Shown piece by piece: positions 1-64,000 of a stretch of DNA of 64,000 nt (the first letter of the stretch is position 1; each line of letters opens with the position of its first letter). Origin of the DNA: Limnothrix sp. CACIAM 69d (GTDB taxonomy: Bacteria; Cyanobacteriota; Cyanobacteriia; CACIAM-69d); assembly GCA_001913845.2 (NCBI GenBank), contig MKGP02000095.1, positions 1 to 64,000 on the forward strand. The letters run 5' to 3'. The notes below the pieces were generated by a model that did not search any database, was not told the origin of the DNA, and saw nothing but the letters and a program-made list of their open reading frames with translations. Position numbers and translations under genes: made by a program.

Positions 1-216
1 CGGGTAGGATTGGCAATGACCGGGAGACGACTCATGAGCTGGGTGATGCTTCGGGTAGGTCTAGCCTAAAACCAGATTTAGAGCTGCCAAGTCGGCTTTA
101 GCTTCTCTTTATGAATTAGCTGTTAGACTTAGATTTCAGACACCATAAACTGATTGATGACTGTCACTGAGTCCTGGCAGTCGAGGCTTAAATTCTAAAA
201 TTGAGGAAATTGCACC
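1..216. other. Left-edge stretch without a convincing gene
   Basis: Frame 1 on the plus strand is open from base 1 to a TAA at 67-69 and could be the tail of a gene lying outside the window, but 22 codons are too few to judge. The rest up to the gene at 217 has no recognisable RNA or repeat. A GAGGAA stretch about 10 bases before the ATG at 217 is a usable ribosome binding site for that gene. Confidence 0.3.
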
Positions 217-594
217 ATGGGACAACTCATCCCGATCGAATTAGAAGACGGCACAATTATTCATATTGAAGCAACCGAAACCGCGCCATCTGCGGTGATC
301 GGTCAGTCACCACTCTCCGATTCAAATAATCCTAAACGGGGGCTATTTCCCCCCGAACCCGCTCAACAAATCACCCAAAATTTCCAGGCGATCGAGGGCA
401 CGGTGCGGGCTTACACCGCCTATACATTGAGAGCGTTTAAGAATCTGGCGATCGCGGAAGTTAGCGAAGTTGAACTGAAGTTTGGGGTTAGCGTTGATGT
501 TCGCACTGGTGTACCCTACATTGCCGATGGCAAAGCCGGTTGTAACTTGAACATCACCGTGAAGTGTGTCTTCCCCAAAAAAACAACCGTATAG
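217..594 (+). CDS. Trypsin-co-occurring domain 1 (CU044_2847-type) protein
   Basis: This 125-residue protein has the layout of the small beta-rich Trypco1 domain. It opens with a strand ending in a DG turn (LEDGTIIHIE), has a central helix (residues about 48-75), and then the diagnostic VELKFGVSVDV strand, a GVPYIADG turn and a final strand (LNITVKC). Such domains usually sit beside trypsin-like proteases, caspase-like peptidases or other effectors of bacterial conflict systems, where they are thought to act as adaptors. No protease gene lies downstream here, so its partner may be left of the window or missing. The family call rests on pattern recognition; the role is inference. Confidence 0.65.
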   Translation: MGQLIPIELEDGTIIHIEATETAPSAVIGQSPLSDSNNPKRGLFPPEPAQQITQNFQAIEGTVRAYTAYTLRAFKNLAIAEVSEVELKFGVSVDVRTGVPYIADGKAGCNLNITVKCVFPKKTTV

Positions 595-657
595 TTCATA
601 TTGGTTTGGGTACGGCCACTGTTTGACAGACAACAGATATTTCAATGAAGACCCCGC

Positions 658-1149
658 ATGAATCAGTCCACCACTGACGCGATCGCCCCGATCACCTACG
701 ACAGTGACTATTACGGCTGGGTGCAACAACAGGCCGAACTGTTGCGATCGGGGCGGTTTGATCAATTGGACTTGGAGAATTTGTTAGAAGAGGTTGAAAG
801 CTTGGGGCGATCGGAAAAGCGGGCTTTGGTTAGCCAATTGGAGCGGCTTTATCTGCACCTCTTGAAGTGGCGATTTCAACCTAGTAAGCGATCCAATTCT
901 TGGGTGTTTAGCATCCGTTCCGCGCGCCGGGAAATTCAACGGCTACTCACTGAAAATCCCAGCCTGAAATCCTGGCTGCCCAGCGCGATCGCGCAGGCCT
1001 ATCTCCCAGCCCGTGAGCAAGCCTTTGTGGAAACAAAATTACCCTTGAAGACGTTCCCGATCGAGCCGCCCTTTTCCTGGGAGTTGGCGATCACCCTGCC
1101 GATTGAGTATGCCGATCAAGATGTCGATTCAGGGGAGGAATTGAGTTGA
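658..1149 (+). CDS. DUF29 family protein
   Basis: This 163-residue protein matches the DUF29 pattern. It has an N-terminal YYGWVQQQAELLRSGRFDQLD segment, then an acidic LLEEVESLGRSEKRAL helix, a LYLHLLKW helix, and a basic SIRSARREIQRLL helix, with a proline-rich end. The family is common and multi-copy in cyanobacteria, helical, and of unknown function. It starts 64 bases after the Trypco1 gene on the same strand and could share its transcript. No catalytic residues are evident, and nothing suggests truncation. Confidence 0.85.
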   Translation: MNQSTTDAIAPITYDSDYYGWVQQQAELLRSGRFDQLDLENLLEEVESLGRSEKRALVSQLERLYLHLLKWRFQPSKRSNSWVFSIRSARREIQRLLTENPSLKSWLPSAIAQAYLPAREQAFVETKLPLKTFPIEPPFSWELAITLPIEYADQDVDSGEELS

Positions 1150-1175
1150 TTTTGGCCTGCTCAACCGATCGAAAT

Positions 1176-2129
1176 CTAGGCGATTTTTAACTCCCCGATC
1201 GCTTCCAAACGCTTAAAGGCATTGAGCTGCACATATTTTTCTTCCAGCGCTTCCGACACATCGGGCCCAATCCAGCCCAGTTGTTTCAGGATGTGGATCG
1301 CAGCGGCATATTTAGCCCGTTTGGCCCCGTCCGTCACCTTGATGGCAACGCCCAACCGCTCGCCCACGCGGCCCATACATTGCATTCCTTCGGCTCCTGC
1401 TTTGCTGACAATTTCGCCCCCCGTCAGCCGCATCAAATCCGTATCAAAACCACCATGGCCGGAAATCAGTTCCGGATAGCCAGTCATGGCCCGCACGATG
1501 CGCTCCAATTGCAGATTGTCGCCGGATGTGAGCTTGGCAAACAGGGTGGCCAACTCCTGAAGGGGCATCAAATAAGTGGGTGCGCCGCAATCGTCGCGGG
1601 CCACGACGAATTCTTGGGCAGGAATCCCGAGCAGTTCGCCAATGACACTGGAAACGGCTTGCTGGGCGGGGTGGGAATATTGCAGGTAGTCCCCGATCGA
1701 CCAATTGCCGTGGCGACACATGGCCAACATCCCCGCATGTTTGCCAGAGCAGTTGTGCTGAAGGGCGCTGGATTTGCCTTGGGGAATGGGGCATTGGAGG
1801 GCACTGGGTTCAATACCGCAATGCCAAAGGATGTTGAACACTTGGCGGGCTTGGGCAATGTCTCCCTGATGGGAACTGCACATAATCGCCAGGTCGCGAT
1901 TGCTGAGGCCGAAGTGATCCAAGGTTCCAGAGGCAACCACGGCCAGGGCCTGGAAGGGTTTCAGAGCCGATCGCGCAAAGCTGGAGATGCCGGAATCGCC
2001 CGCCAGCATCAACAAGCGCCCCCGATCATCGCAGGCCACTGCTTGCACCATGTGGGTGGATTCCACCAACCCTTCTCGCAGCAAGCGAATTTCAATATCG
2101 GCCGCGCGTGTTAATTTGCCCCGAGTCAT
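1176..2129 (-). CDS. Asparaginase, L-asparaginase II family
   Basis: This protein of 317 residues belongs to the asparaginase II family found in cyanobacteria and rhizobia (Rhizobium etli type), which is unrelated to the E. coli enzymes. It hydrolyses L-asparagine to aspartate and ammonia in the cytoplasm. Visible family blocks are SFARSALKPFQAL, CSSHQGD, HNCSGKHAGML, DDCGAPTYLMPL, SGHGGFDTDLM and SKAGAEGMQC, in the expected order and over full length. It is the last gene of the leftward cluster rsfS - CGLD27 - asparaginase, 206 bases after CGLD27, so it may also have its own promoter. The start is an ATG followed by TRGKL. Confidence 0.9.
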   Translation of the reverse strand: MTRGKLTRAADIEIRLLREGLVESTHMVQAVACDDRGRLLMLAGDSGISSFARSALKPFQALAVVASGTLDHFGLSNRDLAIMCSSHQGDIAQARQVFNILWHCGIEPSALQCPIPQGKSSALQHNCSGKHAGMLAMCRHGNWSIGDYLQYSHPAQQAVSSVIGELLGIPAQEFVVARDDCGAPTYLMPLQELATLFAKLTSGDNLQLERIVRAMTGYPELISGHGGFDTDLMRLTGGEIVSKAGAEGMQCMGRVGERLGVAIKVTDGAKRAKYAAAIHILKQLGWIGPDVSEALEEKYVQLNAFKRLEAIGELKIA

Positions 2130-2335
2130 AAAAACTGGTTTGAAACTTGTTTAGTTAGACATTAATTCCGTCAAAAACTGCGATTGTTCACCGCAATTTA
2201 AGATCAGCTTCGGCAATTAGCCCATTTCTTCGTTGTTTTCCATTCTTCAACGGAATCTTTCGCGGATCGGGGCCTTGCGATCAAGCGAGTTCGATCGCGC
2301 CCACCGTTCCCCATCCAGGTTAACCGAACCGGCCC

Positions 2336-2842
2336 CTAGACCAGGCCCCAAACGGCCGCCCCCGCCAGCAAGGTTCCTGCCAAAATCAGCACCAACTGCC
2401 GGAGCCGATCGAGCGTGGGCTTCACCTCATAGGAAACCACTAGCCGATCCTGAGCCAACATTTCCGGAGCCTTTTCCCAGACTTGGCCGTCATACCAGCC
2501 GGATTCTTCATAGATAATTTTTTCGCTGAACAGGCGACGGCCCACATAGCTCCAGGCCGAATAAATCCGCGCCAACACCAGCAACACGGGCAACACAGCC
2601 CCGCCGCCGGCCCCCAACAGAAAGTGGGCCAGGTCTTTTTTGAGGGGGAAGCTGGCGGCGGCCACGGGCCCCACCACCAACCAGCTCCAGGCCCAAATCC
2701 ACAGCAGCTTGATCGCTAACCCTCGGCCCGGCAGGGTGGGCCAAGACAATAGCCAAGCTTCCTTCAACTCGGAAAACTCGTTGAGGGGTTGTTGTTCTTC
2801 AGGAACGGGGCAAACCGAACGGGGCGATCGCGTCATAGACAA
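2336..2842 (-). CDS. CGLD27-like family membrane protein
   Basis: This 168-residue protein belongs to the CGLD27 (DUF1230) family, conserved in cyanobacteria and the green lineage; the founding member came from Chlamydomonas. The signature is the VCPVPEEQQPLNEF motif near the N-terminus, then SWPTLPGRGL, two hydrophobic segments (about residues 42-65 and 75-95), a soluble loop with YEESGWYDGQVWEKAPEMLAQDRL, and a last membrane helix (about 148-168). Plant relatives are linked to iron and chloroplast homeostasis; the cyanobacterial role is not established. It follows rsfS by 68 bases on the same strand, so co-transcription is likely. Confidence 0.85.
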   Translation of the reverse strand: MSMTRSPRSVCPVPEEQQPLNEFSELKEAWLLSWPTLPGRGLAIKLLWIWAWSWLVVGPVAAASFPLKKDLAHFLLGAGGGAVLPVLLVLARIYSAWSYVGRRLFSEKIIYEESGWYDGQVWEKAPEMLAQDRLVVSYEVKPTLDRLRQLVLILAGTLLAGAAVWGLV

Positions 2843-2910
2843 GGGATTTAATCAGCTCTGTTGCGCCGCTCGGGCATGGATCATGGAATTGGGGATCGGA
2901 ATTGAGATCC

Positions 2911-3432
2911 TTAGCCGGCCGTGTGGGGCGATTCGGAGGCGGGCAGGGGCCGAAACTCCAGCCGCCTGCTGTGGCCCCAAAAGGCTTCTAAGTTGTAGTA
3001 CTCGCGCTCCGTGGGCATCATCACATGCACCACCACATCGCCGTAGTCATGCAGAACCCAGCCGCCATCACCATAGCCAGCGGTGTTTTGGGGCCGGCGA
3101 TCGAACTCGGTTTTCAGCTTCATCTCGATCGCGTCGGCAATGGCGCGAATTTGGGCCCGCGAAAACCCGGTCACAATCAGGAAATAGTCCGCCAGGTAGG
3201 AAACCTCCGTCACCTCCAGCAGCGCAATGTCTTCCCCTTTGCGATCGTCCGCCGCGTTGGCCGCCGCGATCGCCACTTCATAGCTGGAACCACGCCCCAG
3301 TTGATAGACCGCCCCCTTGGCCACAGGCGGCGCAAACTCCACGACCGTCTCATCGTCCCCTTCGTCTTCAATGCCCTCAGCCGTCAACAGGGCCAGCTCT
3401 TGCGCGTTCAACTTCAAATCCGGATCACTCAT
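2911..3432 (-). CDS. rsfS: Ribosomal silencing factor RsfS
   Basis: RsfS binds uL14 of the large ribosomal subunit and blocks subunit joining when nutrients are scarce. The conserved core (about residues 50-150) shows AIAAANAADDRKGEDIALLE, YLADYFLIVTGFSRAQ, a GWVLHDYGDVVVHVM strand and EYYNLEAFW. I chose the ATG giving MSDPDLKLNAQ (173 residues). An upstream in-frame start would add 31 cysteine-rich residues that read through the 13-base tandem repeats and look non-coding. It is the first gene of the leftward rsfS - CGLD27 - asparaginase cluster. The acidic N-terminal extension before the core is typical of cyanobacterial versions. Confidence 0.9.
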   Translation of the reverse strand: MSDPDLKLNAQELALLTAEGIEDEGDDETVVEFAPPVAKGAVYQLGRGSSYEVAIAAANAADDRKGEDIALLEVTEVSYLADYFLIVTGFSRAQIRAIADAIEMKLKTEFDRRPQNTAGYGDGGWVLHDYGDVVVHVMMPTEREYYNLEAFWGHSRRLEFRPLPASESPHTAG

Positions 3433-3880
3433 CAAAATTACGTCGCCGCGATCGGCTGGCGAGGTGAGTTCTACACAATGGCGCAACACAATGGCGCAAC
3501 ACAATGGCACCAAACAATGGCACAACGCAGAAACCCGAAACCAAAACGCTGATGGACGGTCGATCGATCAACCCAGCCGCCACCCCAAGCAAAACTTAAA
3601 CGGTGGCAACAAACTGGGGCGATCGGGTCATGAAGATGAGAGCGCAGCCCTCCGGTTCACGGGTCACTGTTTTGAGTCACGCGCCATTGAACCTTCAGTC
3701 TAGCAAAAGCCGTTGTTCTGCGAATCGATCCCCTGAATTACCATCCCCAAAAGCATCCTTCTGCCAATCCTGGCCTGAATTTGCACCCGCCAGCCCACCC
3801 CATTTTTAAATTCTTGGGCCGCAACGCCAGCCTCCAAGTCTCTGTTAAAATGGCGGCGTTGTTATTGCCCCGTAGCACCC
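3433..3880. other. Divergent intergenic region with tandem repeats
   Basis: This 448-base stretch separates the divergently transcribed rsfS and the gene starting at 3881, so it must hold both promoters. Its only striking content is the 13-base tandem repeat close to rsfS (separate entry). I see no RNA gene and no convincing open frame. Confidence 0.6.
3473..3524. repeat. Tandem repeat, four 13-base units
   Basis: Four units in direct succession: ACACAATGGCGCA twice, then ACACAATGGCACC and AAACAATGGCACA. The array ends 41 bases before the chosen rsfS start and probably lies in its leader or promoter. The unit length is not a multiple of three, which argues against coding. The two identical units suggest recent slippage. 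Confidence 0.9.
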
Positions 3881-4384
3881 TTGAGTCCGTCTCTCGATCT
3901 TCCCAAGGTTGACGATTTTTTGCAGGAACTCGCTGCAATCCAGCAAACCGGCTCCAAGCGGATCGCCATCCTGGGTTCGCGCCACGTGCCGATTACGCAT
4001 CAACAATTGATTGAAACCCTCAGCTATGCATTGGTGCTGGCCGGGAATCAAATTATTACTTCGGGTGCTACGGGAACCAACGCCGCCGCCATTCGCGGAG
4101 CCATGCGCGCCGATGCCAATTTGTTGACCGTGATTTTGCCCCAAAGTCTGGAGCGGCAACCGCGCGAATCTCGCGATCAATTGGAATCGGTGATTCATTT
4201 GGTTGAAAAACCAGAAAACGACCAGCTTTCTTTGGCTGAAGCCAGCTCCCTGTGCAACCACGAAATTATTTCCCGTTGCCAGCAGTTAATTTGCTTTGCA
4301 TTCCATGACAGTGTGACCCTGCTGCAAACCTGCCGGGAAGCCGAAGAACAGCGCCGGGTGGTCACGCTGTTCTATTTCGACTAG
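3881..4384 (+). CDS. Rossmann-fold DprA/LOG-like protein (often named DNA recombination-mediator protein A)
   Basis: This 167-residue protein is highly conserved in cyanobacteria, where databases call it DNA recombination-mediator protein A. It has a nucleotide-binding Rossmann-like fold related to DprA/LOG proteins: RIAILGSRHVPIT near the start, then IITSGATGTNAAAIRGAMRAD, VILPQSLERQPRESRDQLE, and a conserved C-terminus VTLFYFD. No ATG gives the conserved N-terminus; the TTG at 3881 yields MSPSLDLPKVDDFLQELAAI, which matches the family's usual beginning, so a TTG start is preferred. The molecular role is not proven; the recombination name is by homology only. Confidence 0.85.
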   Translation: MSPSLDLPKVDDFLQELAAIQQTGSKRIAILGSRHVPITHQQLIETLSYALVLAGNQIITSGATGTNAAAIRGAMRADANLLTVILPQSLERQPRESRDQLESVIHLVEKPENDQLSLAEASSLCNHEIISRCQQLICFAFHDSVTLLQTCREAEEQRRVVTLFYFD

Positions 4385-4422
4385 TTGATTCAACTTCCTG
4401 AAATTCGACTAGGTGAAAACGC

Positions 4423-4836
4423 ATGATTTTGGGTTTTAGCATTCCCACTTTGCTGCTGGGTTCAGTTTTTGTGGCGAGCTTTTTGGTCTATTTCCCTTAC
4501 TTGGCGGTGGCCTATGCCCGGTTCCAGGTGGGGATGGATTTGGGTGCGCCCCGGGCCATGTTCGATCGCCTGCCGGACTATGGGAAGCGAGCCACTTGGG
4601 CCCACCAAAACAGCATTGAAACCTTTGCCCCCTACGCCGCTGCGGCCCTGGCAGCCTATGCCACCGGGGTCAACACCCCTGCGGCCGGTTGGGCAGCGGT
4701 GGCCTTTGTGGGAGCGCGGGCGCTGTTTTCGGTGGCCTATCTGGCTAACATTCCGCCCCTGCGATCGCTGATGTTTGGCATTGGGCAAATTGCCATGATT
4801 TCGCTGTTTGTGCAGGCGCTCCAGCAAATTGCTTAG
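4423..4836 (+). CDS. MAPEG family membrane protein
   Basis: This 137-residue protein has four hydrophobic segments (about residues 3-30, 65-85, 88-105 and 115-135) and the MAPEG-type pattern of a basic loop after helix 1 (DRLPDYGKRATWAHQNSIETFAPYAAA), matching bacterial relatives of microsomal glutathione S-transferase and eicosanoid enzymes. The motif NSIETFAPYAAAALAAY corresponds to the conserved helix-2 region. It starts 38 bases after the preceding gene on the same strand. The substrate cannot be told from sequence. Confidence 0.85.
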   Translation: MILGFSIPTLLLGSVFVASFLVYFPYLAVAYARFQVGMDLGAPRAMFDRLPDYGKRATWAHQNSIETFAPYAAAALAAYATGVNTPAAGWAAVAFVGARALFSVAYLANIPPLRSLMFGIGQIAMISLFVQALQQIA

Positions 4837-4957
4837 GGGGGCTGAATCAGTCACCATTGGCGAGTCTGGTTCATGGGAACTCGATCGCCCCTGGCTGAAG
4901 ATTGATCACAAATTGGGCGATTTATTTTGTATTGGTGTGGATTGAAAAATTAGGGTT

Positions 4958-5449
4958 ATGGCTTCGACGTTTTCCTTTGATGTGGTGAGTGAGTTCGATC
5001 GACAGGAGTTGGTCAACGCGATCGACCAATTGCAGCGAGATTTGAAATCCCGCTACGACCTAAAAGACACCAACACGATCGTTGAGCTGGGCGAAACCGA
5101 TCTCACGATCGAAACCGCCAGCGAAATGACCCTTGAAGCTGTCACGGCCGTTTTGCGCGAAAAAGCCGCCAAACGCAAACTAGACCTGAAAATCTTTGAC
5201 TTTGGCGACATTGAATCCGCGAGCGGCAACCGTGTTCGCCAAAAGGTGAAATTGCAAAAGGGCATTCCCCAAGACATCGCCAAACAAATCAGCAAACTGA
5301 TTCGCGATGAGTTCAAAAAAGCCCAAGCCCAAATTCAAGGCGACGCAGTGCGCGTTTCTGCCAAATCCAAAGATGATTTGCAACTGGTGATCCAACGTCT
5401 GAAGCAGGAAGATCTGCCCGTGGCGCTGCAATTCACCAACTATCGTTAG
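4958..5449 (+). CDS. YajQ family nucleotide-binding protein
   Basis: This 163-residue protein has full-length similarity to the YajQ/UPF0234 family, two ferredoxin-like domains. It starts with [20 protein letters not shown], followed by [11 protein letters not shown], and ends with [14 protein letters not shown]-like residues. Some members bind cyclic di-GMP and act as effectors; others bind nucleic acids, so ligand specificity here is inference. It lies alone on the plus strand, with an inverted repeat and a terminator-like hairpin following it. Confidence 0.92.
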
Positions 5450-5506
5450 TCTCACCGGCTCCCCGATTCAGGAGCCGACCCGCCAGCTTGGCAACCCAGA
5501 ATATCT

Positions 5507-5543
5507 CGAAGCACTTTGCTGTTTTGGCAAGGTGCTTCGTTTT
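5507..5543 (+). terminator. Probable intrinsic terminator after the YajQ gene
   Basis: A 13-base stem (CGAAGCACTTTGC at 5507-5519 against GCAAGGTGCTTCG at 5527-5539, one G-T pair) with a 7-base loop is followed by TTTT. It lies about 60 bases after the YajQ stop codon. A second short GC-rich inverted repeat (CGGCTCC / GGAGCCG, 5456-5477) directly follows the stop but has no T-run. Confidence 0.65.
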
Positions 5544-5684
5544 GGCAATGGCATATCGCCGCACAACCACAATCAGATGCAGCCCGATCGCCCCGGTGGC
5601 ATGGCCGAACCCGATCGGTGTTGCAGCCACAACGGGTTGGCAAATGTCCCGAGATCACGATGTTGTTGGCTTGCTCAGGGACAA

Positions 5685-5717
5685 ATTCTAATGCAACAAT
5701 TTCGCATTAATTAGAAT
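5685..5717. promoter_or_regulatory. Inverted repeat upstream of the AraC-type regulator, candidate operator
   Basis: The stretch contains AATGC and GCATT separated by nine bases (5690-5708), flanked outside by ATTCTAAT and ATTAGAAT, in AT-rich DNA 27-60 bases before the regulator start. The symmetry fits an autoregulatory AraC site or a Fur-like site. It does not match the classical Fur box closely. Confidence 0.4.
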
Positions 5718-5743
5718 CTGTCTTCCCAGCCAGCGCGATCGCC

Positions 5744-6775
5744 ATGACCATCACCACCTCTGAAGAAGCCGCCGTTGAGCTGTATCAAGAGACGCTTGCT
5801 CAGGCCCGACATCCCGACTCCACCGATCGACACGATCGCCTCTTGGTTTACCCCGCTTGGCTCTGGGAAGGCCACATGCGAGAAGTGGAACTCCGAGAAG
5901 GCTTTGAAGTGCAAATCCATCACTACCGGCTGCGCGATCGCTGGGATGCAGTGCTGCCCGAGCGGGCCGAGTGGCTATCGTTCCACTTCCACCTTTCTGG
6001 CCAGCACCAAGACACTTACACCGAAGTCCACAATCTGGAATATGCCCTCTACGGCAGTGGCCTGGCTCCCAAAGATTGCATCATCGGCACCGATCGGCAC
6101 CCGATCTTGGAGGTGCATATTTGGCTGTCACCGTCCGTGTTTCAGTCCTTTGCGGGCCAGGACGGGGAGCTACCGCCCACCTTACGCCACCTCGTGCGCC
6201 CAGCGGATCAGCTTTATTACACCCGCGTCGGCAAAGTTTCGAGAACCATGCAGCGGGTGCTCTGGCAAATCATTCGCTGTCCCTATCAGGGCATTACCAA
6301 GCGGCTGTTTCTGGAGAGTAAGGCCCTGGAGGCGGTGATGTTGGTGTTGGCCGATGAGCTGAAAATTCAGCAGGAGCAACAACCAACCCCCAGGCCAGCG
6401 GAGACCTGGGAGGGCGGTGCGGCATTGGCCAACCTGAAGCCGGATGATATCGATCGCTTGCATCAGGCGCGATCGATTTTGCTGCAACACCTCGAGCAGC
6501 CGCCCTCATTGATGACCCTGGCGCAACGGGTGGGGCTGAACAGCCGGGCCCTCAAAGAAGGCTTTCGGCAGGTGTTTGGTCAGCCGCCCTTCACCTATTT
6601 ACATGACCATCGCCTAGAGCAAGCCAGACAGTTATTGGAAACCGGCGATCTCAAAGTGTCCGAAGTCGCGGCCGCCGTGGGCTTTGGCGATCGCAGCCAC
6701 TTCGCCAAGCAGTTTAGAACCAAGTTTGGCATCAATCCCAAGCTCTACCAGGCCCAGCGCAAAAAGTTCTGTTAA
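5744..6775 (+). CDS. AraC family transcriptional regulator of iron uptake (PchR-like)
   Basis: This 343-residue regulator has an N-terminal ligand-sensing part (about 1-235) and a C-terminal AraC DNA-binding domain with two helix-turn-helix units (about 245-340). The first HTH is MTLAQRVGLNSRALKEGFRQVFG and the second lies in KVSEVAAAVGFGDRSHFAKQFRTKFG. The DRSHFAKQF segment is the family hallmark. Its immediate neighbour is a TonB-dependent siderophore receptor, as with PchR-type regulators that respond to a ferric siderophore and switch on its receptor; that specificity is inferred from context. The ATG at 5744 has no obvious Shine-Dalgarno sequence, which is common in cyanobacteria. Confidence 0.85.
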   Translation: MTITTSEEAAVELYQETLAQARHPDSTDRHDRLLVYPAWLWEGHMREVELREGFEVQIHHYRLRDRWDAVLPERAEWLSFHFHLSGQHQDTYTEVHNLEYALYGSGLAPKDCIIGTDRHPILEVHIWLSPSVFQSFAGQDGELPPTLRHLVRPADQLYYTRVGKVSRTMQRVLWQIIRCPYQGITKRLFLESKALEAVMLVLADELKIQQEQQPTPRPAETWEGGAALANLKPDDIDRLHQARSILLQHLEQPPSLMTLAQRVGLNSRALKEGFRQVFGQPPFTYLHDHRLEQARQLLETGDLKVSEVAAAVGFGDRSHFAKQFRTKFGINPKLYQAQRKKFC

Positions 6776-6872
6776 CCCCCAAAAAAAGTACCGCGACTCA
6801 CCAAAACGGCTTTGCTTTGCGGTTGACCCTTGATAGGCTCCTGAAAGTCTTTCTCAACTGCGGTGTGGGGTC

Positions 6873-9362
6873 ATGGTGAATCGGTTGTCGGGTCTGGTTG
6901 TGGCGAGTGTGCTGTCCGTAGTGGGGCCGCAGGCCGCTTGGGCCGAAGACAGCGCTCAAATTTCCCGGATACAAGACCTCAGGCAACCAGCCACCAGCCT
7001 CCAAGAGTGGCGGGCCCAAATCGATCGCACCACCGTGCAAGTAACCGGCGTGCAACTGAACCGCACCGACAGGGAACTCGAAATCGTTCTGGAAACGGCC
7101 GAAGGGAAACCCCTCCAGATTGATGCGACTCAGTTTCGCACCGAGGGCGATCGCCTCGTTGCCGATATTCCAAATGCCGTGCTGGCCTTACCCAACGGCC
7201 AAGCGTTTGTCGCGGAGAACCCGATCGCGGATATTGCCACGGTGCAGGTGACGCAGCAAGACAGCAACACCATCCGGGTCAGCGTCACGGGAACCAACGC
7301 TCCGCCCACCACCGAAGTGATCCTGACCACAGCCGGACTGGCCTATAGCCTCAATCCAGCAGAGGAGGAACCGGACGAGGAACTCGTGGTCACCGGGGAA
7401 GGGCAACGGGGCTATCGCGTGCCCAACTCTTCGACAGCGACGCGGACCGATACGCCATTGCGCGATATTCCCCAATCGATTCAGATCATTCCCCAAGAAC
7501 TGCTGCAAGACCAACGGGCTGACGTGACCAGTGCGTTGCTGAATGCTCCCAGTGTGCGAGTCGGCTCGCCGTCTAACTTTGACGCGGTGCGGGCCCAGGT
7601 TCGAGGATTTTTCACCTCGCCCACCGTTGATGGCATGATCACGCGGGACTTTAATGGGGTTTCTTCTAATATTGGCCCCGACCTAACCGGCATTGAGCAA
7701 ATTGAAGTGCTGCAAGGGCCCAACTCCATTTTGTTTGGCTCATCCTCGCCCGGCGGAACCATTAACTTTGTCAGCAAGCGTCCTTTAAGCGATCCCTATT
7801 ACTTCATTGAAGCCAGCGGGGGCAGCTTCGATTTTTACCGGGGCGAAGTGGATTTTTCTGGCCCCCTCGATCGCGACAAAAACATTCTTTATCGACTGAA
7901 TGCTTCCTATCGAGATCAGGAACTTTTCACTGATTTCAGCCAAACCAGCAACCTAGTGATTGCCCCCGTTCTCAGCTTTGCTTTGGGTGAAAACACCACA
8001 CTCAGCCTTGAAGGCACCTATAAGTATTTGCAGCGCGACAATGCCACCCATGGCTTACCCATCTTGGGCACAATTCTGGATAACCCCCTGGGGGATGTGC
8101 CACGCAGCCGCAACCTAACGGAAAGTGATGCCGAGGTTAGACAGACCCGCATTGGCTACAAACTGGAGCATCAATTTAATGAAAATTGGTCATTGAATCA
8201 TGCGTTTCGATATGGGTCGATGGAGTTTGACACCTTTGGCCGATTTCCGGGAGCACTTGGTGCTGACAATCGAACCATATCAACCAGCTTCTCTGACATT
8301 TTTGATCAGTATTTTGACTATCGGATGACCACGAATGTTGTCGGTAAGTTTGCGACCGGCTCCATTCAGCATCAATTATTATTCGGGGTTGATTTAGGGC
8401 GATCGGATATCGAACTACGATTCACAGGGCTAGAAGGCCCGCCCATTGATCTCTTTGATCCCACCTTTGACGCATCTCCTGGCGCGGTGACCTTTAGCAG
8501 CGAAGACAACATTGTGACCGATGAGCTGGGGATTTTGCTGCAAGATCAAATCGCCCTGGCAGACAACTTGAAGGTGCTGATCGGTGGTCGGTTTGACATG
8601 TTCAGACAAACCGGGGATTTTGGTAATCCCGATCTGGTTCAGTCGGGCGAGGCGTTTAGTCCTCGGTTAGGAATTGTTTATCAACCGATCGAGCCGATTT
8701 CTCTGTATGCCAACTACAGTCGATCGTTTGAGCCAAGTATTGGTCGTTCTCGCGACGACAGTGTTTTTGAACCCACTCGGGGAACCCAGTTTGAAATGGG
8801 TGTGAAAGCAGATTTGAGCGATCGGCTGTCTGCAACCTTGGCTTGGTACAACATCACCCAAAAAAATGTGCTGACCACCGATCCCGTTGATGATAATTTC
8901 TCAGTGCAAACGGGAGAGCAACGGAGCCGGGGTGTTGAACTCAGCGTGACTGGGGAGATTTTGCCAGGGTGGAATATCTTTGCTAGCTATGCCTATAACG
9001 ATGCGAGAATTACCGAGGACAATAACTCGGATTTGGTGAATAACCGTGTTCAACGCACCGCGCCCCATGCGGCGAGTTTGTGGACAACCTATGAAATTCA
9101 AGGGGGTGATTTTCAAGGATTGGGATTTGGGGTGGGCTTGTTTTATGTGGGCGATCGGGCCGGTGACAATGCCAACACGTTTGAGTTACCCAGCTATCTG
9201 ACAACCGATGCGGCCATCTTCTACAAACGCAACGGATTCCGCGCGGCAATCAACATCAAGAATCTCTTCGATGTGGAATATTTTGAAGGCTCTTTCAATC
9301 GCAACCGCATCTTTTATGGAGCGCCCCTCACGGTGCAAGCCAGCCTTTCTTGGACATTTTAG
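6873..9362 (+). CDS. TonB-dependent siderophore receptor with N-terminal AMIN domain
   Basis: This 829-residue outer-membrane receptor imports ferric siderophore using TonB energy. In order: a signal peptide ending near AAWAED (about 1-25), an AMIN-like domain (about 50-120), a TonB box region (EELVVTGEGQRGYRV, about 168-182), a plug domain with DIPQSIQIIPQELLQDQ and LQGPNSILFGSSSPGGTINF, and a 22-strand-type barrel ending in the C-terminal aromatic signature LSWTF. The AMIN domain, which binds cell-wall or surface components, is typical of cyanobacterial siderophore receptors and replaces the signalling domain of FecA types. It lies 97 bases after the AraC regulator. The exact siderophore is unknown. 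Confidence 0.93.
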   Translation: MVNRLSGLVVASVLSVVGPQAAWAEDSAQISRIQDLRQPATSLQEWRAQIDRTTVQVTGVQLNRTDRELEIVLETAEGKPLQIDATQFRTEGDRLVADIPNAVLALPNGQAFVAENPIADIATVQVTQQDSNTIRVSVTGTNAPPTTEVILTTAGLAYSLNPAEEEPDEELVVTGEGQRGYRVPNSSTATRTDTPLRDIPQSIQIIPQELLQDQRADVTSALLNAPSVRVGSPSNFDAVRAQVRGFFTSPTVDGMITRDFNGVSSNIGPDLTGIEQIEVLQGPNSILFGSSSPGGTINFVSKRPLSDPYYFIEASGGSFDFYRGEVDFSGPLDRDKNILYRLNASYRDQELFTDFSQTSNLVIAPVLSFALGENTTLSLEGTYKYLQRDNATHGLPILGTILDNPLGDVPRSRNLTESDAEVRQTRIGYKLEHQFNENWSLNHAFRYGSMEFDTFGRFPGALGADNRTISTSFSDIFDQYFDYRMTTNVVGKFATGSIQHQLLFGVDLGRSDIELRFTGLEGPPIDLFDPTFDASPGAVTFSSEDNIVTDELGILLQDQIALADNLKVLIGGRFDMFRQTGDFGNPDLVQSGEAFSPRLGIVYQPIEPISLYANYSRSFEPSIGRSRDDSVFEPTRGTQFEMGVKADLSDRLSATLAWYNITQKNVLTTDPVDDNFSVQTGEQRSRGVELSVTGEILPGWNIFASYAYNDARITEDNNSDLVNNRVQRTAPHAASLWTTYEIQGGDFQGLGFGVGLFYVGDRAGDNANTFELPSYLTTDAAIFYKRNGFRAAINIKNLFDVEYFEGSFNRNRIFYGAPLTVQASLSWTF

Positions 9363-9407
9363 ATCCAGCGATCGCCCATCTTTTTAGCGCCCCTGAAGGA
9401 AAAGATC

Positions 9408-10565
9408 ATGGAATCCACTCAGCAGCAACCACCCAAAACACAGAGTCGATTTTTTCGTTCTCCAGTGAGAGCAATCTCTTTTTTGCTCCATCGTTGGTTG
9501 GGTCTAACGGTTGGAATTCTACTGAGCATTGCTGGCCTAACGGGGAGCATTCTCGTCTTTTGGCACGAGATTGATCATTGGGTACTAACCCAGCAATTCG
9601 GTGCTGTGATTCCCACGGGTGTGATCATGTCGATCGCTGCCGTTGTTGATCTGGTTAAAGGTGCTTATGGGGATAAAAATTGGCGACTAACCACCGTTGT
9701 GCCCCCGCAATCATCACACGAACCCTATCAAGCATGGTTAGAAACTCCCGCCCATCACCATTGGCAAGTGCTGATCAATCCCTACGCGAGGCAAATCATG
9801 GGCGATCGGGAATGGGAAACCAGTTGGGTTGGCCTAATTTATGAGCTGCATTACAAACTTCTGGCAGGAGAAACCGGCACGCTAATTATGGGGATTGTGG
9901 CGCTATTAACCTTGATTTTGAGTCTAACTGGAGTCGTGTTATGGCCCGGTTGGCGGAACCTAAAGGCTGGTTTCAAAATCAAATGGCAGAACGCCCATAT
10001 CAAACGCATTAACTTTGATCTTCATAAGGTTTCAGGCATCATTACTGCTATCTTTTTGGGCTTGATTGGGTTCACTGGGTTTGCTTGGAATGTGCCCCAG
10101 GCAAAGGTAACCGAGGCGATCTATGCAGTGACCTTCACCCCCCAACCGGCCGACCCCGTTTCCCAGCCGATTTCGGGTCAACAACCGCTGCCCATTGCCG
10201 ACTTGTTGCAACGAGCTGATGCGGCAGTGCCCAATGCAGTGGTTACTTATATTTCACTGCCTGCCAAGCCAGAGTCTCCGTTCTTGGTTGGTAAGCGGCA
10301 AGCCCAAGAACGCTCGGAATGGGGCAATACAAGATTGGCGATCGACCAGTTTAGCGGCAGCGTTATTCGGTTGGCGGATGGGCTAAAACCGACTCGTGCC
10401 GAAGCCATTATCAATCAATTTGATCCGGTTCACTTTGGCACTTTCGGCGGGACGTTCACTCGAGTTTTGTATGTTTTTGTTGGGTTGTCTCCCTTAGCCC
10501 TATTAATTACAGGCTTCGTGATGTGGAAATATCAGCGCAGAGTTCCCAAGCCGGATCATTCTTAA
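9408..10565 (+). CDS. PepSY-associated TM helix protein, probable siderophore-iron reductase
   Basis: This 385-residue inner-membrane protein of the PepSY_TM family has four main hydrophobic segments: about 25-50 (HRWLGLTVGILLSIAGLTGS), 150-180, 205-230 and 355-378. The HRWLG and DLHKVSG motifs carry the conserved histidines likely to bind haem in this family. Characterised members such as FoxB reduce ferric siderophores at the inner membrane. It follows the TonB receptor by 45 bases with a good GAAGGA ribosome binding site, so the two are surely co-transcribed. Reductase function is inferred from family and context. Confidence 0.85.
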   Translation: MESTQQQPPKTQSRFFRSPVRAISFLLHRWLGLTVGILLSIAGLTGSILVFWHEIDHWVLTQQFGAVIPTGVIMSIAAVVDLVKGAYGDKNWRLTTVVPPQSSHEPYQAWLETPAHHHWQVLINPYARQIMGDREWETSWVGLIYELHYKLLAGETGTLIMGIVALLTLILSLTGVVLWPGWRNLKAGFKIKWQNAHIKRINFDLHKVSGIITAIFLGLIGFTGFAWNVPQAKVTEAIYAVTFTPQPADPVSQPISGQQPLPIADLLQRADAAVPNAVVTYISLPAKPESPFLVGKRQAQERSEWGNTRLAIDQFSGSVIRLADGLKPTRAEAIINQFDPVHFGTFGGTFTRVLYVFVGLSPLALLITGFVMWKYQRRVPKPDHS

Positions 10566-10645
10566 TCTATTGGGGCTAGTTGAGTAATCAAATTTATGGC
10601 AATTCTAGGGAATATTGTACCCAACATCATGGATCAGAAATTCGA

Positions 10646-11257
10646 TTAACGCACAGTGAAGTTTTGGACAGCGTAAGCCTTACCAGCCAGCGGATCGACC
10701 ACGATTCCATAGCCAAAATGGGTATAGTCCGGTAGTAATAAATTTTCGCGGTGACCGGGACTATACATCCAGCCTTTTTGGTTTTTCTCGATTAGTTGGA
10801 AATTCAAAATAACGCCCGCCGCACCTTCCATTTTCATGATGTTCTCCCCGGCTCCGCCTTTGCCACCCAGGGCTGCAAAGCGATCGGATGGGGTTTTGCC
10901 TTCGGGAGTCACATGGTCGTAGTAGTGGCGATCGAGCATGTCTTGGGCATGGCGTTGGGCCGCTTCCGCCAAAACCGGATCTTCAGCAAGTGGTTTCAGA
11001 CCGTTTAAGCGCCGATCACGATTCACCAACTGCAACGCCAGAGCCCGACTTTCCGCAAGCGATCGTCCTTGATGTGCTGTCCAAAGGATGATTTTGGGTT
11101 GACCAATTTTCCAATCAGGGCCTCCTGCACCGTTGTCGAACAGAAAGAAATCACGGCTTTGTCCGATCAAAATTCCAATGATCATCACGATCGCTAGCCA
11201 ACGGCCGGGAGCCATTCGCGACAGAAATCGATTGGGTGATCGCCTAGGTTGACGCAT
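10646..11257 (-). CDS. CAP (SCP/PR1-like) domain protein, membrane-anchored or secreted
   Basis: This 203-residue protein has an N-terminal hydrophobic segment (about 17-35, APGRWLAIVMIIGILIG) acting as signal or anchor, and a CAP domain (about 75-200). CAP hallmarks visible are ALQLVNRDRRLNGLKPL, EAAQRHAQDML with its histidine, AGENIM with its glutamate, and SPGHRENLLLPDYTHFGYGI. CAP proteins act outside the cytoplasm; bacterial members are mostly uncharacterised. It is convergent with the PepSY gene, whose end lies 80 bases away. Confidence 0.88.
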   Translation of the reverse strand: MRQPRRSPNRFLSRMAPGRWLAIVMIIGILIGQSRDFFLFDNGAGGPDWKIGQPKIILWTAHQGRSLAESRALALQLVNRDRRLNGLKPLAEDPVLAEAAQRHAQDMLDRHYYDHVTPEGKTPSDRFAALGGKGGAGENIMKMEGAAGVILNFQLIEKNQKGWMYSPGHRENLLLPDYTHFGYGIVVDPLAGKAYAVQNFTVR

Positions 11258-11610
11258 AGACTCACTGATTGTGTTTGTATTTACCTTTTAATGCAATTTT
11301 GTCCAGAGAATGTTTCTTCAAGATCCCGAAAGATTAGTAAGGGACGGGGCAATAGCTGATACAGCATTCTTTATCACAAAACTTGTTTAAGGCAAAGCTG
11401 AATTTTGTGTCCAGAACCCTTTAGCCCGTAAGAAATAACTGAAGCCAGATTACGTCTTTTTACATCTTTTGAAACGGGCGATCGCACCATCCTCGCCCCA
11501 GTCATTACTTTTGCCTGTGGAAAATCTCATGAAAAAGTTATGAAAGCGGGCCAGGATTCTGAGATATACATACATAATGATCTCTCAGCTCAAGATTGAC
11601 TCCTTTATCC
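11258..11610. other. Divergent promoter region before the type I R-M island
   Basis: This 353-base stretch separates the leftward CAP gene from hsdM. Just before hsdM it contains CTGAGA (11559-11564) and TCTCAG (11583-11588) around the AT-rich TATACATACATAATGATC, which includes a plausible minus-10 element. This could be the promoter and an operator for the restriction operon. No RNA gene or open frame was seen. Confidence 0.4.
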
Positions 11611-13179
11611 ATGCCTAAGTCCGTTGCATCTACCGCCAACCAAGGCGCAAACCTCGGTTACGAATCTGATCTCTTCAAAGCGGCGGATAAGTTGCGAGGC
11701 AACATGGAGCCATCGGACTATAAGCACGTTGCCTTGGGCTTAATTTTTCTCAAGCATATTAGCGATCGATTTGATGCCCAACGACAGGCTCTGGCGGTGG
11801 ACTTTCCGGACGATCCCGATGTGTTGGAAGATCGGGATGAGTACAGGGCGGAAAACGTTTTTTGGGTTCCCCAGGCAGCCCGGTGGTCACATCTGCAAGC
11901 CAACGCCAAGCAACCAACGATCGGGAAGCTGATCGATGAGGCTATGTTGGCGATTGAGAAAGAAAACGCCTCGCTGAAAGGAGTTCTGCCCAAGGAATAC
12001 GCCCGGCCGGCTTTGAATGCGGTGATGTTGGGCGAGTTAATCGATCTGATTTCTAATATTGCCTTGGGTGAGGCGCAGGATGCCGCTCGGGATGTGTTGG
12101 GGCGGGTTTATGAGTATTTTTTGGGGCAATTTGCCGGGTCGGAGGGGAAGCGCGGCGGCGAGTTTTACACCCCCCGATCGGTGGTGCGGGTGATGGTGGA
12201 AATGTTGCAACCCTATCAGGGGCGGGTCTATGACCCCTGTTGCGGTTCCGGCGGGATGTTTGTGCAGTCGGAAAAGTTTGTGCAAGATCACGCGGGGCGA
12301 ATTGGCGACATTGCGATCTATGGCCAAGAGAGCAACTACACGACTTGGCGATTGTGCAAGATGAATTTGGCGGTGCGGGGGATTGATTCCGATATTCGGT
12401 GGAATTCGGAGGGGTCGTTTCACAAGAACGAATTACCCGATTTACGGGCGGATTTTATTCTGGCAAATCCGCCGTTTAATATTTCCGATTGGGGGGGCGA
12501 TCGCCTGCGGGAAGATGGGCGTTGGAAGTTTGGCGTTCCACCCGCAGGCAATGCGAATTATGCCTGGTTGCAGCATATTTGGCATCACTTAGCCCCAAGG
12601 GGAACGGCGGGGGTGGTGTTGGCGAATGGGTCGATGTCATCGCAACAGAGCGGCGAAGGCGAAATTCGGAAGGCGATGATTGAAGGAGACGCGATCGACT
12701 GCATGATTGCGTTGCCGGGGCAGTTGTTTTATTCAACGCAAATTCCGGCCTGTTTGTGGTTTTTGGCTAAGGACAAATCGAACGGCATCGCCAGGGATAA
12801 AAAGCTGCGCGATCGCCGGGGAGAAATTTTGTTTATTGATGCCCGTAAGTTGGGTTACATGGTCGATCGCACCCGTCGGGAATTTAGCGATCAGGACGTG
12901 GCCAAAATTGCGGATACCTATCACGCCTGGCGCGAGGGCAGCGGTTATGAAGACGTGGCGGGGTTTTGCAAGGCGGCGAGTTTAGACGAAATTCGCGGCC
13001 ATGGTTATGTGCTGACTCCGGGACGCTATGTGGGCGCGGCGGCAGCGGAAGAGGACGATGTGCCCTTTGAGGAGCACATGGCAGAACTAACAGCCAAGCT
13101 GGCAGAACAGTTTAAGGAATCGTCTAAGCTGGAGGTAGCTATTCGGGAGAATTTGCGCGGGCTGGGCTATGACTTTTGA
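11611..13179 (+). CDS. hsdM: Type I restriction-modification system methylase subunit HsdM
   Basis: This 522-residue N6-adenine methyltransferase subunit works with HsdS to modify the recognition site. It has an N-terminal HsdM helical domain (about 15-145, with [20 protein letters not shown]), SAM-binding motif [11 protein letters not shown] starting at D208, and catalytic motif IV NPPF at 286-289. I chose the ATG at 11611; a TTG five codons upstream is also in frame. It heads a one-directional cluster extending to hsdR at 21224. All key motifs are intact, so it should be active. Confidence 0.95.
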
Positions 13180-13213
13180 GGGACTGTTACGACTTTAGAA
13201 TGGGAGGGCTGAG

Positions 13214-13804
13214 GTGATGATTGCTGCTAGAGAGGATGCTCGGTACTTTACGCCTGAAGAATATTTTATTTGGGAGGAAAAGCAGTTAGAAAGGCACGAG
13301 TTAATTGATGGTCGGGTCTATGCGATGACCGGTGGAACTAGGAATCACAGCGACATCGCAGGCAACATTTTATCGATCATCAAACCTCATCTTCGGGGTA
13401 GTGGCTGTAAAGCTTACAACTCGGATTGTCGAGTCAATATTCTCCATACGCCAAACTACACCTATCCCGATCTTAGTGTGACCTGTGATGCTCGCGATCG
13501 AGAACATCCACTCTATATTACTTATCCTTGCTTGATCGTTGAGGTGTTGTCAGAGAGTACGGAAGCCTATGATCGCGGTAAGAAGTTTGAGAAATATCGC
13601 CGGAATCCGAATTTAGTTGATTATGTTTTGGTTAGTGCTGATGAGATGGCGATCGATATTTATCATAAAAATGATGCAGGAGATTGGCTCATTTTGAGCT
13701 ATCGATCGGGCGATCGGGTGGAGCTAAAAAGTATTGGTTTGAGTTTGCCGATCGAGCAGGTCTATGAGGAGATTGTTTTTGAGCCATCACCTGATGCGGT
13801 TTAA
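13214..13804 (+). CDS. Uma2 family endonuclease-like protein (in the R-M island)
   Basis: This 196-residue protein belongs to the Uma2/DUF820 family with a PD-(D/E)XK-type fold. The pattern is complete: ERHELIDGRVYAMTGGTRNHSDIAGN at the start, YTYPDLSVTCD, the core LIVEVLSESTEAYDRGKKFEKY, then LVDYVLVSADEMAIDIY. Uma2 genes are strongly amplified in cyanobacteria and their biological role is unclear; nuclease activity is predicted from the fold. The GTG at 13214 is directly followed by an ATG at 13217, and either could be the start; a GGAGGG stretch lies just upstream. It sits 34 bases after hsdM. Confidence 0.88.
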   Translation: MMIAAREDARYFTPEEYFIWEEKQLERHELIDGRVYAMTGGTRNHSDIAGNILSIIKPHLRGSGCKAYNSDCRVNILHTPNYTYPDLSVTCDARDREHPLYITYPCLIVEVLSESTEAYDRGKKFEKYRRNPNLVDYVLVSADEMAIDIYHKNDAGDWLILSYRSGDRVELKSIGLSLPIEQVYEEIVFEPSPDAV

Positions 13805-13833
13805 ACCTGGCAAGTTGATCGGAGTGGCAAAGG

Positions 13834-14949
13834 ATGGAGTCTGAAATGAGCAATGAGGTGAATATTTCCCCAGCGCCCACGGGGCAAATTCTGATTTATG
13901 AGGATGGGGGGCTGAATTTACAGGTGCGTTTGGATGGGGAGACGGTGTGGCTGACCCAGCGCCTGATGGCTGACTTGTACCAAGTCTCGGTTAAGACCAT
14001 CAATGAGCATCTTGTAAACATCTACAGCGAAGGTGAACTGGACTCGTCGGCAACTATCCGGAAATTCCGGATAGTTCAAACGGAAGGGGCGCGGCAAGTC
14101 AAGCGAAACCTTGACCATTACAGCCTTGAGGCGATTTTGGCGGTGGGGATGCGGGTACGATCGGCGCGGGGGACGGTGTTTCGGCAGTGGGCGATCGCGC
14201 GTTTGGGGGAACTCCTGGTGAAGGGGTTCGCGATGGATGATGAGCGGATCAAGGCGGGCCGGACGCTGGGGGATGACTATTTTGAGGAGTTACTGGCGCG
14301 AATTCGGGATATCCGATCGTCGGAGCGGCTGTTTTATCAAAAGGTTTTGGATATTTACGCCACGAGTATTGATTACGATGGCAATGCAGAGACCTCGCAG
14401 CTATTTTTCAAAACGGTACAAAATAAGATGCACTGGGCGGCCCATGGCCACACGGCGGCGGAAGTGATCGCGGAACGGGCGGATGCGAATCAGCCGAATA
14501 TGGGTTTAACGTCTTGGAAAACCGCGCCCCACGGGAAGGTTCGCAAGGGGGATGTGGGGATTGCAAAAAACTATTTAAGTCAGGATGAATTGGAAGCGTT
14601 GAATCGGATTGTGACAGCATATCTGGAGTTTGCGGAGCTTCAGGCGCTGAATCGCAAACCGATGTATATGAGCGATTGGATTGAGAAGTTAGATGCTTTT
14701 TTGAAGTTGTCGGATCGGGAAATTTTGACCCATGCGGGCAAGATTTCGGCAAAGTTAGCGAAGGAAAAGGCAGAGGCGGAATACGAAAAGTTTCATCAGT
14801 TGCAGTTGGCAGAACCGGAGCCGGTTGATCGTGATTTTGGCGAGGTTGTGGGCAAGGTTAAGGAGATTGAGGCGGAGACCAAGCAGAAAACGACTCGTAA
14901 GAAAAGAAGTGCTGATTCAGGAGAAGGTAGCGGAGGTAGCGATCAGTGA
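13834..14949 (+). CDS. RhuM family protein (virulence RhuM-like)
   Basis: This 371-residue protein has the RhuM domain (about 15-320), named from a Salmonella pathogenicity island gene: VWLTQRLMADLYQVSVKTINEHL, which is likely DNA-binding, LDHYSLEAILAVGMRVRSARGTVFRQWA as in phage Bro/KilA-N-like proteins, and YLSQDELEALNRIVTAYLEFAELQA. The C-terminus is a charged coiled-coil tail rich in Lys and Glu. RhuM genes are often lodged between hsdM and hsdS; no mechanism is established. Its TGA overlaps the GTG start of hsdS, which implies translational coupling. Confidence 0.88.
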   Translation: MESEMSNEVNISPAPTGQILIYEDGGLNLQVRLDGETVWLTQRLMADLYQVSVKTINEHLVNIYSEGELDSSATIRKFRIVQTEGARQVKRNLDHYSLEAILAVGMRVRSARGTVFRQWAIARLGELLVKGFAMDDERIKAGRTLGDDYFEELLARIRDIRSSERLFYQKVLDIYATSIDYDGNAETSQLFFKTVQNKMHWAAHGHTAAEVIAERADANQPNMGLTSWKTAPHGKVRKGDVGIAKNYLSQDELEALNRIVTAYLEFAELQALNRKPMYMSDWIEKLDAFLKLSDREILTHAGKISAKLAKEKAEAEYEKFHQLQLAEPEPVDRDFGEVVGKVKEIEAETKQKTTRKKRSADSGEGSGGSDQ

Positions 14950-16241
14950 GTGAATGGATTTCGTGTGAATTTGGTTCTTTATATGCAGAACCTTCTCGAA
15001 ATGGATTAACCAAGCCTAAACGAGTCCGAGGGCATGGAGTTAAATTTGTAAACATGGGTGAAATTTTTCGGCACGACCGCCTTAAAAATCTTGAATGCGA
15101 CAGAGTACCTCTAGCAGAAAATGAAAAGTCTGCATTATTAAGAAACGATGATTTGCTTTTTGCACGGCAATCCCTAGTACTTGCAGGTGCGGGAAAATGC
15201 TCTATATTTCTTGGAGATATTGAAAAAGTAGCTTTTGAATCACATATAATCCGAGTCCGCTTAGATCAAAATAAGGCTGATCCTCAGTTTTATTACTATC
15301 TATTCAGAAGTCCTCAAGGAAGATCTTTAATAGAAGCCATTGTAGAGCAAGGTGCGGGCGCTTCTGGTGTAAGAAGTAGTGATCTGCAATCTTTGATGGT
15401 TCCTTACACATTCCTATCCCAACAAAAAGCGATCGCCCGCATTCTTTCATCCCTCGACGACAAAATCGAACTGAATCGGCGGATGAACGAAACGCTGGAG
15501 GCAATGGCGAGAGCAATCTTTAAGGATTGGTTTGTGGACTTTGGCCCCACCCGCGCCAAGATGTCGGGTCGTGCTGCCTATCTGCCGGAGCATATCTGGT
15601 CGCTGTTTCCAGAGGCGATCGACCCTGAGACCGGCTTACCGCAGGGGTGGAAATTAGCAACATTAGGATCTATTGCAGAATCGGTAAATAGAACTGTTAA
15701 TCCCACGGAAATTGATGAACAAACTCCCTACATTGGATTAGAGCATATGCCGCGTCGTTCTATAGCTTTGTCTGACTGGGAAGGTGCTGGCAAGGTTACG
15801 AGTAATAAACTCAGGTTTGAAACTGGAGAGTTTTTATTTGGAAAATTGCGGCCTTACTTTCATAAAGTGGGTATTGCATCATTAAGCGGAATCTGTTCTA
15901 CCGATATCGTTGTAGTTCGTGCAAAGTCTGAAATATGGTCATCATTCGTGATAACAATTATTTCAACGGATAATTTTGTTGAGTATACAAGTTTAACGTC
16001 AACTGGAACTAAGATGCCCCGGACAAGCTGGAGCATTATGGCTAAATATGACTTGACATTGCCTCCTGAAAGTCTTGTGAAGCACTTTCATCTAATGATT
16101 CAACCTTGTACAGATCAGATAATTGATAATATTCATCAAAACCGCACCTTGGCTGACCTGCGCGATCGCCTCCTCCCCAAGCTCATGTCCGGCGAACTCC
16201 GGGTAAAGGGCGCTGAGAAAATGGCAGAGGATGCAGTATGA
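14946..16241 (+). CDS. hsdS: Type I restriction-modification specificity subunit HsdS
   Basis: This 431-residue subunit sets the DNA target of the HsdM/HsdR complex. It has two target recognition domains (about 1-155 and 220-385), a central conserved helix region (FLSQQKAIARILSSLDDKIELNRRMNE, then AIFKDWFVDFGP, about 157-200), and a C-terminal conserved repeat (RTLADLRDRLLPKLMSGELRV). Both recognition domains are clearly more AT-rich than the conserved parts and lack HIP1 sites, a sign of exchange between strains. The start is GTG, overlapping the RhuM stop; its own stop overlaps the next gene's ATG. Confidence 0.93.
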   Translation: MSEWISCEFGSLYAEPSRNGLTKPKRVRGHGVKFVNMGEIFRHDRLKNLECDRVPLAENEKSALLRNDDLLFARQSLVLAGAGKCSIFLGDIEKVAFESHIIRVRLDQNKADPQFYYYLFRSPQGRSLIEAIVEQGAGASGVRSSDLQSLMVPYTFLSQQKAIARILSSLDDKIELNRRMNETLEAMARAIFKDWFVDFGPTRAKMSGRAAYLPEHIWSLFPEAIDPETGLPQGWKLATLGSIAESVNRTVNPTEIDEQTPYIGLEHMPRRSIALSDWEGAGKVTSNKLRFETGEFLFGKLRPYFHKVGIASLSGICSTDIVVVRAKSEIWSSFVITIISTDNFVEYTSLTSTGTKMPRTSWSIMAKYDLTLPPESLVKHFHLMIQPCTDQIIDNIHQNRTLADLRDRLLPKLMSGELRVKGAEKMAEDAV

Positions 16242-16999
16242 CACCAGATTGGTATCCCGGCATTCGGGCATTCTGCCAACATTGGGATCACGCCCAAACC
16301 CTACAAAATACGTTTGAAACCTTAGAGAAAACCTTTGCTGACGAACAGGATGCTTGTATTGACGCGGCAAAAGCAATGGTTGAGTGTGCCTGTAGGGTTA
16401 TTATCGAAACCCTTGATGATCCTCAGAATCCTCAAAAACCTACTGAATCTGATCCTAAGCTGGGTAAGCTTCTTGGGATTGCCACCCAAATGTTAAAGCT
16501 AGGAGAAATCAGACATCGCGCTTTTTCAGATTTAATTCGAGAATATAACCGTCTTGCAGAAGCACTGAGAGTTCTCAGAAATGAAGCAGGAACTATTAGT
16601 CACGGAAGAGATGGTTTTATCACAAAACTCTCAATTCATCACCGCCGTACTGCAATTTTAGCTGCCGATGCAATTATAACTTTTTTACATGAAGCTTATC
16701 TGGAGCAAGAATTAGACCCATTACACACTCTAGAACCTTATGATCGGTTTGAATTTTCCAACACCATAATTGATAAATATACTGTCTTGCAGGTGAATGA
16801 GGATCAAGATGGTGGGTTCCTTTCTATCACGGCTATATTGCCAAGTGATGATGAAATTCCTCTTACTATTCAACCCTCACGGCTCTTATTTGGAGTTGAC
16901 CGGCAAGCCTATAAAGCGGCCCTTGATGCCTGCCGAGATGCTGAGTTCATGAATATTCAATCCTTAGAGACTAATGTAGAAGAGCCTGACCAGAAATAA
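16238..16999 (+). CDS. Abortive infection family protein (Abi_C domain)
   Basis: This 253-residue protein begins with an ATG overlapping the hsdS stop (ATGA), so it is translationally coupled to the R-M system. The middle carries the Abi_C-type pattern: a helical stretch around LGKLLGIATQMLKLGEIRHRAFSDLIREYNRL followed by ALRVLRNEAGTISHGRDG, where RNEAGTISHG is the diagnostic motif, and then HHRRTAILAADAIITFLHEAY. The last 90 residues form a separate, probably beta-rich domain. It probably adds a second defence layer to the restriction system; that is inferred from position and family. Local GC is lower than in hsdM. Confidence 0.75.
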   Translation: MTPDWYPGIRAFCQHWDHAQTLQNTFETLEKTFADEQDACIDAAKAMVECACRVIIETLDDPQNPQKPTESDPKLGKLLGIATQMLKLGEIRHRAFSDLIREYNRLAEALRVLRNEAGTISHGRDGFITKLSIHHRRTAILAADAIITFLHEAYLEQELDPLHTLEPYDRFEFSNTIIDKYTVLQVNEDQDGGFLSITAILPSDDEIPLTIQPSRLLFGVDRQAYKAALDACRDAEFMNIQSLETNVEEPDQK

Positions 17000-17080
17000 T
17001 CATCCAATCCTATTTTAGAAATACTTTTAATCATTTTTCAAACTTTGTATTAGAGTTTGTTTATCTCTTAGAGCAGTTCA

Positions 17081-17428
17081 ATGTCAAAAGATATCATTGC
17101 CGCTAAACCCATTCAGGACTATCAACTTCATCTAACCTTTGAAGATCACCAGCAGGGCATCGTTGATCTGACCGAAATCATCGAATTTACCGGCATCTTT
17201 GAAGCCCTCAAAAATCATGACTACTTTTTAACCGTTCGCGTTGATCCTGACCTCGGCACAATTTGTTGGGACAACGGCGCAGACATCGACCCCGATCTTC
17301 TGTATAGCAAACTCACTCAGCCCGATCACACCTTGGCAGACCTGCGCGATCGTCTCCTCCCCCAGCGCTTCATGTCCGGCGAAATCCGAGTCAACATAGC
17401 CGAAAAAACCATCGCCGATCTTATCTAA
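17081..17428 (+). CDS. DUF2442 protein fused to an HsdS C-terminal tail
   Basis: Residues 1 to about 82 are a DUF2442 domain (PIQDYQLHLTFEDHQQGIVDL, DYFLTVRVDPDLGTICWDNGADIDPDLLY). The remaining 30 residues, TLADLRDRLLPQRFMSGEIRV and onward, repeat the C-terminus of HsdS, and the DNA matches too (16146-16205 against 17329-17390). DUF2442 proteins normally end where the HsdS-like part begins. The gene therefore looks like a product of recombination that left the 3' end of a second hsdS behind. DUF2442 itself is of unknown function and often pairs with DUF4160 toxin-like proteins; no such partner is here. Confidence 0.8.
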   Translation: MSKDIIAAKPIQDYQLHLTFEDHQQGIVDLTEIIEFTGIFEALKNHDYFLTVRVDPDLGTICWDNGADIDPDLLYSKLTQPDHTLADLRDRLLPQRFMSGEIRVNIAEKTIADLI

Positions 17429-17463
17429 ACAACAGCCGCATTATCCAATCATTTTTAATAGCT

Positions 17464-18060
17464 ATGGCATACAACACCTTCACCCTAAACTCAGTCAAAG
17501 ATCAATTTAAACTCAAAATCAAAGATGCCCCCTTCTGCGAAACCCTTCCCTCGGCCGAACCCTCGCCAGAAATGGCCAGCATCCTAGCCGAATGGTTCCC
17601 CGTTGCCCAAGCCGCCCGCACCGAAAAAGCCCTCTCAGAATTATTAGTGAGTCCCATCCTCCTAGAAGCCCGAAAACTCGCCAACCGACAAGTACAACTC
17701 TTTTCTGGAGAAGAATTTGAAGTCGATCGCGATCGGGGACTCAACGGCTTCTGCGACTTCCTATTCAGTCGATCGGACAGCCGCTTAACCATTGATGCAC
17801 CCGTATTAATGATCGTCGAAGCCAAGCGCGGCGAATTAGAATCGGGACTGGGGCAATGCGTCGCTGAAATGGTCGCCGCCCAAATTTATAACCAACAACA
17901 GGAACAGCCCATTTCAGTCATTTATGGGTCAGTCACTAGCGGCAAACTTTGGCAATTTCTCCAGCTAGAAGCCAACACCGTCACCGTTGATTTGACCACC
18001 TATCCCGCCATGCCCGTCCAAAAAGTGCTGGGCATTCTGAAATGGATGTTGGTTCAGTGA
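17464..18060 (+). CDS. Uncharacterised protein with PD-(D/E)XK-like core, next to hsdR
   Basis: This 198-residue protein has an N-terminal helical part with RTEKALSELLVSPILLEARK, followed by a strand pattern GLNGFCDFLF...VLMIVEAKRGE that fits the D...(D/E)XK nuclease core (Asp of FCDF, Glu-Ala-Lys of VEAKRG). A conserved Gln-rich helix, CVAEMVAAQIYNQQQEQ, follows. It resembles the N-terminal nuclease region of HsdR without the helicase. It lies 30 bases upstream of hsdR. Similar stand-alone proteins occur in cyanobacteria, with no known function. The start is an ATG at 17464. Confidence 0.6.
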   Translation: MAYNTFTLNSVKDQFKLKIKDAPFCETLPSAEPSPEMASILAEWFPVAQAARTEKALSELLVSPILLEARKLANRQVQLFSGEEFEVDRDRGLNGFCDFLFSRSDSRLTIDAPVLMIVEAKRGELESGLGQCVAEMVAAQIYNQQQEQPISVIYGSVTSGKLWQFLQLEANTVTVDLTTYPAMPVQKVLGILKWMLVQ

Positions 18061-18089
18061 AAACATCGTAAAGATCAGCAGCCCCCGCC

Positions 18090-21224
<3,135 letters not shown>

Positions 21225-21245
21225 ATCTCAGAGGCTCCGGTTTGC

Positions 21246-24200
21246 CTAGGAAGCCTTCAAGGGAGCTTCGGGTAATGCACCCTGCATTCGACTCAGCCAA
21301 TCGATTAGATTATCCAGTTGTTGTTCTGGTTTCACCACGCCCAAACCGCGCACCATCACCTTTTTCGGCATGTAAACAAAGCGCGATCGCAGATGATCTG
21401 GCAGGTTTTCCGCTAAGAGATTCCAAGCTGGTTCTTCCATCGGTGTTTCCAGGATCACATGCTGCTTATTCTCGATCCGAATGCGGGAGAAACCTAGTTT
21501 TTTAGCCGTTTGCTTCAGTTCCATCACCCGCAAGAGCTGCAAACAAGCGGGCGGAATTGGGCCATAGCGATCGCTCCAGTCGGCGGCGATTTCCGTGAGT
21601 TCCCGTTTGGTGCTGGCGGCGGCAACCGATCGATAGGCGCTCATCTTCTGTTCCAGGTCAGGAATGTAATCATTGGGGATAAACGCCGTCAGGTGCAAAT
21701 CGATTTGGGTATCGTCCACCTGCGGGATTTCTTGGCCGCGAATTTCATCGATCGCCTCTTGCAACATCTCCATGTAGAGATCGAAGCCGATCGCCTCCAT
21801 TTGTCCCGATTGTTCGGCTCCCAACAAGTTACCCACGCCGCGAATTTCCATGTCGCGCATTGCTAACTGATAGCCCGATCCCAGTTGGGTAAATTCTTGG
21901 ATCGCGCGCAGTCTTTTGCGAGCGGCTTCTGATAGTAACCCTTGGCGGTTATAGAATAACCAAGCATGGGCTTGCACCCCGGCTCGACCGACGCGGCCGC
22001 GCAATTGGTAGAGCTGAGATAAGCCGAATTTTTCCGCATCTTCAATCAAAATTGTGTTGACGCGGGGAATATCCAAGCCCGATTCCACGATCGTCGTACA
22101 GACCAAAATATCCGCTTCGCCACTGCCAAAGGACAGCATCGTCGCTTCCAATTCGCCCTCGTCCATTTGCCCGTGGGCGATCGCAATTCGCAGGCTGGGA
22201 ACCAGTTCCACCAGTTGCGTTGCTACCTTTTCAATGCCTTCCACCCGAGGCACCACGTAGAAAATTTGCCCACCCCGATCGAGTTCTTGCCGAATCGCCG
22301 ATCGCACTGCTTCCGGGTCGTAGGGAGCCAAGTGAGTTTGAATCGGGCGGCGGTTGGGCGGTGGCGTGGTAATCAGGCTCATTTCCCGAATTCCCGACAG
22401 CGCCATATAGAGCGTTCGCGGAATCGGCGTGGCGCTGAGGGTCAGCACATCCACTTGGGTTTTCAGGGCTTTGATTTTCTCCTTTTGATTCACGCCAAAT
22501 CGCTGTTCTTCATCAACAACTAATAAGCCTAAATCCTTGAATTGGGTGGATTTGCTCAACAGGGCATGGGTGCCCACCACAATGTCTAATTCACCCGTTG
22601 CTAGGCGTTTTTGAATTTCCTTCCGTTCCTGGGGCGATCGAAACCGATTCATCAGCCCAATTTGAATCGGATAGGGGGCAAAACGTTCTTTTAACGTGTG
22701 GTAATGCTGTTGGGTCAAAATCGTGGTGGGAGCCAGCAGGGCACATTGCTTCCCGGCGGTAACGGCCTTGAAAATAGCGCGCACGGCCACTTCCGTTTTG
22801 CCAAAACCCACATCACCACAGACCAAGCGATCCATCGGGCGATCGCTCTCCATATCCCGTTTCACCTCCTGGGTTGCCTTCAGTTGATCCGGCGTAGGTT
22901 GATAGGGGAAGGAATCTTCTAGCTCCTGTTGCCAAGGCATATCCGGCGGCAGGGCTTCGCCGCGCTGTTCCGATCGCGCCGCATACAATTGCAGCAAGTC
23001 CACCGCCAATTTCTTGATCGTTTTGCGGACTTTTGCTTTCGTTTTCTCCCAGGTTTTGCCGGTCATCCGGTGCAATTCCGGCGGGCTATCTTGGGTGCGA
23101 CGATAGCGCGATAGGCTACCCACTTGATCGGCCGCAACTCGCAGCAACCCATCGGCGTATTGCAACACCAAATATTCGCGGGTTTGGTTATCGAAAACGA
23201 TTTTTTCGAGCTTTAAAAACCGCCCAATCCCGTGGTTGCGATGCACCACATAATCACCGGGCGATAGCTTGTTCGGATCAACCTGTTTGGAGGTAGCGCG
23301 GCGGCGTTTTCGCACATAGCCGGGCGTGGCGAGGGCGTGTTGACCAAAAAACTCCCGATCGGTCAGCACCGTGATCCGATAGGTGGGCAGCACAAAGCCT
23401 TCGAGTTCCGCCAAGCCGGAATATTTGACCGCCGCAGGGGTGTGGTTGCCCTGGAGCCGATCGATCGCCTGGAAATCGCGCGGGCTGGGCACAAACTGCG
23501 CCGGACAATCATGCTCTTGCAGCAGGGCCACGGAGCGGCTGGGCTGGGCCGACAGCAACCAAATCGCGAACTTGCGATCGACCTCGCCGCGAATGAAATC
23601 CGCCAACTTGCTGAACTGGTGCGGCGTGGGCGGCACGGGCCGAGAAGCCAAATTAATCGGTCGGGGCGGGTTGGCAATCAGGGGCGACACCACCTCCGTC
23701 GCCAGTTCACTTAAAAAGAAGCGATCGAACCGATCAATCGCCGCCAACACCTCGCCAAAAGTACGATGGATCGGGCGCAGCGGTTCCCCGTGGGGCAAGC
23801 TGTCCGGGTGTTGATTGACGATCGCCCAATGCTCGCCCACCTGCTCCACCCAGCGATCGGCATGGCCCGCGCAATGGTCGATCTCATCGATCGCCACGAT
23901 CGTCCCTTCGGGCAGATAGTCCAGCAGGCAAGCCGGTTGCTCAAAGGCCCGCCCCAACAGCCGCCGCACCCCTTCCGCGTCCGATCGCAACTCTTCTTCC
24001 GCCTCCGGGTCGTCTCGGTGGGGTTCCGGCTCCCAACCCAAGGCCGCCCGGACGATCGGCCCAAAATCCGTCGGAGTCAGCACCACCCGCGCGACGGGAT
24101 CGAGCGATCGTTGATTCGCCGGGTCAAACTCCCGAATCCGCTCCAACTGGTCGCCGAACCACTCCAACCGCACCGGCAACTCCGACGACACCGGAAACAC

Positions 24201-24764
24201 ATCGATGATGTCGCCCCGTTGGCCCCACTGGCCTTCCGTTTCCACCAGCGACACCCGCTCATAGCCCAGCCGCGCCAGCTTGCGACCCAAATCGCCTAGA
24301 TCCGACTCCGCACCGGGTTCCAAATTGATGCAATAGGGATCGAAGGCCGCCACCGGGGGCAGGTGCGGCTGCAACGCCCGCTCCGTCGTGACAATCACGA
24401 TCGGCTTGGGGTCGCCGTGGAGCGATCGCCCCCGCAAATCCGCCAACACCTGCAACTGACCCCAAAGGGTTTCCTGTTCTGGGTCAAAGGGTTCGTAGGG
24501 CGAGGCTTCCGAGGTGGGATAAAAATGCAGCGCCCCAAAGCCCATCTCTTCCATCTGGGCAGCCCAGCGGCTGGCTTCTTCGAGAGTGGCCGTCACCACC
24601 AGCAGCGATCGGCTCCGGGCCTGGGCCAAGGCTGAAATCGTGAAGGCCTTGGGCAACTGGGCTGCGCCGGTAAAGATCAACTGGCGATCGCGATCGAGCC
24701 GTCCTAAGAACTCCTCCGTCAAGGGAGACCGCTGCAAAGCACGCACGATCGACGCAAAAGCCAT
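21246..24764 (-). CDS. mfd: Transcription-repair coupling factor Mfd
   Basis: Mfd removes RNA polymerase stalled at DNA lesions and recruits UvrA. The 1172 residues are the family's usual length. In order: a UvrB-like N-terminal region, the RNA polymerase-interacting CarD-like domain ([19 protein letters not shown]), the helicase with Walker [12 protein letters not shown] and Walker B DEEQRFGV, motif RGRVGRAG, and the C-terminal TRCF domain. All motifs are intact. The ATG gives [13 protein letters not shown]. It is divergent from the NACHT-GUN4 gene and convergent with hsdR. Confidence 0.97.
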
Positions 24765-24980
24765 AATCCAGACCCCTTAAAACCTGAGCAACGCGCCCAA
24801 AGCCCCCACCACAGGAAAATTGTGGCGTTTTTGCAGCGCTAGCGTGAATGGTTAACCCCTCTGATTCTAGGAGGTTGTTGGGTACATTTGCCGACCGGTC
24901 GATCACGCCCCGATCGCCTGTCTCTCATCAAAATCCTTGATTCGGCATAATTGGTTTAAATCTCGCCTTTCTGACTCGTG

Positions 24981-27323
24981 ATGCCGAATGAATCTGCTGC
25001 GCCTCAGCCGGAACCCAAGCAGGACGAAAACAAGCCGACCGAATCGGAAGCAAAGGGCCGCCCGACTGCCGAGCAACGATTTGTGGTGCAAGCGATTCAA
25101 GCTCTGGCCAAATTTGCACCGGTTGGGGGAAGTAGCGGAGCCTTCCTCTTTTTTGCGGTGAAACAGGAATGGGCGCTGGCGGTGGTGACATTACCGTTTG
25201 CCGCAGGAGCAGCATTTTGGGCGCGTTATACCAACAGCGTGATCAATCGCCTGTCGGAAATTGGGGCGGCACGGGGAACAGCCCATGTCAACACGTTAGT
25301 AAGCTGGCTAAAAATTGCTGATGAGGCAATGAAATGGCAGCTCTCGGGCTTTGAAAGCAAGTATTTAAAGTGTCAAGGATGGGCTTGTGAAAGCGATCGC
25401 CCGATCGGGTTGGACGGCGTTGGGGACGCAGCAATTAAGCCCTTGCTGCAAGAAATCTTTGTGCCTTTGGAACTCAGTGGCAATTCGCAGCTTGGCGGCT
25501 ACAAAAAACAGCGCCTCAAAGCGGGGAGCGATGAACCTTGTATTCAATCTATTTGGGATGTGCTGCGACAGGTCAAGAACGTTTCCACCTATCGCCAAAT
25601 GTTGATTTGTGCCAAGGGGGGCTATGGAAAAACCACCCTGCTGAAGCACATGACCTATGTTTACAGCCAGGGTATTTATCAACGCCATAAAGCGCCTAAG
25701 TTGATTCCTTTTCTAACGATTTTGGCCACGTCTTGGAGTGATTTAGCCGCCGATAATGCACCGGATTTGCCGGACTTTTTAACCAAAATCCATGTACTCA
25801 ACTTGCCAGAAGGAAAGAGCTTGAAACTGCCACCCAATTGGATTTGGGGGCTGTTGAATAGGGGTGAAGCACTGGTGATGTTTGATGGGTTTGATGAAGT
25901 GCCGTTGGATCGTCGATCGGCGGTTAGTCGATGGATTAATCGCCAGATGTGGAATTTTCCCAAGGCGATTTTTATGGTTACTTCACGGCCCGATGCCCGT
26001 GCCGATTATGAGCAACCATTGCCCAATGCCCTGTTTTGGGTGCGGAATTTTTCAGAGCAACAACAACAGCAATTTATTCAGCAGTGGTATGGCGCTCAAG
26101 AAATCAAGGATGCTCGGCGCAACACACCGGAAGTGAAAGATCGAATTCAGCGGCGATCGCAGTCTTTGATCGACCAATTACAAGCCAGACCCGAGTTAGC
26201 AGATTTGGCGGGCAATCCGTTGCTGCTGAACATGATGTGTCGGTTTCATCGGGAACATGAGGGCCAACAATTGCCCCAACGGCGAGTAGAGCTGTATCAA
26301 GATATCTGCGAGGTGCAAACGGCGCGGCGACCCAAAGGGCGAGGCATTGCGCTAGGTTTACGGCCGGCTGAACGGTTGGAGATTTTGCAGATTTTGGCGT
26401 TGGCGATGATGTTGCGGGCCAAGCCGGGGGATGACCATGGCCACAAGCAAATCAAAGAGCATGATTTGTTGAATGTGATTGTGCAGCCCATTGGGGAGCG
26501 CGACCCAGAGGTTTCGGCGCGGGACTTTTTGCGGCAAATGGTGGAGGTGAGTGAACTGTTGGTGGAAACCCAAGAAAAGGGAATTTATGAGTTTTCGCAC
26601 CTGAGTTTTCAGGAATTTTTGGCGGCGAGTGAAGTTGTGCGGCTGCGCCAAGAATCGATCTTGTATGACAAGTTTGCAAGTTCTGCTTGGGAAGCCACAA
26701 TTTTGCTCTATGGGGAGTTGGTGAATCCTTCCAATTTGATTCGAGAAGCGAAGAAAGATTACCCAGACTTAGCCTACAAAATTTATCAAACCACCGCGAA
26801 ACGGCTGGACTTGACCAGTGCGGAACGGGCAGAGCTGGAAAGACTGAAAAAAACCGTGGCTAGCTCGCGCTACGAGAAGCTAGAAGCCCTGATGAAAGCA
26901 GGCGACTGGGCAGGGGCAGACGACGAAACCTATCGGCTGATGATTACCACGGTGGGCAAGGAAGAGGGGCAATATTTCACGAGTGAGGAGCTGTTGAATT
27001 TTCCCTGTGAGGAGTTGTTAGCCATTGATCGGTTGTGGGTGAAACACAGCCAAGGTCAGTTTGGCTTTTCGGTGCAAAAGGAGATTTACGTGGCCTGTGG
27101 GGCCAAGCTGGATGGCGAGTATCCGGGGCATAAGATTTGGAGGGACTTTGGGACACGAGTGGGATGGCGAGAGAATGACAACTGGAAGAGCCGAGCCGAA
27201 CTGAAAATGAACCCCCATCTCTCACCTAAAGGAGAGTTTCCCATTGGGTGGAAAGGGAGGGGTGGAAGGGAGGTCTCTTCTCTCGCATCGAGACTTGTGA
27301 ACTGTAGCAGGCCACAGTCCTAG
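24981..27323 (+). CDS. NACHT-domain ATPase fused to a C-terminal GUN4 domain
   Basis: This protein of about 780 residues joins a charged N-terminus, a membrane-like stretch (about 50-88), a NACHT NTPase and a GUN4 domain. Counting from the GTG three bases upstream, Walker A is GGYGKTT at 214-220 and Walker B is FDGFDE at 302-307, with the NACHT follow-on LVMFDGFDEVP and SRPDA motifs. The GUN4 domain (about 639-775) shows GDWAGADDETYRLM, FPCEELLAIDRLWVKHSQGQFGFSVQKEIY and VGWREND. NACHT proteins are STAND-type signalling switches; GUN4 binds bilins and porphyrins and activates Mg-chelatase when free-standing. A tetrapyrrole-sensing STAND effector is inference. It is divergent from mfd. Confidence 0.88.
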   Translation: MPNESAAPQPEPKQDENKPTESEAKGRPTAEQRFVVQAIQALAKFAPVGGSSGAFLFFAVKQEWALAVVTLPFAAGAAFWARYTNSVINRLSEIGAARGTAHVNTLVSWLKIADEAMKWQLSGFESKYLKCQGWACESDRPIGLDGVGDAAIKPLLQEIFVPLELSGNSQLGGYKKQRLKAGSDEPCIQSIWDVLRQVKNVSTYRQMLICAKGGYGKTTLLKHMTYVYSQGIYQRHKAPKLIPFLTILATSWSDLAADNAPDLPDFLTKIHVLNLPEGKSLKLPPNWIWGLLNRGEALVMFDGFDEVPLDRRSAVSRWINRQMWNFPKAIFMVTSRPDARADYEQPLPNALFWVRNFSEQQQQQFIQQWYGAQEIKDARRNTPEVKDRIQRRSQSLIDQLQARPELADLAGNPLLLNMMCRFHREHEGQQLPQRRVELYQDICEVQTARRPKGRGIALGLRPAERLEILQILALAMMLRAKPGDDHGHKQIKEHDLLNVIVQPIGERDPEVSARDFLRQMVEVSELLVETQEKGIYEFSHLSFQEFLAASEVVRLRQESILYDKFASSAWEATILLYGELVNPSNLIREAKKDYPDLAYKIYQTTAKRLDLTSAERAELERLKKTVASSRYEKLEALMKAGDWAGADDETYRLMITTVGKEEGQYFTSEELLNFPCEELLAIDRLWVKHSQGQFGFSVQKEIYVACGAKLDGEYPGHKIWRDFGTRVGWRENDNWKSRAELKMNPHLSPKGEFPIGWKGRGGREVSSLASRLVNCSRPQS

Positions 27324-27439
27324 GGATTTTTTGCGATTTGTAAAGACGTTAATTGTCCATGATTTTCCTGCCTTTCAGCGATCCGTTACCTGGCACTGTT
27401 TGAACCTCCTTTGTTGTCTGGTTTGTGACGATCGCCGCC

Positions 27440-28228
27440 CTAGGTCTCGGAGCCGGGCGGCTCTGGGTCGAGGCCCCATTGCAATTGCGTCGTGGCTGGG
27501 TCGTAGCAGTTGGCCAACACAAATCGTTGGGCAACGTCACGAATCTCATCACTCGGACAGTCCCAGTCTTGCCATAGCGATCGTTGACCGGGGCTATGTT
27601 TGGGGTTGGGCTTGCCTCGGGCCCGCAAGTTGGCCAACAGCTTGGAACCCCAATGGTTGCGGCTTTCGGGTTTGGCCTTGGGGCGATAGTTTTTGCAAAA
27701 TTTGCGATAGGCAGCAGCACAGAGATCGAGCGTCGCTCCCAGGCTCAAAAAAGCTGGATGCCACTGGCTGAGGCCGTCATGGCCCAGCCGGTCATAAATG
27801 CCGTAGTTGCTGAAGTCATAGAAAAAGCCTGCTTGGATGCCCGCTGCTTTGGGGTTGGCGTGGATGTATCGCAAGGTGTTGAGGGCACGGCGGCGATCGG
27901 CAACGGGAAATCCGGTGCTGTGGTAGCGCTTTTCCCAAAAATGGCCGGTACGCCTCAGCAACCGGTTAAAGCACATGGCGGTGTACCAATTCAGCCAGTG
28001 CATGATTTTTGGTAAGTCTGTGGGTGCTTGGGGTTCGATCAGGTAATGAATGTGGTTGCTCATGATGCAGAGGGCATAGAGCTTGAAGCCAAAAATGCTC
28101 TGACAGCGCCGGATCGCATACAGCAACAGTTCTCGGCAGGTCGATCGGGTCAGTCGGAATTCCCGGTTATTGCAACGAACGGTGATGTGATAGCAATACT
28201 GGGCTTGTAGGTTTCTGGGCGATCGCAT
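27440..28228 (-). CDS. REP-associated tyrosine transposase-like protein (Y1_Tnp/HUH)
   Basis: This 262-residue single-domain HUH transposase of the RAYT/IS200-like type has the metal-binding HUH motif in MSNHIHYLIEP, then a GHFWEKRYHS segment with the likely catalytic tyrosine, and LRYIHANPKAAGI, which is diagnostic of RAYT proteins. I placed the start at the ATG giving MRSPRNLQAQYCYH; upstream residues look non-coding. The last 80 residues are a basic tail. RAYTs are single-copy housekeeping-like genes linked to palindromic REP sequences, not classic insertion sequences. An imperfect palindrome lies just upstream of its start. Confidence 0.85.
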   Translation of the reverse strand: MRSPRNLQAQYCYHITVRCNNREFRLTRSTCRELLLYAIRRCQSIFGFKLYALCIMSNHIHYLIEPQAPTDLPKIMHWLNWYTAMCFNRLLRRTGHFWEKRYHSTGFPVADRRRALNTLRYIHANPKAAGIQAGFFYDFSNYGIYDRLGHDGLSQWHPAFLSLGATLDLCAAAYRKFCKNYRPKAKPESRNHWGSKLLANLRARGKPNPKHSPGQRSLWQDWDCPSDEIRDVAQRFVLANCYDPATTQLQWGLDPEPPGSET

Positions 28229-28260
28229 TTTCACGGTATGTGGGGCCGCTCCATTACAAC

Positions 28261-28317
28261 GGTGCGTAGGGCATGAAACCCAATCTCCGTAAACCGCCAA
28301 CCGTTGCCCTTCGCACC
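28261..28317. repeat. Imperfect long inverted repeat upstream of the RAYT gene
   Basis: GGTGCGTAGGGC (28261-28272) pairs with GCCCTTCGCACC (28306-28317), 11 of 12 bases, around a 33-base loop. It begins 33 bases before the transposase start. Its position and structure suggest a REP-like substrate for the neighbouring RAYT. No second copy was found in this window. Confidence 0.5.
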
Positions 28318-28410
28318 CTACGGTTTGTCGATTCATTGCCACCAATCGCCCCCCGATCAAATGCTTACAATCACATCAAGCCCCGAGACTCAAGTGTTTT
28401 CCCGGAGACT

Positions 28411-28986
28411 ATGCCCATGGCCATGACAATCGCGGATTTGAAATCGATCCAGGCTCACATGGCCGATCGCGGCCAAGCCTGTCAGGTGGAATTACGAGAC
28501 GGAGCAGTGCTTGTGATGGGCCCTTCAGATATCGTTTCTAGCCTGATTGGGGCGCGATTTTGCTACTTCCTGCAAGTTTGGATTAATCCACGTCGGCTCG
28601 GAATGGTGTTCGACTCTAGCGGTGGCTTTATTTTGCCGAACAGCGATCTGACCGCTCCAGATGTGTCCTATGTTTCTCGGGCCAGAATGCCCCGCAGTGT
28701 TCGATATTTTGCGGAGGTTGTGCCCAACTTGGTGGTGGAAATACAATCCCAGAGCGATCGGGTGGCGAAGCTGCGCGAAAAACTCACTATGTATTTAGAG
28801 CAGGGCGCTGAAGTGGCCCTGCTGGTGGATCCCGATCGGGAAATCGTGGAACTCTATTGGCCCGATGGTTCCAGCCAAGTCTTGGGTAATGGGGACGTGA
28901 TGCAATTGCCAGACCTGTTGCCCGGTTGGGAACTCCCGATCGCCGAGCTATGGCCACCGATTTTTGATGAAGAATTGGATGAATAG
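28411..28986 (+). CDS. Uma2 family endonuclease-like protein (after the RAYT)
   Basis: This 191-residue Uma2/DUF820 protein is a divergent subtype: VELRDGAVLVMGPSDIVSSLIGARF replaces the usual His-containing segment, followed by SDLTAPDVSYVSRARM, the core NLVVEIQSQSDRVAKLREKL, and EVALLVDPDREIVELYWPDG. I chose the ATG at 28411 (MPMAMTIADLKSI); the open frame extends 46 codons upstream but that part overlaps the palindromic region and looks non-coding. Nuclease activity is predicted from the fold; the biological role is unknown. It is divergent from the RAYT gene. Confidence 0.82.
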   Translation: MPMAMTIADLKSIQAHMADRGQACQVELRDGAVLVMGPSDIVSSLIGARFCYFLQVWINPRRLGMVFDSSGGFILPNSDLTAPDVSYVSRARMPRSVRYFAEVVPNLVVEIQSQSDRVAKLREKLTMYLEQGAEVALLVDPDREIVELYWPDGSSQVLGNGDVMQLPDLLPGWELPIAELWPPIFDEELDE

Positions 28987-28997
28987 CCGATCGCCTA

Positions 28998-29027
28998 GGT
29001 TCGAGTTGGGTTGATAGCAATCGAACC
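28998..29027. repeat. Inverted repeat after the Uma2 gene
   Basis: GGTTCGA (28998-29004) and TCGAACC (29021-29027) form a short stem 12 bases after the Uma2 stop. There is no T-run, so it is at best a weak transcription end or an mRNA-stabilising hairpin. Confidence 0.3.
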
Positions 29028-29201
29028 CATACGACCCTGGGCCGCCACGATCAACCCCAGGCCAGCGGCAACGCCGGAGCCACATCGGGGCAAGACTGGA
29101 TAAGAAGTAGTAGGATTACGGTGTAAATTTGCCCCCTCTGGGCGATCGCCCGCTTCTTGCCCGGCCGGCAAGCCATCACCGATGTTGTTGTCTCGTCCCG
29201 T

Positions 29202-30536
29202 ATGAGTTCTGCCCTTACCGAACTGGCGATCGTTGCGGCCTTGACGGTTGCGAACGGGATTTTTTCAATGTCGGAAATGGCGATCGTCTCGTCACGCAAG
29301 ACGCGCCTGCAAAACCGAGCGGAACGGGGCGATCGAGCGGCTCGCGCAGCCCTGGCCCTGGCGGAATCGCCCAACCAGTTTTTATCCACCATCCAAATCG
29401 GTATCACCCTGATCGGCATTCTGACGGGGACTTTTGGGGGCGCTTCCTTGTCGGCGGAGTTGCGGCCCATCCTGGAAGCCGTGCCGCCATTAGCCCCCAT
29501 GAGCGGGGCCCTGTCGGTGGTGATTACCGTGGCGGGCATTACCTATCTCTCGTTGGTGGTGGGCGAGCTGGTTCCCAAGCGGCTGGCCCTGGGCAATCCG
29601 GAACAGATTGCGGCCAATGTGGCGCTACCGATGCGGTGGTTGTCGCGGATTACGGCCCCGGTGGTCTATTTGTTGAGCCATTCCACGGATCTGATTGTGC
29701 GATCGCTCGGAACCACGGTTTCCAGCGAGCCGCAGGTGACGGAAGAAGAAATTAAGCTGCTGTTGCAACAGGGCACGGAAGCGGGCACGGTCGAAGAAGC
29801 CGAGCAGGAAATTGTAGAGCGGGTGTTGTCTCTGGGCGATCGGCCCGTCAGCTCCGTGATGACTTCCCGCCGAGAGGTGGTGTGGCTGGATTTGGATGCG
29901 CCTTTGCACGAGACGATCGAGCAAATCATCAACAGCCACCACCAGCGATTCCCCGTCTGTCGCGACAGTTTGGATGAGGTCGTTGGGTTCATTCAGGTGA
30001 ACGACCTGTTGGCCCAAACCCTGATGAATCAGACCCTGAATTTAACGGATTGTCTGCGTCAGCCGTTGATTGTGCCGGAAACCACGGGCACGTTGCGGAT
30101 TTTGGAAATGTTCCGCGAAACGGGGCTGCATATTGCCTTGGTGGTGGATGAGTACGGCGTGGTGCAAGGGTTGGTGACGATCAACGACATGCTCGAAGCG
30201 ATCGTGGGCGACCTGACCGATGTGGATGAGGAAGACACGCCCAAGGTGGTGCAGCGGGAGGATGGTTCCTGGCTGGTGGATGGGATGTTGGCGATCGAGC
30301 GGATGCGCGATGAATTGGATATGGCTGAACTGCCCGGTGAGCGGGAAGGGCGCTACCAAACCGTGGCGGGCTTCGTGATTGCTTCGTTGGGCCACATTCC
30401 CAAGGCCACGGATACGTTTCGCTGGAATGGCTTCCGGTTTGAGGTGGTGGATATGGACGGCAACCGGGTTGATAAAATCCTGGTTTCCAAACCCAGCACA
30501 GCTCCCAGCACTTCAGAGCCGCCCACGGCTGATTAA
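29202..30536 (+). CDS. CNNM/CorC (HlyC/CorC) family transporter
   Basis: This 444-residue membrane protein of the CNNM/CorC magnesium-transporter family has an N-terminal DUF21 membrane domain (about 1-190, including ANGIFSMSEMAIVSSRKTRLQNRAERGD and ITYLSLVVGELVPKRLAL). Two CBS domains follow (about 205-330, from VSSVMTSRREVVWLDLDAPL), then a CorC_HlyC C-terminal domain (about 345-430) with YQTVAGFVIASLGHIP. CBS domains in this family sense ATP-Mg. The older name hemolysin is misleading. The ATG at 29202 (MSSALTELAIV) is preferred over a TTG 15 codons upstream. It stands alone on the plus strand, 215 bases after a Uma2 gene. Confidence 0.92.
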   Translation: MSSALTELAIVAALTVANGIFSMSEMAIVSSRKTRLQNRAERGDRAARAALALAESPNQFLSTIQIGITLIGILTGTFGGASLSAELRPILEAVPPLAPMSGALSVVITVAGITYLSLVVGELVPKRLALGNPEQIAANVALPMRWLSRITAPVVYLLSHSTDLIVRSLGTTVSSEPQVTEEEIKLLLQQGTEAGTVEEAEQEIVERVLSLGDRPVSSVMTSRREVVWLDLDAPLHETIEQIINSHHQRFPVCRDSLDEVVGFIQVNDLLAQTLMNQTLNLTDCLRQPLIVPETTGTLRILEMFRETGLHIALVVDEYGVVQGLVTINDMLEAIVGDLTDVDEEDTPKVVQREDGSWLVDGMLAIERMRDELDMAELPGEREGRYQTVAGFVIASLGHIPKATDTFRWNGFRFEVVDMDGNRVDKILVSKPSTAPSTSEPPTAD

Positions 30537-30984
30537 GGGAAGCACGACCTCAGGATCACGCTTAAATCACTTAAATACCTTTGGGCCGAGGGCGATCGCG
30601 CTGGGCAACTGTCACAGTGTCTTGATGGGATGGTCGGTTTTGTTGGGGTCGATCCAGGTGCATTCCAGGTGTATTGGGTTGACCAGTTGGTCAGCGGGTT
30701 AATGAACGGATTGATCGCGAATCGAGCACCCCAACCGTGATCGACTTCGAGATTTTTTGATTAATTTCGATCGACCCATTTCCCGATCGACCCATTTCCC
30801 GATCGGGCAACTTTCGCAGTTAATTAATGTACTATATTCAAAATAGGCTCTGATAGATTTTGGATCGATTATTCAAAATCCAATTTAGGCAGACTGTCAA
30901 TTGCGGGCAAATTGCAAAATTTAAAACTTTTGATCGTATAACAAATTGTGCTTAATCAGGTAAGGGGTGATCACCTGACCCCCT
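30537..30984. other. AT-rich approach to the replication origin
   Basis: There is no gene in this 448-base stretch. The part from about 30815 to 30960 is strongly AT-rich and could be an alternative unwinding element on the far side of the DnaA boxes. A 16-base tandem duplication lies inside (separate entry). Confidence 0.5.
30769..30800. repeat. Two tandem copies of a 16-base unit
   Basis: GATCGACCCATTTCCC occurs at 30769-30784 and again at 30785-30800, directly followed by GATCGGGCAA, which resumes the pattern. It lies about 190 bases before the first DnaA box. Confidence 0.9.
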
Positions 30985-31125
30985 TGTGGAAAACTGCCCG
31001 ATCGGGGCAAAACCTGTGGAAAACCTGTGGAAAAGTACCCCTATTCTGTGGAAAACCTGTGGAAAAGTACCCCTCTTTCTGTGGAAAAAAAAAGTGTCTG
31101 TGGAAAACTTGACTAAGTATAAATA

Positions 31126-31160
31126 CCCTGTGGAAAAACACCCCCCCTTTTTCCACAGGG
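31126..31160. repeat. Perfect hairpin where the DnaA boxes change direction
   Basis: CCCTGTGGAAAAA (31126-31138) and TTTTTCCACAGGG (31148-31160) are perfect 13-base inverted arms around a 9-base loop CACCCCCCC. Each arm contains one DnaA box, and the boxes left of the hairpin point opposite to those right of it. Confidence 0.9.
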
Positions 31161-31221
31161 TTTTCCACAGGGTGTGATCGCTGAAAGGTTCATGAAATAA
31201 GGATTTTTTTGAGTTTTCCAC

Positions 31222-31290
31222 ATTTCCACAGGGCCCTACTACTACTATCTATTTAAAAAATAAGAAAGAGAAGAAGAGATAGATAGTCCA
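31222..31290. other. DnaA-trio-like unwinding element
   Basis: From left to right: a near-perfect DnaA box (31222-31230), a GC clamp (GGGCCC, 31231-31236), CTACTACTACTATC (31236-31249), then TATTTAAAAAATAAGAAAGAGAAG. The lower strand reads 3'-GAT repeated four times, the pattern of DnaA-trios that guide strand opening next to a DnaA box and GC-rich spacer in Bacillus subtilis. Order and polarity match that model; function is inference. Confidence 0.65.
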
Positions 31291-31481
31291 GCTCAAAAAT
31301 TTTCTTGGAAACGGCCAAAATTCTTCGGGGAGACGGTCTGTTTCTCTCGAACTCAGGATCCAGTTTTTAGCCTAGTCGATCGAGCCGGAATGGCAACCGA
31401 CCGGTGAGGCAGTGGCCGCTAGGGGCTGGAGACGACAGGGTTCGAGTTGGGCTGAGTTTGAAACCCAGCGGTTGACGGATC

Positions 31482-31501
31482 TGAAAACGGCTAAAACCTA
31501 A
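31482..31501. repeat. 20-base direct repeat, copy 1
   Basis: TGAAAACGGCTAAAACCTAA, identical to copy 2 at 31583-31602, exactly 101 bases apart start to start. A weaker relative (GGAAACGGCCAAAA) lies near 31307. Copies between an origin and dnaN could be protein-binding sites. Confidence 0.9.
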
Positions 31502-31582
31502 ACAGAATCTGGGTTTAAGCGTTCAGAATTCGCTTCACTTGGGGCTGAGCCGATCGGTAAGTTTGAGGGCGATCGAACCCTT

Positions 31583-31602
31583 TGAAAACGGCTAAAACCT
31601 AA
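31583..31602. repeat. 20-base direct repeat, copy 2
   Basis: Exact second copy of the sequence at 31482-31501, 192 bases before the dnaN start codon. Confidence 0.9.
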
Positions 31603-31753
31603 GCCAGGCTTTGATTGTTGCGATCGCACTTCGATTTTCCGCAGGGCGATCGGGCCGCAAAGTCACGGGTTGCTCCCGATGGCCAAAACGGCGATTTTGG
31701 GTTAAACTCAGGGCTGCTCATCGGGGCCAAATTTCCCCCGGCGGCGGTTGCCG

Positions 31754-31762
31754 TTTTCCACA
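31754..31762. promoter_or_regulatory. Isolated DnaA box before dnaN
   Basis: A perfect TTTTCCACA lies 31 bases before the dnaN ATG, away from the main array. Bound DnaA could repress or tune dnaN transcription, or the box could belong to the origin. Confidence 0.55.
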
Positions 31763-31793
31763 GAACAGCCCCGAAACCCAAGCCCCAGAAGCC

Positions 31794-32942
31794 ATGAAGC
31801 TGCTTTGCGCCCAAAGCGACCTGAGTGCCAACCTGTCCCTAGTCAGCCGTGCGGTTCCGTCGCGGCCGACGCACCCGGTTTTGGGCAATGTGCTGCTGAC
31901 CTGCGATGCGGGCACTCAGCGCGTGAGTTTGACCGCCTTTGACCTCAGTTTGGGCATCCAGACCAGTTTCCCGGCGGAGGTGGAAGATTCCGGGGAAATC
32001 ACGTTGCCGGCCAAGCTTTTCGCGGACATTGTGGGCAAGCTGCCCACCGGCACGGTGTCGCTGGATGCCAACGAGGACTGCTCAGCGGCGATTTCCGCCC
32101 AGTCCAGCCGCTACCAGATTCAGGGCATGAGCGCCGAAGAATTCACAACCCTGCCGGTGGTGGAAACGGGCGAAGCGGTTTACCTGCCGGTGGCGGCGCT
32201 GTTGGAGGGGATGCGCGGCTCCCTGTTCGCCGCCAGCAACGACGAAACGAAGCAGATTTTGACCGGGGTTCACCTGTCGGTGGAGACCGATTCCCTGGAG
32301 TTTGCGGCCACCGATGGCCACCGGTTGGCGGTGGTGCGAGCGGCGATGGTGGAGGACGAAGAGACGGAAACGGGCACGGTGGAACCCTTTGCAGTGACGG
32401 TTCCGGGCCGGACGCTGCGGGAGCTGGAGCGAATCTTGGCGGCGCAGCAGTCGAGCGAACCGGTGGCCCTGTACTGCGATCGGGGGCAGTTAGCTTTGCA
32501 GTGGGGGGATTATTACCTCACCAGCCGCACCCTGGAAGGGCAGTATCCGGCCTACAACCAGCTCATTCCTCGCCAGTTCGATCGCCAGGTGACCGTTGAG
32601 CGGAAGCTATTGCTGGGGGCGCTCGATCGAATCTCGGTGATTGCTGACCAAAAGAGCAACCACATCGTCAAGTTCTCGATCGACGCAACGAACCAAAGCC
32701 TAGGCATTTCAGCCGATGCGCAAGATGCGGGCAGCGGTCGCGAGACGATCGAATCGGCCCAAATTTCCGGCGAGGACATCGACATCGCCTTCAACGTCAA
32801 GTACTTGATGGAATCGCTGAAAAACCTGACCACAACAGAGATTCAGCTTCAAATGAACACGCCCACCAGCCCGGTGGTGATCACGCCCTTGGGTGGCGCA
32901 AAGGCAACCCATTTGGTGATGCCGGTGCAGGTGCGGAGCTAG
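31794..32942 (+). CDS. dnaN: DNA polymerase III beta subunit (sliding clamp)
   Basis: The beta clamp is a dimeric ring that holds DNA polymerase III on DNA. The chosen ATG gives MKLLCAQSDLSANLSLVSRAVPSRPTHPVLGN, the canonical cyanobacterial start, and 382 residues, the normal length; an upstream in-frame start would add 61 non-conserved residues running through the DnaA-box region. Three clamp folds are covered: about 1-125, 130-250 (EFAATDGHRLAVVR) and 255-382 (IDIAFNVKYLMESLKNL), ending in ATHLVMPVQVRS. It sits immediately downstream of the candidate origin. Confidence 0.97.
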   Translation: MKLLCAQSDLSANLSLVSRAVPSRPTHPVLGNVLLTCDAGTQRVSLTAFDLSLGIQTSFPAEVEDSGEITLPAKLFADIVGKLPTGTVSLDANEDCSAAISAQSSRYQIQGMSAEEFTTLPVVETGEAVYLPVAALLEGMRGSLFAASNDETKQILTGVHLSVETDSLEFAATDGHRLAVVRAAMVEDEETETGTVEPFAVTVPGRTLRELERILAAQQSSEPVALYCDRGQLALQWGDYYLTSRTLEGQYPAYNQLIPRQFDRQVTVERKLLLGALDRISVIADQKSNHIVKFSIDATNQSLGISADAQDAGSGRETIESAQISGEDIDIAFNVKYLMESLKNLTTTEIQLQMNTPTSPVVITPLGGAKATHLVMPVQVRS

Positions 32943-33048
32943 GTTCCGGTTGACCGCTGGCGTTAATCGCTTGGTGTTATTGGTGTTAATGGCTAGCTCA
33001 ATTGCCCCTGCTTTGAAATTTCCTAGCGTGGGCTGAATATTGAAGATC

Positions 33049-34212
33049 ATGCCCGTTGCGGTTGCTAGCAGCCCCAGGAAGCCCAGTGAAATGCAACTGA
33101 CAAGGGATAGCTCAAATTTCCAAAATCAGCGGCTTTTGTGGCAGTTTTTGCCTCAGTTGGGTCAATGGCTGGGGATTATGGGGGCGATCGCCTGCTGCTG
33201 GGCGGCTCCCGTTTGGGCAGAATCAGCCCCGATGTCGGCCCCGATGGTGGTGTCGCCGTCCGTGACTGACCCCAGTGCTTTGGCGAGTGCTCCGGTCAGT
33301 GCCCCGATCGCGATTCCCGCCACGCCTCGCCCGCAACTGGCACAAGACCTCGTAAACAATCCGGGTGATCCGGGAACTTTTGATCGGTTCTGGGCCGACC
33401 TGGCCGGATCGCAAGTGATTTATCTGGGGGAAGTTCACGACCGATCCGCCGATGTGCCGATCAAATTGGAGGTTATCCACAGGGCTTTTCAACAGGTGGA
33501 AAACTTTTCGCGCCAGGGTCAGCCCGGCCGGCTGGTCATTGCGCTGGAAATGTTCCAACAGCCGTTTCAGTCAGTCTTGGATGATTACTTGGCGGGGCGG
33601 ATTGATGAAGCAACCCTGCGCGATCGCACGGAATTTGACCAACGCTGGGGATTCGACTGGGAAATTATTGCGCCGATTTTGCGGTGGGCGCGCGATCGGG
33701 GTGTGGCCGTGGTGGCCTTGAATTTGCCTGTGGAAGTGACCCGCCAGATTGGTCGCCAGGGCTGGGATGCGCTCCCTGCCGAGGCTTGGCAATGGTTGCC
33801 CCCGCCCCATGAATTGCAACTGGGGTCTGCGGGTTACCGGGCCTGGCTGCGAGAAATTTATGACGAAATCCATCAACAGCACGGAGTCAGCGCCCAAAGT
33901 AGCGCCCAAAGTTCTGCGATTGCCGATCGCACGGAACGCTTTAACCGGTTTTTGGCTGCTCAGGCCGCTTGGGACGAAACCATGGCGGCGGGCATTGCTC
34001 GTTTGCTGCGACGGCCGGGCGATCGGGTGGTGACCATTTTGGGTCGTGGTCACATGGTCTATGGGTGGGGTGTGCCCGATCGCCTGGCCCGGCGCAAACC
34101 CGATGTGGTGCAGCGATCGATCCTGCTAGGCCCCCTGGAAGCCCCCGAAATTTACCGCGATGGGCGATCGATCAGTCACTACTGGTGGCCCAGTGCCCGA
34201 TCAACCCCGTGA
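33049..34212 (+). CDS. ChaN family protein, secreted or lipoprotein-like
   Basis: This 387-residue protein has an N-terminal hydrophobic signal (about 40-60, GIMGAIACCWAAPVWAES) and a ChaN domain (about 105-370), the family of haem-binding lipoproteins implicated in iron uptake. Diagnostic blocks are VIYLGEVHDRSADVPIKLEVI, LVIALEMFQQPFQSVLDDYLAG, TEFDQRWGFDWEIIAPILRWARD and GRGHMVYGWGVPDRLARR. The ATG at 33049 follows a TTG three codons earlier; another Met about 14 codons downstream is also possible. It lies 106 bases after dnaN on the same strand. Haem binding is known for the family, not shown here. Confidence 0.85.
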   Translation: MPVAVASSPRKPSEMQLTRDSSNFQNQRLLWQFLPQLGQWLGIMGAIACCWAAPVWAESAPMSAPMVVSPSVTDPSALASAPVSAPIAIPATPRPQLAQDLVNNPGDPGTFDRFWADLAGSQVIYLGEVHDRSADVPIKLEVIHRAFQQVENFSRQGQPGRLVIALEMFQQPFQSVLDDYLAGRIDEATLRDRTEFDQRWGFDWEIIAPILRWARDRGVAVVALNLPVEVTRQIGRQGWDALPAEAWQWLPPPHELQLGSAGYRAWLREIYDEIHQQHGVSAQSSAQSSAIADRTERFNRFLAAQAAWDETMAAGIARLLRRPGDRVVTILGRGHMVYGWGVPDRLARRKPDVVQRSILLGPLEAPEIYRDGRSISHYWWPSARSTP

Positions 34213-34713
34213 AATTACTGATTAATCCAAGGGTTGATTAGTAATATTATGAGTTAGCGTTATGAGTAAACGAGGCTCACTCGTGACGGCAACTCATTAG
34301 GCATGGACAATTTAGTACCGAATTTTAAATTTAAGGACTAATCCAAAGCCTAATTTAAGGTCTAATTCAAGGCCTAATTCACTGATCAATTTGCGCTGGA
34401 ACGAACTGATCAGTTGGCGCTTGTTGGTGATCAATTTGCCCTTGTGGACTCGGTGTGCCAGCGCTATTGTGCGGTTTCCTCGAATCGCCGTCTCCAGCAC
34501 AATTCATTGGTATTGGCTCATTTGCATCGGCGCATCTTAACCGAGCCAATTCAGTTAAATTAACTTGCGCCAATGCCCATCCATGTGCAGAAATGTGCAA
34601 AATATGGGCAAAACTAGCTAATTTTGATCTGGCTCCTCGCGATCGGGGATTAACCGGTGAGTCAGACTTAACAGCGTTGATCAGGGTTTGTCATCGTCTT
34701 GGGGAGAAGTGAG
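34213..34713. other. Intergenic stretch with two sets of short direct repeats
   Basis: This stretch of about 500 bases has no convincing gene. It begins with an imperfect inverted repeat right after the ChaN stop (ATTACT near 34214, AGTAAT near 34237), then carries 12-base tandem repeats (separate entry). These are followed by three related segments starting TGATCARTTKGCSC at 34383, 34408 and 34428. Strong GC drop relative to its neighbours. Confidence 0.55.
34338..34380. repeat. Degenerate 12-base tandem repeats
   Basis: Consecutive units CTAATCCAAAGC, CTAATTTAAGGT, CTAATTCAAGGC and a partial CTAATTC make about 3.5 copies. The units have diverged, so the array is not very recent. Its role is unknown. 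Confidence 0.75.
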
Positions 34714-36207
34714 TTGAGTTCTGCGTCCGTTTCGGAGGCTCCGACATTTCAGGAGCGAGTTGCACATCTGACCGAACAGCTTGAGCGATTTGCTCAAAAA
34801 GATCTTGATCCAACGGTTCGTGATGAATTAGCACTCGATATTCTGTGCGATCGAGATACCTTGCAAGTCATCCTCAAGGACTTGGCAAAGCATCAGCAAC
34901 TGGAAGCTGCCACCGTTTCAGAAATCGACGCGCTCGATCGTCGCCTGGCAACCCTGGACTCAAAATTTCTGACCATTGCAGCCTTGCCCCGTTGGCGAGA
35001 TACCTTCGATCCTGGCCCTAACGCCTGGTGGTGGTTTCCCGAAGCCGAAGATTCCAAACCCAAAATTGCAACCCGTCGCCGGGAAATTTTTTGGCGGGGG
35101 GTGTCCGTGGTGTCCCTCCTGGCCACTGCCAGCGCTGCCAGCACCATCCTGCCGGTTTTCTCGATCGGGGGATTTGGTTTAGGAGAAGCCCTGGCCAGCG
35201 CTGGCCAGGTGACCGGGCTGGCCGTGTTGGGGCGTGGTGTGCTCACTCCCGAAGGAACCAAGGCCCTCAAACGGTTTTGCGCGAGGTTTTCGATTCCCGG
35301 TCAGTGGTACAGCGAAGCGATCGCCGCCTTTTCCATCACCCTTGGGGCCTTGTCCATGTGGGCTGCCCAAGATGGTTTGCCCCGGTGGTTTAACTATGCC
35401 GCCAATCAGCACTATCAACAGGGCGAGCTAGATGAAGCCCGTGTGAATTATCAAAAAACGCTGTCCCTAATGCCCAACAATGATGAGGCTTCATTGGGAT
35501 TGGGATTGGTCTATGAATCCCTGGGACAACTGAAGGAAGCTGGCGATTCCTATCGGCAAGTGGCTGACCAGGGCGACCCGATCGCTCTCAGTCGCTTGGC
35601 TCGGGTTCAGTTCTCTTTGCTGTTAAAAACTAATCGACCTGATAAGCTGCTCCGAAATCAGCAAACTGCCGAAGTTGAAGCCCTTTTGAAGTTAGCATTA
35701 CACCGCATTGATCAACGAGGTCTCTCAACGATAGAAGCCGCCAACCAGCACTATCAAATTTACCGAAACTTGGGATGGTTGCGTTGGTGGCAACGGGACT
35801 ACATTGGTGCAGAAGCGATTCTCAAACGTGCCATTAAAGAGGATGAATCCTTTCCCGAACAACAGCTCGGAACGGGTCTTTCCCATTGCCTATTGGCACA
35901 AATGTATCGCGAAGAGCAACGGAACTCAGAAGCTGAGCAAGAATACGCCATTTGTCTTCAAAAATCTCGCCCGGAGACCCTTTCAGAATATGAGTGGTTC
36001 TTCCAGGTTGGCCAAGGCCGAGTGGCCACCTGCATTGACACCAGCGCAGTGATGCGTGGCACCACTCGAGAAACTATTCAAAAACTCCCCCTTTGCATGG
36101 AGGAGGCTGCGGAGCGGAACAAGTTACAAGCACCCAGTTCAGTGCCATCTACGCCTGCTGCTGTGCCGAGTCCTGCTGTGAAAACAACGGGATCTCCCAG
36201 CCCCTAA
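34714..36207 (+). CDS. Membrane protein with TPR repeats
   Basis: This 497-residue protein has an N-terminal helical, charged region (1-110), two or three hydrophobic segments (about 128-155, 157-180 and 205-225), and a C-terminal TPR region (about 235-430). Clear TPR-like units are YAANQHYQQGELDEARVNYQKTLSLMPNN, ASLGLGLVYESLGQLKEAGDSYRQV, and HCLLAQMYREEQRNSEAEQEYAICLQ. A Pro/Ser-rich tail follows. I prefer the TTG at 34714, which has a GGGGAGAAG ribosome binding site 7 bases upstream; another TTG lies five codons earlier. Its stop codon overlaps that of the convergent kinase. Function is unknown; TPRs mediate protein contacts. Confidence 0.75.
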   Translation: MSSASVSEAPTFQERVAHLTEQLERFAQKDLDPTVRDELALDILCDRDTLQVILKDLAKHQQLEAATVSEIDALDRRLATLDSKFLTIAALPRWRDTFDPGPNAWWWFPEAEDSKPKIATRRREIFWRGVSVVSLLATASAASTILPVFSIGGFGLGEALASAGQVTGLAVLGRGVLTPEGTKALKRFCARFSIPGQWYSEAIAAFSITLGALSMWAAQDGLPRWFNYAANQHYQQGELDEARVNYQKTLSLMPNNDEASLGLGLVYESLGQLKEAGDSYRQVADQGDPIALSRLARVQFSLLLKTNRPDKLLRNQQTAEVEALLKLALHRIDQRGLSTIEAANQHYQIYRNLGWLRWWQRDYIGAEAILKRAIKEDESFPEQQLGTGLSHCLLAQMYREEQRNSEAEQEYAICLQKSRPETLSEYEWFFQVGQGRVATCIDTSAVMRGTTRETIQKLPLCMEEAAERNKLQAPSSVPSTPAAVPSPAVKTTGSPSP

Positions 36208-39200
36208 CCCAGGGAAGAAATTGAAGAGGAGGAAGGATCCCGATCGCCCGTTGCGCCACTCGATCGACCATCCAAAACCGATTGGGTCAGTTGCACAATC
36301 TCCGGAAAAGCGAAGTTTTCCGTTAGATAGGTCAAGGTTTGAAAAAGATCGTAATAGGAGCTAGGAACCTGTTGTAAGAGTTGAGTAATGCTCTGATCGG
36401 AACAAGTGAGAGCTGCATGATGCAGTGCTGCGATCCAAGCCTGGGGCATCACTGATAGGTCTACTGCGGGCGACTGGTCGATCGAACCGATGGGGCTGAG
36501 GGCATGATCGGGAAAATCAGTTTTGAGTTCTGCATAACGGTACTTTAAGGGCAAATATTTCGCCATCATTTGAAAGGGTTCATCAAGGGCAAAAGGCTTG
36601 CTCATATAGTCATTACAACCGGCCGCGATCGCCAGTGAAGGATCATCGGCAGATCCTTGGGCCGTAATGGCAATGATCGTGGTTAAGGAAAAGGGTTCTT
36701 GACGCTTACTTTCCCAACGCCGTTGCTCGAGAGTGCGAATTTTTCGAGTCGTGGCATAGCCATCCAATCCCGGCATTCGCAAATCCATCCAAATCAGATG
36801 GGGCTGCCAAGCTTGCCATTGGGCGATCGCCTCCAAGCCGTTTTTGGCTTCACGAATCTGCAAACCCAAACAGGACAGCAGCCGCACCAGTAGTTGGCGA
36901 TTTTCCGTTTGATCATCCACGACCAAAATTCGATAGTCCGTGCGATCGCTCGCTAATCCTACAATGTGAGGAATTGGTGTGTTGGTTGGAGATACCGGCT
37001 GATGGGTCACCAAAACGGGAATATAAAATCGAAAGAGACTGCCTTGGCCCAGTTGGCTTTCAACGGTAATTTCTCCGCCCATTAACTCCACCAGTTGGCG
37101 ACTAATGGCTAAACCTAAGCCGGTTCCGCCGTGAGCCTCTTGGTGATCTGTTGCCTGCACAAAATCATCAAAAATAGTTTCTAAATGTTCAGGAGCAATG
37201 CCAATTCCACTGTCTTGAACCTCAAATAGTAAGGTGGTTTGGGTGGATGCTGAGGGCGATCGCTCCGTGGGTGAAAAATTGACGGAAACCGAATCAGCCG
37301 AGACAGCCGCTGGCAGTTCCGGCGCAGTTTGGGATGAAACTTCCGTAAAGGCGGGTGACTGGGTTGAACCGCTGTCGTGGGAACGTAGTCGAACTCGAAT
37401 AAAACCAGTTTGCGTAAATTTCAGAGCATTGCTAATGAGATTAATTAAAACTTGTTCTAGCTTCCGGCCATCAACTAGGGCGTGAGTCGGTAATAATTCA
37501 GCCAGTTGCAAATCGAGTTTTAATCCCTTGTGCTGGGCTTGCAATAAAAATAGGTCGGCCACACTTTGCATCAGTTCTCGAAGGTTGGTCACCTGAGGTG
37601 TGAGGGTCAATTTACCGGCTTCAATTTTAGAGAGATCTAAGATTTCATTGATCAGCTTCAAAAGATGTTCACCACTGCGATAAACCCGCTGTAGATCGTC
37701 CCGTTGAGTGGGCGACAATACCGCTTCCCGCTGCAAAATGTTGGTGAATCCCAGAATAATGTTCAGAGGGGTTCGGAGTTCATGGCTCATTTTGGCCAGG
37801 AAAGTACTTTTCGCGCGATTAGCCACTTCTGCGGCTTCTTTGGCTTGATGTAACTCCCGTTCCACCTGTTTTCGATCGCTGATGTCGCTGAGGATACCAA
37901 TCAGGCAATCTTGACCTTCCAAATAACTGATGGTGGCTGAGAGAAGAACCGTTTTAATTTCGCCAAATTTGGTGCAAAATTCTGTTTCAAATTCACGAAT
38001 CCAACCTTGCTCCTTCAGGACTTTCCGAAACTCGTTTAAATCATTGGGATCTTTCCAAAGCCGCATTTCAGTGCAACTTTTGCCAACCATTTCTACGTGA
38101 GAATAGCCTAAAATGCGCGTGAAATTATCATTAATATTGAGACAATAACCATCATTAATTTGGGCAATCCAGGCGGCTTCTGGGCCCGCTTGAAAGATGG
38201 TGGCGAATTTTAATTCCGATTGACGCAGGGCTAGTTCCATCCGTTTTTGATCGGTGATATTGGTGATGGTTCCCACCAGTTTCATCACTCGACCCCGTTG
38301 ATCAAAAATCGGTTCGCCTCGGCTGATTAAATAGATGGTTGACCCGTCGCGACGTTGGATGCCATGTTCGATCGTGTAGGGAATACCTTGCTCGATCGCC
38401 TCAGTGACCGTGGCCACAAAGCGCGGGCGATCGGCCTCGGGGAGCAAATCAAAAAGGTCAGGGTGGCCCGGTTCCTGGGCATCGGGTTCCAATCCCAAAA
38501 TGCGAAATTGTTCCGCTGACCAAGTGCTTGTGCCCGTCGCCACATCAAATTCCCAACTGCCCACCTGGGCAATCCGTTGGGCCTCCGTGAGGGCAGCCGT
38601 TTTCTGTGCCACCTGTTGCTCCAGGTCGCGGGCATAGGTGTGGCGGAGCTGGTCGGCCGCTTGCAAGGCTCCCACCATTTGCTGAAAGGCTTGGGTTAAG
38701 CGATTCACTTCCGCCACCCGCGTTTTGGGCAGGGGGTTGGCATGTTGGCCGGCGGCGATCGCCCGGGTTGCCTCTGTTAAATTGCGCAGCGATCGGCTCA
38801 AGCGTTTGGCGGTCCAAGTGCCCGTTCCCAAGGATCCTGCCAAGGCCAACAAACAAAACCAAACATTTTGGCGATGATTAGCCTCAATCTCACCAATGAA
38901 ATCGGCTTCCGGAACCGCCGTGACCACGAGCCAATTCAATCCATAGGCATCTTGGTAGGGGGTAACCTTCGTAAACAACGTGCCATTTTGAAAGGCTAAT
39001 CGCCACCGTTGTTCCGTTTGAATGGCTTGCCACTGGGGATCTTTCTGTTGAAGTTGCTGGGCAATGGCCCTGGTTTCTGAATTACGACTTTGGACTAGGG
39101 ATAATCTTGTGGGATAGGGTTGGTTGGGTTGTTGAATGTAGGGTAATTCCAGGGTGGAAGTGGCCACCAAATTGCCCGATCGATCCACAATAAAAGCCTG

Positions 39201-40046
39201 ACCCCGGGGTGAAATTTGTAACTGATTCAGAAAGGTATTCAACCCCGACAATAAAACCGTACGGCTTAAAACGCCTCGAAAATTGCGATTGCCATCATAA
39301 ATGGGTAATAAGGCATCAATGCCCAACATTGGAATCACGCGATGGGTGTAAACCGGTGACCAAGTGGGCTGACGACTACTTTGGGCCCGTTGAAACCAGG
39401 CCGTTTGCCGCACATCATCGGTGATTTGATAGGCGGCTTCCAAGGGTTGCCCTTGGTCATTCACCCGCGAGTAGAGGCGCTGGCTGGGAAGGTTGGGGCT
39501 GGCCTCCGCCAGGAACTGTGTACCTACGGGATAGGATTTGCCCGTTAATTGCTCAATTTGTTGGCGCAATTCCAGGTTGACCGATCGCACATAGCCCACC
39601 AGCAAGCCCCGATCGTTGGCAAACATGGCCGCCACCAAGCTTGGATCCGTGGCCATCTGTTGCCACAGATAATCGCGCCAAGGGGTGGAGTCATCCAACG
39701 GCAGCTTGCCCCCTTGGATCGCTCGGCCATTGGCGGCCAAGTTGTGCTGTTGCTTGCTGAGCAGACTATCCACATGATCACGCACCCGGTGATCCACAGC
39801 ATCCAGCAGGCGATTGGCCAAATTTTCCACGGAGGTTTGACCGCTGCGGTAGGACCAATAGCCGACCAAGCCCACCGCCCCCACCACCTGCACCACAAAA
39901 GGAACCGTCAATACCCAAAACAGGCTGATGGCCGCAGACCGATCGGGCTGATTTTGGCCATGCCGCAGCCGCGAAATCCGTTGCCAAAGGCCTTGGATCC
40001 GACGAGGGAGCCGCATTTTTCGCCAGCGTTGCTGTTGAAGATTCAT
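36204..40046 (-). CDS. Hybrid sensor histidine kinase with dCache, HAMP, two PAS and receiver domains
   Basis: This 1280-residue membrane sensor has a first helix (about 40-67), a periplasmic dCache_1 domain (about 70-390), a second helix (about 395-415), HAMP, a coiled stretch (LRHTYARDLEQQVAQKTAALTEAQR), two PAS/PAC domains, a HisKA domain with H755 in MSHELRTPLN, and HATPase_c (GTGLGLAISRQLVELMGGEI). A receiver domain with phospho-acceptor D1088 (WMDLRMPGLDGYAT) and a helical tail that may be HPt-like complete it. The dCache domain probably binds a small extracellular ligand. No partner response regulator gene is adjacent. All key residues are present. Confidence 0.93.
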   Translation of the reverse strand: MNLQQQRWRKMRLPRRIQGLWQRISRLRHGQNQPDRSAAISLFWVLTVPFVVQVVGAVGLVGYWSYRSGQTSVENLANRLLDAVDHRVRDHVDSLLSKQQHNLAANGRAIQGGKLPLDDSTPWRDYLWQQMATDPSLVAAMFANDRGLLVGYVRSVNLELRQQIEQLTGKSYPVGTQFLAEASPNLPSQRLYSRVNDQGQPLEAAYQITDDVRQTAWFQRAQSSRQPTWSPVYTHRVIPMLGIDALLPIYDGNRNFRGVLSRTVLLSGLNTFLNQLQISPRGQAFIVDRSGNLVATSTLELPYIQQPNQPYPTRLSLVQSRNSETRAIAQQLQQKDPQWQAIQTEQRWRLAFQNGTLFTKVTPYQDAYGLNWLVVTAVPEADFIGEIEANHRQNVWFCLLALAGSLGTGTWTAKRLSRSLRNLTEATRAIAAGQHANPLPKTRVAEVNRLTQAFQQMVGALQAADQLRHTYARDLEQQVAQKTAALTEAQRIAQVGSWEFDVATGTSTWSAEQFRILGLEPDAQEPGHPDLFDLLPEADRPRFVATVTEAIEQGIPYTIEHGIQRRDGSTIYLISRGEPIFDQRGRVMKLVGTITNITDQKRMELALRQSELKFATIFQAGPEAAWIAQINDGYCLNINDNFTRILGYSHVEMVGKSCTEMRLWKDPNDLNEFRKVLKEQGWIREFETEFCTKFGEIKTVLLSATISYLEGQDCLIGILSDISDRKQVERELHQAKEAAEVANRAKSTFLAKMSHELRTPLNIILGFTNILQREAVLSPTQRDDLQRVYRSGEHLLKLINEILDLSKIEAGKLTLTPQVTNLRELMQSVADLFLLQAQHKGLKLDLQLAELLPTHALVDGRKLEQVLINLISNALKFTQTGFIRVRLRSHDSGSTQSPAFTEVSSQTAPELPAAVSADSVSVNFSPTERSPSASTQTTLLFEVQDSGIGIAPEHLETIFDDFVQATDHQEAHGGTGLGLAISRQLVELMGGEITVESQLGQGSLFRFYIPVLVTHQPVSPTNTPIPHIVGLASDRTDYRILVVDDQTENRQLLVRLLSCLGLQIREAKNGLEAIAQWQAWQPHLIWMDLRMPGLDGYATTRKIRTLEQRRWESKRQEPFSLTTIIAITAQGSADDPSLAIAAGCNDYMSKPFALDEPFQMMAKYLPLKYRYAELKTDFPDHALSPIGSIDQSPAVDLSVMPQAWIAALHHAALTCSDQSITQLLQQVPSSYYDLFQTLTYLTENFAFPEIVQLTQSVLDGRSSGATGDRDPSSSSISSLG

Positions 40047-41097
40047 AGGCTCATGCGGGACTGACGGGACAATTCAGGCGCGTTCAGGGGCCCTTGTCCT
40101 AGCGGTTTGGCAATGATTGGGAGACTGGAGGCAGCGATTTGGGTCGGGGATGGTCGGTTTGATTTGGGGCATGGGCGGGTAGTGGCATCCCAATCGTTCA
40201 ACGGTGGATGACCTGACGGCAATGGGGCGATCGACCGGTTGGCAATCCTCGACTGCGATCACAATCGGGGTGCGATCGACTGCCGATCGCACCGTTGCCT
40301 AATCAATCGCTTACAACTGGTATTAACACTATCAGCGACTGATGATCTGTAACGCTATCTACCTACTAATCGAGTAGATCTACTGAAGCGTTAGAAATAT
40401 CACAGTGTTCTTTGCTCGATCGCTTGAACTCATATTGATAATTCTATTGATATCAACTTATGGAACTGAGATTTTATAAGTTTTGTAAGTGTGCTGAGTT
40501 GACGAGAAATTGCCCTTGGTGATTCAGATTCAGTGTCCACTAGACTCGTCCAGTCAACGACTAAAAGATAGTCTCAAATGACTGCACTGTTTCATGGGCA
40601 GAAATTTGGCTGACTGAAAATCATAGTGACCCACTCTCGCAAGTATCTTGTGATGATAATAATGTGACTTTCTTGATTACAAAAAGAATCAATGATTGGG
40701 AATTTAAATTGCACTCAAATCTATTTTTAAGATCAAGATAAAAAGAACTGCTTTGAATAAGGCTAACTTATTTTCTGATTCCTTTTATCCATTGTTGTTA
40801 AGTAAGAAGTATCAAAAAATATCAAAAAAATTAAGAAACCACTCAATCACATCGCCAATTTAGGTAAATCCAGTGATCTCAATTAGGGAACCCAAAGCGA
40901 TTCTGATTTCCCAAGGGTTATGGCTGGAGCTTGGCCTTGGAACTGACGCTTGGCAACCTGAGCCATCAAGGTGGCTGGCTGGGATGCAAGGGTCTTGGGT
41001 GAAAGCGCAACAGTATTGATTAGGCATTTTTGATCAGAAATTGACGAGGATCATCGGCTAGGATCGACGCAACTTTCAGGCCGTTTGGATAACTCCC
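40047..41097. other. Long divergent intergenic region
   Basis: About 1050 bases separate the divergent kinase and PRC-barrel genes. The first 250 bases are GC-rich with HIP1 sites; from about 40300 to 40900 the DNA is AT-rich with no HIP1. It contains a perfect 12-base palindrome AGTAGATCTACT (40373-40384). No RNA gene, repeat family or open frame I trust was found; it likely holds long leaders or an unrecognised small RNA. Confidence 0.45.
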
Positions 41098-42027
41098 ATG
41101 TCTGCGACAGCATCGTTTATTCGCCAAAGCCAACTGCTGGGCCGCTTGGTGCTCGATCGCGCCACTACGGAAACTCTGGGCCATGTGGCCGCCCTGTGGG
41201 TTGATCCGCGAGCAGCCCGGGTGTTGGGGATTGTGATTCGATCGGGGCCGTTGCCGCTGAATTTGTCCTTGAAGTTGCCGCTGGGTGGCCCATTGCGAGC
41301 CTGTGCCTGGGGTCAGGTGGTGGCGATCGGGGCGGATAGCGTGTTGGTGGATCTGGGGACTCAAGGGGAGAGCCTGCAACAGCCGGAGGGAGCCTTTGAC
41401 CTGGTGGGTCACGAGGTTTGGACTGACGGCGGCAATCGAATTGGCACGGTGGTGGATCTGGAGTTGGATCCAGCCGTGGGCCGGGTCGATCGCTACCTCT
41501 TCCGGCGCGATGGCGTGGTGGATGTGGCCTATAGCTTGCCGGCCGGAGCGGCCATCAGCGGCGGGCCGAAGCGGCTGTTGGTGGTGACCCAGGCGGCCGA
41601 GGCGGCCGAGGCGGTTCCTTTGACGGCCGCTTGGGATCAGGCTTTGGATTCGGTGCAAACGTCGGTGCAAACCACTCTGCGCCAAGTGCAGGAAAAGACG
41701 AAGCCGATCGCCGAAACGGCCCGCAGTCGGTTTGCGGATTTGGCCCGGGAAGCCCGCGATCGGGCCAAGTCTTTGGCGGACACGGCCCGCACCCGCGCCA
41801 CGGAACTGACGGAAACCATGCGCGATCGCGCCGATCGCCTGACCCAGGAAAGTCAGTCACCCCAGCGCGATCGCCCCGCTGGAAATTTGCCCGCCGCCCC
41901 AGAGAACGCTGCGACGGATGATAATGATCCGATCGACCTGTGGGATGAAGATTCCCCCGCGATCGACACGCCCGCAAGCCCGATCGAAACCGATTCTCAC
42001 CAACCACCTCAGCCGCCTCAAGCCTAG
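41098..42027 (+). CDS. PRC-barrel domain protein with amphipathic helical tail
   Basis: This 309-residue protein carries two PRC-barrel domains (about 10-85 and 98-175), with LLGRLVLDRATTETLGHVAALWVDPRAARVLGIV and GHEVWTDGGNRIGTVVDLELDPAVGRVDRYL. A long repetitive helical region follows (about 195-250), built of repeated units such as ETARSRFADLAREARDRAKSLADTARTR, an apolipoprotein-like amphipathic pattern. The tail is acidic and proline-rich. PRC barrels occur in photosynthetic reaction centre H subunits and RNA-processing RimM; here the repeat suggests lipid or membrane association. Function is unknown. The ATG at 41098 matches the conserved start. Confidence 0.85.
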   Translation: MSATASFIRQSQLLGRLVLDRATTETLGHVAALWVDPRAARVLGIVIRSGPLPLNLSLKLPLGGPLRACAWGQVVAIGADSVLVDLGTQGESLQQPEGAFDLVGHEVWTDGGNRIGTVVDLELDPAVGRVDRYLFRRDGVVDVAYSLPAGAAISGGPKRLLVVTQAAEAAEAVPLTAAWDQALDSVQTSVQTTLRQVQEKTKPIAETARSRFADLAREARDRAKSLADTARTRATELTETMRDRADRLTQESQSPQRDRPAGNLPAAPENAATDDNDPIDLWDEDSPAIDTPASPIETDSHQPPQPPQA

Positions 42028-42046
42028 GAAGCGCCTCAAGGCTGAA

Positions 42047-42538
42047 TCATGCGCCTTCGCCATTAACCGACTGTGCTGAATCCTGGGCAGAAGGGCGATC
42101 GGGCGGCTGCACCGGCAACAAGTTCTGTTCTTTCAGATAGCCCAACAGCCAATTAACCGCCGTGGCCCGTCGGGTTTTGCGAGGCACTAGTTCCCCCACC
42201 TTGTAGCCCTTGAAGCCCAAATATTCCTTCAGTAATTGCTTATTTTCGGCGGGAATCGATCGAGTCAGCTTCACTGTGGCTGGGCGGCTTTCAATAAAGT
42301 TTGGTGGCTCTGGATAATCCCCTTGCCAGTCAGCCGGAGCCAACCAAGCTTGGGTGTTTGGATCCCATTGGTAACCCAACCCACGCCACAGCAGTTGATT
42401 CACCCGGTCGTCTTCTAGTCGATCGTCTAAAATGTCCCACAGCAGCTCGATCGTGAGGCTGGGCAGGCGATCGGGGAATCCGTCCGGTAACGCCACCGTT
42501 GAGCGTTCCGTGCAGTTTGGCTCCTGACAACTACTCAT
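42047..42538 (-). CDS. DUF1823 family protein
   Basis: This 163-residue protein belongs to the cyanobacterial and plastid-lineage DUF1823 family. The core (about 25-140) shows LLWDILDDRLEDDRVNQLLWRGLGYQWDP, YPEPPNFIESRPATVKLTRSIP, and NKQLLKEYLGFKGYKVGELVPRKTRRATAVNWLL. It ends in a low-complexity tail. The function is unknown. It is convergent with the PRC-barrel gene, 19 bases away, without an obvious terminator between them. Confidence 0.88.
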   Translation of the reverse strand: MSSCQEPNCTERSTVALPDGFPDRLPSLTIELLWDILDDRLEDDRVNQLLWRGLGYQWDPNTQAWLAPADWQGDYPEPPNFIESRPATVKLTRSIPAENKQLLKEYLGFKGYKVGELVPRKTRRATAVNWLLGYLKEQNLLPVQPPDRPSAQDSAQSVNGEGA

Positions 42539-43107
42539 GACAAACCTCTGTTTAAAACTGCGATTAACTCATAAATTTTATAAGTTTATTATATCAAATA
42601 CGATCTCAAATATTACATCAAGAAATAGCATCGAATCGCAATAAAATCTAATCGGTGATATTCAATCAATCAAATTAAATCAAGTTAAATTTATTCTATC
42701 CCGACATTCAACTTTGTGATTGTTTGACTCGATCAATACCCAATTTGCTTCAAATCTTCTATCTTGATTGCCCCATTGCATTAACCCTGGAATGGTTCAG
42801 TAATTGTCTAGTCCGCACCTTATAACGACATTATTTCTCGCTCCAGCAGCCTGAACCAAAACCTAATCATCGGGATGCATGGGAAACACAACTCCCGATC
42901 GTTTGATTTTGGAGACCTATTGCATTTTCTTCTTCATCCAATCTTTAATTTAAGTAATCATCAACCAATCTTTGCTGAATCTTTAAAAATCCCCCTTGAT
43001 TCCGCCAAATCTTAAAGCTAAGTTAGATTCCATAAGGGGTCATAAAAGCGACGCGGAATGCCACGCGGTCGAACTTTGCTCTCAATACCCATCCTCCTGT
43101 GGAAGAT
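42539..43107. other. AT-rich intergenic region before the PEP-CTERM gene
   Basis: This is a 569-base stretch between divergent genes, rich in A and T, with no HIP1 octamer, no gene and no clear repeats. It must hold the promoters of the DUF1823 gene and of the PEP-CTERM protein. Confidence 0.45.
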
Positions 43108-43902
43108 ATGAAATCTTGGTTTGCCCCCAGTGTTGCACTTGCAACCATTTCGCTGAGTTCCATCGCAGCTCCCGCACTTGCCCTCAGCATCAGCTACTCC
43201 GATGCCTACGTGCCAAGCGCCAGCACGGTTACAACCCTGAATGCCATTGATGGTTTTACGGGTGGACTCACGGACGCAGAAGCCCGAAACGGCCTTTACG
43301 GTCTCACAGACATCAACCAAGTCTTATCAATTCAGAAATTTGATCCTAGCCTTGGAACTCTGAAATCGGCCAAGTTGACCTTTGATACGGGGCTTTGGCA
43401 AAAGGCCTACTATGAGCACTTTGGCATCGCTGCCCCATCTGGTGCGCCCGTAGACTTTGATTTTTCGGCTAACTTGAGCCTGAAATCGAGCGGTGGTTCG
43501 TCGATTTTTGACATTCCCCTCACGGGTGCCCATGATTTCACAGTGTCCTCGTTTGATGGGGGCTTTGACTTTGCTGGCACTTCGGGCCGGAAGTTTTCCA
43601 CTTCTTTGAACGGTCAATATCAACAAGCCAAAACCATCACTGATGCCGCAGCTTTGGCTGGCTTCATTGGCGCTGGTTCGATCGACTACACCTTCTCCGC
43701 TTCGGCTTTGTTCAGTGTCTTTGGCCCTGGTAACTTGAGTGCCGGTGTGCTGACGCTGGCCAAAGGCGCGCTGCGGGTTGATTACGAATACGAAAAAGAA
43801 TCCACCTCCGTGCCAGAACCTACCGCGCTGTTGGGTCTTGGTTTGGTGGCTGGTGGGGCAATGGTTCAGCGCCGTCTGCGGGCTGCAGCACCCCGGAACT
43901 AG
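43108..43902 (+). CDS. PEP-CTERM sorting domain protein
   Basis: This 264-residue exported protein has a signal peptide (KSWFAPSVALATISLSSIAAPALA, about 1-28), a beta-rich middle of unknown type with many Gly, Ser and Asp residues, and a C-terminal PEP-CTERM signal: VPEPTALLGLGLVAGG followed by a short hydrophobic stretch and the basic end QRRLRAAAPRN. PEP-CTERM signals direct exosortase-mediated processing, often in exopolysaccharide-producing bacteria. No exosortase gene is in the window. I use the ATG at 43108; a GTG three codons upstream is also in frame. The function is unknown. Confidence 0.9.
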   Translation: MKSWFAPSVALATISLSSIAAPALALSISYSDAYVPSASTVTTLNAIDGFTGGLTDAEARNGLYGLTDINQVLSIQKFDPSLGTLKSAKLTFDTGLWQKAYYEHFGIAAPSGAPVDFDFSANLSLKSSGGSSIFDIPLTGAHDFTVSSFDGGFDFAGTSGRKFSTSLNGQYQQAKTITDAAALAGFIGAGSIDYTFSASALFSVFGPGNLSAGVLTLAKGALRVDYEYEKESTSVPEPTALLGLGLVAGGAMVQRRLRAAAPRN

Positions 43903-44061
43903 GCTGCAAGGCCGGTCAATGACAGCTCGGAACTAGCTCGCCAGTCGATCGAACCCTAGTCAATTTAGGGATGAGGCTGGGGGACTGAACAGATAGCCCG
44001 AGCTGCGATTGATGGCGATCCTGTGGACTGCACAACTGAATTGCACAAGTTGGTACTGTTG

Positions 44062-44100
44062 AGATTGGGTTTGGCGATCGCTGAACCCAATCTTTTTTTG
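44062..44100 (+). terminator. Strong intrinsic terminator after the PEP-CTERM gene
   Basis: AGATTGGGTT (44062-44071) and AACCCAATCT (44084-44093) form a perfect 10-base stem, followed by a run of T's (44093-44099). The 12-base loop contains a complete HIP1 octamer GCGATCGC (44074-44081). It lies about 160 bases after the stop codon, in the right direction for the PEP-CTERM gene. Confidence 0.85.
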
Positions 44101-44187
44101 AATGATGTTGATGGTGATCGAAGTATTTTGATGATTCTGTTGACGATTCGGCGGCTAGGATTGCTTGTTTTGAATGTGCCTTGGGCG

Positions 44188-44901
44188 CTATAGGTCATCA
44201 GGATTGAGGCCCAGCTCTCGTAATTTGGCCGCCAGGCGATCGGCGCGTTGTTGTTCTTCCTTGGCTTGTACCTGAAACACCGCCGATCGCTCCTCGGGGG
44301 TGAGGTAGTGATCGCCCGTTTCATTGAACCAATAGAGCCATTCCCGCTCGATCGCCTGGAATGTCCCGACCTGCCGGCCAATGCCTAACCCCACTTCCGG
44401 CATCCAGAACGGTTCACCGTTTTGCCGTTGATAAACCCCATCAATCAGCTTGTAAATCTCAAAGGGATCGTGGCGATCTCGCTGATAGTGATCGGGGTTA
44501 TAGATGCAGTAATACAACACCCCTAAATCGGCATAGCGCAGCAGCTTTTGATCGTATTCGCCACCCTTGGTTTTCGAGACAATTTCCAACACAAAGATGG
44601 GTGGAATCTCATCCTCCATCCACATCGCATAGCTTAATCGCAACTGCTCGCTACGTTGCCGGGGAACGCCCACACTCAGGAATCCATCGGGACAAAGGGC
44701 GGGCTGAAGTTGGCCATTTCGATAATAGAAAATGCCCATGTCCACGTTCCAAGTCCAATCGGTGCGATCGCCCCACAGCCAAGCCAGGATCGAGAGCAAC
44801 AGATTGGGCAGCAAATTTTGAATTTCGTGATCCACAGGCTCGTCATCGGAGTCCGGTAAGTTGATGTATTCGGCGTAACCGGGCTTGTGGATTTCCAACA
44901 T
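44188..44901 (-). CDS. Uma2 family protein with long C-terminal coil
   Basis: This 237-residue Uma2 protein is of the longer subtype. It has VDHEIQNLLPNLLLSILAWLWGDR near the start, DMGIFYYRNGQLQPALCPDGFLSVGVPRQ in place of the usual PDV segment, and the core PIFVLEIVSKTKGGEYDQKLLRYADLGVLYYCIYNPDHYQRDRHDPFEIYKL. It ends in a charged coil, EERSAVFQVQAKEEQQRADRLAAKLRELGLNPDDL. This tail is common in cyanobacterial members. The role is unknown. Confidence 0.85.
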   Translation of the reverse strand: MLEIHKPGYAEYINLPDSDDEPVDHEIQNLLPNLLLSILAWLWGDRTDWTWNVDMGIFYYRNGQLQPALCPDGFLSVGVPRQRSEQLRLSYAMWMEDEIPPIFVLEIVSKTKGGEYDQKLLRYADLGVLYYCIYNPDHYQRDRHDPFEIYKLIDGVYQRQNGEPFWMPEVGLGIGRQVGTFQAIEREWLYWFNETGDHYLTPEERSAVFQVQAKEEQQRADRLAAKLRELGLNPDDL

Positions 44902-45029
44902 GGTTCACGCTCCTGAATTCAACAACCAAAACCCGATGCAATGGCCTGGGATTGATGGTGTGGTGAATCAATCCCCATGGCCATTTTAGTCATGGGGATC
45001 GGGTCGGGGGTTGGCGCGTCACCGATCGC

Positions 45030-46427
45030 TTAAACCGTTGCGCCCACCAAGGCAGCGGGTCGATCGCCCAAGGATTCGCCCAAAGATTCCACCTTCCACC
45101 GATCGAGTTCTCCCAGGGCGCGATCGCGGTATTGGCCGTAGCGTTCCTGTTTGTTGCGGATCTTCGTCGGCAGCTCCGGCAGGATGCCAAAGTTCGGCGG
45201 CATCGGTTGGAAATGCTTGGGTGAGGCGGAACTGATGAACTCGAACAGCGCGCCGCTCATGGTCACGGGGGGCAGGGCGATCGGCTCCAGGCCGCGGGCA
45301 ATTCGGGCTGCGTTGGTTCCCGCTAGCCAGCCGCCAGCCGTGGCCGCCGTGTAACCCTCCGTGCCAATCAGTTGCCCCGCCGCCAGCAGCGTCGCCCGGC
45401 CCTTGAACTGCAAGGTGGCGCTCAACAGCTCCGGTGCGTTGATGAAGGTGTTGCGGTGCATCACGCCCATCCGCACAAACTCGGCATTTTCCAAGCCGGG
45501 AATCATCCGAAACACGCGCTGCTGCTCGCCCCAGCGCAGGTTGGTTTGGAAGCCGACCATGTTCCATAGTTGCCCCGCCTTGTCTTCTTGGCGCAGTTGC
45601 ACCACGGCGTAGGGGCGTTTGTCGCGGTTGGCGGGGTCGCGCCCGTCGCCCAGTCGGGAATCGAACAGGCCCACGGGTTTCAGGGGGCCGTAGCGCATGG
45701 TGTCTTCGCCGCGCTGGGCGAGTTCTTCGATCGGCAGGCAACCCTCAAAGAATTTGGCACTTTCGCGATCGAAATCCTTGAGGGGCGCTTGTTCCGCCGC
45801 GCAGAGGGCCTCACGGAACTGCAAATATTGCTCCCGGTTCATGGGGCAGTTCAAATAGGCCGCCTCGCCCTTGTCGTAGCGGGAAGCCATGAAGGCCACG
45901 TCGCGATCGATCGACTCGCCCACCACGATCGGGCTAGCCGCATCAAAAAAGCTCATGTAGTCCCGACCGGTGAACCGCCGCAGATCCTCGGTTAAGTCCG
46001 GGCTGGTCAGCGGCCCCGTGGCCAACACCACCACGCCATCGGTGGGAATTTGCCGCACTTCCTCGCGCCGGAAGTCCACCAGCGGATGTTGGGCCAGGGT
46101 TTCGGTCAGGTCACGGCTAAACTCGGCGCGATCGACTGCCAAGGCCCCACCGGCCGGAACCGCGTGATGATCCGCCTTGCCAATCACGATCGACCCGAGC
46201 CGCCGCAATTCCTCATGTAGCAAACCGGCCGCGCGATCGGCGGCCATCGCCCCAAAGGAGTTGCTACAAACCAATTCCGCCAAATGTTCCGTGTGGTGGG
46301 CGGGGCTGAGGCGTTCGGGCCGCATTTCATAGAACACCACGGGCACGCCCGATCGCGCCACCTGCCAGGCCGCCTCGGTGCCGGCCAGCCCGCCGCCAAT
46401 CACATACACCGGCTGTAAATTCGACAT
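45030..46427 (-). CDS. trmFO: Methylenetetrahydrofolate--tRNA-(uracil-54-C5)-methyltransferase
   Basis: TrmFO makes ribothymidine 54 in the T-loop of tRNAs, using methylenetetrahydrofolate and FADH2. Of 465 residues, the N-terminus holds the FAD-binding motif [17 protein letters not shown]; blocks such as [26 protein letters not shown] and [28 protein letters not shown] are typical of the family, as is the C-terminal [18 protein letters not shown]. It is full length. It starts with an ATG giving [12 protein letters not shown] and stands alone on the minus strand; a repeated element lies just upstream. Confidence 0.95.
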
Positions 46428-46495
46428 GGCTTACCTCAGCGATCGCCCAAACTTGCAGAAACCGAAAGCAATAGCTTATAGCAATTTGTTTGAAA

Positions 46496-46636
46496 GGCTG
46501 TTTGAAAAATATCTTTTGGCGCGGGCCAAGCACCAATAGTTTTGGGGTCAAGGGGCTAGAGCATATTATCTTCGTCGATTACCAGGGCTTGCGGAATGTC
46601 AATTTTGGCTTTTCAGATGTGGCTTTTTAGACAGCC
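46496..46636. mobile_element. MITE-like element, copy A
   Basis: This 141-base intergenic element is bounded by inverted ends GGCTGTTTGAAAAA (46496-46509) and CTTTTTAGACAGCC (46623-46636). It shares its ends and internal blocks (CAAGGGGCT, TCAATTTTGGCTTTT) with copy B at 51278-51476. It has no coding capacity. No clear target-site duplication was seen. Confidence 0.65.
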
Positions 46637-46666
46637 TCTCTAGGCCCCTTGTCACCGTCGATCGCT

Positions 46667-47242
46667 CTAGAACTCCACATTTTCAAACAACTCAGCCAAG
46701 CCAAACTCCACATCAACCGATGACAACATCACCCGATCGGTTAATTCGCCATGCTCCACCATTAACCACTTATGAGCTTCCTGTTTAATATGTTGTTCCA
46801 CATAGGGTCTAGTTTGATCAATTAACAAATATTCTTGAAAACTCGGAATCGTTCGATAATCAGCAAACTTTTCACTCCGATCATAGTTCTTAGTAGAGTT
46901 AGACAACACCTCAATAATCAGAATGGGTTCAGTCACCGTGTCCGTGCGCCCCTCTTGTAGAGCGATCGGACGCGGCACAACCATCACATCTGGATAGGTA
47001 TAAACCTGCCGCTCAGGAATCCAAAGACGTTGATCCGTCACAAAAACTTGCAGGGGCCGACCCTTGAGCGCCAGCCTGAGCAACACGGTCATCGCTCCAA
47101 TAATTTCATTGTGAGTCGGTGTCCCACCAGTCATCTCCAGCACTTCTCCATTGCGATATTCGTGACGGGTTGTTGCAGTCGTCTCCAAGACCAAATACTC
47201 TTGTGGAGTATGGATTTTCTGAGAAGTCACAATAGCAGTCAT
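46667..47242 (-). CDS. Uma2 family endonuclease-like protein (beside trmFO)
   Basis: This 191-residue Uma2 protein has a complete pattern: TPQEYLVLETTATTRHEYRNGEVLEMTGGTPTHNEIIGAM, VYTYPDVMVVPRP, ILIIEVLSNSTKNYDRSEKFADYR, and FQEYLLIDQTRPYVEQ. The start at 47242 (MTAIVTSQKIHTPQEY) has a perfect AGGAGG ribosome binding site at 47251-47256, which decides against the ATG eight codons upstream. Uma2 proteins have a predicted restriction-like nuclease fold; their role is unknown. Confidence 0.88.
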   Translation of the reverse strand: MTAIVTSQKIHTPQEYLVLETTATTRHEYRNGEVLEMTGGTPTHNEIIGAMTVLLRLALKGRPLQVFVTDQRLWIPERQVYTYPDVMVVPRPIALQEGRTDTVTEPILIIEVLSNSTKNYDRSEKFADYRTIPSFQEYLLIDQTRPYVEQHIKQEAHKWLMVEHGELTDRVMLSSVDVEFGLAELFENVEF

Positions 47243-47324
47243 GGTCAGTTTCCTCCTGATTATCAAAATCTGTATTGAAATGTGGGAAAGAAAAGGCTGC
47301 TAAGTCTAACTGATCCCGTTCTGT

Positions 47325-47474
47325 TCAATTGTCGCTATCATCCAACACCGCCTGATTTTGCTGGGTCAAGCCATTCAGGATCAAAGCTGCTAATTGCAAT
47401 ACAGCAGTTGGTGGAAAGATGCGAATGATATATGCATACACATCTTGGATAGTTGGGCTAGGAACAGATATCAT
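47325..47474 (-). CDS. Small hypothetical protein beside a Uma2 gene
   Basis: An open frame of about 49 residues from the inner ATG (MISVPSPTIQDVYAYII), or 81 from the outer one. The segment TAVLQLAALILNGLTQQNQ is a clean amphipathic helix. Its placement directly upstream of the leftward Uma2 gene and its regular composition suggest a real small gene. I do not recognise the family. The inner start is chosen on composition; neither start has a good ribosome binding site. Confidence 0.45.
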   Translation of the reverse strand: MISVPSPTIQDVYAYIIRIFPPTAVLQLAALILNGLTQQNQAVLDDSDN

Positions 47475-49294
<1,820 letters not shown>

Positions 49295-49300
49295 CGATCC

Positions 49301-49894
49301 ATGAGTGGTTTGAATTCCGCAGTTTTAGAAGACGTGCTGGCGGCTAACGATCGCTATGCGGCCGCCTTTGGCGACAAGGGCGCGTTGCCGATGCCGCCCG
49401 GTCGGAAATTTGCAATTTTGACCTGCATGGATGCGCGGCTCGACCCGGCGAAATTTGCCGGCTTGGCCGAAGGCGATGCCCATGTGATTCGCAATGCGGG
49501 CGGCCGGGCGAGTGATGACGCAATTCGATCGCTCGTCATTTCCTACAAACTGCTCGGGACGCGCGAGTGGTTTGTGATTCACCACACGAACTGCGGCATG
49601 GAAACCTTCACCGGCCAAACGATCGCGGGCTTGTTGGCCAGCAGCCTGAAAACCGCCACCATTGACGAAACTGGCTGGCACGATTCCGGCGATGGGCCCG
49701 GTTCCAAGGCTGGCGAGTTTATTGCTTGGCTGATGATCGATGAGTTGGCCCAGAGCGTGACCGATGACGTGACCCGGATTCGATCGCACCCCCTGGTTCC
49801 CGCCGATATTCCGATCTACGGCTATATCTACGACGTAAAAACCGGGCGACTGATCGAAGTGCCGGAAGCCACTGCGATCGGCCGTGCGGCCTAG
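49301..49894 (+). CDS. Beta-class carbonic anhydrase
   Basis: This 197-residue beta-carbonic anhydrase interconverts carbon dioxide and bicarbonate. The zinc ligands expected are C42 (CMDARLDP, with D44 and R46 as the catalytic pair), H95 and C98 (HHTNCGM). [15 protein letters not shown] is the family dimer motif. It is the short Rv1284-like subtype, distinct from carboxysomal CcaA. The ATG lies 6 bases after the metY stop, so the two are co-transcribed; why a carbonic anhydrase sits between metY and metX is unclear. Confidence 0.92.
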
Positions 49895-49935
49895 ATCCAG
49901 TATCCGTGGCGGTTTCTGGGACTTAGCCCACTCCT

Positions 49936-49967
49936 AGGGTCTGTCATCAAATCGCCGAAACCCTGAT
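49936..49967. repeat. Dispersed repeat block, copy 1
   Basis: Reads AGGGTCTGTCATCAAATCGC then CGAAACCCTGAT. A close relative (AGGGTGTGTCGTCAAATCGC then ATGAAACCCTGAT) lies at 51343-51375 inside element B. This is a family shared between separate intergenic elements. Confidence 0.75.
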
Positions 49968-49993
49968 GATGTCGTTCTCCCAACCGATCGGCC

Positions 49994-50099
49994 GTAGGGG
50001 CGAGGTCTCCTCGCCCAGCCCCCACGATCCGTGATGTTCCTAGACTTGGACGGGTGGGTCGCGATCGCTCGGGTCAGGGTTGGGAGACCCAACCCCTAC
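49994..50099. repeat. Composite intergenic element with two perfect hairpins
   Basis: This 106-base element starts with GTAGGGG and ends with CCCCTAC. Just inside each end is a perfect hairpin with 8-base arms and a 3-base loop: GGGCGAGG-TCT-CCTCGCCC (49998-50016) and GGGTTGGG-AGA-CCCAACCC (50077-50095). It sits between the carbonic anhydrase and metX, close to the metX start at 50176, and may affect its expression. Confidence 0.75.
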
Positions 50100-50175
50100 A
50101 GCGATGGAATCGATGACACGCCCTAGGCCAAGCCGCCCGGCCCCTGACTTTTGTTCACTCCGTGCTGAAAGTTCT

Positions 50176-51267
50176 ATGCAGTGGCAACAGTTTGTTTCGC
50201 CAGCAACCCAGGTTTACGAGTTGCCCGCCCCCCTGGAATTGGAATCGGGTGAGGCGTTGGTGGGGGCCCAAGTGGCCTATCGCACCTGGGGGCAACTCAA
50301 TGACCAGCGGAATAATGCTGTGTTGGTTTGCCATGCGCTGACGGGCTGGGCCGATGCGGATTTGTGGTGGGAACCGCTGCTGGGCCCCGGACGGGCCCTC
50401 GACCCCGATCGAGACTTCATCATTTGCAGCAACATTCTGGGCAGTTGCTATGGCACGACCGGGCCCACTTCAACAAATCCGGTGACCGGAGCGCCCTACG
50501 GGCCCAACTTCCCGGCCATTTCCGTGCGGGACATGGTGAAGTTGCAGGCGATTTTGCTGGATGCGCTGGGGGTAGGAACTCTCGCTCTGGTGATTGGCGG
50601 ATCGCTGGGTGGAATGCAGGTGCTGGAATGGGCGGTAACTTATCCTGAGCGGGTGCGGGCGATCGCCCCCATGGCCTGTTCCGGGCGACATTCCGCCTGG
50701 TGCATTGGCCTCGGTGAAGCCCAGCGCCAAGCGATTTACGCCGATCCGGATTGGTGCGAGGGGTTCTATCCGCCCGATCGCTCGCCGGCCCGGGGGCTGG
50801 CCGTGGCCCGGATGATGGCCATGAGTACTTATCGATCGTGGACGAGCTTTGAAACCCGCTTTGGTCGGCAAGTGCAGCCTGATGGTGATCAAAACCACAG
50901 CGATGCGACTTTGGATGCTAACTTTGCGATCGTCAACTATTTGCGCCACCACGGCCAAAAACTAGTTGAGCGCTTTGATGCCAATACTTACGTTGCCTTG
51001 ACCCAAGCGATGGATCGGCATGATGTGGGGCGCGGGCGATCGGGCGGCTATCCGGAAGCGCTGCGTAGTATTCAGCAACCGGCGCTGGTGGTGGGGATCG
51101 ATTCCGATATTCTTTATCCGCCCCACGAGCAGCAGGAAATTGCCGCCTTGATGTCCCATGCCCATTTGGAATGGTTGAGTTCTAGCCACGGCCATGATGC
51201 ATTTTTAATCAATACCCAAAGGCTGAATCGTCTTGTGCTGGAATTTCGCGATCGCTTTGGGATTTAG
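50176..51267 (+). CDS. metX: Homoserine O-acetyltransferase
   Basis: MetX acetylates homoserine with acetyl-CoA, the first dedicated methionine step in this route. The chosen ATG (MQWQQFVSPATQVYELPAPLELESGEAL) gives 363 residues; an in-frame start 32 codons upstream would read through the repeat element. The alpha/beta-hydrolase nucleophile elbow is GGSLGGMQVLEW, with a typical DSDILYPPHEQQEIAAL acid region and a histidine in SSHGHDAFLI. Located downstream of metY and a carbonic anhydrase on the same strand. Confidence 0.92.
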   Translation: MQWQQFVSPATQVYELPAPLELESGEALVGAQVAYRTWGQLNDQRNNAVLVCHALTGWADADLWWEPLLGPGRALDPDRDFIICSNILGSCYGTTGPTSTNPVTGAPYGPNFPAISVRDMVKLQAILLDALGVGTLALVIGGSLGGMQVLEWAVTYPERVRAIAPMACSGRHSAWCIGLGEAQRQAIYADPDWCEGFYPPDRSPARGLAVARMMAMSTYRSWTSFETRFGRQVQPDGDQNHSDATLDANFAIVNYLRHHGQKLVERFDANTYVALTQAMDRHDVGRGRSGGYPEALRSIQQPALVVGIDSDILYPPHEQQEIAALMSHAHLEWLSSSHGHDAFLINTQRLNRLVLEFRDRFGI

Positions 51268-51277
51268 TTTCAGTGAG

Positions 51278-51476
51278 GAGGATGTTTGAAAAGTATCTGA
51301 AGCCCTAGTCAAGCTCCAATGGTCTTGGGCGGCAAGGGGCTTAGGGTGTGTCGTCAAATCGCATGAAACCCTGATTCCACTGTTGGCAGATCGTGGGGAG
51401 CAAGGGGCTTAAGCCCCTTGTCTGCACTGAATGCCGGGGCAAATGGTGCATCAATTTTGGCTTTTTAGACATGCTC
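51278..51476. mobile_element. MITE-like element, copy B
   Basis: A 199-base non-coding element with imperfect inverted ends: GAGGATGTTTGAAAAG (51278-51293) and CTTTTTAGACATGCTC (51461-51476), 13 of 16 matching. It includes the 20-base palindrome CAAGGGGCTTAAGCCCCTTG (51401-51420) and a block shared with 49936-49967. It shares ends and internal motifs with copy A. Confidence 0.65.
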
Positions 51477-51597
51477 GAAGCTGAGCCTAGTGGCTGGAAC
51501 TGAGAACGATTTTAGCTGCGTTGGTTGATGCTCCTAATAATTAGAAATTAGGGATTAAGTTTAGGGTCGCGGTGAGCATCGAGCCTCTGCTTAAAGA

Positions 51598-52752
51598 TCA
51601 GCTAGCCCAGCCGTAGCTGCGGAGATGTTTGCCACAGTAGCCGATCGCAACTTTTTCGGTTTCAAAGTCCAGCTCAAAATAAATTTGTAAGTTGTGGACT
51701 GCGTTGTTTTTGCCCAAGGTGAGATGTTTAAACATCCGCTGTTTGCGGCCCCCATGGCGAAAGTCCCGATCGCTCCCATATCGGGAACCCGTGACTTGGT
51801 GCTCCGTGGGCTTGAAGTCCAAACCATAGGCGCGGAAACCCTCCCGCCAGCCGCCCATCGATCGCCCTTCCCGTTTAGCCAGCAGGGAAGCGCGGCCAAT
51901 TTCCGCGATCGCCCGTAAAGCTTGATAAACCTCGCTGGGGCGACCAAATTGGGACTCGGCCGCCGCCGATCGGGCCGAATCCCAAATTTCCAACACATCA
52001 CCAAACTGTTGTTCCGCCGTTTCCACCGCCGCCAACACCGTTTCAAAGGCCCCCGCAATGGCCAACTCGCTCGTTTCCGAGTCGCTCTCTTCCGCTTCGG
52101 TCGGTTTGGGTTGATATTGCAGCAGGCTGGCCAAGTTGCTTTGGCTTGTGTTTAGCTCCGCTTCCAATTCCGCCACGTAATCCCGTAAATGGGATAGCTC
52201 CCCTTGCAGGGCTGATTGCTCATCCCAGGTTTGTTCCACATCGGTGCGAATGGCTTCCAGGTCGGCCCGCTCCTTTTGCAGCAGCCGATCGCGCTCTTGG
52301 AGTTGGGTTTTCAGCGCCTCGATCGTCCGTTGGTGGTTGGTGGCCTGCTCTTCCAGGGTTTCCAGTTGCAGTTGTAGCGATCGCTGGCTGGTTTCCAGGG
52401 TTTGGCGTTCGTGGCTTTCGTGATCCAAGTCTCGCTGCAACCGCTCCAACCGTTGTTGATAGCGCCAGCGATCGAGCACTCGCATGGACACCACCCCGAT
52501 CGTCAGTCCCCCCAAGGCTTGGGCCGCATTTTGCCACAGGGCCCCTTGGCCCCAGGCGGAGTCTGTCACCTCCACGCTGGCCAGCCCCAGGGTGGATCCG
52601 TGGCTAACCACACTCCCCACGCCCACCACCGTGCAAAATGCCACCACGCTCAACCCCAAGAGCGCCAATAACCGCATTCGATCGCCTGTTTCCATACCCG
52701 AATTAAGACCGCCGACCTGTGTGAGAAGCTTCCTCGATTGTAGACGCGCCAT
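51598..52752 (-). CDS. Membrane-anchored coiled-coil protein of unknown function
   Basis: This 384-residue protein has a hydrophobic segment (about 28-50), a second (about 73-92), and a long coiled coil (about 95-215, with LERLQRDLDHESHERQTLETSQRSLQLQLETLEEQ and LKTQLQERDRLLQKERADLE). A globular C-terminal domain (about 240-384) ends with HNLQIYFELDFETEKVAIGYCGKHLRSYG. An inner ATG at residue 20 could be the real start. I do not recognise the C-terminal domain with certainty; the pattern HNLQIYFE..KVAIGYCGKHL looks like a conserved family tail. Confidence 0.7.
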   Translation of the reverse strand: MARLQSRKLLTQVGGLNSGMETGDRMRLLALLGLSVVAFCTVVGVGSVVSHGSTLGLASVEVTDSAWGQGALWQNAAQALGGLTIGVVSMRVLDRWRYQQRLERLQRDLDHESHERQTLETSQRSLQLQLETLEEQATNHQRTIEALKTQLQERDRLLQKERADLEAIRTDVEQTWDEQSALQGELSHLRDYVAELEAELNTSQSNLASLLQYQPKPTEAEESDSETSELAIAGAFETVLAAVETAEQQFGDVLEIWDSARSAAAESQFGRPSEVYQALRAIAEIGRASLLAKREGRSMGGWREGFRAYGLDFKPTEHQVTGSRYGSDRDFRHGGRKQRMFKHLTLGKNNAVHNLQIYFELDFETEKVAIGYCGKHLRSYGWAS

Positions 52753-53118
52753 TTCGGATTGTGTGGCTCCTACCCGTCATGATTTCCAAAGCGAGGGATT
52801 ATCAATCCCTATTATTTTGAGAGTTTAAACCAATGTTAAAAATTGATTTTGAAAGCAATGGCTTAAATCGAAAGTCCTAAGCCTGATTTAGCCTTAATTT
52901 GATCGTACCTATATTTGGGCCTAGTTCTAGGTGAATTGTGACTGAACCGTGATCAAAAAATGGGAGAACCCGATCAGGACTCTCCCGACTTTGCATTCAT
53001 TCATCCTTCTAGACCAGCAATTGCACTGAAGCTGAAGTCCAACGTTGCAGCTCAAAATCAGAGTCTAAGGCCACCACCAAAACCACAGTGCAATGCTTTC
53101 AAGCATGGGTCACTGGCC
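52753..53118. other. Intergenic region between two leftward genes
   Basis: These 366 bases contain the hsp20 terminator (separate entry) and a second hairpin AGGGATT-ATC-AATCCCT (52794-52810) near the coiled-coil gene's start. No gene was seen. Confidence 0.5.
52953..52986 (-). terminator. Intrinsic terminator for the Hsp20 gene
   Basis: On the minus strand GGGAGA pairs with TCTCCC (52981-52986 and 52962-52967), followed by ATTTTTTG. It lies about 130 bases after the Hsp20 stop in the transcription direction. Confidence 0.7.
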
Positions 53119-53559
53119 CTAGCCGATCGACAGCTTCACAACCTTGTTCTTTTCTTCTTCCACCTTGGGCAACCGCAGTTCCAAAATGCCATTTTGATAG
53201 TTGGCAGTGGCTTGGTCATTTTGCACGCGGGTAGGCAACGAGATCACTCGCTGGAATTTGCCGTAACGAAATTCGGTGCGGAAAGTGCTGCCTTCTGGGA
53301 CGGTTTGCTCGGAGCGTCGCTCACCAGCGATCGAAACCGACTCCGCCGTCACTTCCACATCAACGGTTTTCGGATCAATGCCCGGTAGTTCCAGACGCAA
53401 CAGGAGCGCATCAGCGGTTTCTTCCAATTCCGCAGCCGGTGCGTGGTGCAATTCCGGATCGATCGCCAAAGGAGTCATCAGTGCGCCATCCAAGAGTCGA
53501 TCAAAACGACGACGGAGCGACTCAATTTCTCGATAGGGTTCCCAACGAATCAAGGTCAT
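53119..53559 (-). CDS. Hsp20/alpha-crystallin family small heat-shock protein
   Basis: This 146-residue cytoplasmic holdase chaperone prevents aggregation of unfolding proteins. The alpha-crystallin domain (about 45-135) shows ETADALLLRLELPGIDPKTVDVEVTAESVSIAGERRSE, FRTEFRYGKFQRVISLPTRVQ, and YQNGILELRLPKVEE. The N-terminal MTLIRWEPYREIESLRRRFDRLL is typical of cyanobacterial Hsp16/17. The ATG at 53559 has a GAGGTGG ribosome binding site; an in-frame start 27 codons upstream lacks this. A hairpin (TTGAGG-ATTAA-CCTCAA, 53611-53627) lies 52 bases upstream of the start and could be part of a heat-sensing leader. Confidence 0.92.
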   Translation of the reverse strand: MTLIRWEPYREIESLRRRFDRLLDGALMTPLAIDPELHHAPAAELEETADALLLRLELPGIDPKTVDVEVTAESVSIAGERRSEQTVPEGSTFRTEFRYGKFQRVISLPTRVQNDQATANYQNGILELRLPKVEEEKNKVVKLSIG

Positions 53560-54032
53560 TTTAGCCACCTCGTGAACTCCTGAAATCAACAATTTGGGAG
53601 AAGGGCTTGTTTGAGGATTAACCTCAAGAATCGAGTTCAATCTTGCTCGAATTTTTGCAATTTTGTGTGGAGTGTTTTGCTCTGCACAATTTCAAGATAA
53701 CTCGCTCAAACAGAAGCTTGATTCGGTTTGCACGACCCATTCAAGGGCAGTTCCCACACCTGAATGCTTAGAAGTCAATTGCTGAAGTGTAATGCCGAAA
53801 GTCAAGGTGCTTGATGGCTTTTACTTCTGGCTGTTGAGGATCTATGGAGAGAATGAAAATTCTGGAGCGGCGCAGTCAAATCTCAATAAAATTAAGAATG
53901 TTGCAAGGATAAAAACCGTACTTGGGAGGGGCTGAAAGCCGATGGTTTGTTTGATGGGGGTCGGACATTCAACAGGGGCCGAACCGGGTGCTTAACTGGG
54001 AACTAGGAGTGATTGTTGGGAGGGATGGCTAG
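53560..54032. other. Divergent region upstream of the Hsp20 gene
   Basis: About 470 bases without a trusted gene. Contains the short hairpin at 53611-53627. No CIRCE element was found. Confidence 0.45.
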
Positions 54033-54293
54033 ATGGGTTTTGGGCTGGCTTCTGTGATCAATAGCTGGGCTGGCTGTTCGATCGCGCCTGTCCTGTTGGC
54101 GCTTCCAACCACGGACAGCGATTGGCGGTGGCTGGCGGGTGGGATGGGGCTGTTGGTGTTGTATTTGCTGGCTTCGGCGGCAACGGAAATGGGAACCCGC
54201 CGCCCGATCGGGGGGCGATCGCCCAAGCACCCATCAAGGGACAATTCCCCATCAGCGGGCGATCGAGAATCCTCTGTGCCTCCCCAGCCTTAG
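54033..54293 (+). CDS. Small hypothetical membrane protein
   Basis: An 86-residue open frame with one hydrophobic segment around residues 33-50 (WLAGGMGLLVLYLLASA) and a basic, proline-rich tail. A GGGAGG ribosome binding site lies about 10 bases upstream of the ATG, which favours a real gene. I do not recognise the family, and the tail resembles HIP1-rich non-coding translation, so it is uncertain. Confidence 0.35.
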   Translation: MGFGLASVINSWAGCSIAPVLLALPTTDSDWRWLAGGMGLLVLYLLASAATEMGTRRPIGGRSPKHPSRDNSPSAGDRESSVPPQP

Positions 54294-54424
54294 GAAAACC
54301 TTTTAAGATCGAGCAGTTGCGGCCCAGGGATCACACCCCCAAATCGGAACCGATCGCATTGAAATTGCATTGAAATTGCATTGCGCCTTGCATTGAGATT
54401 GATCGAACCCCGATCAAATTGCCC

Positions 54425-55099
54425 ATGAATGTTCAGGAACTCCTCGCCATGTTTTTTGGTTTAAAGCAAAAGTCCACGATGCCCACCGCCAAAGAAGCGT
54501 TACCGGGACGATCGACCAAAATGCCCATCAAGAATCAGCATTTTGTGAATGGCAACCCGATCGAGGGGCCCTTCCCGGCCGGTTTGGAAACGGCCCTGTT
54601 CGGGTTGGGTTGTTTTTGGGGAGCCGAGCGCAAGTTTTGGCAAACCCCCGGCGTATTTTCCACGGCCGTGGGCTATGCGGCCGGGCACACGCCCAACCCC
54701 ACTTACCACGAAGTTTGCACGGGCCTGACGGGCCACAATGAAGTGGTGCTGGTGGTTTATGACCCACAACAGGTGAGCTACGAGCAACTGTTGAAGGTCT
54801 TTTGGGAAAGCCACAACCCTACCCAAGGGATGCGCCAAGGCAACGATGTGGGAACCCAATATCGATCGGGCATCTATACCTACAACGCAGCCCAAAAGGC
54901 GGCAGCGATCGCCTCAAAAGAACAGTACCAAGGGGCCCTGACCCAAGCGGGCCATGGAGATATCACCACGGAAATTCTGGATGCGCCGGAGTTTTACTAC
55001 GCGGAAGACTATCACCAGCAATATTTAGCTAAAAATCCCGGCGGCTATTGTGGCCTGGGCGGCACGGGGGTGAGCTGTCCCGTGGGCTTGGCGGTTTAG
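54425..55099 (+). CDS. msrA: Peptide-methionine (S)-S-oxide reductase
   Basis: MsrA repairs methionine-S-sulfoxide in proteins. The catalytic cysteine is C63 in [13 protein letters not shown], and typical blocks are [51 protein letters not shown], and [30 protein letters not shown] with the resolving cysteines. At 224 residues it matches the family's longer cyanobacterial form. The ATG at 54425 is preferred over a TTG two codons upstream. Confidence 0.94.
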
Positions 55100-55199
55100 G
55101 GTTCGTTGCTGTGTCTGTTTCGGCCGTTGGTTGTCTTGGGGTTGCCCTGGGGGCCCGACGGCCGATCGTTCCTTTGTTGGCCCCGGTGGGCCCCTTGCC

Positions 55200-55781
55200 A
55201 TGAGCGCGATCGCGATCGATCTTCAGCCGGACTTGGCCTTGGACGATGCCACCTTTGCCCGCATCGGTCGCCAAAATCCCCACTGCAAATTTGAACGAAC
55301 CGCCGCAGGAGAATTAGTGATCGTGGCCCTCACGGGAGGCAGAACGGGACAGCGCAACTCACGCCTCACGGCGCGGTTGGCGTTGTGGAATGAAGAGACA
55401 GGCTTGGGCGAGGTATTTGACGCTTCCACGGGGTTTAAACTGCCGAACGGAGCCATTCGATCGCCCGATGTTGCTTGGGGTAGTCGTGATCGCTGGTTGG
55501 CCCTCAGCACCAAGGAACAGGATAGCTATCCGCCCCTTTGCCCTGATTTTGTGGTGGAGCTGAAGTCGCCCAGTGATGACTTGGGCCAAGTGCAAGCGAA
55601 GATGCAGGAATATCTCAACAATGGACTGCGTTTGGGGTGGTTGCTGGATCCGGCGGAGGCGATCGCCCAGATCTACCGGCCCGATCGCCCGGTAGAAACC
55701 CTTAAATCTCCCCCCACCCTGAGCGGTGACAGTTGCCTACCGGGGTTTTCCCTCTCTTTGGCGGGCATTTTGGATTCCTAG
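55200..55781 (+). CDS. Uma2 family endonuclease-like protein (after msrA)
   Basis: This 193-residue Uma2 protein is of the subtype with LELT-like starts: NPHCKFERTAAGELVIVALTGG, AIRSPDVAWGSRDRWLAL, DFVVELKSPSDDLGQVQAKMQEYLNNGLRLGWLLDPAEAIAQIYRPD. The VVELKSPSDDL core and RLGWLLDP are diagnostic. I chose the ATG at 55200 (MSAIAIDLQPDL); the open frame begins further upstream but with atypical composition. Same strand as msrA, 100 bases after it. Confidence 0.85.
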   Translation: MSAIAIDLQPDLALDDATFARIGRQNPHCKFERTAAGELVIVALTGGRTGQRNSRLTARLALWNEETGLGEVFDASTGFKLPNGAIRSPDVAWGSRDRWLALSTKEQDSYPPLCPDFVVELKSPSDDLGQVQAKMQEYLNNGLRLGWLLDPAEAIAQIYRPDRPVETLKSPPTLSGDSCLPGFSLSLAGILDS

Positions 55782-55792
55782 ATTTTGGACTC

Positions 55793-58700
55793 CTAGGAGG
55801 TTGATGGGGGAGCGGCTTGGGGGGCTGGCGATCGTTGGCCAAACATGGCCGTGATTGCCGCGTTGAGGGTGGGTTGCATCACAATTCGATCGCCATAGGC
55901 CAACACCAGCCGAATCAGGGTCGGCAGACCGCCCGCATCGGCCGCGAGATACAGCGGCTCCACATAGAGAATGGAGCGCCCGATCGGGATGGCGACCAAG
56001 TTCCCTTGAATCACCTTGGAACCCTGCCGATTCCAAAGGCTAATTTGACGTGCAATGTCCGGATCTTGATTAATGCGGGCTTCTAACTGTTCAATCCCAA
56101 ACACCAGCCGATCCTTGGGGAACTGATAGAGCAAGAGTCGGCCGTAGCGATCGCCATCGGAGCGGGCCGCCAGCCAGCCAATTAGGTTGCTGCGCTTGGC
56201 GGGGCTGAAGGGCAACAATTGCACAAACTCCGGTTGGCGGGTGCCAGGCAGTTGCATCAGAGCAAAGTAGGGCTGAATCGGTTGGGGTTGGTTGCCGTAA
56301 ATTTCGTTGGGAATTTGCCACAGATCCTCCCGGTTATAGAACTCCTGGGGATCGCTCATGTGATAGGTCAGCAGCTTTTCCGACTGCACGGCAAACAGAT
56401 CGATCGGGTAGCGGAAGTGCGATCGAATGGCGGGCGGGCATTGGTCGATCGGGCGAAAGAGTTCCGGGAACACCGCTTGCCAACTGCGAATCAGCGGATC
56501 ATCCCCATCGGCCACATAAAACCGCACCGTGCCGTTATAGGCATCAATCACCGTTTTCACGGAATTACGAATGTAATTAAAACCGGCGCGGCTGGGTTCG
56601 GAATAGGGATAACGGCGACTGGTGGTGTAGCCATCCACAATCCAAAACAGGTGGCTGCGGCGATCGAACCCATCGGGATCCGCTGTTGATTGCAGGTTCA
56701 CGGCCACGGCGTAGGGATCGTGATCGAACTGCAAGAAGGGGGCGATCGTCCGTATCCGCTCCCCCACATTCCGCCGCCAAAGCAAGCGCGTGTCAGGCGT
56801 GAGGTTATCGGTCAGCAATAATTGCCAATCGCGCAGATAGGCCGCCAACAGCCACCGTTTCCACCAATGGTCGCCAATTAACAGGCCCCCTTGGCCGTCG
56901 TAGTGGTTATAGGCGTTGTCATTGCCTCGGGGATAGTCCAACTCTTGGGCAGCGGTGGGAGCCAGGATATAGGTATTGGTTAGCTCACCGAAGTAGACCC
57001 GGGGCCGATCGAGGGGAATGCCCTGGCTCACCTGCCCATTGGCGGCCCGCAGGATACCGCCGCCCGCGTCATCAGTGCCGGAACCAATGTCCCGAACCCA
57101 ATAGAGCGGCAGGCCACCGGTTCCCACTTGGTTGGCGGGACTAAGGGTGAAGCCATAGCCGTGGGTGTAGACCAAATGGCGGTTCAGCCAAGTTTGAGCT
57201 GGGGCGGACAGGGCGGTGGTGTCCAACTCCCGCATGGAGAGGATGGTGGGATGGAGGGTCGATCGATCTGTGGTGGCCGAGGCTGGATTGGGGCGATCGG
57301 GCAATCGGTACCGATCGAGGTCTGCGTTGGCAAAGCGGTAATAGGAGCGGATTTGCTGGAGCTGTCGATTGGTATCTAGCAGCGGATTCGTATCCCAAAG
57401 GCGCACACTGTCGAGGGTCGGCCCATAGGTTTGCAGATCCGCCGCGCTGAGGGTGGCTTGGGGGTCAAAGGATTCCGCTTGCACCCGATCGAGGCCAAAC
57501 GCCGATCGGGTAAAGGCAATGTTGCGCTCAATGTAGGGTCGTTCCCGTTCCAGCTCGTTGGGTTCCACAATGGCCCCCTGCACCACCTCGGGCAACAGAA
57601 ACCCCAAACTGATGCCCCCGATCGCGTAGCACAACAGCCCGATCGCCACCAATCGGGGCGGCAAATCCGGCCGGCGATCGCCCGTGGGTTGGGCCACCCG
57701 CCCATCCAGCCAGCGCCGAGGTTGCAACCCCGTCAAGGCATAGCCCAGCAGCCAAACCCCACTGCCCAAGGACACCAACCCCAAGCCGATGTTGGCCGGC
57801 AACTGCACCCGAATATCCGCAAAACCGGCCCCATAGGCAGCTCCCCGGGTGGAATTGAGCAAATCAAAACAGGCAACCCCGGCACTGATGCCCGCCGCCA
57901 ACAACACCAACCCCAACAGGCCGCAGCCATGCCGCCATTCCCCCACCGTGAAGCCGGGAAATCGCCCCCGAGCCAAGGATTTTTGACTGAGTAGGTAATA
58001 TAGCCCCACCAACAGGGCTGACCAGAGCAACAGCCCGATCGCCCAAAATTCCAACAGTTCCACCAGGGGCAAGCCAAACACAAACCAGCCCACATCCAAC
58101 CCAAACACCGGATCCACCTGCTGAAATCGGCTGGGGTGGGTGGCGAGCAGAATCGTCGCCCAATGCTGAGAGCCAATCCAGGCAAAGTTCAACGCGGCGA
58201 TCGCCCCCAGGGCCCGCAAGCCCCAACCCGGCGCGATCGCCCCCAGGGCCCAAAGGCATCCCGGCAGCGCCAACCACCACCATTGCCCCGATCGCAACGG
58301 TTCCAACAGTTCCCATAACAGCAGCGGTTGCAAGCGAGGAACCGCCGTGGGCAAGGCTTCTCGCCCCGCTGCCCAGCCAATTTGCCCGTAATGCACCACC
58401 AGCAGGGCCAACCCCAGGGCCAACAATCCCGACACCGCCAACAGCGGCAGCAAATCTAGCCGGCCGCCCACCAGTCGTTCCCCGCGCGGTTCAATCGCCC
58501 GAGGCATCACCCACCAAGGGCGATCGGGATCAGGGCCCAGGGCCACCGACTCCCGGCGGTTGAGCTGTTCCGCCAGCCACAGATTGCCCCACAGCACGGC
58601 CAACGACCCGATCGCCCCCACCCCAAACAGAGCCGCCTGCACCGCCAGCCGCATCCACCAAAGGGAGCCATAGCCCAACTGGTCAAACCAAAGGCCATCC

Positions 58701-58843
58701 CCCAGCCAGCGCACCGCCAGCCCGATCGCCAGCACAAAACCCAACCCCCCCAGGGCCCACCGCCAAGGTTGCTGCTTGGCTCGATCGGGGGCCGCCATGG
58801 GGGGCGTTGAATTGATAGCCAAGGGCGATCGCGTCCGGGTCAT
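55793..58843 (-). CDS. UPF0182 family large membrane protein
   Basis: This 1016-residue protein has an N-terminal membrane part of about seven helices (1-430) and a large soluble C-terminal part (about 440-1000), the layout of the UPF0182 family common in cyanobacteria and actinobacteria. Family blocks are TLHPTILSMRELDTTALS, TWLNRHLVYTHGYG, YWVRDIGSGTDDAGGG, RVYFGELTNTYILAPTAAQELDYP, and VIQGNLVAIPIGRSILYVEPLYL. The function is unknown; the position of helices suggests an inner-membrane protein with its domain outside the cytoplasm. It is convergent with a Uma2 gene 11 bases away. Confidence 0.93.
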   Translation of the reverse strand: MTRTRSPLAINSTPPMAAPDRAKQQPWRWALGGLGFVLAIGLAVRWLGDGLWFDQLGYGSLWWMRLAVQAALFGVGAIGSLAVLWGNLWLAEQLNRRESVALGPDPDRPWWVMPRAIEPRGERLVGGRLDLLPLLAVSGLLALGLALLVVHYGQIGWAAGREALPTAVPRLQPLLLWELLEPLRSGQWWWLALPGCLWALGAIAPGWGLRALGAIAALNFAWIGSQHWATILLATHPSRFQQVDPVFGLDVGWFVFGLPLVELLEFWAIGLLLWSALLVGLYYLLSQKSLARGRFPGFTVGEWRHGCGLLGLVLLAAGISAGVACFDLLNSTRGAAYGAGFADIRVQLPANIGLGLVSLGSGVWLLGYALTGLQPRRWLDGRVAQPTGDRRPDLPPRLVAIGLLCYAIGGISLGFLLPEVVQGAIVEPNELERERPYIERNIAFTRSAFGLDRVQAESFDPQATLSAADLQTYGPTLDSVRLWDTNPLLDTNRQLQQIRSYYRFANADLDRYRLPDRPNPASATTDRSTLHPTILSMRELDTTALSAPAQTWLNRHLVYTHGYGFTLSPANQVGTGGLPLYWVRDIGSGTDDAGGGILRAANGQVSQGIPLDRPRVYFGELTNTYILAPTAAQELDYPRGNDNAYNHYDGQGGLLIGDHWWKRWLLAAYLRDWQLLLTDNLTPDTRLLWRRNVGERIRTIAPFLQFDHDPYAVAVNLQSTADPDGFDRRSHLFWIVDGYTTSRRYPYSEPSRAGFNYIRNSVKTVIDAYNGTVRFYVADGDDPLIRSWQAVFPELFRPIDQCPPAIRSHFRYPIDLFAVQSEKLLTYHMSDPQEFYNREDLWQIPNEIYGNQPQPIQPYFALMQLPGTRQPEFVQLLPFSPAKRSNLIGWLAARSDGDRYGRLLLYQFPKDRLVFGIEQLEARINQDPDIARQISLWNRQGSKVIQGNLVAIPIGRSILYVEPLYLAADAGGLPTLIRLVLAYGDRIVMQPTLNAAITAMFGQRSPAPQAAPPSTS

Positions 58844-58935
58844 GGAAAGTCTCCAGCCTCATTGAACGTTGTCTAGCGGAATGCTGGGAAAAAAGCAACT
58901 GCGCCGCGTCGTCGCTCCCTGGGCAACAGCCATCA

Positions 58936-59451
58936 TCAGACCGACGATTGAGGCGACTTAAAGGCCTGACGAACTTTGGGCCGAAACAGGTAGAACAAAA
59001 TCAAAAGGGCGATCGCCAATTGAAACCCTAACTGCGACAGGGTTGAAGCCGGAATTGAAGCGGATCCTAGGGCGATCGAACTCACTAGCGACTGTCCCAA
59101 ACTCAAAACCTGCAAAATCTGCCAAATTAACGTCAAAATCCAAGCCCATTGCTTCAACTTCCAGAGGCCATATCCCAGCAATCCCCCCACAAGCGAGAGC
59201 AACACCCCAATTCCCCCAAACACCAAAATCAATGTCGGAACCATTCCCAGCATCATTGCCTGGGACTGGGGATCTGAATTGGAACCAGTGGTTTGGAATT
59301 GCAGTTTCAGGCTCTCGATCGTGCCATCCACTAAAAATTGTCGCCATTGGGGAATCACCAACACCGACAAACTGAGCAATAACCCAAAACCACTATAGAA
59401 AAACTGCAAACCCGCCAAAATGGTGACACCTAAGGGACGCTTGATCATCAT
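58936..59451 (-). CDS. Hypothetical four-helix membrane protein
   Basis: About 171 residues with four hydrophobic segments (about 8-32, 68-95, 100-125 and 140-160) starting RPLGVTILAGLQFFYSGFGLLLSL. The pattern is seen in small cyanobacterial membrane proteins of DUF2127-like type, but I am not certain of the family. Two adjacent ATGs at 59451 and 59448 can start it; the longer open frame upstream would overlap the promoter of the divergent gene. It lies 93 bases upstream of the UPF0182 gene start and could be co-transcribed with it. Confidence 0.7.
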   Translation of the reverse strand: MMIKRPLGVTILAGLQFFYSGFGLLLSLSVLVIPQWRQFLVDGTIESLKLQFQTTGSNSDPQSQAMMLGMVPTLILVFGGIGVLLSLVGGLLGYGLWKLKQWAWILTLIWQILQVLSLGQSLVSSIALGSASIPASTLSQLGFQLAIALLILFYLFRPKVRQAFKSPQSSV

Positions 59452-59573
59452 CTTTTGGATTGGTTGCCAGATTACGCCTCGGTTATAGCAACAGGGTTCC
59501 GAAACGTTCCGGGTCAAATCGTGCTATTTCTGCAAGGAATTTCTCGGGAATTTCTGTGGAGTTGCCCCGGCCC

Positions 59574-60914
59574 ATGAAAACGAAAGTTTCGCCCCTGAAC
59601 CCGATTTGGCTGTTTCTAATTGCCTTTGCCACGGTGGTGGCGGCCTACAGCGGCAAGATGAAACCCCTGACGGAGGCTTCCTTCAAAGGGGCGGGCAGTG
59701 CGGTGGAACTGGCGATCGGGCTGGTGGGTTCCATGGCCCTCTGGTTGGGGATTATGCGGGTGGCGGAGGAAGCGGGGTTGATGCAGGCGATCGCCCGGGC
59801 AATTCGGCCCGTGATGGTGCGGCTGTTTCCCACCGTGCCGCCGGAGCATCCCGCCATGTCCGCGATGATCATGAACTTGGCGGCCAATGCGCTGGGCTTG
59901 GGCAACGCCGCCACGCCCTTGGGCCTGAAGGCCATGAAGGAACTCGATCGCCTGAATCCCAACCCCGGCACGGCCACCAACGCCATGTGCTTGTTTTTGG
60001 CGATTAACACGGCTTCGGTGACGTTGATTCCGCTGGAGGTGATCGCCGTGCGGGCCAGCGCGGGCACAACCCAACCGGCCTCGATCGTCCTCACCACCTT
60101 GGTTGCCACGGCGATCGGGACAACGGCTGCCGTGCTGGCTGCCAAGTTTGCGGCCCGTCGATCGCCCGATCCAGCCCCAGCGATCGCACCCATCGAGCCG
60201 ATCGCGGATGTGCCTGAAAATTCCGAGGCGATCGAACCGGCCGTGGACACCGCCCCGCCGCCGGTCTTGCATCCCCCCAGCCGCGTCGGGCAATTGGTCT
60301 TTGGTGGGTTGGTGCTGGCTTTTCTCGGGGCGATCGTCCAAAAGGTGATGCGACACGGTTTTGGCTTTGTCTTCAGCTTGGAAGGCTTCACCACCATTTC
60401 CAACTGGGTGCTGCCGATGTTCATCAGCGGCTTCTTGATCTATGGCTACTTTCGCGGCGTGCGGGTCTATGAAGCCCTGACCGAGGGCGCAAAGGAAGGC
60501 TTTGAAATCGCCGTGCGCGTGATTCCGTTTATGGTGGCGATTTTTGTGGCGATCGGGATGTTTCGAGCCAGCGGCGCATTGGAACTGCTGACCAACCTGC
60601 TCACGCCCGTCACCGCTTTGATTGGGATGCCCGCCGAAGCGCTGCCCATGGCCCTGATTCGGCCGCTGTCCGGGGGCGGTGCGTTTGGGTTCATGTCGGA
60701 AATTGTGAAAGCCAACCCCAACAGCTTCCTGGCGGATTTGGTTTGCACGATGCAGGGCGCATCGGACACGACGTTCTATACGCTGGCGGTCTATTTCGGC
60801 AGTGTGGCGATTATTCGGACGCGCTATGCCTTGCCGGTGGGGCTGTTTGCCGATGCGGTCAGTGCGATCGCCTCGGTGTTGGTTTGTCGGTTGTTGCTGC
60901 CGGGCGCGGCCTAG
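59574..60914 (+). CDS. SpmA/SpmB fusion nucleoside-recognition (Gate) domain protein
   Basis: This 446-residue membrane protein joins homologues of spore maturation proteins A and B. The first Gate domain (about 40-150) holds VPPEHPAMSAMIMNLAANALGLGNAATPLGLKAMKELDRLNP; the second (about 300-420) holds PLSGGGAFGFMSEIVKANPNSFLADLVCTMQGASDTTFYTLAVYFG. A proline-rich linker (about 195-235) lies between them. It is not a sporulation protein here, since cyanobacteria do not form endospores; the substrate transported is unknown. The ATG at 59574 (MKTKVSPLNPIWLFL) is chosen over a GTG 38 codons upstream. Confidence 0.9.
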   Translation: MKTKVSPLNPIWLFLIAFATVVAAYSGKMKPLTEASFKGAGSAVELAIGLVGSMALWLGIMRVAEEAGLMQAIARAIRPVMVRLFPTVPPEHPAMSAMIMNLAANALGLGNAATPLGLKAMKELDRLNPNPGTATNAMCLFLAINTASVTLIPLEVIAVRASAGTTQPASIVLTTLVATAIGTTAAVLAAKFAARRSPDPAPAIAPIEPIADVPENSEAIEPAVDTAPPPVLHPPSRVGQLVFGGLVLAFLGAIVQKVMRHGFGFVFSLEGFTTISNWVLPMFISGFLIYGYFRGVRVYEALTEGAKEGFEIAVRVIPFMVAIFVAIGMFRASGALELLTNLLTPVTALIGMPAEALPMALIRPLSGGGAFGFMSEIVKANPNSFLADLVCTMQGASDTTFYTLAVYFGSVAIIRTRYALPVGLFADAVSAIASVLVCRLLLPGAA

Positions 60915-60939
60915 GTGATCGCCCCGAAACCTGGCCAGG

Positions 60940-60959
60940 CAAGGGACTTAAGCCCCTTG
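60940..60959. repeat. Palindrome related to the one inside element B
   Basis: CAAGGGACTTAAGCCCCTTG differs by one base from the perfect palindrome at 51401-51420. It lies between the SpmA/SpmB fusion and the DUF427 gene and is followed by a second TTAAGCCCCTT. Confidence 0.8.
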
Positions 60960-61055
60960 TCTACTGATAGTTAAGCCCCTTAACGGATCGCCCCTGGATC
61001 GCTATCTTTAAAAACAGACCACACAACCACCTTTCAAGGACGAGTTAGCAACCCC

Positions 61056-61340
61056 ATGGCCAAAGCAATTTGGAACGGAACCGTGATTGCCGAGAGCGAT
61101 CACACCGAAGTTGTGGAAGGAAACCACTATTTCCCGGCCGATTCGATTAAGGCGGAATATTTCCAACCCAGCAACACCCACACCACCTGTGGCTGGAAAG
61201 GCGTGGCCAGCTACTACACGATCGCCGTGGATGGCCAAACCAACCCCGATGCGGCCTGGTACTATCCCGAACCCAAGGATGCGGCTAAGAAAATTGCCGG
61301 TTATGTGGCCTTCTGGCGCGGCGTGAAGGTGGAAGCGTAA
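61056..61340 (+). CDS. DUF427 domain protein
   Basis: This 94-residue protein is a single DUF427 domain: AIWNGTVIAESDHTEVVEGNHYFPADSI, followed by THTTCGWKGVASYYTIAVDG, AAWYYPEPKDAAKKIAGYVAFWRGVKVE. The family is a small beta-barrel of unknown function found widely in bacteria and fungi; the THTTCGWKG motif is diagnostic. The ATG has a CAAGGACGAG ribosome binding region. Confidence 0.92.
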   Translation: MAKAIWNGTVIAESDHTEVVEGNHYFPADSIKAEYFQPSNTHTTCGWKGVASYYTIAVDGQTNPDAAWYYPEPKDAAKKIAGYVAFWRGVKVEA

Positions 61341-61371
61341 TGGTCTGGGGGCGATATGGTCTGGGGGCGAT
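61340..61371. repeat. Two tandem copies of a 16-base unit after DUF427
   Basis: ATGGTCTGGGGGCGAT occurs at 61340-61355 and 61356-61371. The second copy runs into the double-HIP1 palindrome. Confidence 0.9.
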
Positions 61372-61386
61372 CGCGCGATCGCCCCC
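61363..61386. repeat. Perfect 24-base palindrome made of two fused HIP1 octamers
   Basis: Two GCGATCGC octamers stand directly end to end, flanked by GGGG and CCCC, giving a perfect palindrome centred between 61374 and 61375. It lies between DUF427 and pyrR. It could act as a transcription barrier but has no T-run. Confidence 0.85.
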
Positions 61387-61444
61387 ACCGCGAAACGGTT
61401 GATCGCGTGCATAATCCACAAGTAAATCAACGCCTGCGCCGGAT

Positions 61445-61999
61445 ATGTCCCCCGAAATTGCCGCCACGATCGAAATTTTGTCCGCCGACGAGTTGCGCCG
61501 CACCGTCAACCGGCTTGCGTCCGAAGTGGTTGAACGATCGGGCGACCTCTCTAAAGTCGTGCTCGTGGGCATCTACACCCGGGGCGTACCCCTGGCCAAA
61601 CTGTTGGCCCGCCAAATCGAAATACTCGAAGGCGTAACCGTCCCCGTTGGCGCACTGGACATTACGTTCTATCGCGATGACCTCGACAAAATCGGCCCCC
61701 GCACCCCCGAACGCAGCGATATTCCCGTCGATCTCACAGGCAAAATCACCGTTTTGGTGGATGACGTAATCTTCACCGGCCGCACGATTCGCGGAGCCTT
61801 AAACGCCACTTTGGACTATGGCCGGCCCGAGTCCATTCGGTTGTTGTCCTTGGTCGATCGGGGCCATCGCCAACTGCCCATTCACCCGGACTACACCGGC
61901 AAAGTGCTGCCCACCGCCAAGGACGAAAAGGTGAAAGTTTATCTCCAAGAATTCGACGGCCGCGATGCGGTCGAACTCAGCCGCGCCCCCGTCAATTAG
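61445..61999 (+). CDS. pyrR: Bifunctional pyrimidine operon regulator / uracil phosphoribosyltransferase
   Basis: PyrR is an RNA-binding attenuation protein in Gram-positives and a uracil phosphoribosyltransferase. The 184 residues show the phosphoribosyltransferase fold: [32 protein letters not shown], and the PRPP motif [17 protein letters not shown]. The C-terminus [19 protein letters not shown] is typical. Whether it regulates pyr genes in cyanobacteria or acts only as an enzyme is unclear; no pyr genes are adjacent. Confidence 0.93.
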
Positions 62000-62057
62000 T
62001 TTCTAAATTTATCTCCGACTCCCTCAGAATATTTGGTTAACATAGTGGATAGATTCA

Positions 62058-62495
62058 ATGCCACAACGTGATCAAATTCACGACATTATTCGGCGAGCAC
62101 TTCTCAAAGATGGCTGGCAAATTACTGACGATCCGTTTGTCATTGCCTATGGTGAGCGTTTTCTATTCATCGACCTTGGTGCAACAGAAAAAGGGTTATT
62201 GAGCGCGATCGTTGGGGCTAGTCGATCCAGTGAACGAATTGCAATTGAAATCAAAACCTTCCGTAGCGCTTCCTTGATCACTGAACTTCAGCAAGCCATT
62301 GGCCAATATCAGCTTTATTTTTTATTGCTTCAAGAAGTTGATCCTGATCGAACTTTGTATTTGGCAATTTCAGAAGATGTGTATCACAACTTTTTCAGAG
62401 AACCAATTGGACAATTAGTGATCAAGAACTTGCCTTTGAATTTGATTATTGTCAATTTGGAAAAAGAGGAAATCATCCAATGGATCAAGTCTTAG
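62058..62495 (+). CDS. xisH: XisH family protein
   Basis: XisH is an accessory factor first described for fdxN-element excision in Anabaena, and has a PD-(D/E)XK-like nuclease core. Of 145 residues, blocks are QIHDIIRRALLKDGWQITDDPFVIAYGERFLFIDLGATEKGLLSAI, then IAIEIKTFRSASLITELQQAIGQYQLYFLLL. The E-I-K triad in IEIKTF is the expected core. The fdxN element is absent here, so its role is likely different. It overlaps xisI by 16 bases, which implies translational coupling; the DNA is AT-rich compared with its neighbours. Confidence 0.92.
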   Translation: MPQRDQIHDIIRRALLKDGWQITDDPFVIAYGERFLFIDLGATEKGLLSAIVGASRSSERIAIEIKTFRSASLITELQQAIGQYQLYFLLLQEVDPDRTLYLAISEDVYHNFFREPIGQLVIKNLPLNLIIVNLEKEEIIQWIKS

Positions 62496-62845
62496 CATTC
62501 AGTGAAATTATCAAGCAAGTCATTGAACACTATGCTCAGTTCCAGCCTTCTCATGGCAAAATTCGATTAGAAACAATTTTTGATGATCGCCAGGGTCGTT
62601 ATGCACTAATGCAAACAGGATGGGATCGCGATCGCCGCATTCGTGGAAATCTAATCTATGTTGTCCTAGAGCAAGAAATGATTAGGATTGAATATGATGG
62701 AATGGAACAGGGAATTTTCTACGATTTAGTCAAAAAGGGAATTTCACCTGAAAGGATTGTCCTGGCATATTTACCAGATTGCCCCACTGGTGCTCGTCTT
62801 GATTTTGATAGAAATAGCTCATCGAAACAGTCTGTAATAGCTTAG
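62480..62845 (+). CDS. xisI: XisI family protein
   Basis: XisI partners XisH in cyanobacterial XisHI modules. The 121 residues show YAQFQPSHGKIRLETIFDDRQGRYALMQTGWDRDRRIRGNLIYVVL, then KGISPERIVLAYLPD. The ATG lies 16 bases inside xisH. The pair is often multi-copy; toxin-antitoxin-like or addiction roles have been proposed but not established. A weak inverted repeat (AGGTTTT / AAAACCT, 62844-62864) follows the stop. Confidence 0.9.
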   Translation: MDQVLAFSEIIKQVIEHYAQFQPSHGKIRLETIFDDRQGRYALMQTGWDRDRRIRGNLIYVVLEQEMIRIEYDGMEQGIFYDLVKKGISPERIVLAYLPDCPTGARLDFDRNSSSKQSVIA

Positions 62846-62933
62846 GTTTTATCAGAAAAAACCTTGATTGGCTTCAAGCAAATTAAGACCAGTACATTAG
62901 GCTATCATGCTTGTCAATCTTTGATTATCAAAT

Positions 62934-63555
62934 GTGGTTGCTACAGGAGTTCAAACCAATCTATTTGACTTGTTAGCGGTCAATCACCAGCAAGCCATCA
63001 CAACAACCTTCAAATTTGTTGATCTGTTTGCAGGGATTGGTGGGTTTCGGATTCCATTAGAAAATCTGGGTGGTTGCTGTGTTGCCTATGCGGAAATTGA
63101 TCGCGACGCGATCGCCACCTATGAACAAAATTTTTTGAATCATAGTTCTGATCAGGAACCCAATTTGGGTGATGTTTCTGCGGTTGATCAGCTACTCCAC
63201 AATCTCGATTTGGTGGTGGGCGGTGTTCCCTGCCAGGCCTGGTCGATCGCGGGTAAAACCTTGGGATTTGAGGATCCGCGCGGTCGCCTGTGGTTTGATG
63301 TTTGTCGGCATTTTGTGGCGACGGTAGCCCTCAGTAATTGTGAACCCAGCACCTGTAAGCAACAATTTTTGGCAAAGTATTGATTACCCCAGCCAGTTTC
63401 GATCGCTCACGGCCCAGGACTACGCGAAGCTCCAGGGATTTCCAGAAAACTTCATTCTGCATCCCAATAGCAGCATCGCCAAAAAGCAATTGGGAAATGC
63501 TGTTTCCATGCCGGTGGTTGCAGTGATCATTCGATCAATTCTGCATTGTCTTTAA
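62934..63555 (+). pseudogene. Broken DNA (cytosine-5-)-methyltransferase
   Basis: The first part (GTG at 62934, to about 63320) encodes the N-terminal half of a C5-methyltransferase: motif I VDLFAGIGGFRIPLENLGG, and the catalytic motif IV GGVPCQAWSIAGK with its cysteine. The second part, in another frame from about 63325 to 63555, encodes motif IX/X: RSLTAQDYAKLQGFPENF and AKKQLGNAVSMPVVAVI. The middle third, including the target recognition domain, is missing and the two parts are out of frame. The joined fragments give about 200 residues against about 300-400 for intact enzymes. It follows XisH/XisI. Confidence 0.85.
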
Positions 63556-64000
63556 TCTGGGATAAATTCTAGGGACTGCTTAGCGGTATAAGGTATCATT
63601 TTTAACTTTTTGAGAGAATTGAAAATAAAATAAAGATGTGACTCTTGGTAAAGAAACCCACATGCTATGCTCGTTTTGCGTCAAGTTTAGAGGAAAAGCG
63701 ATAGCTATCATAGCTTAGTCACAGATCGCCGTCAGAGTATCTAAAAGCATTTCTAGCTGGATTAAGACGGTAAACCGTGGCGGCTGGCGTGGATCTCGCA
63801 TAACTTTCCGGTGAGGTCAATTGATCAAAGGCTCATCGTGGTGGTCTGGGATCGCCTGGGTTTTTGGTTGGGGTACTTTAGCTGTTAGGAGATGCCGTTT
63901 GCGGCTGTGATCCCGATCGCTCCCCTGGGCTGAGAACAAATTGATAGAGCCAGTGGGGAGATGGTCTGACGCAGGATCGGCCAGACCTAAGCTAGTATTC
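63556..64000. other. Right-edge stretch without a recognised gene
   Basis: These 445 bases after the methyltransferase fragment have no open frame or RNA that I can support. Confidence 0.4.

What the first reader, a model, noticed from the sequence alone, without database searches (positions are those of the whole stretch)
30985..31290. Candidate chromosomal origin with DnaA boxes that flip at a perfect hairpin
Seen: eleven perfect TTTTCCACA boxes in about 240 bases, eight on one strand then three on the other, with the reversal exactly at a perfect 13-base hairpin whose arms each contain a box. Recurrent 11-base spacing would put several boxes on one DNA face. Known: bacterial origins contain DnaA-box clusters, and in several cyanobacteria the origin lies near dnaN. 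The hairpin-centred reversal is an unusual arrangement.
Basis: partly seen in the sequence, partly recalled or inferred. Interest (0 to 1): 0.75.

Follow-up and report, generated by a model that had tools for sequence, protein, structure and literature searches.

The report
Cyanobacterial replication origin upstream of dnaN
This is very probably the chromosome replication origin of a cyanobacterium; the strand flip that looked odd is the standard layout across its class, and the hairpin at the flip is only a side effect of two facing binding sites.

Summary
No other cluster in this 4.57-Mb draft genome has more than four. The flip is not unusual. It recurs in relatives with dnaN only 53-63% identical, the facing pair 18-20 bp apart. 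In 31 of 32 genomes it sits 92-94 bp from the BUS; the exception is 22 bp (two helical turns) longer. The hairpin is a by-product: outside the 9-bp boxes its arms match no more often than chance. In an S. elongatus-sized genome the module lies at the GC-skew switch; skew is uninformative in this genome's own 113-kb contig. Filed as a new member of a known kind. Possible novelty: the rigid flip-to-BUS spacing, BUS loss in Nostocaceae-like genomes that keep dnaA, and mirrored trio arrays in some families.

The parts
30985..31137 (-). Left DnaA-box array: eight perfect TTTTCCACA boxes, all reading on the minus strand, spaced close to whole helical turns
   Evidence: phasing
31125..31161 (.). Facing box pair at the strand flip; 14-bp perfect inverted repeat with a 9-base loop. 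Spacing is conserved in relatives, the hairpin is not
31149..31169 (+). Two plus-strand boxes 12 bp apart (11 bp in most relatives)
31170..31213 (.). Spacer of nearly constant length between the flip module and the BUS; sequence only weakly conserved
31214..31230 (+). BUS double box: TTTTCCACA (31214-31222) overlapping ATTTCCACA (31222-31230)
   Evidence: pattern in relatives
31231..31249 (+). GC-rich spacer GGGCC, then DnaA-trio array CTACTACTACTATC
   Evidence: defined as in PMC8287927
31244..31287 (.). AT-rich presumed unwinding element bracketed by inverted repeat ACTATCTAT / ATAGATAGT (31244-31252, 31279-31287)
31754..31762 (+). Single perfect DnaA box 31 bp before the dnaN start codon
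31794..32942 (+). dnaN, DNA polymerase III beta clamp, 382 aa
   Evidence: Pfam
29157..30536 (+). CNNM / CBS / CorC-HlyC transporter-type protein, left neighbour of the origin

Best explanation
The interval is oriC, the DnaA-dependent chromosomal origin. Inferred steps: ATP-DnaA binds two box arrays of opposite direction that meet at the facing pair. The plus-strand array points towards the trio array. From the double box at 31214-31230 a DnaA oligomer extends across the GC spacer onto the single strand carrying the trios (31236-31249) and stretches it, opening the AT-rich stretch to about 31287. Helicase is then loaded, and dnaN downstream is replicated early. The eight-box minus-strand array acts as a second, opposed platform (like the right half of E. 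coli oriC) and/or as a local DnaA reservoir that sets the firing threshold. The fixed flip-to-BUS distance keeps the two platforms on defined faces of the helix. Shown here: sequence elements, their conservation and spacing. Not shown here: DnaA binding, melting and replication start.
For: Unique cluster in the genome. Complete BUS signature. Intact single-copy DnaA with N-terminal, AAA+ and helix-turn-helix domains. Facing pair found in 73 of 291 class genomes with zero control matches; BUS signature in 150 of 291. Flip-to-BUS distance 92-94 bp in 31 of 32 genomes, the exception being 116 bp with extra 11-bp box repeats. A search allowing a 31-bp range of distances found matches only near the expected length in 17 genomes, with no control matches. 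The strict left-minus then right-plus order holds in 37 of 52 related clusters against 3.8 expected from shuffled orientations. In the 2,696,255-bp genome G035 the best skew origin is at 1610-1620 kb and the module is at 1621 kb (r = 0.73). In G029 strand-adjusted third-position skew gives r = 0.66 at the module (p = 0.0005). Literature: S. elongatus origin near dnaN with DnaA binding and an essential dnaA (PMC7198777); 11 boxes of consensus TTTTCCACA there (PMC4674748, citing Liu and Tsinoremas 1996); S. elongatus DnaA opens its own box-plus-trio substrate in vitro (PMC8287927).
Against: The own contig shows no skew change at the site (left 0.010, right 0.012), and G004, G178, G010 and G023 give no usable signal. 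Several cyanobacteria that keep dnaA do not use it for replication (PMC7198777), so an intact-looking origin could in principle be unused. No replication-depth data are available.
Confidence: 0.9

Rival explanations
1. The cluster is mainly a DnaA-titration or regulatory site controlling dnaN transcription, and replication starts elsewhere or from many sites.
For: A lone box sits 31 bp before the dnaN start. The same genome has one-directional box clusters with no trio next to trpB and guaA. DnaA-independent replication is known in some cyanobacteria (PMC7198777).
Against: The site carries a full BUS that the trpB and guaA clusters lack. In G023, G034, G042 and G047 the facing pair lies away from dnaN, so the conserved unit is the module and not its link to dnaN. 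In G035 it sits at the skew switch.
Confidence: 0.07
2. The hairpin itself is the working element: an extruded cruciform or single-strand hairpin recognised by an initiator, as at rolling-circle origins.
For: 14-bp perfect stem, folding z-score -3.8.
Against: Across 41 distinct cores the bases outside the boxes pair only as often as column composition predicts, and pairing inside the spacer is at or below expectation. Perfect arm length runs from 9 to 14 bp. The left arm has a second, equally good partner.
Confidence: 0.02
3. A plasmid or mobile-element origin inserted in the chromosome.
For: Repeated short binding sites resemble iteron arrays.
Against: The repeat is the standard cyanobacterial DnaA box, the neighbour is dnaN, and the same module sits at dnaN in same-genus and same-family genomes. 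No Rep gene was recognised among the neighbouring long ORFs.
Confidence: 0.01

Closest known systems
Synechococcus elongatus PCC 7942/6301 oriC (upstream of dnaN)
   Same: Same box sequence, facing pair, double box plus trio array, and dnaN on the same side; flip-to-BUS distance equal to within a base or two (G035, G016). Origin function, DnaA binding and dnaA essentiality are established there (PMC7198777).
   Different: The window has more minus-strand perfect boxes (8 against 3 in G035), an overlapping rather than abutting BUS double box, and a longer distance to dnaN (about 0.6 kb against 0.15 kb).
Basal unwinding system of Bacillus subtilis and other bacteria (BUS)
   Same: Double box, GC-rich spacer, repeated trinucleotide array, then an AT-rich stretch.
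   Different: Here a separate array of opposite direction lies at a fixed distance on the other side of the BUS.
Escherichia coli oriC, left and right DnaA-oligomerization regions
   Same: Two box groups of opposite direction facing each other, one next to the unwinding element (PMC10316083).
   Different: E. coli relies on IHF bending and many low-affinity boxes and lacks a trio array of this kind; here nearly all boxes are perfect.
Thermotoga maritima oriC
   Same: TAG-type repeats in the unwinding element and dependence on box phasing (PMC10316083).
   Different: Different box sequence and only one inverted box in the minimal origin.

Membership tests
DnaA-dependent bacterial oriC | Dense cluster of species-type DnaA boxes, unique in the genome | tested here: met
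DnaA-dependent bacterial oriC | AT-rich unwinding element next to the boxes | tested here: met
   Sequence 31250-31287; read by eye, no melting calculation was run
DnaA-dependent bacterial oriC | Intact dnaA in the genome | tested here: met
   encoded on another contig
DnaA-dependent bacterial oriC | GC-skew switch at the site in this genome | tested here: inconclusive
   Only a 113-kb contig is usable; no switch seen
DnaA-dependent bacterial oriC | Replication-depth peak, DnaA footprint, autonomous replication | not testable with these tools
   No reads or experiments available
Basal unwinding system (BUS) | DnaA box within 16 bp of at least three NAN trios | tested here: met
   Box end 31230, trios start 31236; definition from PMC8287927
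Cyanobacterial dnaN-linked origin (S. elongatus type) | TTTTCCACA boxes upstream of dnaN with facing pair and BUS at fixed distance | tested here: met
Cyanobacterial dnaN-linked origin (S. elongatus type) | Module at the skew switch in a relative where skew is regular | tested here: met
   G035
Hairpin or cruciform-type origin | Stem conserved by compensatory pairing | tested here: not met
   41 cores

The most novel reading that the evidence does not exclude
Cyanobacterial oriC is a rigid two-platform machine. Two opposed DnaA filaments are held at a helically locked distance (93-94 bp, or plus exactly two turns) from the trio array. In some families a second trio array on the other strand mirrors the first across the AT-rich stretch, so that DnaA could engage both strands and direct both helicases. 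Loss of the trios in Nostocaceae-like genomes would mark the switch to DnaA-independent replication.
Probability: 0.25. Interest if true: 0.65.

Novelty: new member of a known kind. Interest (0 to 1): 0.4.

Why it matters
It gives a precise, testable origin for a group of cyanobacteria in which GC skew often fails to locate one, and a sequence rule (facing pair, 93-94 bp, double box, trios) that finds candidate origins even where they are not next to dnaN. The comparison also offers a handle on two open questions: when cyanobacteria stopped depending on DnaA, and how the second helicase is loaded at bacterial origins (stated as unclear in PMC10201434).

Tried and rejected
Hairpin as a functional element: rejected by the complementarity test. 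GC skew in the own contig, G004, G178, G010 and G023: no usable signal. Rfam: only two sub-threshold matches, both regarded as chance. Literature on Prochlorothrix hollandica dnaA/oriC: nothing held. The strict combined pattern run over the phylum drew many genomes of distant small-genome groups with no match, so its tally of 17 of 386 is not a frequency for Cyanobacteriia. The name of the organism was not established: the same-genus genome G001 has the contig length and dnaN of record RDXB01000084.1, 'Oscillatoriales cyanobacterium isolate PH2015_14S_56_116', and nothing closer was named.

Full report
OBSERVATION. Eleven perfect TTTTCCACA boxes occupy 30985-31222: eight on the minus strand, then three on the plus strand. 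A twelfth box with one mismatch (31222-31230) overlaps the last one, and a lone perfect box lies at 31754, just before dnaN (start 31794). Genome-wide there are 73 perfect boxes against 26 for the reversed control word. Apart from this cluster the densest groups are four boxes in 63 bp and three in 51 bp. The inverted repeat at the flip is 14 bp perfect (31125-31138 / 31148-31161), one base pair longer than stated.

WHAT WAS MISSED. Directly after the overlapping double box comes GGGCC and then CTACTACTACTATC, followed by an AT-rich stretch. This matches the published definition of the basal unwinding system: a box within 16 bp of at least three trios (PMC8287927). That paper shows in vitro that S. 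elongatus DnaA opens its own box-plus-trio substrate. The AT-rich stretch is bracketed by ACTATCTAT and ATAGATAGT. The genome holds one intact dnaA, on another contig, with N-terminal, AAA+ and helix-turn-helix domains.

THE FLIP IS STANDARD. dnaN-upstream regions were collected as 30 loci from the genome search (58 of 59 relatives have dnaN) and 76 named-contig loci. Clusters of four or more boxes show the order minus...minus, plus...plus in 37 of 52 distinct cases, against 3.8 expected if orientations were shuffled (relatives are not independent). Nearly all the remainder only add one plus box further to the left. The facing pair is usually 18-20 bp apart, the next plus box follows at 11-12 bp, then 53-54 bp, then 8-9 bp. 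In 291 class genomes the exact facing pair occurs in 73, with no match of the reversed control, and the BUS signature in 150. By my count from those two tables 55 of the 73 have both. At least three of the other 18 (G014, G126, G287) have trios behind an imperfect box.

RIGID GEOMETRY. In 32 genomes whose pair and BUS coordinates were both listed on one contig, the distance from the minus-strand box to the BUS box is 92, 93 or 94 bp in 31. The exception, G013, is 116 bp, that is 94 + 22, and carries extra plus boxes at 11-bp spacing. A search allowing any gap from 70 to 100 bp between the flip and the trios returned only matches of 113-117 bases in total, with no control matches. Same-direction box spacings cluster at whole helical turns (R = 0.80 at 10.5 bp). 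I read this as selection on rotational phase; this is inference.

THE HAIRPIN IS A BY-PRODUCT. Most boxes share the extended form CTGTGGAAAA, so any two facing copies make about 10 bp of stem. Over 41 distinct cores, bases just outside the boxes are complementary as often as column composition predicts (22 against 19.6, 20 against 19.7, 4 against 3.7). Bases inside the spacer pair at or below expectation. Perfect arms range from 9 to 14 bp. In the window the left arm pairs equally well with the second plus-strand box, which single-strand folding prefers. What is conserved is spacing and direction, not a stem.

SKEW. In G035 (2,696,255 bp; by size very likely S. elongatus PCC 6301, from memory) the best two-arc skew origin is 1610-1620 kb and the module is at 1621 kb. 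G029 gives r = 0.66 after correcting for gene strand. In the window's own 113-kb contig and in G004, G178, G010 and G023 there is no usable signal, in line with the irregular skew reported for many cyanobacteria (PMC7198777). G023, G034, G042 and G047 carry the facing pair away from dnaN, so the unit that is conserved is the module.

MECHANISM. Best reading: two opposed DnaA platforms meet at the facing pair; the plus-strand one hands DnaA onto the trios and opens the AT-rich stretch; the large minus-strand array is a second platform and/or local reservoir. Oppositely directed clusters facing each other are established in E. coli oriC, where the far cluster aids DnaB loading (PMC10316083). For this organism every dynamic step is inferred.

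NOVELTY. The site is a new member of a known kind. The dnaN-linked origin with TTTTCCACA boxes, eleven repeats in S. elongatus, has been known since 1996 (cited in PMC4674748). I did not find the fixed flip-to-BUS distance described in the papers I could read, but many older papers are not held, so it may be known. Two further leads: nine Nostocaceae-like genomes (family f32, my reading of the group) keep the facing pair and an intact dnaA but lack the BUS signature, fitting the reported dispensability of dnaA in Nostoc PCC 7120 (PMC7198777). At least 18 genomes in several families have TAGTAGTA mirrored across the AT-rich stretch at the BUS. That second pattern is weak genome-wide (controls also match), so only its position at the BUS is informative. 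The window itself has at most a degenerate version.

Noticed in passing
L001 8417-8479 (G000:C21:58416-58478): Four perfect DnaA boxes, all one direction, spacing 21, 22, 11, upstream of trpB; no trios. Same spacing in G002 (also next to trpB) and in G001. Possible DnaA titration or regulatory site.
   Followed up: partly
L002 8670-8720 (G000:C53:192669-192719): Three perfect boxes at 21-bp spacing between the 3' ends of a cation-transporter gene and guaA; same place in G002 and same spacing in G001. G004 of the same family has a comparable cluster at a different locus (L115 about 720-825).
   Followed up: partly
L246, L247, L251, L256-L258, L265, downstream of the BUS: A second, inverted trio array (TAGTAGTAG) on the far side of the AT-rich stretch, mirroring the first, in several families; could engage DnaA on the other strand.
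   Followed up: partly
L039-L107, Nostocales loci: Facing pair and left boxes kept but the trio array lost, although dnaA is intact in the family f32 genomes tested; in several of these the pair lies just past the 3' end of dnaA.
   Followed up: partly
window 31482-31501 and 31583-31602: Perfect 20-base direct repeat TGAAAACGGCTAAAACCTAA, 101 bp apart, between the origin and dnaN; possibly dnaN promoter elements.
   Followed up: no
window 31117-31126 and relatives: The sequence GTATAAATAC directly before the facing pair is nearly invariant in many BUS-bearing relatives, though it is not a DnaA box.
   Followed up: no
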